From Psychrobacillus vulpis (GTDB lineage: Bacteria; Bacillota; Bacilli; Bacillales_A; Planococcaceae), in contig NZ_VDGI01000024.1 of NCBI RefSeq assembly GCF_006861825.1, positions 1-47,644 of the forward strand: DNA of 47,644 bases, given 5' to 3'. This document shows positions 1 through 47,644 of this stretch, one piece after another. Made by a program: the position numbers and the translations under genes. The notes under the pieces were generated by a model. The model was not told where the DNA came from and did not search any database. It saw nothing but the letters and a program-made list of their open reading frames with translations. Position 1 is the stretch's first letter. Every line of letters starts with the position of its first letter.

Positions 1-126
1 ATCAAATTCACCAGGTTTATTTAGTATACATAAAAACATAAAACGTTAGATTTCTACTCGTTCCAATCTACTTAAATAATAGTTGTAAATAAAGTACGTA
101 AATAAACTTGACTGGACGTAAGAAAA

Positions 127-170
127 AGACTGTAGGCAAACTCAAATTTCTTTGAGTTTGCCTACAGTCT
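127..170. terminator. Terminator hairpin below bshC, member of a repeated hairpin family
   Basis: The arms AGACTGTAGGCAAACTC and GAGTTTGCCTACAGTCT form a perfect 17-bp stem with a 10-nt loop. On the minus strand it is followed by TTTTTCTTA, suiting termination of bshC. A smaller hairpin (CTCCACAT/ATGTGGAG, 176-195) lies between it and the bshC stop. Near-identical stems occur at 12869-12911, 32635-32676 and 47395-47438. I see nothing else convincing in bases 1-126. Confidence 0.8.
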
Positions 171-203
171 GAAATCTCCACATATGAATGTGGAGACTCC
201 GGA

Positions 204-1820
204 TTAAAGAAATGCGATATGGTGCTTACCATTAAATTCATAAGGAAGCTCTAAAAGCTGATTTACTAAATTAGGTCCAACTTCATTCAAGAGCTGAAGT
301 GGGGAATAAGTACGTTCTTGTAATCCACCATTAGGAGTCAACTCCATTATCATTCGATCATAACGGTGAATCGAGGCATCTAGCTTTCCAATGAAATTAT
401 CTTCAATTGCATTTTGGATATATTTCAATTGATTTTCATGATAGCGCAAGTTTTTTTCAACTAAAGGCGATAACTTTATATCGTCCGATTGAAGTAACTC
501 GTCTAACTCAGTATATTTAACTACTAGCTGTTGTTTAATGGAATCAATCAACGCTGGAACTTTTTCATTGCGATTGTCGTTAATATATTGAAGCTTAGCT
601 GCTTCTACTGCCCCATCCCATATATCAGGTACAGAGAAAGAAAATTTTTCCAACAATGTTTGGGTTTTTATATTTACAATCGAAATGCTCAGCCTTGGCA
701 TAATTACCGGCATCTTCATATCAAATAGTTCAAATGCATTTTTCAAAATTCCCCAGTAAGCAATTTCGCCAGGTCCTCCAATAAAGCTTAAGACCGGAAA
801 AACCATTTCTTGCATAAGGGGTCTTGTAACGACATTATTACTTAGTTTTTCAGGATAACTTATCGCGATTTCCATCAATTCATCTTCTGAAAAAGAAATT
901 CCTTTTGCTTCATGGACAAATTTGTTGTCTTTTCTTTCTAATAAGAAACGTTCACCATTTTCTACGTAAAATAAATGGGCGGCATTTTCTTTTGCTTGAA
1001 TTGGCATACCGAATCCTGATTGTTCAAATGCTTTTTCATTTTCAAAAACTATTTTCGCCAATTCCGATGACTGCTTCACCATTTTTTGAAAATATTCACT
1101 TTCTAGTTTTCGGAATGGTTCATATGCTGCATCTATAAAAAGCAGTCCTTCCTCTTGAAAAAGATCGTTCATCATTGCGGCAAAAAAATCACTATACGTT
1201 AAGTTATTTTCTAAAAGATTATTTATCTTGGAGAATAGCTCCTTCGTATATAAAGTTTCCGGTAAACTTTGGAATAGTTCTTCCATGTAGCCGCTCATTA
1301 GTTCATTATCAAATTTCGTTACGGAAGCCATTTGCTTGATTTTGGATACTTCTGGGTAGACGACCTTCTGAAGTTTTCTTCCTCTTTCTATGTAAACATG
1401 ATTAATCTCGTCTATATCATGATCTTCTCCTGCTATCCAGAAAACAGGGATTACGGGAACTCCAAGTTTTTCTCTTTGCTGTTTTGCTAAAGTAATAACG
1501 GAAATAGCCTTATGAATAGAGTACATCGGACCAGTAATTATTCCAGCCTGCTGTCCTCCAATAATGATAATCCCATTGTCTTTCAATTCTTCTAGGTGTT
1601 TTTTACTTTTTTCAGATATTCCAAACTTGCTCATGTAATTCGTTAATACATTTACGAGTTCACTTCTTTTATGCTTACTAAAATCAGTTTCCTGAAGTCG
1701 ATTTTGAAGTGCTGTTTGATTCCATTCATAATGAAAGAAAGAAGATAGGCTAGCTGTATCTTCTAAATATTTCTTATAAAATGAGGAAGCGAATGGTTGT
1801 GTGTGTTTCTCTAATCGCAC
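204..1820 (-). CDS. bshC: Bacillithiol biosynthesis cysteine-adding enzyme BshC
   Basis: Cytoplasmic ligase-like enzyme that adds cysteine to glucosaminyl-malate in the last step of bacillithiol synthesis. The 538-aa product matches the usual BshC length (about 540). The N-terminal MRLEKHTQPF region, the nucleotide-binding-like stretch GGQQAGIITGP (about residues 88-98), the WIAGEDHDIDEINH motif (about 128-141) and a helical coiled-coil C-terminal third are family features. The start is GTG at 1820, with AGAGGTGG seven bases upstream. It lies downstream of panE and DUF3397 as in many Bacillales, but has its own promoter-like sequence in the preceding gap. Family assignment is firm from sequence and context. 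Confidence 0.93.
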   Translation of the reverse strand: MRLEKHTQPFASSFYKKYLEDTASLSSFFHYEWNQTALQNRLQETDFSKHKRSELVNVLTNYMSKFGISEKSKKHLEELKDNGIIIIGGQQAGIITGPMYSIHKAISVITLAKQQREKLGVPVIPVFWIAGEDHDIDEINHVYIERGRKLQKVVYPEVSKIKQMASVTKFDNELMSGYMEELFQSLPETLYTKELFSKINNLLENNLTYSDFFAAMMNDLFQEEGLLFIDAAYEPFRKLESEYFQKMVKQSSELAKIVFENEKAFEQSGFGMPIQAKENAAHLFYVENGERFLLERKDNKFVHEAKGISFSEDELMEIAISYPEKLSNNVVTRPLMQEMVFPVLSFIGGPGEIAYWGILKNAFELFDMKMPVIMPRLSISIVNIKTQTLLEKFSFSVPDIWDGAVEAAKLQYINDNRNEKVPALIDSIKQQLVVKYTELDELLQSDDIKLSPLVEKNLRYHENQLKYIQNAIEDNFIGKLDASIHRYDRMIMELTPNGGLQERTYSPLQLLNEVGPNLVNQLLELPYEFNGKHHIAFL

Positions 1821-1854
1821 GATTTTTCCACCTCTTTAATATAAATACTTAACG

Positions 1855-1883
1855 AGTATATCATTTCACAACCCTTAGTGAAA
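1855..1883 (-). promoter_or_regulatory. Candidate sigma-A promoter for bshC
   Basis: Read on the minus strand: TTTCAC (1883-1878), a 17-nt spacer and TATACT (1860-1855). TGA lies directly upstream of the -10 hexamer, giving an extended -10. The element is about 35 bases before the bshC GTG start. It is predicted by eye. Confidence 0.5.
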
Positions 1884-1888
1884 AATTA

Positions 1889-2275
1889 TTAGCTTATATA
1901 ATATAATACATATCGGATAACTCCGATTATCCAAATAAGTGCGTAAGCTATGCATAATAAAAGAAATAATGATCTCCAAATTTTACGGAGAAGAGGGATT
2001 ATTTCGATTTCCTTTTCAGTTCTCCAATCAAAATAAGTAAAAATCGTAGCAATTATTAACGACATAATGATTAATGAGAATAGGATATTTTTTGAAAACA
2101 GCACGGAGACTGCATTAGAAACTGAAAAAAACAATATTAGCGTTGTCACATCTGCTGCAATTCCGAATGACTTTTTTCTTTTATGTAATAAATATTTTGA
2201 TATTAGAAATGTAAGTAAAAATAAGAGAAAAGGAAACACTAGAAAAATAGAAAGTATTTTAATAATTACAATCAC
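1889..2275 (-). CDS. DUF3397 family membrane protein
   Basis: A 128-aa very hydrophobic protein with about four predicted membrane helices (roughly residues 3-27, 40-58, 62-82 and 100-125) and a basic KYLLHKRKKSFG loop after the first. It resembles the DUF3397 proteins that sit between panE and bshC in Bacillales; function is unknown. The GTG start at 2275 lies inside the last codons of panE, so the two genes overlap by 17 bases and are probably translationally coupled. No strong ribosome-binding site of its own is visible. Confidence 0.75.
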   Translation of the reverse strand: MIVIIKILSIFLVFPFLLFLLTFLISKYLLHKRKKSFGIAADVTTLILFFSVSNAVSVLFSKNILFSLIIMSLIIATIFTYFDWRTEKEIEIIPLLRKIWRSLFLLLCIAYALIWIIGVIRYVLYYIS

Positions 2276-3149
2276 CTACTTTATTCATTTCTTGAAGTAA
2301 TAGATAAAAAGTATTTAATACGGGCAATATTTTATCCCTTTTTCGAGCTTCTCCAATGACTGCCCCCACAATTGTATCAATCTCCATCAAACGACCTTTT
2401 TCATAATCAGCCAGCATGGAAGATCGATTATATTCAGTTTGTTTGCAAAGTTCGACAACATCTTCCCAAGTTAGTAGTTCTTGCCAACCCTCAAAAGCTC
2501 CCATCAATTCATCATACATATTTCTTAAAATGATAAAGTAGGATTCATTTTTAATTAGTTCACCATTTTGTACTTTTGCAATAGTAGTTAAAGGATTTAT
2601 CAAACAGTTTAATAACGCTTTTCGAAAAAGAATTTGTTCAATATTAGAAGTGAACTGGATCGGAAACATATCCGAAGAACTTTCAATTAACATATCTACC
2701 TTTTTTCTGAGTCCTTTTAAAATACCAACCGTTGTTAATCCGATTCCAAGATGACTCACGGTAGTTGGGTTTACTTTTGAAGCACCATGTAAAACAGATC
2801 CAATTGCTATTGTTTCTTGTTTTAACTGTTCAACATAAGAGAGATGAAGTAAACCGTTTTGAATGAATAATAATGGAGTTTGTTTAGGAAGTGAATCTAA
2901 CCCTACTTTTAATTGTCCTAGATGATGATATTTCACAGCAACAATGATCAAGTCCATTGATTCCAATAATTCTATTTCACTTACTTGCTTACAATGAATA
3001 AGTTTAGGTGCGTTGTGTTTTTTTTCTATGTAAAGTTTTTCATTTTCATTGTTTTTTCTCACCAAAAATGTAACTTCATGCTTTGCTTCCGCTAAATAGG
3101 CACCAAACAGCATCCCTATTGCGCCTGCTCCAATAATACCTATTTTCAA
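2259..3149 (-). CDS. panE: 2-dehydropantoate 2-reductase (ketopantoate reductase)
   Basis: NADPH-dependent reduction of ketopantoate to pantoate in pantothenate/CoA synthesis, cytoplasmic. The product is 296 aa. The N-terminal Rossmann motif GAGAIGMLFG is at about residues 6-15. The C-terminal helical domain has the family pattern KALLNCLINPLTTIAKVQNG (about 178-197), which carries the catalytic Lys and Asn. I chose the TTG at 3149 because GGAGGTG precedes it by seven bases; a TTG five codons upstream lies inside that ribosome-binding site. It corresponds to ylbQ in the B. subtilis order. CoaD, a later CoA-pathway enzyme, is encoded 10 kb away. Confidence 0.92.
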   Translation of the reverse strand: MKIGIIGAGAIGMLFGAYLAEAKHEVTFLVRKNNENEKLYIEKKHNAPKLIHCKQVSEIELLESMDLIIVAVKYHHLGQLKVGLDSLPKQTPLLFIQNGLLHLSYVEQLKQETIAIGSVLHGASKVNPTTVSHLGIGLTTVGILKGLRKKVDMLIESSSDMFPIQFTSNIEQILFRKALLNCLINPLTTIAKVQNGELIKNESYFIILRNMYDELMGAFEGWQELLTWEDVVELCKQTEYNRSSMLADYEKGRLMEIDTIVGAVIGEARKRDKILPVLNTFYLLLQEMNKVGDCNY

Positions 3150-3662
3150 AATAAACACCTCCAACTATAAAAATGTTCAGCTCCTATGTCAGCTCCAACA
3201 ATTGTCTTCTGCAAAATGTTCTGCTCAGGAGTGCAATAAATAAGGAGCGAGGAGGCTGAAGTGACGCCCGCGGCAATGGAAGTCATTGAGAAACTCGAAT
3301 TAGTATTTTTGTAAGAATTAACTTGCTTTATTTATTTAAGAGAATTTAGCGCGACGCATGAGACTCCTGCGGGAAAGCGAGACAGACGAGACCCCGCACG
3401 AAGCAGAGCGAAGGAGGAGGCTCGTCGCTCGCCCGCGGAAAGCGAATTCCTAAGCGATAAATTCTCTTAAGCCCTATTTGATAGTATTTTTTTTAGAATA
3501 ACACTTTTTCAGTGACCTCCGGAAAGGGAGCCGTTTCAACGATTTTCGGGAGTATCGCCTTTTTGAACGATTTACTAGAAATGAGAAAGTAGAGTAAAGT
3601 GTGGAAATTGTTTAGGTTCCACCTCTACTTTTAGCTTTTTAGACAATCTCTTTTATCTTATG
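3150..3662. repeat. GC-rich mosaic intergenic repeat (island 1)
   Basis: The gap between the carboxyltransferase gene and panE has no credible gene. It contains a GC-rich core (about 3357-3450) beginning GAGACTCCTGCGGGAAAGCG and ending GCTCGCCCGCGGAAAGCG, within AT-rich flanks. A second block at 3505-3605 begins TTTTTCAGTG and contains GGAAAGGGAGCCGTTTCAACG. A near-copy of the core lies at 18049-18125, and copies of the second block lie at 32844-32980, 33050-33177 and 47491-47537. See the repeat findings. Confidence 0.8.
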
Positions 3663-3663
3663 A

Positions 3664-3690
3664 AAAAGGCCTACCCTTAAGGTAGACCTT
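3664..3690 (-). terminator. Terminator of the acyl-CoA carboxylase operon
   Basis: AAGGTCTACC and GGTAGGCCTT pair around a 7-nt loop and are followed on the minus strand by TTTTTC, 15 bases past the carboxyltransferase stop codon. Confidence 0.8.
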
Positions 3691-3704
3691 ATTTTTAAAA
3701 TTTA

Positions 3705-5246
3705 TTATACAGGAAGCACAGGATGTTTTCGAGGTGCTACAGGAATTTCTTTGTTCTCATAATACTTCAGACGATTTGCAAGTTCGTTGCGTAAATCACT
3801 TGGTGCCACAATCTCATCAATAATCATCTCAGATGCTAGTTTATAAATATCAATTTCTTCTTTATATTCTGCATGCTTCTCTTGAACAAATTTAATTTTT
3901 TCCTTTGGATCTTCGATGGCTTCTATTTTGTTTGAATAAACTGCATTGACTGCTGCTTCAGGTCCCATTACTGCAATTTGTGCAGTTGGAAGTGCAATAC
4001 ATACATCTGGCTCGAATGCAGGTCCTGCCATTGCATATAAACCTGCTCCATACGCTTTACGAACAATGACTGATATTTTTGGTACTGTTGCAGAGCTCAT
4101 CGCTGCGATTAATTTCGCACCGTGACGAATAATTCCAGCTCGTTCTACTTTCGTTCCGATCATAAAGCCTGGAACGTCCGCTAAAAACAGCAATGGAATA
4201 GAAAAAGCATCACAAAGTGAAATAAATTTCGCCGCTTTATCAGCAGAATCTACAAAAAGTACTCCACCTTTTGCTTTTGGTTGGTTTGCAATAATTCCTA
4301 CTGCTTGTCCTTCGATACGCGCAAAACCAGTAATTAACTCTGGAGCAAATAGTTTTTTTACATCAAAAAAAGAATCTTTATCAATTAAAGCATCAATCGC
4401 TTCATACATATCGAAAGGTGCATTTTGATTTTCTGGAATAATCGCTTCTAAAGTTCTTCCTTCTTTCGCTTGCTTTGGCTCCACTTTTTTCGGCTTTTCT
4501 GTGAAATTAGCAGGGAAAAAGCTTAAATAACGCTTTGCTTCGGCTATTGCCTCTTCCTCTGAAGTTGCTAGCACATCTCCACAACCGCTGATTGTACAGT
4601 GCATGCGAGCTCCGCCCATTTCTTCCAGAGTTACTTTTTCACCAATTACTTTTTCAGCCATTCGTGGAGATCCTAAATACATGGAAGCATTTCCTTCTAC
4701 CATGATTACCAAATCACAAAATGCTGGTATGTATGCACCACCTGCAGCAGATGGTCCAAACAACAAACAAATTTGTGGTATGAATCCAGAAAGCCTTACC
4801 TGATTGTGAAATATTTTTCCCGCTCCACGGCGATTTGGGAACATATCTAACTGATCTGTAATACGCGCTCCTGCTGAGTCTACTAAATACAACATAGGCA
4901 CTCTATTTTTCTCAGCTATTTCTTGAATACGAATAATTTTCTCCACCGTGCGGGAACCCCATGAACCTGCTTTTACTGTTGAGTCATTAGCCATTACGCA
5001 AACCGTTTGACCATTTACTTTCCCAGTTGCAGTTACAACACCGTCTGCCGGTAAATCGCCAGCTTCTACATTAGCGAAGCGACCATCTTCTATATATTCC
5101 CCATTATCGAATAGTAAAGCTAATCGATCTCGAACAAATAGTTTGTTTTGTTCTTTCATTTTTTCGTGATACTTTTCATGACCACCAGCAAAAATCGACG
5201 TTAACTTACTTTCTAATCGTTCGTTATACGCTTTATTTTCTCCCAC
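3705..5246 (-). CDS. Acyl-CoA carboxylase, carboxyltransferase (beta) subunit
   Basis: Transfers CO2 from carboxybiotin to an acyl-CoA in the cytoplasm. The product is 513 aa, the usual length of YngE/PccB/MmdA-type subunits, with tandem crotonase-fold halves. Motifs seen include SAGARI (about 124-129), GPSAAGGAYIPAFCD (about 163-177), YLGSPRMAEKVIGE (about 190-203) and, in the second half, GVLFVDSADKAAKF and a KAYGAGLYAMAG oxyanion loop. It is the last gene of an operon with biotin carboxylase and a biotin-carrier protein. The GTG start at 5246 has AGGGGGC seven bases upstream. The substrate (propionyl-, methylcrotonyl- or another acyl-CoA) cannot be settled by eye, and no leucine-catabolic neighbours are present. 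Confidence 0.88.
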   Translation of the reverse strand: MGENKAYNERLESKLTSIFAGGHEKYHEKMKEQNKLFVRDRLALLFDNGEYIEDGRFANVEAGDLPADGVVTATGKVNGQTVCVMANDSTVKAGSWGSRTVEKIIRIQEIAEKNRVPMLYLVDSAGARITDQLDMFPNRRGAGKIFHNQVRLSGFIPQICLLFGPSAAGGAYIPAFCDLVIMVEGNASMYLGSPRMAEKVIGEKVTLEEMGGARMHCTISGCGDVLATSEEEAIAEAKRYLSFFPANFTEKPKKVEPKQAKEGRTLEAIIPENQNAPFDMYEAIDALIDKDSFFDVKKLFAPELITGFARIEGQAVGIIANQPKAKGGVLFVDSADKAAKFISLCDAFSIPLLFLADVPGFMIGTKVERAGIIRHGAKLIAAMSSATVPKISVIVRKAYGAGLYAMAGPAFEPDVCIALPTAQIAVMGPEAAVNAVYSNKIEAIEDPKEKIKFVQEKHAEYKEEIDIYKLASEMIIDEIVAPSDLRNELANRLKYYENKEIPVAPRKHPVLPV

Positions 5247-5261
5247 TTCGAAAGCCCCCTT

Positions 5262-5395
5262 ACTAGAAAAGCATAAGGCGCCAGCTTGTCAGCGACAAGC
5301 AAATGACGGTTTCCGAGGATGCAGCTCTTCAGCCACTGGAGGAAACTGGCATTTGACCTCGAGCTGACGGCGCCTGAAGCTAGACAGTTATTAAG
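5262..5395. repeat. GGCGCC-bordered palindromic repeat inside the carboxylase operon
   Basis: Arms AGGCGCCAGCT and AGCTGACGGCGCCT (about 5276-5286 and 5361-5374) bracket a GC-richer centre containing smaller inverted repeats (GTTTCC/GGAAAC and CAAATG/CATTTG). It differs in sequence from the GC-rich islands and resembles a second family of dispersed Bacillaceae repeats. It separates the carrier-protein and carboxyltransferase genes. Confidence 0.65.
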
Positions 5396-5433
5396 TAAAA
5401 AAGTAATTCTACCTATCTATTAATGTTCATTAA

Positions 5434-5646
5434 TTATTCAAATGTAATAAGAACGTCGCCTTCATTTACGAAATCGCCAACTTGTGCATTAATAGTAGCT
5501 ACTTTACCTGCTACTTCTGCTTCCACTGGAATTTCCATTTTCATTGACTCCAAAACAAGCACTACTTGTCCAGAAGATACTTCTTCTCCTACTTCCACGT
5601 TTACGGTAAATACAGTACCTGCCATTGTCGATTCTAAATTTTTCAT
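5434..5646 (-). CDS. Biotin/lipoyl attachment (BCCP-like) protein of acyl-CoA carboxylase
   Basis: A 70-aa single-domain biotin carrier. The lysine in LESMKMEIPV (about residue 35) is the expected biotinylation site, and the beta-barrel hammerhead pattern (AGTVFTVNVEVGEEV ... AGKVATINAQVGDFV) spans the protein. It shuttles carboxybiotin between the biotin carboxylase and carboxyltransferase encoded on either side. The ATG at 5646 overlaps the biotin carboxylase stop (ATGA) and has GGAGGAAG upstream, so translation is probably coupled. Comparable to B. subtilis YngHB. Confidence 0.9.
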   Translation of the reverse strand: MKNLESTMAGTVFTVNVEVGEEVSSGQVVLVLESMKMEIPVEAEVAGKVATINAQVGDFVNEGDVLITFE

Positions 5647-7004
5647 TTTGAAACTTCCTCCCTTTGTTGTTGCATCCATTCCCCTAAAACAGATGTTGAA
5701 TACACTCCACTTTTAAAGCTATCTGCATTTAAAAATTGATAAAACAAATTAATATTTGTTTTCACACCTTCTATTTTAGCAGAAGAAAATACTTTTTGCG
5801 CTTTCTCTATTGCCTTATCTCTATTTTCTGCGTGAATAATTACTTTGGATATCATTGGATCATAGAATGGAGTCACTTTATTTTCTTCTTCATAACCTGC
5901 CTCAATTCGAATATCCTCGACATCGCCCCAATATTGTCGAGTAATCGTGCCTGGTGATGGGAAGAACGTTTTTGGATCTTCTGCATAAATTCTAAACTCC
6001 AAAGCATGACCTTTTGTAGAAATAGATACTTGTTCTTTCACAGGTAATTCTTCTCCAGCAGCTACTTTTAACTGCCATTCTACTAAATCAAAACCTGTCA
6101 CTGCCTCCGTAACTGGATGTTCCACTTGAAGTCTTGTGTTCATCTCTAGGAAATAAAATTGATGATTTTGATCCACAATAAATTCCACTGTACCAGCGTT
6201 TACATAATCTACAGCTTTTGCGGCATTTATAGCAGCTTCAAACAATTTTTCGCGCGCTTCTTGAGGAAAGTTAGGCGATGGTGACTCTTCTATTACTTTT
6301 TGATTTCTTCGTTGTACCGAGCAATTACGTTCAAATAAATGAACTATGTTTCCATAAGTATCTCCAAAAATTTGTACTTCAATATGTCGTGATGCATCGA
6401 TAAATTTCTCTAGAAATACAACATCATTTCCAAAGTAAGACTTTGCACGTGTTTTAGTGGAATCGAAATGTTTCTCTAAAGTTACCTCGTCGTCACAACG
6501 AATCATGCCAATACCACCACCACCAGCACTTGCTTTAAGCATGATAGGATACCCTATATTAGAAGCAGCTTTTTTTGCTTCATCGATGGAAGTTAAGCCA
6601 TGCTCTGTTCCTGGAACAACTGGAACGTTCGCTTCTATCATTGTTAACCTCGAGCCAATTTTATCTCCCATTTTTTCGATTGTTTCGGCTTTTGGTCCGA
6701 TAAAAAGGATTCCTGCAGCTTGAGCTTTGCGAGCAAAATCTGCATTTTCCGATAAAAATCCATATCCTGGATGAATCGCATCCACTTGTTCTTTTATAGC
6801 AAGTTCAATAATATCATCCACTTTTAAATACGATTGTTGTACTGGACTTGGACCAATTAAAAAAGCAAAATCCGCTTCTTTCACATATGGTAAATCTTGA
6901 TCTGCATCCGAGTATATTGCAACTGTCTGTATATTTAACTTTTTACAAGTTTTAATAATACGTCTAGCAATTTCTCCCCTGTTTGCAATTAATACTTTCT
7001 TCAT
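5643..7004 (-). CDS. Biotin carboxylase subunit of acyl-CoA carboxylase
   Basis: ATP-grasp enzyme that carboxylates biotin with bicarbonate and ATP. The product is 453 aa. Seen: N-terminal KKVLIANRGEIARRI, HPGYGFLSENADFA (about 74-87), the glycine-rich ATP loop KASAGGGGIGM (about 157-167), RNCSVQRRNQKV (about 218-229) and the catalytic stretch EMNTRLQVEHPVTE (about 271-284). Length is typical of stand-alone AccC-type subunits. The ATG at 7004 follows AGGGGGG closely; an upstream in-frame extension would start inside the leader hairpin. It is the first gene of the operon and the regulated promoter lies about 100 bases upstream. Confidence 0.92.
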   Translation of the reverse strand: MKKVLIANRGEIARRIIKTCKKLNIQTVAIYSDADQDLPYVKEADFAFLIGPSPVQQSYLKVDDIIELAIKEQVDAIHPGYGFLSENADFARKAQAAGILFIGPKAETIEKMGDKIGSRLTMIEANVPVVPGTEHGLTSIDEAKKAASNIGYPIMLKASAGGGGIGMIRCDDEVTLEKHFDSTKTRAKSYFGNDVVFLEKFIDASRHIEVQIFGDTYGNIVHLFERNCSVQRRNQKVIEESPSPNFPQEAREKLFEAAINAAKAVDYVNAGTVEFIVDQNHQFYFLEMNTRLQVEHPVTEAVTGFDLVEWQLKVAAGEELPVKEQVSISTKGHALEFRIYAEDPKTFFPSPGTITRQYWGDVEDIRIEAGYEEENKVTPFYDPMISKVIIHAENRDKAIEKAQKVFSSAKIEGVKTNINLFYQFLNADSFKSGVYSTSVLGEWMQQQREEVSK

Positions 7005-7021
7005 AAATTTCCCCCCTAGGT

Positions 7022-7067
7022 TAAAAAACCGACGCCATTTTACGTATACCAAATTGCTGGCGTCGGT
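7022..7067 (-). terminator. Terminator-like hairpin in the leader of the carboxylase operon
   Basis: On the minus strand ACCGACGCCA and TGGCGTCGGT form a perfect 10-bp stem (7067-7058 with 7037-7028) followed by TTTTTT. The T-run ends only about 17 bases before the biotin carboxylase start, downstream of the predicted promoter. It could attenuate transcription into the operon, or be a residual terminator. The upstream gene gerR has its own terminator at 7191-7220. Confidence 0.6.
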
Positions 7068-7105
7068 ATCAAGATTTGTAAAAACATGAACCCCATCTCT
7101 ATTAG

Positions 7106-7133
7106 TCTATACGAATAATGAAAGCGATTTCAA
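7106..7133 (-). promoter_or_regulatory. Candidate promoter of the acyl-CoA carboxylase operon
   Basis: Minus strand TTGAAA (7133-7128), a 16-nt spacer and TATAGA (7111-7106). It is the best sigma-A-like sequence between gerR and the biotin carboxylase gene and overlaps a perfect cre site. Confidence 0.5.
7119..7132. promoter_or_regulatory. CcpA catabolite-responsive element (cre)
   Basis: TGAAAGCGATTTCA matches every defined position of the Bacillus cre consensus TGWAANCGNTNWCA. It covers the -35 hexamer and spacer of the predicted operon promoter, a position expected to block RNA polymerase when CcpA binds. This implies glucose repression of the carboxylase. Confidence 0.7.
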
Positions 7134-7190
7134 CTAAATCTCGAAATTTTTTTAAAACAAAGCAAAAGAGAAAGTGCAATTTTTAAGAAA

Positions 7191-7220
7191 CAAAAAAAGC
7201 CTCTACTACTAGAGACTTCT
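7191..7220 (-). terminator. Terminator of the gerR-like gene
   Basis: AAG-CTCTA and TAGAG-CTT arms around CTAC (7197-7218) are followed on the minus strand by seven T residues. It begins three bases past the gerR stop. Confidence 0.7.
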
Positions 7221-7222
7221 TT

Positions 7223-7621
7223 TTAACGGTGATCTATATGTGTAATCCCTTGTCTAACCCAGTTTACTAATTGTTCGTAATCTCTTTTTAGTAAGTTGTA
7301 TGCATCCGAGATTTGGTCATACGATTGTTTCATTTCATCATAACTTTCCATTGCCAATTGAAGATGATTTTGCAAAGATGAAGAGTCTGGAACTTCTCTT
7401 GAATGTACTTCTCTCACGGAACCTTCTTTTTTGAGGACAATTGGACGAAGATTTTTATTCCACCGAAAAGCGCAGGCTTGCTTGGAGCGACCTAACAAAA
7501 TGCTTGCTTCTTGAAATCCAGAAATTTGCGTATGGCCTTGCTCTATTTTCTTTAAAACTAACTCTTTTAAAAGATTGTCTTCTTCCGAAGTCCAACTATC
7601 TTTTCTAATTTTAACATTCAT
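7223..7621 (-). CDS. RsfA/GerR (YlbO) family sporulation transcription regulator
   Basis: A 132-aa putative DNA-binding protein. The N-terminal Myb/SANT-like segment (residues about 5-60: KDSWTSEEDNLLKELVLKKI ... GRSKQACAFRWNKNLRP) is typical of the RsfA/GerR family, followed by a coiled-coil C-terminus (QLAMESYDEMKQSYDQISDAYNLL). In B. subtilis the gene at this place (ylbO, GerR) acts in the mother cell during sporulation. The ATG at 7621 is preceded by AAAGGGTGAT; a longer upstream frame lacks a ribosome-binding site. Whether it is functionally GerR or another paralogue cannot be decided here. Confidence 0.82.
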   Translation of the reverse strand: MNVKIRKDSWTSEEDNLLKELVLKKIEQGHTQISGFQEASILLGRSKQACAFRWNKNLRPIVLKKEGSVREVHSREVPDSSSLQNHLQLAMESYDEMKQSYDQISDAYNLLKRDYEQLVNWVRQGITHIDHR

Positions 7622-7645
7622 GTTTATCACCCTTTGCTTTTTTAC

Positions 7646-7654
7646 TAATATATG
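7646..7654 (-). promoter_or_regulatory. Possible sporulation-type -10 element upstream of gerR
   Basis: Minus-strand CATATATTA fits the sigma-K -10 pattern CATAnnnTA and is 7/8 to the sigma-E pattern CATACAnT. No good -35 was found at the right distance, so support is weak. It is recorded because gerR of B. subtilis is transcribed in the mother cell. Confidence 0.25.
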
Positions 7655-7724
7655 CAAAGTGGGTACAAATAGACTCTAAATATTATTTCTTTTTTATATA
7701 AAAAATGCATGGTGTTATTTAGCT

Positions 7725-8489
7725 TTATACTTTCTTATTTTTTAAAAAGGTATTAACTGCATCATGGTGAATTTCTTGCTCCCAAAGAATAGAACAAGCA
7801 GCAACTTCCTCCATAATTCGATCGTATAATTTTGTTTGTTCCCATTTTCGAATTGCCTGCATTTTATAAGCTTGGAGAACTGTAGCATGGGGAACGATCA
7901 TTTTCTCGATAAATTTCTGTAGAGCATCCAATTTCTCCCCTTCAAAAACTTCTGTAGCCCATCCAATGGCCAGAAGATGATCAGATGGATATGGCACTGC
8001 TTCTGTTAGCATTTGAAGCGCATGATCATGTCGCATTCCTTTCTCCAACAAATAAGTTCCGCCTCCCCAACCAGAAGTAATTGCTAATTTACCTTGAATA
8101 AAACCACATTTTGCATCTTTTTTTACTAGACGATAATCACATAATGTTGCTATTTCACACCCTCCACCAACTGCTGTACCATTTATAAGTGCAATAATAG
8201 GAATAGGCAAAGTAGCTACTTCATATAAAACTTTTGCAGTTTCACTTAACATTCTATAGGATTCTTTTTCCGTTTTTAATTGATGAAATACGGATAAATC
8301 TCCACCAGAACAAAATGATTTCTCTCCAGCTCCAGTAATAACCCCTATTTTAAGGGAATTGTTTGTTTTTATTTGATTTATGAACTGCTTAAATCCTTCC
8401 ATTACTTCCGCGTTGATAGCGTTGTGAATAGTTGGTCTATTTATTTCAAAAATGATTGTTTCATCTGTTATTTCGATTGTATATGCCAT
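7725..8489 (-). CDS. Enoyl-CoA hydratase/isomerase family protein
   Basis: Crotonase-fold protein of 254 aa, likely acting on an enoyl-CoA or a related thioester in the cytoplasm. Seen: the substrate-binding loop GEKSFCSGGDLSVF (about 56-69) and the oxyanion-hole and active-site region NGTAVGGGCEIATLCDYRL (about 103-121). The usual second acidic residue near GW(G/A) is replaced by a GWGGGTYLLEK stretch, as in 3-hydroxyisobutyryl-CoA hydrolase-like members, so the exact reaction is uncertain. I chose the second ATG (8489) because AAAGGGG lies seven bases upstream; the first ATG touches that site. It sits between rpmF and gerR, where B. subtilis lacks it. Confidence 0.8.
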   Translation of the reverse strand: MAYTIEITDETIIFEINRPTIHNAINAEVMEGFKQFINQIKTNNSLKIGVITGAGEKSFCSGGDLSVFHQLKTEKESYRMLSETAKVLYEVATLPIPIIALINGTAVGGGCEIATLCDYRLVKKDAKCGFIQGKLAITSGWGGGTYLLEKGMRHDHALQMLTEAVPYPSDHLLAIGWATEVFEGEKLDALQKFIEKMIVPHATVLQAYKMQAIRKWEQTKLYDRIMEEVAACSILWEQEIHHDAVNTFLKNKKV

Positions 8490-8522
8490 ATCCATACCCC
8501 TTTATGAAAATGTATATAGAGA

Positions 8523-8563
8523 AAAAGGCTACCAAAGAGCCATGGTCTCTTTGGTAGCCTTTT
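8523..8563 (-). terminator. Strong terminator after rpmF
   Basis: AAAGGCTACCAAAGAG and CTCTTTGGTAGCCTTT pair almost perfectly around a short CATGG-type loop. T-runs flank both sides, so it may work in both directions. It starts about 18 bases past the rpmF stop. Confidence 0.88.
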
Positions 8564-8580
8564 AAGGAACAAATACTGAA

Positions 8581-8754
8581 TTATTTGCTCACTACTTCTT
8601 TCCCTTTGTATTGACCGCATGATTTACAAATACGGTGAGCCAATTTCATTTCACCACAATTTGAACAAGCAACCATACCAGGTACGGATAATTTAAAATG
8701 TGTACGACGTTTTCTTTTTACAGTTTTAGAAGTTCTTCTAGCTGGTACTGCCAT
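8581..8754 (-). CDS. rpmF: 50S ribosomal protein L32, zinc-ribbon form
   Basis: A 57-aa ribosomal protein. It has the basic N-terminus [22 protein letters not shown] and a four-cysteine zinc ribbon, CSNC and CKSC (about residues 30-45), so it is the Zn-binding (C+) form. The ATG at 8754 has GGAGGTG upstream; an in-frame ATG three codons earlier overlaps that site. It follows yceD by 24 bases in the conserved yceD-rpmF pair and ends at a strong terminator. Confidence 0.97.
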
Positions 8755-8778
8755 TGGTGGCACCTCCTTACAGATCTA

Positions 8779-9312
8779 TTATTCGTCTGTTTGATCAAAA
8801 TACTTAGCTAATTCAGCAAGTCTTGGATCCAATTTTGGTTGATCATCTTCTTGCAAATCATTCAGATCATCATCTGTTGTATACGTCCAGCCGCTCCCAC
8901 CTTCATGTTTAAATTGGTCTGCACCTTCTTTAAACACTTGCATTGGAATTTCTAGAAGAACTAGTTCCTCTAAAACTGGATCTGCATCAATAACATCACC
9001 TTCAACAATATGCATGTTATCATAGTCAAAGGCAGATGCATTTTCAGACCAGCTGAAAATTTCAACAGATTGAATCTCAAATGGATATTCTACATCTTCC
9101 CAAGTGCGAGCACAAGGTAATGTTAGAGTTCCTGAAAGCTGAAAATGACAAGTCATTTGCGCTGCACCAAACGTACAGTGCCCTTCTACATGAACGGGTG
9201 AAATGTTTCGAACGTCCTGGTTTCGTTTCTTCACATTTTCGAGAGAAACGAATTCATCTAACGTCATCCCGTTATCACGATATTTAGCTAATTGATGAAT
9301 TGCCCATTTCAT
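8779..9312 (-). CDS. YceD/YlbN (DUF177) family protein
   Basis: A 177-aa cytoplasmic protein of the YceD family, encoded upstream of rpmF in most bacteria and linked to 23S rRNA accumulation. Seen: a CTFGAAQMTCHFQLSGTLTLPCART core with the paired cysteines typical of the family (about residues 47-71), then an acidic C-terminal half rich in Asp and Glu. The ATG at 9312 has GAGGTGAT upstream. A consensus sigma-A promoter lies about 30 bases before the start, so yceD-rpmF is a short strongly promoted operon. Confidence 0.9.
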   Translation of the reverse strand: MKWAIHQLAKYRDNGMTLDEFVSLENVKKRNQDVRNISPVHVEGHCTFGAAQMTCHFQLSGTLTLPCARTWEDVEYPFEIQSVEIFSWSENASAFDYDNMHIVEGDVIDADPVLEELVLLEIPMQVFKEGADQFKHEGGSGWTYTTDDDLNDLQEDDQPKLDPRLAELAKYFDQTDE

Positions 9313-9341
9313 ACGATTATCACCTCAAGACAACAAAGTTG

Positions 9342-9370
9342 ATTATATAATGACTGTATTTAGATGTCAA
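9342..9370 (-). promoter_or_regulatory. Consensus sigma-A promoter for yceD-rpmF
   Basis: Minus strand TTGACA (9370-9365), a 17-nt spacer and TATAAT (9347-9342). Both hexamers and the spacing match the consensus exactly. Confidence 0.88.
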
Positions 9371-9482
9371 GATAATTTCTTGTCACTACATTATTTTAAC
9401 ATTATAATCTCTATAAGGAAAGCGTAAGTGCTAATGTTTGTCCCAACTAGAATGTGGAGTTATTTCCCATCCACGAAAGAGC

Positions 9483-9512
9483 TTAAACTATGGCATGGAA
9501 GAAAGTTATACT
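9483..9512 (+). promoter_or_regulatory. Possible promoter for tmcAL
   Basis: TTAAAC (9483-9488), an 18-nt spacer and TATACT (9507-9512). The -10 lies in a small GAAAG-TTATA-CTTTC palindrome. The -35 is poor. Confidence 0.35.
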
Positions 9513-9546
9513 TTCTTATCTGATAAGGAAAGGGTTTGATTGGTAG

Positions 9547-10761
9547 ATGAAAGCTACTGGAGTTGTTGTCGAATACAATCCATTTCATAATGGCCATTTA
9601 CATCATTTAAAGCAATCACGATTAAAGACAAATAGTGATGTTATCATCGCTGTAATGTCCGGTAATTTCTTACAACGCGGAGAACCAGCTCTAGTAGATA
9701 AATGGACTCGTGCGAAAATGGCACTTTCTGCTGGAGTTGACTTAGTTATCGAGCTACCTTATGTTTTTGCAACAGCCCAAGCTAGTGATTTTGCAAAAGG
9801 AGCTATTTTTCTATTGGAAGCATTAAAGTGCGAATCTTTTTGTTTCGGTAGTGAGGAAGGTTCTATGGAAGCATTTCGTCATACATATCAACTATTATCG
9901 ACTAAAAAAACAGAATATAATACAGCTATATCAAATTTTATGAAACAAGGGATAAGTTATCCTAAAGCATTAAACGAAGCTTATAGATTCATCTCTGAAA
10001 GCTCTTCACTCCCTTTAGTTGATTTGTCTAAACCAAATAATATACTAGGGTATCATTATATAGAAGCTGCATTTCAATTAAATGCTTCTATAAAGCCTGA
10101 AACCATTCATAGAATTGTTGCAAATTATCATGATGAAGCAAAGCCGAACGAAACTATTGCAAGTGCGACAGGGATTCGAAAAGTATTATTCGATGAAATG
10201 GACTTTACTGCAATAGAACATTTTTTACCAAGTACTAGCTTAAATGAATTACAATTGTGGAAATCTAACTTTCAAATTTTTGGAAGTTGGGAACGCTTTT
10301 GGCCTATTCTTCGGTTCGTTATTTTACGTCATACAAAAGAACAATTGGCTAATTATGCAGAGGTAACGGAAGGTATGGAAAATGCAATCTGGAATGCAGC
10401 AATGAGAAACGAGACCTTTCTCTTATTTATGCAACAAATAAAATCTAAGCGTTTTACTTGGACAAGGATTCAACGGATGCTGACGCATATTTATACCGAA
10501 TTCACTTGGGAACAGTTGAAGAACATGGATTTGCCAACTTATATACGACCGTTAGCTATGAATAAAAACGGACAAGCCTATTTACAATCAATCAAAAAAA
10601 ACTTACAAATTCCTTTAGTAAGTAGAGTTGCAGCATGTAAAGACAATAACATGCTCGAACTGGACTTACGAGCTACAAATTTATATTATCTTGGTTTGCA
10701 AACTGATTATGGGCAAAAAATGATTGGAAGTGATTATAAAATCACTCCAATCATTCGATAA
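9547..10761 (+). CDS. tmcAL: tRNA(Met) cytidine acetate ligase TmcAL (YlbM)
   Basis: Uses acetate and ATP to make N4-acetylcytidine at position 34 of elongator tRNA-Met. The 404-aa protein has a nucleotidyltransferase-type N-terminus, VVVEYNPFHNGHLHHL, with the HNGH adenylylation motif (about residues 15-18). MSGNFLQRGEPALVDKWTRAKMAL follows (about 37-60). Length and C-terminal helical region match YlbM. The ATG at 9547 has AAGGAAAGGG 12 bases upstream, slightly far. It is convergent with ylbL; only four bases separate the two genes. Confidence 0.93.
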   Translation: MKATGVVVEYNPFHNGHLHHLKQSRLKTNSDVIIAVMSGNFLQRGEPALVDKWTRAKMALSAGVDLVIELPYVFATAQASDFAKGAIFLLEALKCESFCFGSEEGSMEAFRHTYQLLSTKKTEYNTAISNFMKQGISYPKALNEAYRFISESSSLPLVDLSKPNNILGYHYIEAAFQLNASIKPETIHRIVANYHDEAKPNETIASATGIRKVLFDEMDFTAIEHFLPSTSLNELQLWKSNFQIFGSWERFWPILRFVILRHTKEQLANYAEVTEGMENAIWNAAMRNETFLLFMQQIKSKRFTWTRIQRMLTHIYTEFTWEQLKNMDLPTYIRPLAMNKNGQAYLQSIKKNLQIPLVSRVAACKDNNMLELDLRATNLYYLGLQTDYGQKMIGSDYKITPIIR

Positions 10762-10765
10762 TGCT

Positions 10766-11812
10766 TTATTTTGGCTCTAATTGATTTAAGTAAGCTAGAG
10801 CGTCATCTACTGTTTTCACAGGCACAATTTTCATTTTTGTGCCTATTTTTTTTGCCGATTTCATCGCCTCTTCATAATTGGAAGTAAGTCCAGGATTATT
10901 AGCTAAAATGGTAGGATCTATAACGTCATCTGGAGCAAACATAATTTCAATTCCTTTTCGATCAGCTGCAATAACTTTTAAATCTATTCCACCAATTCGA
11001 CCTACTGTACCATCTGGTTTCATTTCTCCTGTTCCAGCGATATTATATCCTTTTGATATATCTTCAGGCAGCAATTGGTTTAGAATTTCTAATGTAAACA
11101 TGAGACCTGCAGAGGGTCCTCCGATGTCTTCGGAATTCATATGAATAACAGGAGTAGTTTCCACTTTTTTGTCTTCTGTATAGGAAATACCGATACTAGG
11201 TTTATCAAGAATATTAGGGATTGTTCTTAGTGTAGCTTCCTTTTGAAGTTTCTTCCCATCTCTCTCAACCGTCATCTGTACCGTGTCACCTTCTCCTTTT
11301 CCACTCAGATATGTTTTGAGTTTATCCTCAGTTAAATCTGATAAATCATCCATCGCAATAATTTTGTCTCCAGGTTCTAAAATTCCATCAGCAGCACTAT
11401 CTTTTAAAACATTAAAAATAAATATGCCATTATTTATTATTGTATAGGGCTTTTTCGCTCGATTATAAGCTACCGTAATAGCATTAAATTGAGAATCAGA
11501 CATAAGCTTTAATTGACGAACATTATATTCTTTTTCATCTTCATCTTCATTACGAATTTGATTTGCTTTGTATATTTTTTGATTGTCGACTATTTTAGCA
11601 TATAAATACGTTAATGGAGTGGCCTTTGCTAAGGAAATTGTTAATAGACTCAACTTTCCTTCATCGTCTTCATCTCCGCCTTCAACTTGGACAAATGGCG
11701 ATAATTCGTACGCTCCACCAGGTTTTGATATATATGATTCCATTGGATAAAAGGCTAGGGATGCTACTAGCACTAGAATAAGAAGGAGAATTATTGGTTT
11801 TCTCTTCATCAT
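10766..11812 (-). CDS. ylbL: PDZ/Lon-type serine protease YlbL (SepM family)
   Basis: Membrane-anchored extracytoplasmic protease, 348 aa. One N-terminal helix (about residues 5-22), a PDZ domain (about 125-195: KDSAADGILEPGDKIIAMDDL) and a C-terminal Lon catalytic domain. The catalytic Ser is in GGPSAGLMF (about 232-240) and the Lys in GGIDLKVIAA (about 275-284). Streptococcal SepM relatives process a pheromone; the B. subtilis substrate set is poorly defined. The ATG at 11812 has GGGAGGG seven bases upstream; a second ATG follows immediately. Confidence 0.9.
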   Translation of the reverse strand: MMKRKPIILLLILVLVASLAFYPMESYISKPGGAYELSPFVQVEGGDEDDEGKLSLLTISLAKATPLTYLYAKIVDNQKIYKANQIRNEDEDEKEYNVRQLKLMSDSQFNAITVAYNRAKKPYTIINNGIFIFNVLKDSAADGILEPGDKIIAMDDLSDLTEDKLKTYLSGKGEGDTVQMTVERDGKKLQKEATLRTIPNILDKPSIGISYTEDKKVETTPVIHMNSEDIGGPSAGLMFTLEILNQLLPEDISKGYNIAGTGEMKPDGTVGRIGGIDLKVIAADRKGIEIMFAPDDVIDPTILANNPGLTSNYEEAMKSAKKIGTKMKIVPVKTVDDALAYLNQLEPK

Positions 11813-11904
11813 GATTTATCCCTCCCTTTCATTTTTTACACTCATAAGTTTATCACTTCCATTTTTTTCTGACAAAACAAATGATAAATAAAGGATGAAA
11901 TAAT

Positions 11905-12786
11905 TTGCACAAAATAATTACAGTTGGTAGTTGGGCACTTATTATACTTCTTTTTTTACAACCAGGTGTAGCGCATAAAGGAGCAGTAGAAGGGATGCGT
12001 ATATTTACAACAGCACTACTCCCTTATTTACTTCCATATTTAGTTATTACTCAAATGTTCATCCGATCACAAAATACTTTTTTGAAAAGTCAAAACAAAT
12101 TCAAACTATATATGAATATTTACTTCCTTACTGCTATCGGTGGATTTCCAAGTGGTGCTGCAATTATTTCTTCTTTAAAAGAAATAGGAACATTAAATGA
12201 TCGTAATGCTAGTTGGTTGCTTGCTATTTGCCATGCTCCGAGTCCAATGTTTGTTATTGGATTTGTAGGTATTGATATTTTCCATGCCGAAATTGCTGGT
12301 TTCAAGTTGTTAATCATTATTCATGTAGTAAATTTTATATTCCTTTTATTATTCATCTTTTTTTCTCGTCCTATACAAATGAATACGGAGACAACTAAGA
12401 TATCCTCTTCACCTTTTCAAGAAAGTATTAAAGAAACTTCACAAATATTACTACTTATTGGAACAACTGTTGTTTTCTTCACAACTGTTAGTATTATCGT
12501 ATTCGAGTCTGTTAAAGAGGTATTTCCGTCAATCTCACCGCTCTTATTAGTATTTGTAGCTTCTTTTTTTGAGATGACTGGAGGAATAAGTCTTGCTGGT
12601 GAAATACTGGCTGGAAAGCATATGTTACCAGTAATTGTAGCATTAATCATTGCATTCAGTGGGATAAGTATTCATATGCAAATAATTGTCTTAGCACAAA
12701 AAGCTGGAATATCTATTCGACGTTACTTACTTTTCCGTGTAATTCACATGATTATCATCCCTCTAATTTTCCTACTATCAACATAA
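11905..12786 (+). CDS. ylbJ: Sporulation integral membrane protein YlbJ
   Basis: Polytopic membrane protein of 293 aa with about eight predicted helices and a Gate/nucleoside-recognition-like fold. The conserved segment AIGGFPSGAAIISSL with a following HAPSPMFVIGFVG (about residues 73-115) is typical of YlbJ. B. subtilis ylbJ belongs to the mother-cell sporulation regulon. This copy is shorter than the roughly 400-aa B. subtilis protein but reads without interruption. The TTG start at 11905 has AAAGGATG at suitable spacing. It is divergent from ylbL, with 92 bases between them. Confidence 0.88.
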   Translation: MHKIITVGSWALIILLFLQPGVAHKGAVEGMRIFTTALLPYLLPYLVITQMFIRSQNTFLKSQNKFKLYMNIYFLTAIGGFPSGAAIISSLKEIGTLNDRNASWLLAICHAPSPMFVIGFVGIDIFHAEIAGFKLLIIIHVVNFIFLLLFIFFSRPIQMNTETTKISSSPFQESIKETSQILLLIGTTVVFFTTVSIIVFESVKEVFPSISPLLLVFVASFFEMTGGISLAGEILAGKHMLPVIVALIIAFSGISIHMQIIVLAQKAGISIRRYLLFRVIHMIIIPLIFLLST

Positions 12787-12845
12787 AAATTACTTATGTG
12801 CCTGAAGATATTTCGTTCACTCACCATACTACAACACGAAAAAAA

Positions 12846-12876
12846 CCTTGCAACCTGTTTGCAAGGTTAGACTGTA
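12846..12876 (+). terminator. ylbJ terminator hairpin, also the left copy of a 31-bp direct repeat
   Basis: CCTTGCAA and TTTGCAAGG arms form the hairpin about 60 bases past ylbJ. The hairpin plus the following bases through ACTGTA recur at 13706-13736 with four mismatches in 31 bases. A second hairpin of the AGACTGTAGACAAACT type follows at once (12869-12911). Confidence 0.65.
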
Positions 12877-12911
12877 GACAAACTTAAAGAAAATTGAGTT
12901 TGCCTATAGTC
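12869..12911. terminator. Terminator hairpin of the AGACTGTAG family
   Basis: GACTGTAGACAAACTTAA pairs imperfectly with TTGAGTTTGCCTATAGTC and ATTTTTATT follows on the plus strand. It is a copy of the hairpins at 127, 32635 and 47395. Confidence 0.65.
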
Positions 12912-13705
12912 ATTTTTATTAATAATAAAAATTGAAAACAGTCGATTTCCGGCGGGCGAACGCTTTCCGCGGGCGTGGCTCGACTTCGATCGCTATGCTT
13001 GTAGCGAGGAGATTGAGGCAACGCCTGCGGAAAGGGAGCCGCTTCAACGATTTTCTTATTTCTTGGACTTTGGACAACCTTATAAGACAAAGTCGATTTA
13101 TAGGGACTTTTCAGTGCCCTTAACTTAGCTAGAACACTGTAATCTAGAAAATTGTTGAAAAAGGCGACACTCCAGCGGGAATAGCGTTCGTCGAAGACCC
13201 TGCAACGTAGCGAGTAGGGCACTGAAAAACCTACGTTTTTATCATTTCAATCTTTATAAATATTTTTCACCATTAGTTAGTCTCTCTATTATAAACGAAG
13301 AAGGTTTTTAGAAGAATAGGTGGGGGCTAGTTGATTGGAGGGGAAGGCGGCGACTCCAGCCGGAATAGCATGAGCTGAAGACCCTGGACTGAGCGTAGCG
13401 AAATTAATTTTTGCGACGAGCTTGCGCAGGAGCAAGGGAAGCGGCTGAAGCCATGCCGGCGGAAAGCGTCCGCCTGTAACGGAAATCAACGATTTCCCAA
13501 TAAAAAGAGAGTATGTGAACAACTTGTCATTCACCATACTCTCTATGAAATCTCTTGGAGGACTTTTTCAGTGCCCTCTTAGCGAGGAGGCTGAGGCAAC
13601 GCCCATGGTAAGCGAGTTGTAAGCTTCGGAGTCCATAATATAATCCTAAGTAATTTTAAACAACTGTTGACAACTGGTTTTTTAGAGTCTGACATCAGTC
13701 TGAAG
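12912..13705. repeat. GC-rich mosaic intergenic repeats (island 2)
   Basis: No credible gene lies between ylbJ and coaD. Several GC-rich modules are joined by AT-rich spacers: 12945-13053 (AACGCTTTCCGCGGGCG ... GGAAAGGGAGCCGCTTCAACG), 13145-13215 (ACTCCAGCGGGAATAGCG ... GAAGACCCTGCA), 13340-13480 (a related block ending GGCGGAAAGCGTCCGC) and 13561-13620. CACTGAAAA-type junctions occur at 13105-13116, 13219-13228 and 13563-13574. Short open frames across these modules are compositional by-products. Confidence 0.8.
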
Positions 13706-14780
<1,075 letters not shown>

Positions 14781-14796
14781 GTTATTTCTCCTAGCC

Positions 14797-16215
14797 TTAA
14801 AATAACGCGGATTGGGTAATATTCACTCGTTTATCTTGTTTTTCTATATCAAGTAAAAACAAACGAATCATCCACGCTTCTTCGATGTAACGAACTGATC
14901 CTATTTTTTCAAATGGTTCAGACATTGCGTCATATCTTTTTTCATTTAATACATAAAACGGTTCTTGAATTGGAAAGCGGAAGGCTCTTGTTGCGTTTTG
15001 AACATATAATCCTTTATTTGTTTCATTTAATGAATACCCTAAAACAGAAAGTAACGGTTCAGCCGGATACAATATTTTCCCATCTTTAAACAGTATCTTC
15101 ATATCTTCTTGCTGCAACTCATTAATATATACAGTTCTAGGATCTTCAAATAGTAAAGGAAAATAATCCTCTTTTGACTGAACATTAAAAGTAAAGAATG
15201 ATGTTTTTAAATCCAATGTTTTGGATAACAGTTCGTCCATTTTTTCTGCATTCAATTGTTTATTTTTAGTTATAGCGGTTTTCCATTCCTCTAGTTGCTT
15301 GGATGTAAAATAGTTATTGAGAGTCTCATACATCCAAATAGCTTTTTCAGACCCAATTGGTTGATTGAGCAAATAACTACTAATCACTTCCGCTAATAAC
15401 GATTCATTTGAATCTAGTCCGTATGTAGATTGTACATTATTTACGATTAACTCACGCTGAATGGCAGCAATGTTCTCATCATTAAAGAAAACAATGCGAG
15501 ATGTATTCGTAATATGATTATTTTCCGACAAGAAAACTGCTACATGCTCACTGTTGGGTAAATGTAATTGGTTTAATTTGCTTAAAAGTTCTTTTGATAC
15601 TTCCTTTTTCGAATAAAAAGTAAAATAATCATCTTCATACATAACAGGTATAACTTCTTTTTGCCAGTATAGTTCTGTTATATTACCTGGACCATATGCG
15701 AGCGTATAATCGATTAGATCTAATGATGTGTTTCCAATTATAGGCAGGCCACTAACCCACATTCCGCCTCTTTTTAGTTCATCCGTAATATGAAGAGTCG
15801 TGTATGAAACTCCACCTTTTTCAAGATTTGCAAAAATACCGGATAATATCTTTCCATCTTGAATCCCCTCTAATAAGGGTATTTCGTAAGAGATACTTTG
15901 GTTAGAAGCATCCCCTTCTTTGAACGTATTTAAATCTTCTGATAATCGGCTACAAGTGTCACCTTGACTTAAGTTACAACTTCTATTCTCACTTGAAATT
16001 GGCCAAGAAACATTCAATTCCTCATTTGGAATATTTTTAAAATGTTGCTTAACGATCATTCTATCTTTTTTCAATTTTACTTCAATATCTTGTTCGTAAA
16101 AAAAGGACTTGCCCTCCTCCTCTAAGCTCGAGGAATAGACGTGATACTGAAATAGTAGAAGTACACTATTTACAACAATGAGTATCATGGATAAAAAACT
16201 TACAACAATTTTCAT
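14797..16215 (-). CDS. Unrecognised membrane-anchored extracytoplasmic protein
   Basis: A 472-aa protein I cannot assign. One N-terminal hydrophobic segment (residues about 3-22) would anchor or export it, and the rest looks extracytoplasmic. Two nearby cysteines, SCNLSQGDTC (about 79-88), could form a disulfide. The C-terminal part (about 370-460: KILYPAEPLLSVLGYSL ... RYIEEAWMIRL) resembles the copper-amine-oxidase-N-type substrate/stalk repeats of Bacillota surface proteins, but this is only a pattern impression. The ATG at 16215 has GGAGGAC eight bases upstream. It lies 16 bases before rsmD, so it could be co-transcribed with rsmD-coaD. Confidence 0.6.
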   Translation of the reverse strand: MKIVVSFLSMILIVVNSVLLLFQYHVYSSSLEEEGKSFFYEQDIEVKLKKDRMIVKQHFKNIPNEELNVSWPISSENRSCNLSQGDTCSRLSEDLNTFKEGDASNQSISYEIPLLEGIQDGKILSGIFANLEKGGVSYTTLHITDELKRGGMWVSGLPIIGNTSLDLIDYTLAYGPGNITELYWQKEVIPVMYEDDYFTFYSKKEVSKELLSKLNQLHLPNSEHVAVFLSENNHITNTSRIVFFNDENIAAIQRELIVNNVQSTYGLDSNESLLAEVISSYLLNQPIGSEKAIWMYETLNNYFTSKQLEEWKTAITKNKQLNAEKMDELLSKTLDLKTSFFTFNVQSKEDYFPLLFEDPRTVYINELQQEDMKILFKDGKILYPAEPLLSVLGYSLNETNKGLYVQNATRAFRFPIQEPFYVLNEKRYDAMSEPFEKIGSVRYIEEAWMIRLFLLDIEKQDKRVNITQSALF

Positions 16216-16267
16216 AGAATTGTCCTCCAACAAAGTGGTAAGATGAATTGGAAAGGAAGTGTTTTCA

Positions 16268-16654
16268 TTGATTCAACGTTTTATAGAGCTTGGTGAAGGC
16301 TACGGTGATATTTTCGAACTTTGTGAACTAGCACGTTTAAATCAAAATCGAATTCATCGTGCATTTATTTTTAAATCCAAAAAAGACAATAAAGAAAATT
16401 ACTCTATTGCAGTTGCCCTTAAACCAATAAATTCCGCTAATTTTTTTCCTATTTATATATGCCGAGAAGGAATACCAAATATCAATCCAGTTCCACAAAG
16501 ACTTTCAACTTTTCAAAACGCATTAAAAGAGTTACAAGTGGAACCAGTCCAATTAGAGATAAAACACTCTTCCACTTTTGTAGATAGAGAGTTGTTCTAT
16601 CATTATGTGATCGGAATTTTACGTTTAAACCATTTAATACCACCATTACAATAG
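16268..16654 (+). CDS. Conserved small protein, DUF7147-like
   Basis: A 128-aa soluble protein beginning MIQRFIELGEGYGDIFELCEL. Similar short Bacillales proteins beside ylbG have been labelled methylthioribose kinase, but no kinase fold or motif is visible here and I do not support that name. I chose the TTG at 16268 with AAAGGAAGTG upstream; a GTG three codons earlier lies inside that site. It is divergent from the 472-aa gene and convergent with ylbG (8 bases apart). The DUF7147 link is from memory. Confidence 0.6.
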   Translation: MIQRFIELGEGYGDIFELCELARLNQNRIHRAFIFKSKKDNKENYSIAVALKPINSANFFPIYICREGIPNINPVPQRLSTFQNALKELQVEPVQLEIKHSSTFVDRELFYHYVIGILRLNHLIPPLQ

Positions 16655-16662
16655 ATTCGAGC

Positions 16663-16935
16663 TTATAAACCGATTTTGTAATCGTATTCTTTCGCTTTGT
16701 CTGGTTTACTATTTTCAAATTCAGTTTTTAAAAATGGGCGAAAAGATTCCAAAATTTCTTTCACAAAAGGAAGTTTATTCATCTTTTGTTTAGCATTTTC
16801 AATCTGATCTTGATCACAATACAATACGACATATTTTAGCCGTTTTGAGATATAGTGAACATGGCCATATTTTCGTAAAGATTTTGCTTGTTTTAAATGA
16901 TGCACATAGACAACTAATCCTTGTCTTTCTGTCAT
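16663..16935 (-). CDS. ylbG: YlbG family protein (UPF0298/DUF2129)
   Basis: A 90-aa cytoplasmic protein of unknown function. The N-terminal [21 protein letters not shown] and the [13 protein letters not shown] segment (about 32-44) are characteristic. The ATG at 16935 has GAGGGG upstream. Linkage with ylbF and rsmD-coaD matches B. subtilis. Confidence 0.9.
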
Positions 16936-17001
16936 ACGTTTCCCCTCATTTCTTCATCTCAAGAATAACATATGCATGAAATTGATAGCAACAACAACTA
17001 G

Positions 17002-17030
17002 CTGACAGTTAGGAGTCAGTTAGTTATAAT
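17002..17030 (+). promoter_or_regulatory. Candidate sigma-A promoter for the GDPD gene
   Basis: CTGACA (17002-17007), a 17-nt spacer and TATAAT (17025-17030), about 40 bases before the start codon. Confidence 0.6.
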
Positions 17031-17071
17031 AAGAAAAACCTTTCGTTTTAAAAGGAGGATTAAAAAATCTT

Positions 17072-17974
17072 ATGGGTAAAAAAACAAATGTAGCCATTGC
17101 CATTGCAGCAGCGGCTGGAGCAGCCTGGGCTAGTACAAAAGCTCTTTCAAAGCCCCAAAGTCGCTCCACAAAAGAGGCACTTGAATATGACCATCCTATA
17201 GTATTAGCTCATCGAGGTGGATCTGCACTTGCTCCTGAATGCTCTCCCTCAGCTTTTGAAAATGCAGCTAAACTTGGGGTACACGGCTTCGAAATAGATC
17301 TACGTTTAACAAAGGATGAAGAAATTATCGTTTTTCATGATGAATATCTGGACAGAGTGACAAACCTTACTGGGAGAGTTGCAGACTATACATTAGCTCA
17401 ACTTGAAGAAGCTGATTTAGGTTATAACTTTATAGACTTAGATGGGGAAAATTCTTATAGAGATTGTGGAGAACAAATAATGACATTGGGGGAACTACTA
17501 GATAAATACCCTCAAATGCTTATTAATATGGATATTAAAGATGCACCACAAACTTATGAGGGTAGTTTGATGCCTTCTAAACTTTGGAGACTATTAGAAG
17601 AGAAACAAGCATTCCAACGAGTAGTTGTTACAAGTTTTTACGACGAACAAATTGATCGGTTCAATTTATATGCTCAAAATACAGTAGCACTTGGAGCAGG
17701 GGAAAAAGAAGTTAGGAAGGCATATACTGCATTTACTAGTCAATTTAAACATCTGTATCATCCAAAAGCGGATGTGTTTCAGATTCCTGTAAAATCTAAT
17801 GTGTTTCCTTTAGATAGTGCTAGTTTCATTAAGTTTTTGACTTCCTTAAACATCCCAGTTCATTATTGGACAATCGATGATCCTAACATAATGAAAAAGC
17901 TTATAGCTAACGGTGCGAAAGGGATTATTACTGATCGACCTGACTTAGCAATTGAAGCATTAAAATTCGATTAA
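17072..17974 (+). CDS. Glycerophosphodiester phosphodiesterase family protein
   Basis: Hydrolyses glycerophosphodiesters to glycerol-3-phosphate and an alcohol. The product is 300 aa. A hydrophobic N-terminal segment (residues about 5-23, rich in Ala) suggests a membrane anchor or uncleaved signal. The GDPD barrel begins at LAHRGGSALAPECSPSAFENA (about 46-66), with metal and catalytic residues in HRG, FEIDLRLTKD (about 74-83) and FHDEYLDRVTNLTGRV. The C-terminal HYWTIDDPN ... GAKGIITDRPD is also typical. AAAGGAGGA lies 12 bases before the ATG, slightly distant. It stands alone and converges on ylbF. Confidence 0.9.
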   Translation: MGKKTNVAIAIAAAAGAAWASTKALSKPQSRSTKEALEYDHPIVLAHRGGSALAPECSPSAFENAAKLGVHGFEIDLRLTKDEEIIVFHDEYLDRVTNLTGRVADYTLAQLEEADLGYNFIDLDGENSYRDCGEQIMTLGELLDKYPQMLINMDIKDAPQTYEGSLMPSKLWRLLEEKQAFQRVVVTSFYDEQIDRFNLYAQNTVALGAGEKEVRKAYTAFTSQFKHLYHPKADVFQIPVKSNVFPLDSASFIKFLTSLNIPVHYWTIDDPNIMKKLIANGAKGIITDRPDLAIEALKFD

Positions 17975-17984
17975 GAAAAACCGG

Positions 17985-18265
17985 GCAAAAGACGCCCTGT
18001 CCTTATAAGAAGAGTAACCGTAGAAATATCGTCGATTTCCGCTACGGCGGGGAAAGCGAGACAGACTAGACCCCGCACGTAGCGAAGCGTAGGAGGAGGC
18101 TCGTCGCTCGCCCGCGGAAAGCGTCCGCTTGTAACGGAATCCTTTGACAAAAAGACCATGAATACTGTGTTCATGACATACTTTCTTATTTTTTAAAAAA
18201 GCGCAAGGTGCGCCTACTTTGAATCTGCATAGATACTAGTAGAAAAGGTTATGCTTTCTTGTCCT
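17985..18265. repeat. GC-rich mosaic intergenic repeat (island 3)
   Basis: The 353-base gap between the GDPD gene and ylbF carries one GC-rich unit (about 18025-18140) that begins TCGATTTCCGCTACGGCG. It contains GAAAGCGAGACAGACTAGAC, CCCCGCACG and GCTCGCCCGCGGAAAGCG. Its centre is nearly identical to the core at 3370-3445. No gene is supported. Confidence 0.78.
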
Positions 18266-18270
18266 AAAAA

Positions 18271-18310
18271 AAGGATGTGTGCACGCCTCTAGGCATTTGC
18301 ACACATCCTT
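18271..18310 (-). terminator. Terminator after ylbF
   Basis: AAGGATGTGTGCA and TGCACACATCCTT form a perfect 13-bp stem around a 14-nt loop, with T-runs on both sides. It starts about 18 bases past the ylbF stop. Confidence 0.88.
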
Positions 18311-18327
18311 TTTTAAAACAATCATTA

Positions 18328-18777
18328 TTATGCAGAACAGGAGCAAGAGCCACCTGATCCACAGCCACTTCCACAGTTGGAACCGCTTGATGAAAAAAAT
18401 GGATTGCTCACTGGCACTTTGACACCTTCTGAAACGGATTTACCAATAATTAGACTAATCTCATCTAATAAATCTTGCAACTCGTTTTCAGCAACTTTCA
18501 AAGTTGCTATTACATCTACCATATCCAGATTTCTTTTAGTTACTCGAATATCCTTCATGACAGTTGAGTAATCTGGATGGTATTTTCCGAATCGTTGAAC
18601 CTCTTCGTATTGATCTTTTAGTTTGGTGAAATGATTTATCTCACGAACTAGATTCGAATTTGTATATACAGCACGATGTGCATTTAAGTATTGATAAAAT
18701 TGTTCAGAGGTTAGAACCATATTACATAGAATATCTGACTGGTCCATTATTGTGGCCCATTCGTTGGTCATTATCAT
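18328..18777 (-). CDS. ylbF: YlbF/RicF family RNase Y-associated regulator
   Basis: Partner of YmcA and YaaT in the Ric complex that modulates RNase Y mRNA processing and affects competence, sporulation and biofilm formation in B. subtilis. The 149 aa equal the B. subtilis length. Helical YlbF/YmcA fold (about 5-120), then a Gly-Ser-Cys tail (SNCGSGCGSGGSCSCSA) whose cysteines fit the reported Fe-S ligands. The ATG at 18777 has GGAGGT seven bases upstream; the longer frame includes the promoter region. It is divergent from the thioesterase gene. Confidence 0.9.
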   Translation of the reverse strand: MIMTNEWATIMDQSDILCNMVLTSEQFYQYLNAHRAVYTNSNLVREINHFTKLKDQYEEVQRFGKYHPDYSTVMKDIRVTKRNLDMVDVIATLKVAENELQDLLDEISLIIGKSVSEGVKVPVSNPFFSSSGSNCGSGCGSGGSCSCSA

Positions 18778-18859
18778 ATTGTATACCTCCACTCTTTCAT
18801 CATAACAGAAAACTAGAAACAATTGCTAAACTATTAACTTGTTGTTAGGAGTAAAAATA

Positions 18860-19357
18860 ATGAATGAATTACAATCTTTGATAAATCAAGTAACAGAAAA
18901 TGCTTCCGAAGTTGAAATTGGTATACTAACGGATTTCTTAAAAGGGTTACGTAATAAACAACAAAAAGAAGCTCCTACATATTTAAACGCAGTTTTTCAT
19001 ATGGACACACAGTTTGAAAATGAATCTTGTATCGTTACACTACCTGTAACTCCACTTACTCATAATAGCTTTGATATGCCTCATGGCGGTATCATTACTA
19101 CACTAGCAGATAATGCGATGGGTTTTCTTGTAAACAAAGATTTGCTACCTGAAGGGAAAGGTGCTGTAACATCCAATATAACTATTCATTTTGTGAAAGC
19201 AGCAACCGAGAAAACATTAATTGCTACTGCTTCCTATTTACATAGAGGTCGTCAAACATTAGTTTTAGAATGTACAGTAACGCAACCAAATGGCAAAAGA
19301 ATTGCTTATGCTACTGGATCTTTTTTTGTCATTAATCCATCTAACTCTTCAAAATAA
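18860..19357 (+). CDS. PaaI-type hot-dog fold thioesterase
   Basis: A 165-aa acyl-CoA thioesterase-like protein. The conserved loop HNSFDMPHGGIITTLADNAMGF (about 62-83) holds the HGG motif and catalytic acidic residue of the PaaI/YbaW group. The ITIHFVKAATEKTLIATA strand region follows. Substrate unknown. The ATG at 18860 has AGGAG upstream. Its last 52 bases overlap the 3' end of the convergent murE-like gene. Confidence 0.85.
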   Translation: MNELQSLINQVTENASEVEIGILTDFLKGLRNKQQKEAPTYLNAVFHMDTQFENESCIVTLPVTPLTHNSFDMPHGGIITTLADNAMGFLVNKDLLPEGKGAVTSNITIHFVKAATEKTLIATASYLHRGRQTLVLECTVTQPNGKRIAYATGSFFVINPSNSSK

Positions 19358-20766
19358 TTCCTGATTACTTCATGGTCAGAGAAAGGGACAACAGAATCTT
19401 CTATAATTTGTTCTTGCTCATGTCCCTTTCCTGCTATTAATACGATATCTCCTTTTTTTGCAATACTTAAAGCTAAAATAATTGCTTGTTTGCGGTCCTT
19501 TTGAATTATTACTTTTCCTTTATCCGCCCCACACATAATATCATTGATAATATCATCAGGATGTTCATTTCTCGGATTATCGTTTGTAATAATAGCTTTT
19601 GTTGAAAATTTAGTAGCTACTTCCCCCATCCACTTTCTTTTTTGTTTATCTCGATTTCCTCCGCATCCAAAAACAACAAATACGTTCTGTTTCGCGTAAG
19701 CAGAAATTGCTGATAAACTAGCTTCTAAAGCATCAGGGGTATGTGCGTAGTCAACTAATACCTCAATCCCCTCTTTATTATTAATGCGTTCTAATCGCCC
19801 TTTAGGAAGTTTTACTGTTCTAATTTCACGAAGTGGTATTCGCAAAGCAACTAACACTGCAATTGCTGCAGCTAGGTTCATCCCATTATAATAACCACTA
19901 TTAGTCATTTCTACTTGCAGTTCTTCATTGCTTATACGAAATCTATATTTTACATTCTCATTTGTATAGTCTATATTTTGATATACTACTTCATTCTTTT
20001 TGTTTTCTCCAAATCGAGTTACTGGTATATGAGCTCTATTGCCTACTGACTTACACCAAGAATCATCATCATTAACAACTAGCTTCTTGGATTGTAAAAC
20101 AAGCAATTCTTTTGATTTCTTATATGGGACCATTCCACCATGAAATTCAATATGGTCTTTTCCGATATTCAGAAATACACCAACATCTATAGGATAGTTA
20201 CTTAATCTTTGATCTAACAATCCTTGAGATGATGCTTCCAGTATGATAAACTCCACATTTTGTTCGTAACAATATTTTACAACTTGTATAAAATCATAAA
20301 ATGGTAATGTTGTATTGCTTCGTAAACATAGTTCTATTTTTTGTCCATTAACAAATACACCTAATGTTCCTATTACACATACTGATTTACTTTGTTGCAT
20401 TAATAGCTGTCCAATAAATGACGCAACTGTTGTTTTTCCGTTCGTCCCTGTTATTCCGATTGTTTTCATTTTCTTTCCGTATAGCTCATATGAAATAGTT
20501 GATATTCTTTGAATAAAACAGTTCATTTCTATTGGAATAATTATTTGGGGAACACTACAGTCGTGAATATAAACTTCTGTCAAGACGGCAATAGCCCCCC
20601 TTTGAATTGCTTCTTCTATATATGTTCGATCATTTGTTTGTGAAACAAATACATCTCCTTCCTTAATTTGTTTAGAATGATCAATACATCTGTTTATTTT
20701 TACACACGCTAAGTTGCCAATAATCTGATACTGCAATCCTTCTAATAATTCTTTTAAAGGATAAAT
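19306..20766 (-). CDS. MurE-type UDP-MurNAc-tripeptide ligase, DAP signature, outside the dcw cluster
   Basis: Predicted ATP-dependent ligase adding the third amino acid to UDP-MurNAc-L-Ala-D-Glu in the cytoplasm. About 486 aa from a proposed ATT start (B. subtilis MurE is about 494). Seen: ATP loop GITGTNGKTT (about 103-112), HIEFHGGMVPYKKSKELL with the carbamylatable Lys, VDYAHTPDALEASL, CGGNRDKQKR, the amino-acid selector DNPRNEHP and AGKGHEQEQI. DNPR is the meso-DAP signature, whereas Lys-adding MurE carries DNP(A/N). Domain 1 is divergent and lacks the usual G...DGH segment, as in a specialised paralogue. The frame has no ATG, GTG or TTG near the homologous N-terminus (IYPLKELLEGL); ATT at 20766 or 20769 follows AGGGAG. 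A distant in-frame TTG at 20928 would overlap the aspartokinase gene by 54 bases. Catalytic competence looks intact; the sporulation role is inferred. Confidence 0.82.
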   Translation of the reverse strand: MYPLKELLEGLQYQIIGNLACVKINRCIDHSKQIKEGDVFVSQTNDRTYIEEAIQRGAIAVLTEVYIHDCSVPQIIIPIEMNCFIQRISTISYELYGKKMKTIGITGTNGKTTVASFIGQLLMQQSKSVCVIGTLGVFVNGQKIELCLRSNTTLPFYDFIQVVKYCYEQNVEFIILEASSQGLLDQRLSNYPIDVGVFLNIGKDHIEFHGGMVPYKKSKELLVLQSKKLVVNDDDSWCKSVGNRAHIPVTRFGENKKNEVVYQNIDYTNENVKYRFRISNEELQVEMTNSGYYNGMNLAAAIAVLVALRIPLREIRTVKLPKGRLERINNKEGIEVLVDYAHTPDALEASLSAISAYAKQNVFVVFGCGGNRDKQKRKWMGEVATKFSTKAIITNDNPRNEHPDDIINDIMCGADKGKVIIQKDRKQAIILALSIAKKGDIVLIAGKGHEQEQIIEDSVVPFSDHEVIRNYFEELDGLMTKKDPVA

Positions 20767-20782
20767 AATTATCCACTCCCTA

Positions 20783-20810
20783 CACCATTCTTGTATTCCC
20801 GCATAAAGTA
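20783..20810 (+). promoter_or_regulatory. Sigma-K-like promoter for the aspartokinase gene
   Basis: CATAAAGTA (20802-20810) matches the sigma-K -10 pattern CATAnnnTA exactly. AC dinucleotides lie 16 (20784-20785) and 18 (20782-20783) bases upstream; the consensus spacing is 16-17. It would place transcription about 55 bases before the start codon. It is predicted by eye. Confidence 0.4.
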
Positions 20811-20824
20811 AAATGAATTCCTTG

Positions 20825-20853
20825 TATCGTATGAACGGAGTGTTTGAAATGTC
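20825..20853 (-). promoter_or_regulatory. Sigma-K/sigma-E-like promoter for the murE-like gene
   Basis: Minus-strand CATACGATA (20833-20825) matches the sigma-K -10 CATAnnnTA, with AC 17 bases upstream (20852-20851). CATACGAT is also 7/8 to the sigma-E -10 CATACAnT, with TGACATT (5/7 to KMATATT) 14 bases upstream. It overlaps and faces the plus-strand promoter. Confidence 0.45.
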
Positions 20854-20874
20854 ACGAGTAAAGTGGATGAAGTT

Positions 20875-21606
20875 ATGATTGTGCAAAAGTATGGTGGTAT
20901 TGCTATGCAGGATCGTCAAAGTAGACAATTAGTTATTGCACGAATCCAAAAAGCGCTCATAAACCACCAAAAAGTGCTTGTTGTTGTATCTGCCATGGGA
21001 AGAAAAGGTCAATACTACTCAACTGATAGTCTTCTAGATCTAATACCTAGATCTAACGATAGTGTTGAATCAGATTTACTTTCTGCATGTGGTGAGTTAA
21101 TCTCTGCCTCTGTATTATGCGCAGAGCTTAAAAAGGAAGGTGTTCCTGCTACTCTCTTGTATGGGAAAAGCGCAGGAATAATAACAAATGAAGCATATGG
21201 AAATGCGGATATATTAAAAGTGGATACAAATAAATTATTAGCAGTATTCCATGAATTCCCGTGCATAATAGTGCCCGGATTTCAAGGTATTTCTGAACAT
21301 ACAAACACATTTACTACATTAGGTAGAGGTGGAAGTGATCTAACTGCTGTAGTATATGGACATCATTTAAATGCAGAAGTCGTGGAATTTTATAAAAATG
21401 TTCCAGGAGTGATGACTTCCGATCCTTTTCAAAATAAATCCGTCCAATTAATCACTACTATGTCTTACGAAGAGTTACAAAAAATAATTATTGAACCGGT
21501 TGAAATCATACAAAAAAAAGCAGCCAAATTTGCTGCTCTTCACAAAGTACCATTGCATATCCGTTCTCTATATGAAGAAAGAGATGGAACATTTGTATTT
21601 CATTAA
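20875..21606 (+). CDS. Aspartokinase catalytic domain without ACT domains
   Basis: Amino-acid-kinase-fold protein of 243 aa, predicted to phosphorylate aspartate at the head of the DAP/Lys/dipicolinate pathway. Seen: N-terminal KYGG (residues 5-8), VVVSAMGR (about 38-45), LLSACGELISASVL (about 68-81), GFQGI ... TLGRGGSDLTAVVYG (about 140-165) and EFYKNVPGVMTSDP (about 173-186). The usual KFGGTS is KYGGIA here, losing the Thr/Ser pair, so the substrate may differ. The protein stops where ACT domains begin in LysC/DapG, so allosteric lysine or DAP control is not expected. The ATG at 20875 is weakly supported by AGTGGA. It is divergent from murE, and its stop abuts the convergent ylbC stop. Confidence 0.78.
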   Translation: MIVQKYGGIAMQDRQSRQLVIARIQKALINHQKVLVVVSAMGRKGQYYSTDSLLDLIPRSNDSVESDLLSACGELISASVLCAELKKEGVPATLLYGKSAGIITNEAYGNADILKVDTNKLLAVFHEFPCIIVPGFQGISEHTNTFTTLGRGGSDLTAVVYGHHLNAEVVEFYKNVPGVMTSDPFQNKSVQLITTMSYEELQKIIIEPVEIIQKKAAKFAALHKVPLHIRSLYEERDGTFVFH

Positions 21607-22683
21607 TTATTGTTTATCTTCTTTTGCAATTGGTCTTTCAATAAAATTTTGAGTGTAATAATTACCATATACTCCTACTCCCGTATGTGTATACCATTTC
21701 CCTAAAATTGTGTCTCTATGGCCTTTTGAATTTAACCACCCATTCACGGCTTCGCCAGCATCAAAATAAAAAGCTGCTGAATTTCCTCCTGCACGTGTAA
21801 AATCAATTGAAGAGTGCCTTAATGTGTCACTAAATTTAGGGACTTCAAATGACTCATTGATCACTACATTGTTTTTGGCCATTTCCTCACTATGGGTTCT
21901 TGCAATATTTTGCAACTCCAATTCAGACTCTAGAACCTTTAATCCATGCCTCAACCTATATACATTCGTTATTTCAAATATTTGACGCTCATTTGCACGA
22001 TCAACTGAAACTTGTAAAGAAGAAGACGGTGTTGTAGTTTCTATCATCTTGCCATTGTACAAAATATCATATGGTTTTTGTAATAATAAAGTTTTAGGAT
22101 CTGAAAACCGAACTGCTTCTAATTCATTATCTTGAGAATCAATGTATAGTATTGCTAATAAATCATCAAACTGAACTAATATTCGATTATTTATATCTTT
22201 ATCATTTAAAGAAAAAGTATAGACATTCGAGTCAATAGATATAGTTATTTCCGGCTGTACTATTGTAAATCTGTAAATATCTTCTAATGATTGTCCAATT
22301 TTATATGGTGTTACATCCACTTTGTTCCCAACTACAAAAGCTTGTGTAACTGTATCTTCTGATATTCCTATTAATTGATAGTTCGAAAAAGAGTTATTAT
22401 AAACCCACCAATCATATCCAAATACAGTGGGTTCAATTCGATTTGGCTTCCCTAACAATTTGGTTACTTCTTGTGACGATTTGCCAATCAACACCGAAAT
22501 ACCTTTGTTAGGTCTTGAAAAAATACTGTTTGTTTCTACTATCTCTGTTGATTCTTGAGGAATAACCTGTCCGGAGTTATTCGACCCAGTAATAAGTTCA
22601 TTTTCCTGTACTGGATTATCAAAATATATAAAAACTACTAGTACTATAGCAATAGCAATAAGTATTCTAAATAGATTCTTCAT
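21607..22683 (-). CDS. ylbC: YlbC-like protein with CAP (SCP) domain
   Basis: A 358-aa exported or membrane-anchored protein. An N-terminal hydrophobic segment (about 4-21) is followed by a CAP-associated domain (about 60-215, starting at IGKSSQEVTKLLGKP) and a C-terminal CAP/SCP domain (about 235-345: ITNVYRLRHGLKVLE ... ARTHSEEMAKNN ... GWLNSKGHRDTIL ... HTGVGVYGNYYTQNF). The His/Glu pair of CAP domains is present. Function unknown; B. subtilis YlbC has the same layout and neighbourhood. The ATG at 22683 has AAGGAG nine bases upstream. Confidence 0.86.
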   Translation of the reverse strand: MKNLFRILIAIAIVLVVFIYFDNPVQENELITGSNNSGQVIPQESTEIVETNSIFSRPNKGISVLIGKSSQEVTKLLGKPNRIEPTVFGYDWWVYNNSFSNYQLIGISEDTVTQAFVVGNKVDVTPYKIGQSLEDIYRFTIVQPEITISIDSNVYTFSLNDKDINNRILVQFDDLLAILYIDSQDNELEAVRFSDPKTLLLQKPYDILYNGKMIETTTPSSSLQVSVDRANERQIFEITNVYRLRHGLKVLESELELQNIARTHSEEMAKNNVVINESFEVPKFSDTLRHSSIDFTRAGGNSAAFYFDAGEAVNGWLNSKGHRDTILGKWYTHTGVGVYGNYYTQNFIERPIAKEDKQ

Positions 22684-22835
22684 CTCATTTTACTCCTTAA
22701 CGTTTACTCCATTTCCACTAGTATAACAAGCTTATACACAAAGACACAATGTTGTCATTGCAACATTTTCAAATTTGAATTAATATTAATGAGAAAGTAT
22801 TCTTTGGTATTTTGAACGTGAAGGAGGACAATTCA

Positions 22836-23201
22836 ATGTATTTCGAAAATACAGGTATAGAAAACACTGTCATGGAACTTAATTTATTAGATGACCTTAT
22901 GAAAAAGAACGGATTAATCCGTGCAGGTCAATGGGATTACGAACGCGTAACTTATGACAAAAAGTATGAGATAAAAGAAGGCACATACTATCTTCGAGTG
23001 TTTGGCTTCACTAAAGACGGTGATGTAGGAGCACATGAAGGAAACATCACATTATTAAAACCAGTTATTGGGAAACACTACTATCCACACGGAGTAGAGT
23101 ATGGAGAAGATGAAGTATTCCCTAATCATTTATTAAAGTCATGTGAACAAACATTAACAGCTCTTAAAGCAGATTTAAAAGCTTTCGAAATAAACGCTTA
23201 A
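22836..23201 (+). CDS. YugN-like family protein
   Basis: A 121-aa soluble protein of the YugN-like family, function unknown. Characteristic stretches are WDYERVTYDKKYEIKEGTYYLRV (about 31-53) and a C-terminal GKHYYPHGVEYGEDE (about 82-96). The ATG at 22836 has AAGGAGGAC upstream; an earlier in-frame start overlaps that site. Single gene ending in its own terminator. Confidence 0.82.
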   Translation: MYFENTGIENTVMELNLLDDLMKKNGLIRAGQWDYERVTYDKKYEIKEGTYYLRVFGFTKDGDVGAHEGNITLLKPVIGKHYYPHGVEYGEDEVFPNHLLKSCEQTLTALKADLKAFEINA

Positions 23202-23208
23202 TAAGAAC

Positions 23209-23238
23209 ACGCTAGAGAAATTTTCTCTGGCGTTTTTT
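23209..23238 (+). terminator. Terminator after the yugN-like gene
   Basis: ACGCTAGAGAAA and TTTCTCTGGCGT arms are followed by TTTTTT. Confidence 0.9.
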
Positions 23239-23302
23239 CATGTTCAAAAATACAAATTTTGTCTATACTTAATGTAACAAACAAGAAAAGGAGGTATCGC
23301 TA

Positions 23303-24364
23303 TTGCTAAATAGGATTTTCAATAAAAAATATATTAAATACTTTTTTATTCTCCTTTTCCTTTTATTGATTGCTATTTTTATCTTGCCTGTATCCGTTCC
23401 AATCGTCTTAGCTTTGCTTACTGCTATTTTACTTGAACCCATTGTCAAATTTACGCAACAAACATTTAAATGGTCTAGAAAACCAGCTGTCATTACCAAC
23501 TTCATCTTATTTTTAACTATCATTACCGCAATTCTATATTTTGGTATTACAAAACTTATTAGTCAGTTAATAATCACAACTAAAGTAGTTCCAAATTATT
23601 TAAACAATTTGACCGGAATGTGGATAGATATGCAAAATAATCTATTTAAGTATACTGAAGGTTTACCTGTAGAAGTTGTGACTTCCATACAAAAAAAATT
23701 CGAAGATACATTAAAAAGTTTGCAAGATTCCCTTCTTGATTTACTTAGTTATTCAAATATTACAGCACTCTTAACGAATATTCCAAACTTTTTAGTGAGC
23801 TTTATCGTGTTTATTGTCGCCTTATTTTTATTTATGCTAGATTTAGAAAAATTACGCATTAAATTTTTCCACTATTTATCTGAGAGTACAGCTGAAAAAG
23901 TACGATTCATGTCAGAAGGCATAAAGAAAGTAGCTTTTGGATTTGTTAAAGCAAACATCTTGGCGAGCTTCTTTATATTAGGTGCAGCCCTCATTGGCTT
24001 ATTTATTATTGTACCAAAATATGCTATTGTGATGTCTATTATTATTTGGATTGTTGATATTATACCCATTCTAGGTTCTATCATTGTTCTTGCACCTTGG
24101 GCACTCTATCATTTCCTTACAGGAGATGCTGTATTAGGAACAAAGCTTACTATTCTTGCAGTTATATTAATCATAATTAGAAGGACAGTCGAACCTAAAA
24201 TAATGGGATCACAAATGGGAATATCCCCTCTAGCGGTACTAATAGCAATGTTCATAGGCGCTAAATTATTTGGATTCCTTGGATTTTTAATAGGACCTCT
24301 AATTGTAATTCTATTTATTACTGCTAAAGAATCAGGAATGATAAAACTTAACTTCAAAATATAA
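23303..24364 (+). CDS. AI-2E family transporter, YtvI-like membrane protein
   Basis: A 353-aa polytopic membrane protein with about eight helices: two at the N-terminus, one near 63-85, then a cluster from about 155 to 345. AI-2E/PerM family features include the basic N-terminus, a central amphipathic region (about 85-150) and the C-terminal PKIMGSQMGISPLAVLIAMFIGAKLFG motif (about 292-318). It resembles sporulation protein YtvI more than YueF or YrrI, but paralogue choice is uncertain. The TTG start at 23303 has AAAAGGAGGT seven bases upstream. It converges on the cta genes across a repeat island. Confidence 0.8.
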   Translation: MLNRIFNKKYIKYFFILLFLLLIAIFILPVSVPIVLALLTAILLEPIVKFTQQTFKWSRKPAVITNFILFLTIITAILYFGITKLISQLIITTKVVPNYLNNLTGMWIDMQNNLFKYTEGLPVEVVTSIQKKFEDTLKSLQDSLLDLLSYSNITALLTNIPNFLVSFIVFIVALFLFMLDLEKLRIKFFHYLSESTAEKVRFMSEGIKKVAFGFVKANILASFFILGAALIGLFIIVPKYAIVMSIIIWIVDIIPILGSIIVLAPWALYHFLTGDAVLGTKLTILAVILIIIRRTVEPKIMGSQMGISPLAVLIAMFIGAKLFGFLGFLIGPLIVILFITAKESGMIKLNFKI

Positions 24365-24371
24365 ATAAAAC

Positions 24372-24832
24372 GAGGCTAGGACAGAACTTTAAACTTCTAG
24401 GAGAAACACGAACATTCTGATCGGCAGAAACACCACCGGATTTCCGCTTCAGGCGAACGCTTTCCACGGGCATGGCTTCAGCTTCCTCGCGGGCAAAACC
24501 GGCCCACTGTGGGATCTTCAGCTCATGCTATTCCCGTTGGAGTCGTCGCCTTCCGCTGCAATCCTAGGTAGAGGACCAATTACAGCGGAAAAAAGTTGGC
24601 GAGACTCCTGCGGGAAGAACAAGCGTACTGAGACCCTGCAGGAGCGCCAGCGACGAAGCGGCTCAGTGCTTGCCCGCGGAAAGCGAGTAACTTTTCGCAG
24701 CGGCAGCCTTATGCCCTCTTCCTTTTGTTGCTGCATAGTTTAAACTAAAAATCCGAACGATTACAGGAAGAGATAATCTACTCCTGCATAATCGTTCGGA
24801 TTTGTTATCCCAAAGTACTTCTGTCCCAACCC
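24372..24832. repeat. GC-rich repeat island 4 bordered by inverted repeats
   Basis: The ytvI-ctaM gap is filled by a composite element. Imperfect terminal inverted repeats GAGGCTAGGACAGAAC (24372-24387) and TTCTGTCCCAACCCT (24818-24832) enclose two GC-rich units, 24435-24560 (AACGCTTTCCACGGGCATGG ... ATTCCCGTTGGAGTCGTCGC) and 24598-24695 (GAGACTCCTGCGGGAAGAAC ... TGCCCGCGGAAAGCGAG). A long hairpin lies at 24749-24803. Both frames read open across it, but the peptides are Arg/Ser/Pro-rich by-products. Confidence 0.8.
24749..24803. terminator. Long hairpin inside island 4, possible bidirectional terminator
   Basis: AATCCGAACGATTA plus CAGGA pair with TCCTG plus ATAATCGTTCGGATT around an AT-rich centre. 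It lies about 57 bases past the ctaM stop and could terminate that transcript. Confidence 0.55.
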
Positions 24833-24860
24833 TGTTTATTTCTTTATATACTTGTATTCA

Positions 24861-25325
24861 TTATCCACCAATTATTGCTTTTATTACAGAAGTTGTCTCT
24901 CCTCCATGATAAAACACATAAAGTAGTAGATAAACTGCAACACCTGTTATTGCTACAAAGAACCAAATAATACTTGTAATTGGCCCAATTTTACGATGTT
25001 TCACAATATTGTTCTTTAACCCTAAATAGATAGTTACGATACCAAAAACAGCACCAGTTGTCGCTAATGTAATATGAAAGATTAAAAACACAGTATAATA
25101 TATTTTTATATCGTCAGGTCCACCAAATGCTGTATTCCCGATAAATATTGTTCGAGAAGCGTAGATAATAAAAAATATTAATGCAGATATAGCAGCAGCC
25201 AACATTGTTTTTTTATGTGCCTCGATATTTTTTTGCTTTATTAATATCCATCCAATTGCTACTAAGACGGCACTTAATACGATAAAAAACGTGCTTATAG
25301 TAGGTAACACTGGTAAACTCATCAT
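24861..25325 (-). CDS. DUF420 membrane protein, CtaM-type cytochrome oxidase biogenesis factor
   Basis: A 154-aa protein with about four membrane helices (roughly 8-28, 40-60, 78-100 and 115-138). It carries conserved His residues in EAHKKTM (about 34-40) and FHITLATTGA (about 82-91), typical of DUF420 proteins. In S. aureus the family member CtaM is needed for aa3-type oxidase maturation. The gene lies 34 bases after ctaG and shares its promoter, supporting this role. GAGGAG precedes two adjacent ATG codons; either may start. Confidence 0.82.
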   Translation of the reverse strand: MMSLPVLPTISTFFIVLSAVLVAIGWILIKQKNIEAHKKTMLAAAISALIFFIIYASRTIFIGNTAFGGPDDIKIYYTVFLIFHITLATTGAVFGIVTIYLGLKNNIVKHRKIGPITSIIWFFVAITGVAVYLLLYVFYHGGETTSVIKAIIGG

Positions 25326-25359
25326 TCATTCTCCTCGAAAAAACATGTATTTAATTTTG

Positions 25360-26268
25360 TTAAGCTCTGCTCGAATTATGAAGATTATCCAAAGCCTCTT
25401 TTGTTATGTCATCTGCATTCTCTTGCTCTGTGCGATACCACTCAAAGAAAATGGAAAATAGTAGAACTCCATAAATAATTTCTTGAATCACTTTCATAAT
25501 AATACCACCAAGCTGTTGATCTTCAAATGGTGGCATATTAGAGAATAGCTCTGGTCCAGACAAGGAAAGACCAGCTAGCGTACTAGTTGGCACGCAAAGC
25601 TCCATCGCTTTTAGCCAAGCGTCTGGATTAGAATATGTGTCATATAATGGTGTTCCTGAAAATATAATTAAAGCACATGCAGGTGTTATTAAAACGGCAC
25701 TACCTATAATGTAACCGATTTTTTTCAATCCGTGTAGCTTTCGTTCTCCTTTTATATCGACAATTGACCACCACATGAAAACTGCTGAAATAAACAAGAT
25801 GAATGTATATGTACTATGTAACCCCTCATCTAATTTAATGTAGTCAAAAACTAAAGGAATATGGTAAATAGAAAATAAAGCTGAAAACGTAATTAGTGCA
25901 AATAAAGGTTTAGTTAAAATAGGAAAAACTTTCCTAACAACTGGAAGGTCAATAACTACTTTCCATACCCACCACGGAATACCTTTCATTAAAATAGGTG
26001 GGACCAAAAGTAATAATAAAGCCATTTGCGTCATATGAAATGAAAACATAATATGTCCCATCAGATCAATTGGGGACCCTTTAATAACATATAATATTAC
26101 TAAGCCTGTTAGAAAATATGCAACTTCTTTCTTGCTTAAAGGTTCTGATACTTTAAAGTCTTTTCTCCATTTAACAGTAATGAGAAAATATAATATCGTT
26201 ATTACAACTAAAACGCCAATCATAACAGGACTCCATAATGCTTGAAAACCAAATATACTTAAAGGCAT
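25360..26268 (-). CDS. ctaG: Cytochrome c oxidase assembly factor CtaG
   Basis: A 302-aa polytopic membrane protein of the caa3_CtaG family, required for caa3 oxidase assembly (copper delivery or stability) in B. subtilis. Start MPLSIFGFQALWSPVMIGVL. Conserved His-rich segments HIMFSFHMTQMALLLLVPP (about 81-100) and SIYHIPLVFDY lie in predicted helices. The ATG at 26268 has AGGAG 11 bases upstream; the longer frame would start in the ctaF terminator. A separate promoter precedes it, so ctaG-ctaM can be transcribed apart from ctaCDEF. Confidence 0.9.
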   Translation of the reverse strand: MPLSIFGFQALWSPVMIGVLVVITILYFLITVKWRKDFKVSEPLSKKEVAYFLTGLVILYVIKGSPIDLMGHIMFSFHMTQMALLLLLVPPILMKGIPWWVWKVVIDLPVVRKVFPILTKPLFALITFSALFSIYHIPLVFDYIKLDEGLHSTYTFILFISAVFMWWSIVDIKGERKLHGLKKIGYIIGSAVLITPACALIIFSGTPLYDTYSNPDAWLKAMELCVPTSTLAGLSLSGPELFSNMPPFEDQQLGGIIMKVIQEIIYGVLLFSIFFEWYRTEQENADDITKEALDNLHNSSRA

Positions 26269-26301
26269 ACGTATTCTCGCTCCTTCTACATTTCTTCCCT
26301 T

Positions 26302-26330
26302 ATTATAATGCTCTATTGCTATAACTTCAA
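26302..26330 (-). promoter_or_regulatory. Candidate sigma-A promoter for ctaG-ctaM
   Basis: Minus strand TTGAAG (26330-26325), a 17-nt spacer and TATAAT (26307-26302). It lies between the ctaF terminator and ctaG. Confidence 0.7.
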
Positions 26331-26376
26331 TGAACGAACTATGACAAATCAGAAAAGAGGTTGGCATTAAAGAATA

Positions 26377-26417
26377 GAAAAACGAGACAAAGAATATTCT
26401 AAGTCTCGTTTTTTTTA
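26377..26417 (-). terminator. Terminator between ctaF and ctaG
   Basis: AACGAGAC and GTCTCGTT arms (26403-26410 with 26381-26388) have T-runs on both sides. It ends the ctaCDEF transcript within 50 bases of the ctaF stop. Confidence 0.8.
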
Positions 26418-26425
26418 TCATTTTA

Positions 26426-26761
26426 TTAACCCCACCAAATAATTGTTAGGAACGTTAGTATGAATGTAAATGCAAATAACGCGCCTGTGTACAAGAAGAA
26501 TGCTGCTATACCATGATTTTTTTCATTCATATGCATGAAGTAGTAAAGTTGTAATACTACTTGAACTGCAGCTAGTAATAAAATTATTGGGGCGATATAG
26601 TATTTGGAAAATCCTGCAGCAACTGCACTAAATGCAATTAATGTTAAAAAAATCATAATTGCAAATGAAGTTATTTGACTGCGCATTGCTTCTTTTCTTT
26701 TTCGCTTACTATATTCGAATTCTGTTTGGGATTTCACAAAAACTTGAGCGTCGTGTGACAT
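26426..26761 (-). CDS. ctaF: Cytochrome c oxidase subunit IV
   Basis: A 111-aa small subunit with three predicted membrane helices (about 30-50, 54-75 and 83-107). The hydrophilic N-terminus and central QVVLQLYYFMHMNEK motif are typical of CtaF/QoxD-type subunits. The ATG at 26761 is one base past the ctaE stop, and GGGAG is supplied by the last codons of ctaE. Confidence 0.9.
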   Translation of the reverse strand: MSHDAQVFVKSQTEFEYSKRKRKEAMRSQITSFAIMIFLTLIAFSAVAAGFSKYYIAPIILLLAAVQVVLQLYYFMHMNEKNHGIAAFFLYTGALFAFTFILTFLTIIWWG

Positions 26762-26762
26762 A

Positions 26763-27389
26763 TTAACCAACAACTCCCATCAAGTATACTACTGTAAAGA
26801 TGAATACCCATACTACGTCAATGAAGTGCCAATATAATGAAGCAGTATAGTATTTTGGTGCATTATACAAACTAAATCCACGTTTTGCATTACGTAAAAT
26901 TAGTAAAATGATCCAAACCAATCCAATAACAACGTGGATACCATGAGTTCCAACTAATGTAAAGAAAGCAGAAGAGAAAGCACTTTGTCCGTATGTAAAG
27001 CCAATATGGACATAGTGATTAAACTCATAAATTTCTAAACATAAGAATCCAAGACCTAGAAGAACAGTAATTGCCATCCAAGTTTGCATTCCTTTAAAAT
27101 TATGGTTTTTCATATGATACATAGCGTAAACGCTTGTTAATGAAGATGTTAATAGTAACATTGTCATTACAAATACAAGTGGTAGTTCAAATAATGTTTG
27201 AGTTGAATACTCCATACCACTTGGCCCTTTGTTTTTAAGTGCTAAATAAGTAGCAAACAAACTAGCAAATAGTACAGTTTCTCCACCTAGAAACAACCAG
27301 AAACCTAAAAACTTATTCTTACCTTCTAAAGTTACTTGCTCTGGATGTTCTGGCCAAGTTTGTGGGGTGTACTTCGTATTAAAGTCCAT
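26763..27389 (-). CDS. ctaE: Cytochrome c oxidase subunit III
   Basis: A 208-aa subunit with five predicted helices. Conserved NKFLGFWLFLGGETVLFASLFATYLAL (about 25-51) carries the family Glu. THGIHVVIGLVWI (about 148-160) and a C-terminal YWHFIDVVWVFIFTVVYL follow. ATG at 27389 with GGGGGT upstream, three bases after ctaD. It belongs to the haem-copper caa3 oxidase. Confidence 0.95.
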   Translation of the reverse strand: MDFNTKYTPQTWPEHPEQVTLEGKNKFLGFWLFLGGETVLFASLFATYLALKNKGPSGMEYSTQTLFELPLVFVMTMLLLTSSLTSVYAMYHMKNHNFKGMQTWMAITVLLGLGFLCLEIYEFNHYVHIGFTYGQSAFSSAFFTLVGTHGIHVVIGLVWIILLILRNAKRGFSLYNAPKYYTASLYWHFIDVVWVFIFTVVYLMGVVG

Positions 27390-27391
27390 TA

Positions 27392-29254
27392 TTATTTACC
27401 CCCTTTTTCATTCATTAAATCTTCTTTATGAATATGATAACCATGATCATCCTTCAATGAACGCACTGCCATTGAAAGAAGTGTAATTGCTAAACCAAGT
27501 ACTAATACAGGAACAGCCCATGTTTTTTCTCCATTGTATAGAGCTCCAAAAGCAGCTACAAATAAACCAACAGTCATTACAAAAGGAATAAATGAATTAT
27601 TAGGCATATGGATATCAGAAATTGGTTCTGCATATGTCATTCCTTCTTTATTACCTTCTTGTTTTTCAATCCAGAACGTATCAAGTCCACGAACAAGTGG
27701 AGTTTGTTTAAAGTTATAGAATGGTACTGGTTGAGGAATAGCCCACTCTAACGTACGACCATCTTCCCAAGGATCATTTCCAACAGGTACATTTTTAGCA
27801 ACTGTAATAATGATGTTAATAACAAGAATAATAACACCGATTGCCATGAATACAGCACCTATTGAACTGATTAAGTTGAATAAATCCCAACCTTGATCTG
27901 CTCTAAATGTAAATACTCGACGTGGCATCCCCATTAGACCTAAGAAATGTTGAATAAAGAATGTCATGTGGAAACCGATAAAGAAGAACCAGAAAGTCCA
28001 TTTACCTAGTTTTTCACTTAACATTTGGTTGAACATTAAAGGCCAATACAAATGCAATGCTGCTAAAATTGCAAGCACTACCCCACCAACAATTACGTAG
28101 TGGAAATGGGCAACGATAAAGTATGAATCATGTAATTGGTAGTCAAGCGGAGCAGCAGCTTGCATAACACCAGTTACCCCACCCGCTACGAATGAAGGAA
28201 TAAATCCTAAAGCGTACAACATTGGAACTGTAACTTTAATACTTCCTCCCCATATCGTAAGCAACCAGTTAAATATCTTCATACCTGTAGGAACAGCAAT
28301 AGCCATTGTCGCAACCGCGAAAATTGCGTTAGCTGTTGGTCCTAAACCTACTGTAAACATATGGTGAGCCCATACCATGAATCCTAAGAAACCGATTAAA
28401 ACAGTCGCAAATACCATGGATGAATAACCGAAAAGACGTTTACGAGAAAATAATGCGAATATCTCAGAGAAAATACCAAAAGCAGGTAATATTAAGATAT
28501 ATACTTCAGGATGCCCGAAAATCCAGAATAAATGCTCCCAAATAATTGTATTACCACCCATTGTATGATCAAAGAAGTTTGCTCCGAACATACGATCAAG
28601 GATTAAGAAAAACAATCCAATAGTTAATGGTGGGAAAGCAAATAGAATTAGTGCACTAGCAACAAATGTTGTCCAAGTCATTAACGGCATACGCATGTAA
28701 GTCATACCTGGAGCACGCATATTAATAATTGTTACAAGGAAGTTAATACCTCCAATATAAGTACCAGCACCAGAAATTTGAAGTCCTAGAGCATAAAAGT
28801 CAATCCCATGCCCAGGTGACGCTAGTGATAATGATGCATAAGAAGTCCATCCTGCATCAGGTGCGCCTCCCATGAACCAAGATAGGTTAAGGAAAATACC
28901 ACCGAACAAGAATAACCAAAATCCAAGTGCATTTAGAAATGGGAACGCTACGTCACGTGCCCCAATTTGCAAAGGCATAACTGCGTTCATAAATCCAAAT
29001 AATATCGGCATGGCCGCAAGGAAAATCATTGTTGTACCATGCATTGTAATAATTTCGTTAAATAAACCCGCACTCACGAAATCATTATCTGGTTTCGCTA
29101 ATTGAATACGAATAAGCATTGCCTCAATACCACCGATTACGAAAAACAACCCACCGGCAGCGAGGTAAAGGATAGCGATTTTTTTATGGTCTACTGTTGT
29201 TAAATAGTCCCATACAGATGCGCCAAAGCCTTTTTTCTTTGCGATAGAGCTCAC
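27392..29254 (-). CDS. ctaD: Cytochrome c oxidase subunit I
   Basis: Catalytic subunit with low-spin haem and the haem a3/CuB centre, 620 aa, about 12-14 membrane helices. Ligands seen: ITMHGTTMIF (haem a), WIFGHPEVYILILP (CuB His plus cross-linked Tyr), WAHHMFTVG (CuB His pair) and VAHFHYVIVGG (haem a3 and a His). KVTVPMLYALGF lies in the K-pathway region. The GTG at 29254 has GGGAGGT eight bases upstream; an in-frame ATG six codons earlier overlaps that site. Second gene of ctaCDEF. Confidence 0.97.
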   Translation of the reverse strand: MSSIAKKKGFGASVWDYLTTVDHKKIAILYLAAGGLFFVIGGIEAMLIRIQLAKPDNDFVSAGLFNEIITMHGTTMIFLAAMPILFGFMNAVMPLQIGARDVAFPFLNALGFWLFLFGGIFLNLSWFMGGAPDAGWTSYASLSLASPGHGIDFYALGLQISGAGTYIGGINFLVTIINMRAPGMTYMRMPLMTWTTFVASALILFAFPPLTIGLFFLILDRMFGANFFDHTMGGNTIIWEHLFWIFGHPEVYILILPAFGIFSEIFALFSRKRLFGYSSMVFATVLIGFLGFMVWAHHMFTVGLGPTANAIFAVATMAIAVPTGMKIFNWLLTIWGGSIKVTVPMLYALGFIPSFVAGGVTGVMQAAAPLDYQLHDSYFIVAHFHYVIVGGVVLAILAALHLYWPLMFNQMLSEKLGKWTFWFFFIGFHMTFFIQHFLGLMGMPRRVFTFRADQGWDLFNLISSIGAVFMAIGVIILVINIIITVAKNVPVGNDPWEDGRTLEWAIPQPVPFYNFKQTPLVRGLDTFWIEKQEGNKEGMTYAEPISDIHMPNNSFIPFVMTVGLFVAAFGALYNGEKTWAVPVLVLGLAITLLSMAVRSLKDDHGYHIHKEDLMNEKGGK

Positions 29255-29287
29255 AACTTTAACCTCCCTCATTTTATATCTATTGAA

Positions 29288-30370
29288 TTACTTTTCAACA
29301 GATAATCCCATTAAGTATTCTGCAAGAGCATCTAATTGCTCCTCACTAAATTTGTCGCCATTGTTGATTGCTTCAGGTTGTGGCATCACGTTACCTGGTT
29401 TGTAACTTTGTGGATCGTTAATCCAAGCTTTTAAATTTTCTTTGTCATGATCCATGAATCCTGCAACACGATTACGGTCACCAAATGTACCTAAGTTAGG
29501 ACCCATGCTTCCAGCAGTTCCTGCCGCAGAAGTTGCGTGACAAGCGATACAGCTTGTGTTGAAGATTTCTTCCCCTTGAGTAGCAAGATCACCTTGTGCA
29601 ACATGTTCAGTTGATTTAGCTGACTCTACCCAAGCATCGAAGTCTTTACGATCAAGTGTTTTTACTTTGAAATCCATTAATGCGTGTGAAGGACCACAAA
29701 GTTCCGCACATTTCCCGTAGAACACGCCATCTTTCAATCCAGCAGATTCTTTATCGAATTCTAAATAGAATTGGTTTACGTTTTCTACGTTTGTATCCAT
29801 TTTACCGCCAGCTGTTGGAATCCAGAATGAGTGTTTTACGTCAGCAGCTTTTAAGTTAAAGTAAACTTTTTCATTTGTAGGTACTACAAGTTCTTGTGCA
29901 GTAACAATACCTAAATCTGGGTATTCAAACTCCCACCAATAAAGTTTCGCAGTTACATTTACAGTTACTGCTGTCTTATTACCTTCTTCGTTTACTTCAC
30001 TCATTCCAGCTACATCCGCGTGCTTATATGTATAAGCAACAGTTGGAACAGCAAGAATTAATAGCAGTATGATTGGAATAACTGTCCAAATAATTTCTAA
30101 AGTATGACTTCCCTCAACTTGTTTAGGAATAACATTTTCTCCTACTTTTGAACGTCGGAATTTCACTAAAGCAAGTACATAAATAATTACTACTACTAAA
30201 ATAACTAATGCCATAATAGCTGAAGATAGTAATAATAAATTATATTGATCTCTTCCGACTTGTCCTGCAGGTGTTAGCGTTGATAAATATTCTTCGCCAC
30301 AACCCGATAAGAAAATCGTTAGAGCTGCTAACAGTGAAAAAAGTCGCCATTTTTTAAGCCCTTTCATCAT
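29288..30370 (-). CDS. ctaC: Cytochrome c oxidase subunit II with fused cytochrome c domain
   Basis: Electron-entry subunit of a caa3 oxidase, 360 aa. Lipoprotein-type signal LAALTIFLSGC (Cys near residue 24), then two helices (about 45-75 and 95-115). The CuA domain holds VKHSFWIPTAGGK and CAELCGPSHALMDFKV. A C-terminal cytochrome c domain has CIACH (about 273-277) and a distal Met in GNVMPQPEA. The ATG at 30370 was preferred, with GAGGGG 12 bases upstream; a second ATG follows directly. ctaB lies 100 bases upstream. Confidence 0.95.
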   Translation of the reverse strand: MMKGLKKWRLFSLLAALTIFLSGCGEEYLSTLTPAGQVGRDQYNLLLLSSAIMALVILVVVIIYVLALVKFRRSKVGENVIPKQVEGSHTLEIIWTVIPIILLLILAVPTVAYTYKHADVAGMSEVNEEGNKTAVTVNVTAKLYWWEFEYPDLGIVTAQELVVPTNEKVYFNLKAADVKHSFWIPTAGGKMDTNVENVNQFYLEFDKESAGLKDGVFYGKCAELCGPSHALMDFKVKTLDRKDFDAWVESAKSTEHVAQGDLATQGEEIFNTSCIACHATSAAGTAGSMGPNLGTFGDRNRVAGFMDHDKENLKAWINDPQSYKPGNVMPQPEAINNGDKFSEEQLDALAEYLMGLSVEK

Positions 30371-30470
30371 AGCTAAATCAAACCCCTCTTTCATAGTTGT
30401 ATTCATGTGCAATTGGACTGTGGTACTGTTTTATGTGAATTCTTGTTGACTAAAGAAAGAATTCCAGTAG

Positions 30471-31394
30471 TTAAATAAAAATTGAAAAGATGATCATTGA
30501 TACAAATAGGATGGTCATATAGTTTAATGAATAAACAAACATACGAGAAGCCCACTTCAGGTCATCTTTTGCCCGGAAGCCTTTCAACGCAAGTAATAGC
30601 CAGCCTATATTTAAAGCAGTTGCTAAAATGAGAAAGAAGATTCCAAGTTCCATTAACAAAAATGGTAATGGGAACAAAAGAAGTACCCATAGAAGCATTG
30701 AGCGTTTCGTGCGTTCGAATCCTTTTACAACGGGTAGCATTGGTATACCAGCCGCTCTATATTCTTCTGTTCGTTTCATAGCCAGAGCATAAAAATGCGG
30801 TGGTTGCCAAGCGAACATGATTAAGAATAATGCAAGAGCTCCAAAGCTTAAGCCCGGTTCTACTGCTGCCCATCCGATTAGTGGAGGAATTGCACCAGAT
30901 ATACTTCCTACTACCGTATTACTAACATGCTTTCGTTTTGACCACATAGAATAAAGAACTACATAACTAATAATACCTGCCAGTCCCCAAACTCCCGCAG
31001 AAGTTGAAGCCATAAATAACAAAATTTCACCTACAACTAATAAAGTAAGAGAAGTTATCAGCACGGCAGTCGGTTTAAACCTTCCAGTAACTGTAGGTCT
31101 CGCTTTCGTTCTCTTCATAATTGGATCAATATCTCGGTCTATGTAGTTATTCATTGCCCCAGATCCAGCAATTATAAACGCTGCACCAAATAGTGTATAA
31201 AATAACAAATCTAATTCGTGAAGAAAATTACGGTTAGTAAATTGAAAAGCTAACCAAATACCAGTAAACGTCGTTACTAAATTCGAATTGACAATCCCAA
31301 TCTTAATAAGTGCTAGAAAGTCTTTGATGAAAGAAGTTGTTTCTGGATCCTTGTCAGTCTCGGTAGTAGCGGTAATTAAATGACTATTTGACAT
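30471..31394 (-). CDS. ctaB: Protoheme IX farnesyltransferase (haem O synthase)
   Basis: Membrane prenyltransferase converting haem B to haem O, the precursor of haem A. The product is 307 aa with about nine helices. The Mg-diphosphate motif NNYIDRDIDPIMKRTKARPT (about 82-101) and a second conserved loop AWQPPHFYALAMKRTEEYRAAGIPMLPVV (about 192-220) are present. The ATG at 31394 has AAAGGAGGGG upstream. Divergent from ctaA across a 324-base regulatory gap, as in B. subtilis. Confidence 0.95.
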   Translation of the reverse strand: MSNSHLITATTETDKDPETTSFIKDFLALIKIGIVNSNLVTTFTGIWLAFQFTNRNFLHELDLLFYTLFGAAFIIAGSGAMNNYIDRDIDPIMKRTKARPTVTGRFKPTAVLITSLTLLVVGEILLFMASTSAGVWGLAGIISYVVLYSMWSKRKHVSNTVVGSISGAIPPLIGWAAVEPGLSFGALALFLIMFAWQPPHFYALAMKRTEEYRAAGIPMLPVVKGFERTKRSMLLWVLLLFPLPFLLMELGIFFLILATALNIGWLLLALKGFRAKDDLKWASRMFVYSLNYMTILFVSMIIFSIFI

Positions 31395-31555
31395 GCTGCC
31401 CCTCCTTTCAATGTTGTAAGCATATTCCGCTACCTTTTACTATATCGAAAAACCTCTATAATTTCTATAGTGAAAAAAGTATTTTCGAATAATAAGTTCT
31501 AGTTGAGTCCCTTTAATAAGTGAACATATCAATAGTAAATCATTTTGCTCATTCA

Positions 31556-31596
31556 TTTGTGAAGGTTCAAGTACGAATTTATGAACAATTTGTGAA
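31556..31596 (+). promoter_or_regulatory. Tandem ResD-like boxes upstream of ctaA
   Basis: Two copies of TTTGTGAA, at 31556-31563 and 31589-31596, start 33 bases apart (about three helical turns) and 38-78 bases before the ctaA -35. They resemble the TTTGTGAAT core bound by ResD, which activates ctaA in B. subtilis. Confidence 0.45.
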
Positions 31597-31633
31597 ATGC
31601 TAATTTCATCTACAAGTGTTCAGTGGATAAACA

Positions 31634-31662
31634 TTGTATTTTCCCCGATGTTTCGATATTAT
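31634..31662 (+). promoter_or_regulatory. Candidate sigma-A promoter for ctaA
   Basis: TTGTAT (31634-31639), a 17-nt spacer and TATTAT (31657-31662), 56 bases before the ctaA start. Confidence 0.6.
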
Positions 31663-31718
31663 CTAAAAGCAGATACCGTCTTTTTTAGACGAACAAGATA
31701 CATAAAGTAGGTGGCGCA

Positions 31719-32630
31719 TTGCACATTCATAAAAATTTAAAATGGTTAGCTGTTGCTTCTACTGTTGGAATGCTACTCATTCTCCTAGGAGGAGCTCTTG
31801 TTACAAAGACCGACAGCGGTATGGGTTGCGGAAGACATTGGCCTGGTTGTAATGGTCAGCTAATTCCCGACGAAATTACTTCAGAAGTGTTAATCGAATT
31901 CTCTCATCGAGTTGTTACAGGAGCCGTAGGATTTTTAATCGTAGCCTTAGCTATTTGGGCTTGGCGTGCCCTGGGAAATGTACGTGAAACGAAATTCTTA
32001 TCAATTATGGCTGTCTTTTTCCTTGTACTCCAAGCACTCATTGGAGCTGCACAAGTAAAATGGGGACAAGGTGATTTCATTTTAGCTCTTCATTTTGGAA
32101 TCTCTCTTATTTCATTTGCAGCAGTTTTACTACTTACATTACTAATTTTTGAAGTCGATCGAAAATTTGACACGGATAAAATTAGAATTGGTAAAACATT
32201 AAAATTTCATACAATTGGAGTTACACTTTATTCATATGTAGTTATTTATTCTGGAGCTCTAGTTCGTCATACAGAATCTAGTTTAATCTGTAGAGATTGG
32301 CCACTTTGCAGAAATGACGAGTTTTCTTTGCCTACCAACTTATATGAATGGGTTCAAATGGGGCATCGAGCAGCAGCAGGACTAATTATTATTTGGATAT
32401 TAATAACTGCTATTCATGTTATTAAGAACTATAAAGACCAACGTGCTATTTATTGGGGTTGGATTATCGCATTAATTCTAGTACTTTCTCAAGGTGTTAC
32501 TGGTATGTTGGTAGTTTTAACAAAGTTAAACTTATATGTTGCGTTATTACACTCATTATTTATCTCTTTGTTATTTGGATTACTATGTTATATGATTTTA
32601 TTGCTTTCGAGAAGTCGATTACAAAAGTGA
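31719..32630 (+). CDS. ctaA: Haem A synthase
   Basis: Membrane enzyme oxidising haem O to haem A for the caa3 oxidase. The 303-aa protein has about eight helices and four family His residues. Seen: SGMGCGRHWPGCNGQLIP (about 33-50, with the regulatory cysteine pair), EFSHRVVTG (about 60-68), ALHFGISL and, in the second half, GHRAAAGLIIIW and LLHSLFISL. The TTG start at 31719 has AGTAGGTGG upstream. Same arrangement as B. subtilis: divergent from ctaB, convergent with pycA. Confidence 0.95.
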   Translation: MHIHKNLKWLAVASTVGMLLILLGGALVTKTDSGMGCGRHWPGCNGQLIPDEITSEVLIEFSHRVVTGAVGFLIVALAIWAWRALGNVRETKFLSIMAVFFLVLQALIGAAQVKWGQGDFILALHFGISLISFAAVLLLTLLIFEVDRKFDTDKIRIGKTLKFHTIGVTLYSYVVIYSGALVRHTESSLICRDWPLCRNDEFSLPTNLYEWVQMGHRAAAGLIIIWILITAIHVIKNYKDQRAIYWGWIIALILVLSQGVTGMLVVLTKLNLYVALLHSLFISLLFGLLCYMILLLSRSRLQK

Positions 32631-32634
32631 AAAA

Positions 32635-32682
32635 AGACTGTAGACAAACTCAAAAATTTGGGTTTGTTAACAGTCTTTTTTC
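32635..32682 (+). terminator. ctaA terminator, AGACTGTAG hairpin family
   Basis: AGACTGTAGACAAACTC and GGGTTTGTTAACAGTCT pair almost fully and TTTTTT follows. It begins four bases past the ctaA stop. Confidence 0.9.
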
Positions 32683-32694
32683 ATTCAAATGGTA

Positions 32695-33600
32695 TTGACT
32701 AAAACTAGCGTTGATTTCCACTACGGCGAACGCTTTCCGAGGCGGCACGTGAGCCTCCTCGGCGCAGGTTGAGGACACTGAAAAAGTCCCTATAATTCGA
32801 TTTTGCCAAATGAGGTAGTCTAATATTCCAGTAAATAGGAAAATCGTTGAAACGGTTCCCTTTCCGCGGGCATTGCCTCAGTCTCCTCGCTTTGCTGCTG
32901 GGTCTTCGACTAACGCTATTCCCGCAGGAGTGTCGCCTTCTTCAACGATTTTCTAGAACTAAAAAAGTAGAGTGTGGATGACACTGAAAAATTCCTAATA
33001 ATTCGACTTTGCTAGAGGGGGTTGTCCAATCGCCCAATAAATAAGAAAATCGTTGACACGGCTCCCTTTCCGCGGGCGTTGCCTCAGTCTCCTCGCTTTG
33101 CTGCGGGGTCTTCGACTAACGTTATTCCCGCAGGAGTGTCGCCTTCTTCAACGATTTTCTAGAAATGAAAAAGTATTTATTAATACAAAGATGGGTTTTC
33201 AGTGTCCTTTATTGTAGTGAGGATTGGCGATTCTCCGCGAAAAGCGAGTAGTTTTTTCCGTTCAACTAGTCTTCATTCATTTTATTTGAAAAAATATGGA
33301 ACCCTTTCTAGCTAATCACTTTAATTTTATTTGCTTTAGGGATACCTTCTCATAACAACTACTAGATTCCTTATACATAAAGGAAAAATCTACGAGAATC
33401 CTGCGAAAAAACGGAGCGTCCAAAACCCCGCACGAGAGCAGCGAGGCCACTGAAAAACTCAAAATTATTATTTTTATAGGAACTATGTGCTGTATTTCAT
33501 TTAAAGAATTTAGCGCGACGCATGAGGCTCCTACGGGGTCTCACCTGGGCGCGCTGTCTCCAAAGGAGTCGCCGCCTCCGTTCCAATAAACTTGTGTACG
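32695..33600. repeat. GC-rich mosaic intergenic repeats (island 5) with a tandem duplication
   Basis: The ctaA-pycA gap is the largest repeat island. Modules: 32710-32770, then two ~200-bp tandem units at 32775-32980 and 32981-33177, then shorter pieces at 33205-33260, 33390-33460 and 33505-33590. Each tandem unit starts ACACTGAAAA, contains TTTCCGCGGGC, GGGTCTTCGACTAACG and TTCCCGCAGGAGTGTCGCC, and ends TCAACGATTTTCTAGAA. CACTGAAAA-type junctions are at 32776, 32982, 33197 (inverted) and 33448. No gene is supported. Confidence 0.85.
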
Positions 33601-33607
33601 TTTTTAC

Positions 33608-33641
33608 AAGGCATTCAGAATACGAACATTCTAAATGCCTT
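33608..33641. terminator. Hairpin downstream of pycA
   Basis: AAGGCATT-AGAAT and ATTCT-AATGCCTT arms with a T-rich tail on the plus strand. It is the outer of two hairpins between pycA and repeat island 5. Confidence 0.5.
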
Positions 33642-33656
33642 TTGTCTTCAATCTGA

Positions 33657-33691
33657 AAAGACTGTTTGACATAACGTCAAACAGTCTTTTT
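33657..33691. terminator. Terminator at the pycA 3' end
   Basis: AAAGACTGTTTGAC and GTCAAACAGTCTTT form a perfect 14-bp stem with a 5-nt loop, immediately beyond the pycA stop. The T-run is stronger on the plus strand, so it may act in both directions. Confidence 0.8.
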
Positions 33692-33692
33692 T

Positions 33693-36600
33693 CTATTCTT
33701 TTTCAATCTCGATTAATAGATCTCCAGTTGAGATTGCTTCGCCAGCGACTACTAGAATATTTTTTATAATACCGCTAAACGGTGCTTGAACAGTCGTTTC
33801 CATCTTCATCGCTTCCGTTATGAGTAAATGTTGGCCTCTCTTTACTTTACTACCAATTGATACAGCAACTTTTAAAACAGTACCTGGCATAGTAGCTCCA
33901 ATATGCCGTTCATTTGTTACATCTGCTTTTTGTTTAGTCAGATGACTCACTTCAATGGTCATATCTTGAATAGAAATTTCACGTGGTTGCCCATTCAATT
34001 CAAAATAAATTATTCTGTTACCATCATTTGTTGGTTCACTTATAGAGACTAATTTTATTATTAACGTTTTTCCTACTTCAATCTCAACTTCGATTTCTTC
34101 CCCAAGTCTCATTCCGTATAAGAAAGTTGGAGTATCGAGTACAGAAACATCACCAAAGTTTTTTTCAGTAGCAGAATATTCTTCAAAAACTTTTGGATAT
34201 AATGTATATGCTAAAATTTCTTGATTTGTAACAGGGCGCCCTAATTTATTGAATAATTCTTCACTCACCGCTTGAAAATCTACAGGCTCTAATAATTCAC
34301 CAGGACGAACTGTTATCGCTTGACGGTCTTTTAAAACTACTTTTTGAAGTTCATTTGGAAATCCCCCGAATGGCTGTCCGATATATCCTTCAAAAAACTC
34401 AATTACAGAGTCTGGAAAGTCAATCATTTTTCCACGTGTTATTACGGAGATTTCGTCTAAATTATTTTGCACCATGAATAGAGCCATATCTCCAACTACT
34501 TTAGATGATGGTGTAACCTTTACTACATCTCCAAATAACAGATTTACACGGGAATACATTTCTTTTACTTCTTCCCAACGCTCTCCTAAACCTACTGCTT
34601 TTGCTTGTTGTTGAAGATTACTATATTGTCCGCCTGGCATTTCATGTACATAAATTTCAGTATGTGGACTCATCATCCCACTTTCGAAATCTTGATAATA
34701 TTTACGAACGTCTTCCCAATAATAGGATATTTTTTCGAAAGCATCTACATCCCCAATAACTTCTCTACTTCCGCCTTTCATCGCATAGCTTAAAGTGCTA
34801 GCACTTGGTTGAGATGTCAAACCTGCCATTGAGCCTAATGCAGTGTCTACAATATCCACACCAGCCTCAATTGCCTTTGCATACGTGTAAATTCCATTAC
34901 CACTAGTATCGTGTGTGTGCAAATGTATTGGTAAATCTACTGTACTTTTTAATTCACTTATTAGCCTATATGCAGCTTCTGGTTTAAGTAAACCAGCCAT
35001 ATCCTTAATCGCTAAAATATGAGCTCCTACAGCTTCTAATTCCTTTGCCATATCTTTATAGTACTGGACTGTATACTTGGTACGAGTATGATCTAAAATG
35101 TCTCCCGTGTAGCATATAGCAGCTTCTGCTATCTTTCCAGACTGTCTAGTCGCATCAATAGCAACTCCCATTCCTTTAATCCAGTTCAAACTATCGAAAA
35201 TACGGAATACATCGATTCCAGCATCTGCAGATTTTTGAATAAACTCTCTTATAACATTATCCGGATAATTTTTGTATCCTACAGCATTAGCTCCACGGAA
35301 CAACATTTGGAAAAGAACATTCGGAATCATTTCTCTCATTTTCAACAAACGGTCCCAAGGATTCTCTTTTAAGAAACGGTACGCAACGTCGAAGGTTGCC
35401 CCTCCCCACATTTCATAAGAGAAAAGATTATGCAACACTTGAGAAGATTCTTTTGCAATTCCAAACATATCATACGAACGAACACGTGTTGCAAGAAGCG
35501 ATTGATGTGCATCTCTAAATGTTGTATCTGTTAATAAAACACCTTGCTGTTCCTTCACCCACTTGACAAGCCCTTCCACACCTTGCTGTTCTAAAATTTG
35601 CTTTGTACCTAGTTTAGGTTGAGTTGTCAAATCCATTTTCGGTTTTCTTGCAGAACTAAAAATAGGTTTAGACTTATGCTCTATTCCTGGAAAACCGTTC
35701 ACTGTAACGTTTCCGATATAATTTAACAGTTTAGTTCCACGGTCTTTTCTATTTGGGAATAAAAATAATTCGGGAGTAGAATCGATAAAACTTGTATTAA
35801 ATTGGCCCGATATAAAACTTGGGTGTTTCACTACATTCTCCAAAAAAGGAATATTTGTTTTAATCCCTCTTATTCTAAATTCTTGCAAATTTCTGTCCAT
35901 TTTAGCCGCAGCTTCCCTGAAAGACATCCCCCAAGTAGAAACTTTCACTAACAACGAATCATAATATGGTGTAATAACCGCTCCTTGAAATCCGTTTCCT
36001 GCATCTAAGCGAACTCCAAATCCACCACCAGACCTATACACCATAAGTTTCCCTGTATCAGGCATGAAATTATTTAATGGGTCTTCTGTTGTTACACGTG
36101 ACTGTATCGCAAATCCGAAAAGAGGAATATTTTCTTGACTAGGAATTCCAATCTCTTCGCTAGTTAACGACGACCCATCTGCAATTTTAATCTGTGCATG
36201 AACAATGTCTATACCTGTAATCATTTCCGTAATCGTGTGTTCTACTTGAATACGAGGATTTACTTCTATAAAGTAAAATTCCTCATCTGTCACTAAAAAC
36301 TCTACAGTACCGGCGTTTATATATGAAACATTGTTCATTAATTGCACGGCTGCACGACATATTTTGTCGCGCAATTCTGAATTTAAAGAATTGGAAGGGG
36401 CAATTTCCACCACCTTTTGATGCCTTCTTTGTATCGAGCAATCACGCTCATATAAGTGAATTAAATTTCCATGTGTATCACCAAGAATTTGAACTTCTAT
36501 ATGTTTTGGTTTATCTATAAATCTTTCTACGTACACTTCATCTGATCCAAAAGCAGCTTTCGCTTCGGATTTTGCTCTTTCATATGCGCTTATTAAATCT

Positions 36601-37133
36601 TCTTCAGAAGGTACAACGCGCATACCACGGCCCCCACCACCTAGGGATGCTTTTATCATTAATGGATAGCCATATTGCTTACCAAATGCACGAACATCTT
36701 CCAAATCTTCAACTGGCCCAGTACTTCCTGGTATAACTGGAATACCAGCTATGACTGCTTGTTCACGGGCTTTTACTTTATCTCCAAACATATCTAGATG
36801 CTCAGAAGTTGGCCCTATAAAAATAATTCCTTCTTCTTCACATCTTCTTGCAAATTCAACGTTTTCTGATAAAAATCCATACCCTGGGTGAATAGCGTCT
36901 GCATGGCTTTCCTTCGCTATACGAATAATATCTTCAATATCCAAATAAGCATCAATCGGTTTTTTTCCTTCACCTACTAAATAGGACTCATCTGATTTAA
37001 AACGATGGAAAGAACCACTATCCTCTCTTGAATAAATGGCAACTGTTCGAAGGTTTAACTCCGTACATGCTCGAAAAATTCGAATCGCAATTTCCCCTCT
37101 GTTTGCTACTACAATTTTATTAATCTTTCTCAT
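33693..37133 (-). CDS. pycA: Pyruvate carboxylase
   Basis: Biotin-dependent anaplerotic enzyme making oxaloacetate from pyruvate and bicarbonate. The product is 1146 aa, the usual length. Biotin carboxylase domain about 1-455 (KIVVANRGEIAIRIFRA, KASLGGGGRGMRVV, VNPRIQVEHTITE). Carboxyltransferase barrel about 530-800 (TDTTFRDAHQSLLATRVR, AIKDMAGLLKP with the metal and active-site Lys, LHTHDTSGNG). C-terminal biotin carrier with biotinyl Lys in TEAMKMETT. The ATG at 37133 lies 16 bases after ftsW and uses GAGGGGTG. The shared ftsW-pycA-ctaA order matches B. subtilis. It is a separate system from the carboxylase at 3.7-7.0 kb. Confidence 0.97.
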   Translation of the reverse strand: MRKINKIVVANRGEIAIRIFRACTELNLRTVAIYSREDSGSFHRFKSDESYLVGEGKKPIDAYLDIEDIIRIAKESHADAIHPGYGFLSENVEFARRCEEEGIIFIGPTSEHLDMFGDKVKAREQAVIAGIPVIPGSTGPVEDLEDVRAFGKQYGYPLMIKASLGGGGRGMRVVPSEEDLISAYERAKSEAKAAFGSDEVYVERFIDKPKHIEVQILGDTHGNLIHLYERDCSIQRRHQKVVEIAPSNSLNSELRDKICRAAVQLMNNVSYINAGTVEFLVTDEEFYFIEVNPRIQVEHTITEMITGIDIVHAQIKIADGSSLTSEEIGIPSQENIPLFGFAIQSRVTTEDPLNNFMPDTGKLMVYRSGGGFGVRLDAGNGFQGAVITPYYDSLLVKVSTWGMSFREAAAKMDRNLQEFRIRGIKTNIPFLENVVKHPSFISGQFNTSFIDSTPELFLFPNRKDRGTKLLNYIGNVTVNGFPGIEHKSKPIFSSARKPKMDLTTQPKLGTKQILEQQGVEGLVKWVKEQQGVLLTDTTFRDAHQSLLATRVRSYDMFGIAKESSQVLHNLFSYEMWGGATFDVAYRFLKENPWDRLLKMREMIPNVLFQMLFRGANAVGYKNYPDNVIREFIQKSADAGIDVFRIFDSLNWIKGMGVAIDATRQSGKIAEAAICYTGDILDHTRTKYTVQYYKDMAKELEAVGAHILAIKDMAGLLKPEAAYRLISELKSTVDLPIHLHTHDTSGNGIYTYAKAIEAGVDIVDTALGSMAGLTSQPSASTLSYAMKGGSREVIGDVDAFEKISYYWEDVRKYYQDFESGMMSPHTEIYVHEMPGGQYSNLQQQAKAVGLGERWEEVKEMYSRVNLLFGDVVKVTPSSKVVGDMALFMVQNNLDEISVITRGKMIDFPDSVIEFFEGYIGQPFGGFPNELQKVVLKDRQAITVRPGELLEPVDFQAVSEELFNKLGRPVTNQEILAYTLYPKVFEEYSATEKNFGDVSVLDTPTFLYGMRLGEEIEVEIEVGKTLIIKLVSISEPTNDGNRIIYFELNGQPREISIQDMTIEVSHLTKQKADVTNERHIGATMPGTVLKVAVSIGSKVKRGQHLLITEAMKMETTVQAPFSGIIKNILVVAGEAISTGDLLIEIEKE

Positions 37134-37149
37134 CCCCGAACACCCCTCA

Positions 37150-38313
37150 TCATTTTGTTTTCTCGTACTTAACAAACATTGAGACATTCATCAATATACC
37201 CATCGCTGCGGATAATAATATAATCGAAGTTCCTCCATAACTAATAAATGGAAGTGGAACTCCCGTAAGTGGGATAATTCCCAACATACCACCTAGATTA
37301 ACAAAAGTTTGAAATCCAATTATACTTCCTATACCTGCTGCTATCATTCTAGCTTGGGGATCTTTTGTTGATATGGCAATCATAATCGCTTTGAACACAA
37401 TGAAAAATAACCCCATTAATACGATTAATACACCTATCATACCAAGTTCCTCAGCAATAATCGCCATAATAAAATCGGTATGTGGTTCAGGTAAGTACCC
37501 AAATTTCTGATTGGAGTTTCCTAAGCCTAAACCTTTCAATCCTCCAGAACCAATTGCTATATATCCATTTACTATTTGATAACCGTATCCTTGCTCGTAA
37601 TCGAATGGATTAAAGAATGCTTCTAATCGACCACGACGGTGAGGTGTCAATAATTGGTCTTTCATTAAATAAATTGCAACTAGTCCCATCGAAATTACAA
37701 CACCGATTAATCCAATAATTTTTGCAAATGATTTGAATTTTATCCCACTAGCTGCAATTACAGAAATTGCAACAAAGCTAATAATCATCGTATTCCCTAC
37801 ATCCGTTTCCATCATGATAGATACGAATACAAAAAACAGCACAATTAATGGCGGACCCACAGATTCATTTAACTTATCTAATGTTCCATTTTCATGTTTT
37901 TTCGTGAAAATTCCTGCAAAATATAATACAATTACTATTTTTGCAATTTCTGATGGTTGAATGTTCCCAAATCCTAAATGAATCCAACTTTGCGAACCAC
38001 TTTCTCCACCTGATCCAATAAAATGCACTAAAAATAACAGTACAAACATGACAAGAAGCATCAATTGCATGACAACTTTATTCTTATAATGTTTATAAGG
38101 GAATAGTGCAGCTAATAAGAACGCTGGAATACATAAAATTAAGTTTATTTTTTGCTTATTAAAAAAATAGTCGGGTTCCCAACCATAGTTAATGACAGAC
38201 CAGCCCATACTAGCACTGTAAATCATAACAAGACCAAATAAACATAATGCTAAATAAACAAAAAATAAGGGATAATCAAAGTTTTTTAAATATCGTTTAA
38301 TATACGGAATCAT
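37150..38313 (-). CDS. ftsW: SEDS-family cell-division glycosyltransferase FtsW
   Basis: Polytopic peptidoglycan polymerase acting with a class B PBP at the septum. The 387-aa protein has about ten predicted helices. SEDS signatures: GGESGSQSWIHLGFGNIQPSEIAKIVIVLY (about 101-130), PHRRGRLEAFFNPF (about 210-223), an EPHTDFIMAIIAEELG segment (about 267-282) and C-terminal PLTGVPLPFISYGGTSI (about 348-364). The position before pycA identifies the FtsW (YlaO) branch rather than SpoVE or RodA. The ATG at 38313 has AGAGG eight bases upstream. pycA follows in the same direction. Confidence 0.93.
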   Translation of the reverse strand: MIPYIKRYLKNFDYPLFFVYLALCLFGLVMIYSASMGWSVINYGWEPDYFFNKQKINLILCIPAFLLAALFPYKHYKNKVVMQLMLLVMFVLLFLVHFIGSGGESGSQSWIHLGFGNIQPSEIAKIVIVLYFAGIFTKKHENGTLDKLNESVGPPLIVLFFVFVSIMMETDVGNTMIISFVAISVIAASGIKFKSFAKIIGLIGVVISMGLVAIYLMKDQLLTPHRRGRLEAFFNPFDYEQGYGYQIVNGYIAIGSGGLKGLGLGNSNQKFGYLPEPHTDFIMAIIAEELGMIGVLIVLMGLFFIVFKAIMIAISTKDPQARMIAAGIGSIIGFQTFVNLGGMLGIIPLTGVPLPFISYGGTSIILLSAAMGILMNVSMFVKYEKTK

Positions 38314-38489
38314 CTTGTAAACCTCTGTTTCATAAATAAGAATAGTAGAATTATTGTTAAATAGTATATTGATTTTTTTATAATCAAGACAGTATAAACT
38401 TTACACATGGTATCTGTCTACCCTCAGGTGCTTATACTAAGCACTTTTTGAAAATAGGAATCTACTATATTTTTATTTAATTCTAGAAA

Positions 38490-38522
38490 AAAAACTCAAA
38501 CAGTCAACTTGTTTGAGTTTTG
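38490..38522 (-). terminator. ylaN terminator
   Basis: AAACTCAAACA and TGTTTGAGTTT form an 11-bp stem with a T-run on the minus strand. It lies directly after the ylaN stop. Confidence 0.85.
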
Positions 38523-38525
38523 GAA

Positions 38526-38807
38526 TTATTTTTCTGTATGGATATCATGTAAAATCGATAACTCTTTTTCTAGCGAAGCCATTATATCTTTTCCTTCACT
38601 TTTTTCTAAAAGTCCAAGCTTTACCGCAAAGTCAATCTCACGTGATAGACCAAACATTTGTGTGTCAAGAACCTCTTCGTAAAGAGGGCATTGAGGCATC
38701 GTTAAGTTATCCATTTGAACTTTTATAAGTTGCGCAATTTTCTCCGCATCCTTTTTCAAAAGTTCTAACGCTTTTTCTTGATACGAAAGTTGTATATTAG
38801 TATCCAT
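38526..38807 (-). CDS. ylaN: YlaN family protein (DUF1507), Fur-associated
   Basis: A 93-aa helical cytoplasmic protein with the YlaN pattern: [45 protein letters not shown] (about 9-53) and a C-terminal [20 protein letters not shown]. Recent work on the family links it to iron homeostasis by binding Fur and relieving its repression. The ATG at 38807 has GGGGGCG upstream. Monocistronic, between a candidate promoter and its own terminator. Confidence 0.92.
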
Positions 38808-38853
38808 GAGGACGCCCCCATTTTTTATTATTTCTAATTCTTAACCTCCCTAA

Positions 38854-38882
38854 AGTGTATCTTTTGCAATGAAAAAATGCAA
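38854..38882 (-). promoter_or_regulatory. Candidate sigma-A promoter for ylaN
   Basis: Minus strand TTGCAT (38882-38877), a 17-nt spacer and TACACT (38859-38854). Confidence 0.5.
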
Positions 38883-39100
38883 GTGTTCTCTTACTTCCTT
38901 TTCTAACAGATTAAGAAAACAACTCTCTTTTAGTTTCTAACTTTCCAGAGTCATTCGCATAATTGCTCGTCTTAGAAGTTCGAAGTTCATCCTCGACCCT
39001 AAAGCAGCCGATCTTTAGTCGTTGCAATACAAGTTTACGAACTTAAACTAATTTCCTCTTGTATAATCATCATTGCTTTTCTTTTTTAGTTAATTATTCT

Positions 39101-39128
39101 TTTAGACTTTTCATTTTAACGGTATACT
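39101..39128 (+). promoter_or_regulatory. Candidate promoter for the 165-aa gene and ylaI
   Basis: TTTAGA (39101-39106), a 16-nt spacer and TATACT (39123-39128), 36 bases before the TTG start. Confidence 0.4.
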
Positions 39129-39163
39129 TATATGGAGTTATTAGTTTAGAGGAGGCAATTTCG

Positions 39164-39661
39164 TTGGAATTTATTATCCCTATTAAAGGCGAAGTAAAAT
39201 TTAATATTACATTAGATCCTACTGTATGGATTTTTGATGATCGAAGAATTGATTTAGATGAGTTTTTTTCTGGAAAGTATGAATATAAAGACGAGTTAGA
39301 AGAGTATACAAAGGTTACCTCAGCACATTGGTCCCGTGAAATTATTGAAGGTGCTACTTATCCCCCAACTTTAAAAACAGAAAAAAAGTACGAGCGTACA
39401 AAAGTACTAACAAGTACATTTGGTGTAGAACTAAAACAATTCATTCTTAATGCAGAACCATTAAAAAATGCTACAATACTTGTTGTCGAAACGTCCGAAG
39501 GTGATCACTCATTCCCTTTCACGGAGCTTGACTCTTTACTGTTGAAGTTTAGTCATAAAGGAAAACCACTACGTGAAGATGGTCCTGTCCACGTTTTAAA
39601 AAAAGATGGGTCAAATATCAATAATCCAATCAAATATGTAACAGCATTTCGCATAGAATAG
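39164..39661 (+). CDS. Unrecognised conserved-looking protein upstream of ylaI
   Basis: A 165-aa acidic soluble protein with no signal peptide or membrane segment. I do not recognise a characterised domain. It begins with beta-rich MEFIIPIKGEVKFNITLDPTVWIFDDRRID, has an acidic middle (DELEEYTK) and ends DNxxxPIKYVTAF-like (NNPIKYVTAFRIE). I chose the TTG at 39164 because GAGGAGG lies eight bases upstream; a longer frame would begin upstream of the predicted promoter. ylaI follows after 11 bases, so the two are probably one operon. Similar Bacillales proteins may exist under a peptidyl-prolyl isomerase label, but I see no evidence for that activity. Confidence 0.6.
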   Translation: MEFIIPIKGEVKFNITLDPTVWIFDDRRIDLDEFFSGKYEYKDELEEYTKVTSAHWSREIIEGATYPPTLKTEKKYERTKVLTSTFGVELKQFILNAEPLKNATILVVETSEGDHSFPFTELDSLLLKFSHKGKPLREDGPVHVLKKDGSNINNPIKYVTAFRIE

Positions 39662-39672
39662 GGGTGAACAAT

Positions 39673-39876
39673 ATGAAGGTACAATGTGCCATTTGTGATC
39701 GAATTGACGAACTGTCTAATGATCTACCTCTTGCAAAAAAATTAAGAAACCGTCCTATTCATACTTATATGTGTCCAACTTGTCATGATCGTATCGAAGA
39801 AAATACTAATGCTCGTTTAGCAACAGGCAAGTTTATTTTTTATAAAAGTTCGAAACTAATCGAAAATGAATTTTAA
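39673..39876 (+). CDS. ylaI: YlaI family zinc-ribbon protein (DUF2197)
   Basis: A 67-aa protein with two Cys pairs, CAIC (residues 4-7) and CPTC (about 36-39), expected to bind zinc. The pattern VQCAICDRIDELSNDLPLAKKLRNRPIHTYMCPTCHDRI is typical of YlaI. Function unknown. The ATG at 39673 has AGGGGTG upstream; a GTG three codons earlier overlaps that site. Confidence 0.85.
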   Translation: MKVQCAICDRIDELSNDLPLAKKLRNRPIHTYMCPTCHDRIEENTNARLATGKFIFYKSSKLIENEF

Positions 39877-39910
39877 CTAACGGACAAAAGAGAAATAAGA
39901 ATTAAGCTTT

Positions 39911-39950
39911 AGAAAAGTGAACGAGTCACTTCCCTCAAGCTTTTCTAGAT
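39911..39950. other. Hairpin after ylaI without a T-run
   Basis: TAGAAAAG/CTTTTCTA arms enclose an alternative AAGTGA/TCACTT stem. No poly-T follows, so termination is unproven. Confidence 0.35.
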
Positions 39951-39974
39951 ATCCATTAATCATTTCCTATACAA

Positions 39975-40008
39975 AAAAGTTCCACACCGTTAGGTAGTGG
40001 AACTTTTT
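39975..40008. terminator. ylaH terminator overlapping the end of the gene
   Basis: AAAAAGTTCCAC and GTGGAACTTTTT form a perfect 12-bp stem. One arm encodes the last codons of ylaH and the stop codon lies in the loop (39990-39992). It may serve ylaI on the other strand. Confidence 0.8.
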
Positions 40009-40316
40009 GTTTTTTCAAGTCGTAAACGAATTTTGTATATAATTAGGATTAGAGCAGCCACAATTAATCCTTCTACAACCGGAAGGAAAAATGCTAAAAA
40101 TGTGAGCACTAAACACCCAATAAATAAAAATGCGTAAATGACGATATTTTGTCCTAAACGTAACTTTTTTGCAAATCCTAGCTTGTATACAAGTACGGAT
40201 AGCAAAAATATCATTAGAAATAATACATATCCCGCTATATCGTAATTTGGCATTGTTTCGTATATATATCTAGCAATACTAGACATTTTACCAAATACGA
40301 ATTGCTTTTCCTCCAA
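39990..40316 (-). CDS. ylaH: YlaH-like membrane protein
   Basis: A 108-aa protein with about three membrane helices (roughly 28-47, 58-77 and 80-96) and short polar ends. The sequence [37 protein letters not shown] is typical of YlaH. Function unknown. The TTG start at 40316 has AAAGGGTG upstream. It follows typA by 21 bases, the B. subtilis ylaG-ylaH order. Confidence 0.82.
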
Positions 40317-40337
40317 GGTTATTCACCCTTTCAGTTC

Positions 40338-42185
40338 CTATTCAAGTTCTGCACTTTTCTTTTTCTTTGTCACACGTTCACGTTCGTTTTTCTCTAGAAT
40401 CTTTTTACGCAAGCGAATAGATTCAGGAGTTACTTCACAGTATTCATCATCGTTCAAGTATTCAAGAGATTCCTCTAAAGTCATTAAACGAGGTTTTTTC
40501 AATGTTGTTGTTTGCTCTTTATTTGCAGAACGAATATTGTTAGCTGCTTTTACTTTTGTGATGTTGATGGTTAAATCATTATCACGAGTATGTTCACCAA
40601 CAATCATTCCTTCATATATTTCAGTACCTGGTTCAACGAAAATTGTACCACGATCCTCAACACCTAGTATACCGTAAGTTGATGCTGTTCCTGTTTCCAT
40701 AGATACAAGAACACCTTTACTACGTCCACCAACACGGCCAGCAGCCATTGGTTTATATTCTTCGAACGTATGATTAATGATACCATATCCACGAGTCAAT
40801 GTTAAAAATTCTGTCGTATACCCGATCAAACCACGTGCAGGAACTAAGAATACCAGACGTACTTGTCCACTACCGTTGTTGATCATATCTAACATTTCAC
40901 CTTTACGAGCACCCATCGATTCAATAATTGAACCAACGTTTTCTTCAGGAACGTCAATTTGCACACGTTCTACTGGCTCACAACGAACACCGTCCACAAG
41001 CTTTACAATTACTTCTGGTTTAGATACTTGTAATTCGAAGCCTTCACGACGCATATTTTCGATTAAAATAGATAAATGCAGTTCTCCACGTCCAGAAACA
41101 ATCCATGCATCTGGCGAGTCTGTAGGATCTACACGTAAAGATACATCAGTTTGAAGCTGTGCATCTAAACGCTCTTGAATTTTACGAGAAGTTACCCATT
41201 TTCCTTCACGTCCAGCAAACGGACTGTTGTTTACTAAGAAAGTCATTTGAAGCGTTGGTTCGTCAATATGCAGAATTGGCAATGCATCCGGATGTTCTAC
41301 TGGACATATCGTTTCACCGACATTGATATCTTCCATACCAGAAATCGCGATTAAATCACCAGCAGAAGCAGTTTGAATTTCTACACGCTTCAAGCCCATG
41401 AAACCAAAGATTTTCGTTACACGGAAGTTTTTAATAGATCCATCAAGTTTCATAAGTGACACTTGTTGTCCCACTTCCATCGTCCCTCTGAATACACGTC
41501 CAATACCGATACGACCAACATAGTCGTTGTAATCAAGTAATGATACTTGGAATTGAAGAGGTTCCTCACTATTATCAACTGGAGCTGGAATTTTCTCTAC
41601 AATTGCATCGTAGATTACTTGCATGTTTTCTTCTTGATCAGCTGGATCATCTGAAATGCTTGCTGTTCCATTAATTCCAGATGCATAAATAACTGGGAAT
41701 TCCAATTGCTCATCGTTTGCCTCAAGCTCGATGAATAATTCAAGCACTTCATCTACTACTTCAGCAGGGCGTGCGAAATCACGGTCAATTTTATTTACAA
41801 TAACGATTGGTTTAATATTTTGCTCTAAAGCTTTTTTCAACACAAATCGAGTTTGTGGCATACAACCTTCATATGCATCCACGATTAATAGAACACCATC
41901 TACCATTTTCATGATACGTTCAACTTCACCACCAAAATCGGCATGTCCAGGTGTATCTAAAATGTTGATTTTTGTATCTTTATATTGAATCGCAGTGTTT
42001 TTTGCTAATATAGTAATTCCACGTTCGCGCTCAATATCACCAGAATCCATTGCTCTTTCATCCACATGTTCATTTGAACGAAACGTACCAGATTGTTTTA
42101 ATAATTGGTCTACTAATGTAGTTTTCCCATGGTCAACGTGTGCAATAATTGCAATGTTTCGTAAATCTTGACGTAAATTTGTCAT
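40338..42185 (-). CDS. typA: Ribosome-associated GTPase TypA/BipA
   Basis: Translational GTPase that binds 70S/50S ribosomes and supports growth at low temperature and under stress. The 615-aa protein is full-length. G1 AHVDHGKTTL (about 15-24), G2 region ERERGITI, G3 DTPGHADFGGEV (about 77-88), G4 NKID (about 131-134), EF-Tu-like domain II and the TypA-specific C-terminal part (GRSKGVLVSMETGTASTYGI, about 480-499). The ATG at 42185 has GGAGTGG upstream. Confidence 0.96.
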   Translation of the reverse strand: MTNLRQDLRNIAIIAHVDHGKTTLVDQLLKQSGTFRSNEHVDERAMDSGDIERERGITILAKNTAIQYKDTKINILDTPGHADFGGEVERIMKMVDGVLLIVDAYEGCMPQTRFVLKKALEQNIKPIVIVNKIDRDFARPAEVVDEVLELFIELEANDEQLEFPVIYASGINGTASISDDPADQEENMQVIYDAIVEKIPAPVDNSEEPLQFQVSLLDYNDYVGRIGIGRVFRGTMEVGQQVSLMKLDGSIKNFRVTKIFGFMGLKRVEIQTASAGDLIAISGMEDINVGETICPVEHPDALPILHIDEPTLQMTFLVNNSPFAGREGKWVTSRKIQERLDAQLQTDVSLRVDPTDSPDAWIVSGRGELHLSILIENMRREGFELQVSKPEVIVKLVDGVRCEPVERVQIDVPEENVGSIIESMGARKGEMLDMINNGSGQVRLVFLVPARGLIGYTTEFLTLTRGYGIINHTFEEYKPMAAGRVGGRSKGVLVSMETGTASTYGILGVEDRGTIFVEPGTEIYEGMIVGEHTRDNDLTINITKVKAANNIRSANKEQTTTLKKPRLMTLEESLEYLNDDEYCEVTPESIRLRKKILEKNERERVTKKKKSAELE

Positions 42186-42226
42186 ATTTCCACTCCATAT
42201 TCTTTTTTCGAGTCCATAACTGTGTT

Positions 42227-42235
42227 ATTATATCA
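42227..42235 (-). promoter_or_regulatory. Extended -10 promoter element for typA
   Basis: Minus-strand TGATATAAT (42235-42227) is an extended -10 with perfect TATAAT, about 40 bases before the typA start. The matching -35 region (ATTACT) is weak. Confidence 0.55.
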
Positions 42236-42291
42236 CAAGGTGAAACTAAAGTAATAATTTTTTTTAACAATTATTTTTGGAGGTAATTAAT

Positions 42292-42477
42292 TTGGGCAAT
42301 ATCAAATGGATTTTTGTTCTATTTTCTATCGCTGCCATCCTATCAATGGCATTTATCGGAATTGCAGTTGCGCTAAGAAGTATTCCCTTTATTATAATAA
42401 GCATTGTCTTACTTTGCATCGTCATGGGATACGGCTTTAAAACAAAGAAAAAAATGCGAGACCAAGGTTTATTATAA
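42292..42477 (+). CDS. ylaF: YlaF family small membrane protein (DUF5325)
   Basis: A 61-aa protein with two membrane helices (about 4-25 and 27-46) and a basic C-terminal tail (KTKKKMRDQ). Size, topology and position beside typA fit YlaF. Function unknown. The TTG at 42292 has TGGAGGT seven bases upstream. Divergent from typA. Confidence 0.75.
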   Translation: MGNIKWIFVLFSIAAILSMAFIGIAVALRSIPFIIISIVLLCIVMGYGFKTKKKMRDQGLL

Positions 42478-42482
42478 TAAGT

Positions 42483-42516
42483 AATCAGCAAGAGATTTGT
42501 CTTGCTGATTTTTTAT
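42483..42516. terminator. Terminator between ylaF and the inositol monophosphatase gene
   Basis: AATCAGCAAGA and TCTTGCTGATT form an 11-bp stem with TTTTTT on the plus strand. It starts six bases past ylaF and probably also serves the converging gene. Confidence 0.85.
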
Positions 42517-43304
42517 TTTAAACGAATATAGTTCGTTATTAATTCCTTATGTAAACCTGGTTTAGATATGATAAAAGTATTTTGTTGCAATAAATTAATA
42601 GGCTCATTCGAAAGATTTGTTACAATTGCCCCTACTTCTTTTGCAATCACCATACCTCCTGCAATATCCCATGGAGACAATCGCATGGATATATATGCAT
42701 CTAGTTTTCCTGTTACAACATACGATATCTCAATTGCTGCAGATCCATAAGATCTTGTCCCTCTTACTGTTTGTAAAAGTTTACCCATACCTTCATGCTC
42801 GATGTATTTATTTGGTACTACCCAACTTGCATTAATACCAATGATAGATTGCTCTACTATTGCTTGTTTTACCTCTGGGATACGAATATCATTAAAAAAT
42901 GCTCCTTCTCCTAGTGATGCAGATATTAAATCATCGTCCATTACATTATATATATACCCAAGTATCCCGACTCCATCTTTGTATATACCTAAAGATATTG
43001 CAAAGTTCTTTTTTTGGTGGATAAAATTCATCGTGCCATCGATTGGATCAAGCATCCAAACAAAACCTTTTAAATCTTGTAGTGAATCTCCAAACCCTTC
43101 TTCACCAAAAATACGATGATCAGGAAAATCTTGTTTAATATGACGGATAAAAAACTGTTCCGTTTCTTTATCAATATTTGTTACTAGATCATTCGCTTCT
43201 GACTTACTTTCAATAATCAACTCCGTCGCAAAGGAGGATTTAATTCTTCTAGCAGCTTCCTTTATTAAAGATTTTGCATATTTGTCAAGCTTATGTATGT
43301 TCAC
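42513..43304 (-). CDS. Inositol monophosphatase family protein (YktC-like)
   Basis: Mg-dependent sugar/inositol-phosphate phosphatase fold, 263 aa. Metal and catalytic motifs: FGEEGFG (about 66-72), MLDPIDGTMNFIHQ (about 84-97) and SPWDIAGGMVIAKEVGA (about 211-227). Substrate (inositol phosphate, NADP or other) cannot be told. GTG at 43304 was chosen on the position of AAAGGATG; an ATG three codons earlier lies in that site. Same neighbourhood as B. subtilis yktC. Confidence 0.9.
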   Translation of the reverse strand: MNIHKLDKYAKSLIKEAARRIKSSFATELIIESKSEANDLVTNIDKETEQFFIRHIKQDFPDHRIFGEEGFGDSLQDLKGFVWMLDPIDGTMNFIHQKKNFAISLGIYKDGVGILGYIYNVMDDDLISASLGEGAFFNDIRIPEVKQAIVEQSIIGINASWVVPNKYIEHEGMGKLLQTVRGTRSYGSAAIEISYVVTGKLDAYISMRLSPWDIAGGMVIAKEVGAIVTNLSNEPINLLQQNTFIISKPGLHKELITNYIRLK

Positions 43305-43342
43305 CACAACCATCCTTTCTTACCACTGTCTTCTTAGTATAA

Positions 43343-43380
43343 AGAAAAAAACACCCGCTGTCTTTCCATTAGCAGGTGTT
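43343..43380 (-). terminator. Terminator after the 65-aa gene
   Basis: AACACCTGCT and AGCGGGTGTT arms with TTTTTTTC on the minus strand. Confidence 0.85.
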
Positions 43381-43407
43381 CTCTAAATGAGAGTAAAATA
43401 GTATCCT

Positions 43408-43605
43408 TCAGTTGAGTGCATTAAGTCCCTCCAACTGCTGATAAATTTCTTTTAACCTTTCCTTCGTATCATTTATTAACTTTTCATCTTGACTATTCAT
43501 CGCGTCGAAAAGTGTAGCTAGTTCATAATCCAACTCTAATTTTAATGTTTGAATTATTCCCTTTTCAATATCGTTTTTTCGAATAATGTGAACAACCTGT
43601 CTCAT
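43408..43605 (-). CDS. Small unrecognised helical protein between yktB and the phosphatase gene
   Basis: A 65-aa protein (MRQVVHIIRKNDIEKGIIQTL...), strongly helical and charged, with heptad-like Leu/Ile spacing over residues 15-62. No signal peptide, membrane helix or Cys. The ATG at 43605 has AGAAGGGGTG upstream; the longer frame would start inside the neighbouring promoter region. The position suggests B. subtilis YkzI, but I could not confirm that. Confidence 0.65.
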   Translation of the reverse strand: MRQVVHIIRKNDIEKGIIQTLKLELDYELATLFDAMNSQDEKLINDTKERLKEIYQQLEGLNALN

Positions 43606-43761
43606 CACTGACACCCCTTCTCTTTTAAATAAATGTAATTTTCTGAACATTTTTAATAATTTATGCCGAAAATAATTTATTGTCAACTTTAAAATCCTAC
43701 TTACAAGATTTTTACCCATATTTACTATAAAATAAACATACAAAGTGAAAGGAGTTTATAA

Positions 43762-44385
43762 ATGAATAAAACTTTTTGGGAAGACAAAGATTTTAATGTT
43801 TTTCAAATAGATGGATTAGAAAATAGAATGGATGCATTAATTGCAAATGTACGTCCAAAGTTCGAGGATTTAGGAAATCATTTCTCGCTATATTTTTCTA
43901 GTGTTCTAGGGAACGAATATTTTCCACATGTAGCAAAACACGCAAGACGCTCTGTTAATCCTCCTAAGGATAGCTGGGTAGCCTTTGCTCCCTATAAAAG
44001 AGGCTATAAAGCATTGCCGCATTTCCAAATCGGCCTATGGGGTAGCCATCTATTTATCATTGTTGCAGTCATCTACGAGGCTCCTGACAAGGTTCCTATC
44101 GCAGAACGATTAATAAAGAAAAAAACAGTGTTCAACAAACTTCCTAATGATTTTATCATTTCAGGGGATCATATGAAGCAGGACGCAACTTCCATTAAAG
44201 ATGCGAAGAAAGAGATACTTGTGCAATTATTAACTCGTCTTCGTGATGTTAAAAAGGGAGAATTTCTTGTAGGTAGACATATATCTAGAGAAGATGCAGT
44301 TAAACTTTCAGAAGATCAGTTTTTACAACTTGTAGAAGAAACCTTCGAACAGTTAATTCCGATCTATAAAGTTATGATAAATTAG
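43762..44385 (+). CDS. yktB: YktB family protein (UPF0637/DUF1054)
   Basis: A 207-aa cytoplasmic protein of unknown function. The conserved opening FWEDKDFNVFQIDGLENRMDALIANVRPKF, the HARRSVNPPKDSWVAFAPYKRGYKALPHFQIGLW stretch (about 58-91) and the FLVGRHI motif near 175 are diagnostic. The ATG at 43762 has GAAAGGAG upstream. Divergent from the 65-aa gene and convergent with yktA. Confidence 0.9.
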   Translation: MNKTFWEDKDFNVFQIDGLENRMDALIANVRPKFEDLGNHFSLYFSSVLGNEYFPHVAKHARRSVNPPKDSWVAFAPYKRGYKALPHFQIGLWGSHLFIIVAVIYEAPDKVPIAERLIKKKTVFNKLPNDFIISGDHMKQDATSIKDAKKEILVQLLTRLRDVKKGEFLVGRHISREDAVKLSEDQFLQLVEETFEQLIPIYKVMIN

Positions 44386-44419
44386 GAAAGTCTAACTTAA
44401 TCAGCGACTGTCTATTAAA

Positions 44420-44474
44420 TGATAAAATACCTCCAATAGCTGCATCATAGACAAGCTATCGGAGGTATTTATCA
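44420..44474. terminator. Bidirectional hairpin between yktB and yktA
   Basis: TGATAAAATACCTCC-AATAGCT pairs with AGCTAT-CGGAGGTATTTATCA. The outer stem takes in the yktA stop codon (44472-44474), so the yktA coding end is part of the structure. Confidence 0.7.
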
Positions 44475-44741
44475 TGCTTTTATCAATACCCCATCTTCTT
44501 TTTCTTTCATTTGTTTGATGACAGGATAACTTGCATAGCCGCTTTCTTTTTCAAATTCACGAAAATATGTTTTTTCCTCTGCTATTGATGGTACGATTTC
44601 TTTAAAGCGTCTATATTTTTTCATTAATTCTTCTCGCTTCACTCCTTTTTCATAAGCTTTTTCAATAGCTTCAAAAAATTGCACGACATCTACTATTTCA
44701 TTTGTTGACCAATCAATGGAGAATGGGTATGTATATTCCAT
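44472..44741 (-). CDS. yktA: YktA family protein (UPF0223)
   Basis: An 89-aa soluble helical protein of unknown function. [30 protein letters not shown] and [34 protein letters not shown] are hallmarks. It lies 15 bases downstream of the nitronate monooxygenase-like gene and may be co-transcribed. Confidence 0.9.
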
Positions 44742-44756
44742 TTCTCAGACCTCCTA

Positions 44757-45713
44757 TTATTTCCATTTTTTTCTTACTTCCATAGCTTCACTAACCATTC
44801 GTTGGATTAACTCTTCCACAGAAGGTTCATCTTTTATTAAACCGACCCCTTGACCGGCCCAGCCAAAACCTTTTTCAATATTTCCCTCATAGATAAATTG
44901 CTTATTTGCCTCTCCGCTAACATAATCCTTTAAAGCATCATATGTCGGATTAGCTTTTTCAATACTTAGTATTGTTTCTGTCCAATCATTTTTGATAGCT
45001 CTTGCAGGTGCTCCGATTGAACGCTTAATAACCGTAGTATTTGTTTCTTCACTTGCAATTAATACATTTTTATAAGCTGTTGAAGCGTGCACACATTCCT
45101 TTGTTGCGATGAATCGTGTCCCCATTTCAATTCCTTCCGCTCCAAGAGCGTGAGCAGCCATCCAGCCCCTGCCATCAGCAATTCCTCCCGAAGCAATTAC
45201 AGGAATAGAAACAGCGTCAACTACTTGTGGTATTAAAACCATAGTACCAACATCATCTCTGCCAAGATGACCTCCTCCTTCTTGCCCAACAACCATTACA
45301 GCATCGGCACCGAGTTGCTCCGCTTTTAGTGCTTGTCGCTTAGCTGCTACTAAAACTAATTTTTTTATTTTTGTATTTTCCAGCTTTTTTAGAATAGGTG
45401 CAGGATTTCCTCCAGTCATTGTAATTACAGGTACATTTTCATCAATCGCAACTTGTAACATATGTTCATATGGTCTTCCTGTTTGGCCTATAGCAAAGTT
45501 TACCCCAAATGGTTTTTCCGTAAGTATTTTAACTTTACGTATTTCCGCACGTAATTCTTCAGGAGTTTTTAAGCTCATTGCAGTTACTTGACCAAGTCCC
45601 CCAGCATTTGAAACAGCAGAGCATAAGTCGGAATAAGCCAAATAAGCCAGCCCTCCTTGAATGATTGGATACTTAATATCCAATAAGTTCGTCACCCTTG
45701 TTTGAAAGCTCAT
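44757..45713 (-). CDS. Nitronate monooxygenase / 2-nitropropane dioxygenase-like FMN enzyme
   Basis: FMN-dependent TIM barrel, 318 aa. Seen: PIIQGGLAYLAYSDLCSAVSNAGGLGQV (about 16-43), FGVNFAIGQ (about 70-78), VGQEGGGHLGR (about 142-152), IPVIASGGIADGRGWMAAHALGAEGIEMGTRF (about 171-202) and FGWAGQGVG near 285. The fold also covers FabK enoyl-ACP reductases, so the substrate is not certain; nitronate detoxification is the default family call. The third of three consecutive ATGs (45713) best fits the GGAGGG spacing. Confidence 0.85.
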   Translation of the reverse strand: MSFQTRVTNLLDIKYPIIQGGLAYLAYSDLCSAVSNAGGLGQVTAMSLKTPEELRAEIRKVKILTEKPFGVNFAIGQTGRPYEHMLQVAIDENVPVITMTGGNPAPILKKLENTKIKKLVLVAAKRQALKAEQLGADAVMVVGQEGGGHLGRDDVGTMVLIPQVVDAVSIPVIASGGIADGRGWMAAHALGAEGIEMGTRFIATKECVHASTAYKNVLIASEETNTTVIKRSIGAPARAIKNDWTETILSIEKANPTYDALKDYVSGEANKQFIYEGNIEKGFGWAGQGVGLIKDEPSVEELIQRMVSEAMEVRKKWK

Positions 45714-45800
45714 CATCATCCCTCCAATTGCTTATAAGTTTATAAGAAATAACTCTTTGATTCAATTCACAATTATTTTTATAGTAATGCATCGGCTGAA

Positions 45801-45811
45801 GTGCTATAATT
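45801..45811 (+). promoter_or_regulatory. Extended -10 promoter element upstream of the speA-type gene
   Basis: TGCTATAAT (45803-45811) is an extended -10 with no good -35. The implied leader of about 75 bases contains a short GACG/CGTC hairpin near 45834-45850. Confidence 0.45.
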
Positions 45812-45893
45812 CTCTTGTTTTAAAAAAGTGAAAGACGTTTTTTTCGCGTCTGGAGCAAAACATAAAAAATTCTTACTAGAGGTGGTATGAGCG

Positions 45894-47363
45894 TTGTCAC
45901 AATTAGAAACTCCTTTGTTCGATGCCTTACTTAAGCATCGAAATCGTCATCCTATCCAGTTTCATATTCCTGGGCATAAAAAAGGGAAAGGGATGGACCC
46001 TGCATTTCGAGAGTTTGTTGGAGATAATGTACTTTCCATAGATTTGATCAATATAGCTCCTTTAGACGATTTACATTCACCTAAAGGTGCTATTAAAAAA
46101 GCACAACAATTAGCTGCAGAAGCATTTGGAGCGGACGAAACATTTTTCTCCGTCCAAGGTACAAGCGGTGCTATTATGACAATGATTCTTACTATTTGCG
46201 GGCCTGGAGACAAGTTACTAGTGCCACGAAATGTTCATAAATCTATTATGTCAGCAATCGTTTTTGCAGGAGCAATTCCAGTTTTTATTCATCCAGAGGT
46301 GGACAATGATTTAGGGATCTCTCACGGAATATCTGCGGAATCTGTTGAAAAAGCATTGAATGCGCATCCGGATGCAAAAGGATTACTCGTTATTAACCCT
46401 ACTTATTTTGGTTTTGCTGCTGATTTAAAAAAGATTGTAGATATTGCACATGGACGAGGTATACCAGTAGTTGTAGATGAAGCACATGGGGTACATATTC
46501 ATTTTCATTCTTCACTACCAATTTCAGCAATGGAAGCTGGTGCAGATATGGCTGCAACTTCAGTCCATAAACTTGGAGGATCGATGACACAAAGTTCTAT
46601 CTTAAATGTCAGAGAAGGTTTGGTTTCTGCTAAACGTGTTCAGTCAATTCTTTCTATGCTAACAACTACTTCTACTTCGTATCCCCTTCTTGCATCATTA
46701 GATACTGCAAGACGGCAGTTAGCGATTCACGGAGAAGATTTAATCAATGACGTAATTAGACTAGCCAAAGATACTCGAAAGAGAATTAATAATATACCGC
46801 ACTTACGATGTGCTGGAGAAGAAATTTTACAGACTTCTGCTACATTCGATATGGATCCAACAAAGCTATTAATCAGTGTAAAAGATCTAGGGATTACTGG
46901 TTATACCGCTGAGTCTTGGTTACGAGAAAACGCTAATATTGAAGTCGAGCTTTCTGATTTGTACAATATTCTTTGTTTATTTACAATTGGGGATACAAAA
47001 AAAGAGGCAAATATATTAGTGAATGCCCTCGTGAGAATGGTAGCTGCATTTGAATCAGATGCAGTAGTTGTAGAACCTTCAGTTAGTTTACCAGATATCC
47101 CTGGTCTTGCAATGTCCCCACGTGATGCCTTTTACGCTCAAACAGAATCCATTCCGCTTTTAGAGGCAAGTGGACGTATTTCTGCCGAGTTCGTGATGGT
47201 GTATCCACCTGGTATTCCTATTTTTATTCCCGGGGAAATAATTACCCAAGGGAATATTGATTATATACGTATGAATATTGAAGCGGGACTTCCCGTACAA
47301 GGACCAGAAGATGATACATTAGAAATGATTCATGTTATTAAAGAGCAAAAAGCTATCATTTAA
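45894..47363 (+). CDS. speA: PLP-dependent Arg/Lys/Orn decarboxylase (SpeA type)
   Basis: Fold-type I decarboxylase of 489 aa, matching B. subtilis arginine decarboxylase SpeA (about 490), which starts polyamine synthesis. Seen: QFHIPGHKKGKGMDP (about 22-36), SVQGTSGAIMTMIL (about 86-99), VVDEAHGVHIHFH (about 193-205), the PLP-lysine motif ATSVHKLGGSMTQ (about 221-233) and C-terminal YPPGIPIFIPGE. Arginine versus lysine specificity cannot be fixed by eye. The TTG at 45894 lies eight bases after GAGGTGG. An out-of-frame ATG seven bases upstream opens a 16-codon frame that stops at once. Confidence 0.9.
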   Translation: MSQLETPLFDALLKHRNRHPIQFHIPGHKKGKGMDPAFREFVGDNVLSIDLINIAPLDDLHSPKGAIKKAQQLAAEAFGADETFFSVQGTSGAIMTMILTICGPGDKLLVPRNVHKSIMSAIVFAGAIPVFIHPEVDNDLGISHGISAESVEKALNAHPDAKGLLVINPTYFGFAADLKKIVDIAHGRGIPVVVDEAHGVHIHFHSSLPISAMEAGADMAATSVHKLGGSMTQSSILNVREGLVSAKRVQSILSMLTTTSTSYPLLASLDTARRQLAIHGEDLINDVIRLAKDTRKRINNIPHLRCAGEEILQTSATFDMDPTKLLISVKDLGITGYTAESWLRENANIEVELSDLYNILCLFTIGDTKKEANILVNALVRMVAAFESDAVVVEPSVSLPDIPGLAMSPRDAFYAQTESIPLLEASGRISAEFVMVYPPGIPIFIPGEIITQGNIDYIRMNIEAGLPVQGPEDDTLEMIHVIKEQKAII

Positions 47364-47368
47364 AAAAG

Positions 47369-47443
47369 AGAAGTGAACTAATCACCTCTCTTCTGACTGT
47401 AGACAAACTCAAGTAATTTTTGAGTTTGCTTACAGTCTTTTTT
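47369..47443 (+). terminator. Double terminator after the speA-type gene
   Basis: The first hairpin is AGAGAAGTGA/TCACCTCTCT (47368-47391). It is followed by a member of the repeated family, GACTGTAGACAAACTCAA with TTGAGTTTGCTTACAGTC (47395-47437) and TTTTTT. Confidence 0.85.
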
Positions 47444-47489
47444 CTTTTAAAATTAAAAAAGAATGTGTTTTCCATTATCCCAATAAAAA

Positions 47490-47644
47490 AGAAAATCGTT
47501 GAAACGGCTCCCTTTCCGGAGGCCACTGAAAAAGTCCATATAGTTTCACTTTTAATGTAGTTCCCCCGTAGTTTTCCGAAGCTTACCGCTCGCTTTCCAC
47601 GGGCGAAGAATTTAGCCTCCTCGTCGCAAGCTCCTGTGGGGTCT
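47490..47644. repeat. GC-rich mosaic repeat running off the right edge (island 6)
   Basis: GAAAATCGTTGAAACGGCTC (47491-47510) is shared with island 5. It is followed by GGCCACTGAAAAAGTCC (47521-47537) and a GC-rich block with CGCTTTCCACGGGCG and GCCTCCTCG. The unit is cut by the window end. Confidence 0.75.

Follow-up and report, generated by a model that had tools for sequence, protein, structure and literature searches.

A candidate sporulation-specific meso-DAP-adding MurE ligase and a divergently encoded, ACT-less aspartokinase in Psychrobacillus vulpis

In a 47,644-nucleotide stretch of the Psychrobacillus vulpis genome (contig NZ_VDGI01000024.1, hereafter “the window”), we describe a murE gene whose product is very probably a sporulation-specific meso-DAP-adding ligase of a spore former with a lysine- or ornithine-containing vegetative wall, accompanied by a DapG-like aspartokinase without ACT domains that would supply the pathway. 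The evidence, all read from sequence, comprises gene identities, motifs, and promoter-like elements, a locus that is conserved across genera and decaying in a sister genus, and a distribution that follows sporulation. An earlier note on this DNA had proposed that the two genes represent the sporulation DAP-adding activity plus a feedback-insensitive entry enzyme: the MurE half of this proposal is supported, as the gene tracks sporulation and carries a mother-cell-type promoter, and the aspartokinase half is consistent with our results, if much less firmly supported.

A DNPR-type MurE ligase and its locus

Profile scores, motifs, predicted fold, and start-site comparison place murE at positions 19306–20766 (minus strand) and identify its product as a 486-aa MurE-family ligase of the DNPR (meso-DAP) type. 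This protein scored above cut-off against both the NCBIfam DAP ligase model NF001126 (416.9 bits, cut-off 373) and the murE model TIGR01085 (401.4 bits, cut-off 257.3), and motif inspection recovered GITGTNGKTT, GCGGNRDK, TNDNPRNE, and AGKGHE, in line with the earlier claim of a MurE-family ligase with DNPR and intact ATP (TGTNGKTT) and GKGHE motifs. Residues T109–T115, H208, H212, Y218, K222, and G449–E453 were invariant across the 17 rows of the MurE alignment (A1), and we take these to be the P-loop TGTNGKT, the carbamylated-lysine region, the catalytic histidine, and GKGHE. A Pfam search detected the middle and C-terminal Mur domains and no N-terminal Mur_ligase domain (PF01225) at E 0.001, so domain 1 had rightly been called divergent; the structure prediction nevertheless gave a whole MurE fold (pLDDT 88), with E. 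coli MurE (1e8c) as the top PDB match (TM 0.84). According to PMC3829189, the N and R of the DNPR selector contact DAP, and DAP activity is absent from S. aureus MurE A409R, which has DNPR; the motif by itself is hence no proof of DAP use. Some orthologues of the window MurE display DNAR or DNSR at this position.

The 540-aa murE frame assumed previously is overlong. The 19 Psychrobacillus loci compared, from 17 genomes, all have an identical ATT codon, and in six of them an in-frame TGA precedes it by three codons; translation therefore most likely starts at the ATT at 20766, giving 486 aa. Comparison of the Psychrobacillus loci also revealed a putative Shine-Dalgarno sequence, AGGGAG, at 20776–20781 (minus strand), 9 nt 5' of the ATT; 18 of the 19 loci have this hexamer (AGGAAG in L031), and 18 have this spacing (10 nt in L036).

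The position of the spore-type murE locus is constant within each of 12 genera. Based on Pfam and locus comparison, it is flanked by a gene for a YlbC-like CAP-domain protein (21607–22683, minus strand), which adjoins nearly all loci examined and was not seen in L167, and by a ylbF-like gene (18328–18822, minus strand) kept on that side of murE across loci. A hotdog thioesterase gene (18839–19357, plus strand), identified from profiles and locus comparison, is present in only some genera, and its 3' end overlaps the murE 3' end by 52 bp.

Other MurE genes of the genome and family

The earlier note expected a housekeeping murE within the dcw cluster, which is ruled out for this genome: the cluster (contig C27) reads spoVD-mraY-murD without murE. 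The genome-wide search for a second murE that it suggested did, on the other hand, uncover one further, very divergent MurE on contig C75, with a selector other than DNPR. The C75 protein lies above the cut-off of TIGR01085 (283.2 bits vs 257.3) and under that of NF001126 (306.5 bits vs 373), and both DNPR and GKGHE are missing from it. Among 151 genomes, this type is confined to Psychrobacillus (82–90% identity among genomes) and one sister genus, g2 (67–69%), which additionally carries MurE-like genes of a DDLN type. For the other genera sampled, a DDPR-type vegetative murE is found near prfC in spore formers and non-spore formers alike, and is presumed to be the vegetative paralogue there. 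In the rows examined, the selector is DN[PAS]R in the spore type vs DDPR in the vegetative type, and the two types share 29–33% identity within one genome (three genomes). The solitary C75 gene is apparently the vegetative murE of Psychrobacillus, and its product is a candidate ornithine-adding enzyme; Psychrobacillus is said to include species with wall ornithine, going by the title of a 2002 work by Abd El-Rahman.

Co-occurrence with sporulation and phylogeny

We surveyed 151 genomes using spoIVA as a sporulation marker. Window-type MurE was present in 113 of 113 genomes from 12 spore-forming genera, and spoIVA was over cut-off in 112 of these, the remaining genome having a piece of spoIVA at a contig end. 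Within 34 spoIVA-less genomes (6 genera), the best MurE matches had E-values of 5e-71 to 4e-60, and in all 27 of the 34 that were examined this match was of the vegetative DDPR type (7 typed by tree, 20 by BLAST and DDPR motif). Three of the four g2 genomes have a broken spoIVA, and in two of these three murE has been reduced to 3' fragments, with the genes on either side intact; G020, also from g2, has a full-length spoIVA, but its MurE is highly diverged (end branch 3.57) and its aspartokinase frame is shortened. The MurEs of G099, G084, and G120 were assigned by locus: that of the spore former G099 matched the window protein at 2.2e-70, no better than vegetative MurEs, and those of G084 and G120 gave split matches only.

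In the tree, spore-type MurEs group together with a support of 98/94, and both the vegetative MurEs (100/100) and the C75-type proteins (100/100) fall in clades of their own. We reject horizontal transfer into Psychrobacillus alone, because spore-type murE is found at a single locus in 12 genera and its products form a single clade. Among the matches listed in an order-level search with the window MurE, all were from Planococcaceae, and the best matches outside this family examined in a class-level search (20 loci) were DNPR MurEs with 34–37% identity. A plasmid search (85 records) yielded best matches that were all below 60% identity, the best five being at 32–33%. Matches to dpaA were weak and diverged in the spore formers sampled (4e-10 to 6e-25); in six spoIVA-negative genomes, as well as in G001, G038, and G053, they came close to background.

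Promoter-like elements upstream of both genes

Pattern scoring with controls located a putative mother-cell (sigma-K-like) promoter of murE, AC-N17-CATACGATA, at 20825–20852 on the minus strand (AC at 20852–20851, -10 box at 20833–20825), and pattern scoring likewise placed AC-N16-CATAAAGTA, a putative sigma-K-like promoter for the aspartokinase gene, at 20784–20810 on the plus strand. The pattern [AT]C-N16/17-CATANNNT[AG] was observed upstream of spore-type murE in 56 of 64 loci vs 1.55 expected, counts that do not represent independent events given the relatedness of the 61 genomes that contributed these loci, and it was found upstream of none of the control MurE genes (0/21 C75-type, 0/9 vegetative). 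The -10 box is of the form common to sigma-K and sigma-E promoters, and the -35 discriminator base was C in 58 of the 64 murE loci, vs T in all 14 scored promoters of the sigma-E gene spoIVA. It is this base that distinguishes sigma-K from sigma-E promoters according to PMC517825 (section 14). The sigma-K pattern also occurred at another site in 1 of 15 spoIVA upstream regions, and an AT-type site was additionally present in 1 of the 64 murE upstream regions. None of 14 dpaA-like genes was preceded by the sigma-K pattern, which is thus an incomplete detector of mother-cell genes. The aspartokinase element was found in 19 of 19 Psychrobacillus loci, yet in only 3 of 21 loci from outside this genus. 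Taken together, these elements suggest that murE is most likely under sigma-K control in the mother cell.

A catalytic-domain-only aspartokinase

Based on profiles, alignment, and predicted fold, the gene at 20875–21606 (plus strand) encodes a DapG-like aspartokinase of 243 aa. Its sole Pfam domain is AA_kinase (PF00696; 107.6 bits, cut-off 24.9), and no C-terminal ACT regulatory domain was found in the protein, which stops after the catalytic domain, as the earlier description of an ACT-less aspartokinase head-to-head with murE had it. It aligned to positions 3–245 of the 405 of NF006068 (DapG) with 248.7 bits (cut-off 474), and scored below cut-off against TIGR00656 (187.5 bits vs 402.25); DapG itself was over cut-off in none of the 151 genomes, with a positive B. 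subtilis control. The most likely start is the ATG at 20875, M1 being invariant in alignment A2. An alignment of 13 homologues showed no variation at K5, E74, R151, S154, and D155, and the protein displays a KFGG[IV]A motif vs KFGGTS in the LysC of the same genome. The predicted structure has an aspartokinase fold (pLDDT 92; top match 5yei, TM 0.90), and identity between genera is 42–49%. The gene adjoins murE in divergent orientation in 57 of 57 genomes having the pair (6 genera). It appears dispensable, given that 56 of the 113 spore-former genomes gave no match at E 1e-45; its partnership with murE hence holds for 57 of these 113 genomes and is not universal.

Proposed function and alternative explanations

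We propose that the vegetative wall is built with a diamino acid other than DAP, which would be ornithine in Psychrobacillus; lysine has this role in most other genera of Planococcaceae. At sporulation, sigma-K would most likely drive murE transcription in the mother cell, and the ligase would divert UDP-MurNAc-L-Ala-D-Glu to the DAP tripeptide for the cortex. The aspartokinase gene would be transcribed in the opposite direction from an overlapping control region, and the DapG-like enzyme, having lost its ACT domains, may supply aspartyl phosphate for DAP and dipicolinate without the usual feedback. At a broader scale, we lean toward a scenario in which Planococcaceae hold an ancestral mother-cell module for DAP-cortex precursors, consisting of a fast-diverging sigma-K-type MurE (with a conserved AUU start in Psychrobacillus) and a DapG-like catalytic-domain aspartokinase. 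This module would be kept in every spore former examined and lost or decayed with sporulation, the aspartokinase having probably been lost once in one sub-clade, and a new L-ornithine-adding MurE with an abolished DNPR would have taken the place of the vegetative partner in Psychrobacillus and a single sister genus. With such a replacement, one cell would therefore switch wall chemistry via a change of ligase.

Alternatively, the window MurE could be the sole functional tripeptide ligase for growth, i.e. a housekeeping DAP enzyme moved out of the dcw cluster, with the C75 protein doing something else. This would fit a dcw cluster without murE and a C75 protein without DNPR and GKGHE that falls short of the DAP ligase cut-off, but it is highly improbable considering that the C75 type passes TIGR01085, is strongly conserved, and has stayed intact in g2, a genus with two genomes in which only a remnant of the DAP type is left. 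The DDPR MurE kept near prfC by spore formers and non-spore formers of other genera, the mother-cell-type promoter of the window murE, and the ornithine in walls of Psychrobacillus species (known from a reference title) also argue against it. A sporulation-specific MurE might instead serve the germ-cell wall or wall recycling, and co-occurrence with spoIVA is silent on which spore layer is served; we nonetheless deem this improbable, as the murE promoter has the sigma-K (mother-cell) base, the mother cell provides the cortex precursors, and B. sphaericus uses DAP as its cortex diamino acid.

It is conceivable, if on the unlikely side, that the aspartokinase has no activity by itself, is a relic with a regulatory role, or works as a subunit together with LysC rather than as a feedback-free supplier. 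Its unusual KFGG[IV]A motif and its absence from half of the spore-former genomes point in this direction, as do the missing ACT domains, which belong to the regulated oligomer in solved aspartokinases. Against this stand the five invariant residues, the identity retained across genera in a gene always head-to-head with murE, and the confident aspartokinase-fold model.

Comparison with known systems

Overall, this locus provides a family-wide gene candidate for a developmental switch in peptidoglycan chemistry, and makes an old question, why DAP stays in the cortex once the vegetative wall went to lysine or ornithine, testable by single-gene deletion, with natural controls offered by spore formers, non-spore formers, and one genus with a decaying locus. 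The C75 type, whose selector sequence is new, is in turn a candidate for an ornithine-adding MurE. No description of a sporulation-specific murE gene was found in the largely open-access literature searched.

The closest precedent comes from biochemical work of the 1970s on Bacillus (Lysinibacillus) sphaericus, in which a meso-DAP-adding ligase is reported to be induced during sporulation; to our knowledge, it is known only as an enzyme activity. In both cases, a spore former with a DAP-free vegetative wall would possess an additional tripeptide ligase of the DAP type, with expression expected in the mother cell; the differences are that we propose a particular gene, and that the vegetative wall of Psychrobacillus is probably of the ornithine type. 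The window MurE shares its fold, ATP motif, DNPR, and GKGHE with canonical meso-DAP MurEs (E. coli 1e8c and the DNPR MurEs of other Bacilli), and differs from them in its location outside dcw, diverged domain 1, separate fast-diverging clade, and mother-cell-type promoter. It is also homologous to the L-lysine MurE of S. aureus (4c12/4c13) and the prfC-linked DDPR MurE of Planococcaceae, whose selectors are DNPA or DDPR instead of DNPR. Finally, DapG (aspartokinase I) of B. subtilis, through the catalytic half of NF006068, is the best match of the window aspartokinase among NCBIfam aspartokinase models, from which the window protein differs by lacking the ACT half.

Window MurE and aspartokinase

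The MurE-family ligase occupies an open frame on the minus strand (19306-20928), and the aspartokinase-like frame (20863-21606) runs in the opposite direction on the plus strand. The earlier note had described a DNPR-type MurE with intact ATP and GKGHE motifs and a divergent domain 1, head-to-head with an ACT-less aspartokinase, and this description was borne out. The ligase carries GITGTNGKTT (including the ATP motif TGTNGKTT), GCGGNRDK, DNPR, and GKGHE, and exceeded the curated profile cut-offs for both MurE and the DAP-ligase. Its N-terminal domain was not recognized by Pfam, despite which the predicted structure is that of a complete MurE. For the aspartokinase, profile searches, alignment, and predicted structure all indicated a catalytic domain alone.

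An ATT codon (window 20764-20766, minus strand) is identical in 19/19 Psychrobacillus loci (17 genomes), each time preceded by a Shine-Dalgarno-like stretch, which reads AGGGAG in 18 loci and AGGAAG in L031, at a spacing of 9 nt in 18 loci and 10 nt in L036. In six of the 19 loci, an in-frame TGA three codons 5' of this ATT makes a start further upstream impossible. Together, these features place the probable MurE start at ATT 20766, which would be an AUU start codon, while alignment of its homologues makes ATG 20875 the most likely start of the aspartokinase.

Distribution and association with sporulation

Among 151 genomes of the family Planococcaceae, window-type MurE was detected in 113 from 12 genera, with 110 matches at E 1e-76 or better and three genomes, G099 (E 2.2e-70), G084, and G120 (split matches), counted by locus. 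The sporulation marker spoIVA (TIGR02836) scored above cut-off in 112 of these 113, and the remaining one, G098, has a spoIVA piece at a contig end. The same search returned no spoIVA match in 34 genomes of six genera, which were judged by their best MurE match (E 5e-71 to 4e-60). All 27 of these that were classified, a count leaving out G008, G034, G043, G058, G087, G088, and G097, were of the vegetative type: seven fell within the vegetative clade of the tree, and 20, compared with both types by BLAST, were closest to the vegetative type and read DDPR. Two genomes of the spoIVA-negative group (G012 and G031) also contain MurE-like genes that are of neither the spore nor the vegetative kind.

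Throughout the 12 genera, the spore-type murE lies between a CAP-protein gene and ylbF, with rsmD and coaD beyond this block where the fetched stretch extends far enough; some genomes have extra genes inserted (e.g. L092, L093, L139), and one locus (L167) is without the CAP gene. In a tree of 67 MurE rows, the spore type (support 98/94), the vegetative type (100/100), and the C75 type, named after the second MurE of the P. vulpis genome (100/100), each formed a single group. In three genus pairs, spore-type identity was 41-51%, versus 68-80% for the vegetative proteins encoded in those genomes. Two named loci, from Bacillus sp. FJAT-22090 DE0292 and Psychrobacillus sp. BL-248-WT-3, match L028 (G041) and L032 (G109), respectively, at 100% across some 4.46 kb; as G041 and G109 belong to the genus of the window, this identifies it as Psychrobacillus. 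A 478-aa protein without Pfam match (window 14797-16233) is patchy at the murE locus, being present in many spore formers and not seen in the three loci of the sister genus g2 or in L088, L096, and L131.

The locus is decaying in g2 (four genomes), where G001, G038, and G053 have a broken spoIVA and G020 a full-length one. In G001, murE is reduced to a 114-codon 3' piece and no aspartokinase frame reaches 70 codons, G053 has remnants of 116 aa and 70 aa, and G020 has a MurE frame of 436 aa, the longest end branch in the tree (3.57), and an aspartokinase frame of 223 aa; flanking genes are intact at all three loci. A genome search of G038 yielded no murE fragment at E 1e-12.

Promoters

The start codons of the two genes are separated by a control region of about 110 bp, which contains two opposed sigma-K-like promoters lying side by side (window 20784-20852), each inside the other gene's leader. 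Across 64 murE loci drawn from 61 genomes, AC-N16/17-CATANNNTA, the sigma-K consensus, occurs upstream of murE in 42, a relaxed two-box form in 56 (1.55 expected from dinucleotide shuffles), and the -10 box alone in all 64 (7.7 expected). The relaxed form was missing upstream of murE in genera g15, g18, and g2. It was found in 0/21 C75-type genes and 0/9 vegetative murE genes used as controls, and the -10 box in 1/21 and 0/9. The exact consensus also precedes the aspartokinase gene in 19/19 Psychrobacillus loci, and the relaxed form in just 3/21 other loci.

The sigma-E gene spoIVA had the -10 box upstream in 14 of 15 genomes, and the -35 base at the box closest to the gene was T in 14/14 and C in 0/14. 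As stated in PMC517825, sigma-E and sigma-K promoters share the same -10 sequence and are told apart by a single -35 base, which is T in sigma-E promoters and C in sigma-K promoters. A C-type site was present at murE in 58/64 loci, counting any site over a longer stretch than in the scan above; the any-site rule gave one for spoIVA in 1/15. Counting against the promoter reading, no sigma-K-like element was found within 200 bp upstream of 14 dpaA-like genes. These genes of the family's spore formers (L168-L181, including L171 of the P. vulpis genome, contig C23:224053-224628) are short frames of 254-316 aa and score far under the TIGR02853 cut-off.

Aspartokinase

The catalytic-only aspartokinase was detected in 57/151 genomes from 6 of the 12 genera (E 1e-45), and adjoins MurE divergently in 57/57. 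Among the spore-type MurE sequences of the tree, the six aspartokinase-free genera group together in a single sub-clade (100/99), so that a single loss would be the simplest account, with which the g2 remnants are consistent. The best NCBIfam aspartokinase model for the window protein is DapG, aligned over its catalytic half; DapG itself was above cut-off in 0/151 genomes, with a positive B. subtilis control. K5, E74, R151, S154, and D155 are invariant among 13 homologues, which read K[FY]GG[IV]A (AA in one homologue) versus KFGGTS in the P. vulpis LysC. The absence of ACT domains suggests an enzyme without feedback regulation, best read, at lower confidence than for MurE, as helping to supply DAP and dipicolinate free of feedback.

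Second MurE and candidate vegetative enzyme

A housekeeping murE had been expected in the dcw cluster, but this cluster (contig C27: mraZ-rsmH-ftsL-pbpB-spoVD-mraY-murD) contains no murE. The genome encodes nine Mur-ligase middle domains, and one protein besides the window MurE is MurE-like: a divergent 532-aa ligase (contig C75:135872-137467; L020 15873-17471) that lacks GKGHE and reads TQKDVVSE in place of the DNPR selector. All 17 Psychrobacillus genomes have it, the other 16 at 82-90% identity, as do all four g2 genomes (67-69%), and it was not found in the remaining 130 of 151 at E 1e-85. In other genera, a prfC homologue lies beside the vegetative MurE or at most 3 kb away in 9/9 sampled loci (prfC identity confirmed with NCBIfam in two), and likewise in 19/20 loci of a further set; DDPR was read in 13/13 tree rows (12 distinct) and 20/20 further loci. 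Judged by this distribution, the C75 protein is the best candidate for the vegetative, L-ornithine-adding MurE of Psychrobacillus.

Other Mur ligases were also observed. A further MurE-like group in g2 and g12 (L149-L152, L155, L157) has GFRG[NKG]RD, with DDLN or DDRN replacing DNPR, and forms one clade (100/100). Contig C11 of P. vulpis (85651-90996; L012, L013, L015) encodes three consecutive MurF-like Mur ligases, the first a 747-aa frame whose extra long N-terminal part resembles, by eye, an ATP-grasp domain.

Comparison with known DAP-adding ligases

In the MurE enzymes of E. coli and M. tuberculosis, the N and R of DNPR are described as touching the carboxyl group of DAP (PMC3829189). 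The same source reports that the A409R variant of S. aureus MurE did not acquire activity with DAP, so the motif supports DAP use but does not prove it. One DNPR MurE is reported to be meso-DAP-specific, with Lys and Orn not used (PMC3681970). Taken together, several independent lines of comparative evidence argue for a sporulation-specific DAP-adding ligase, and this half of the earlier note's proposal stands, while the dcw location of the vegetative partner does not; in Psychrobacillus, that partner is probably an ornithine enzyme encoded outside the cluster. The sporulation DAP-adding ligase of B. sphaericus, to which the window MurE would correspond, is known from biochemistry dating from the 1970s.
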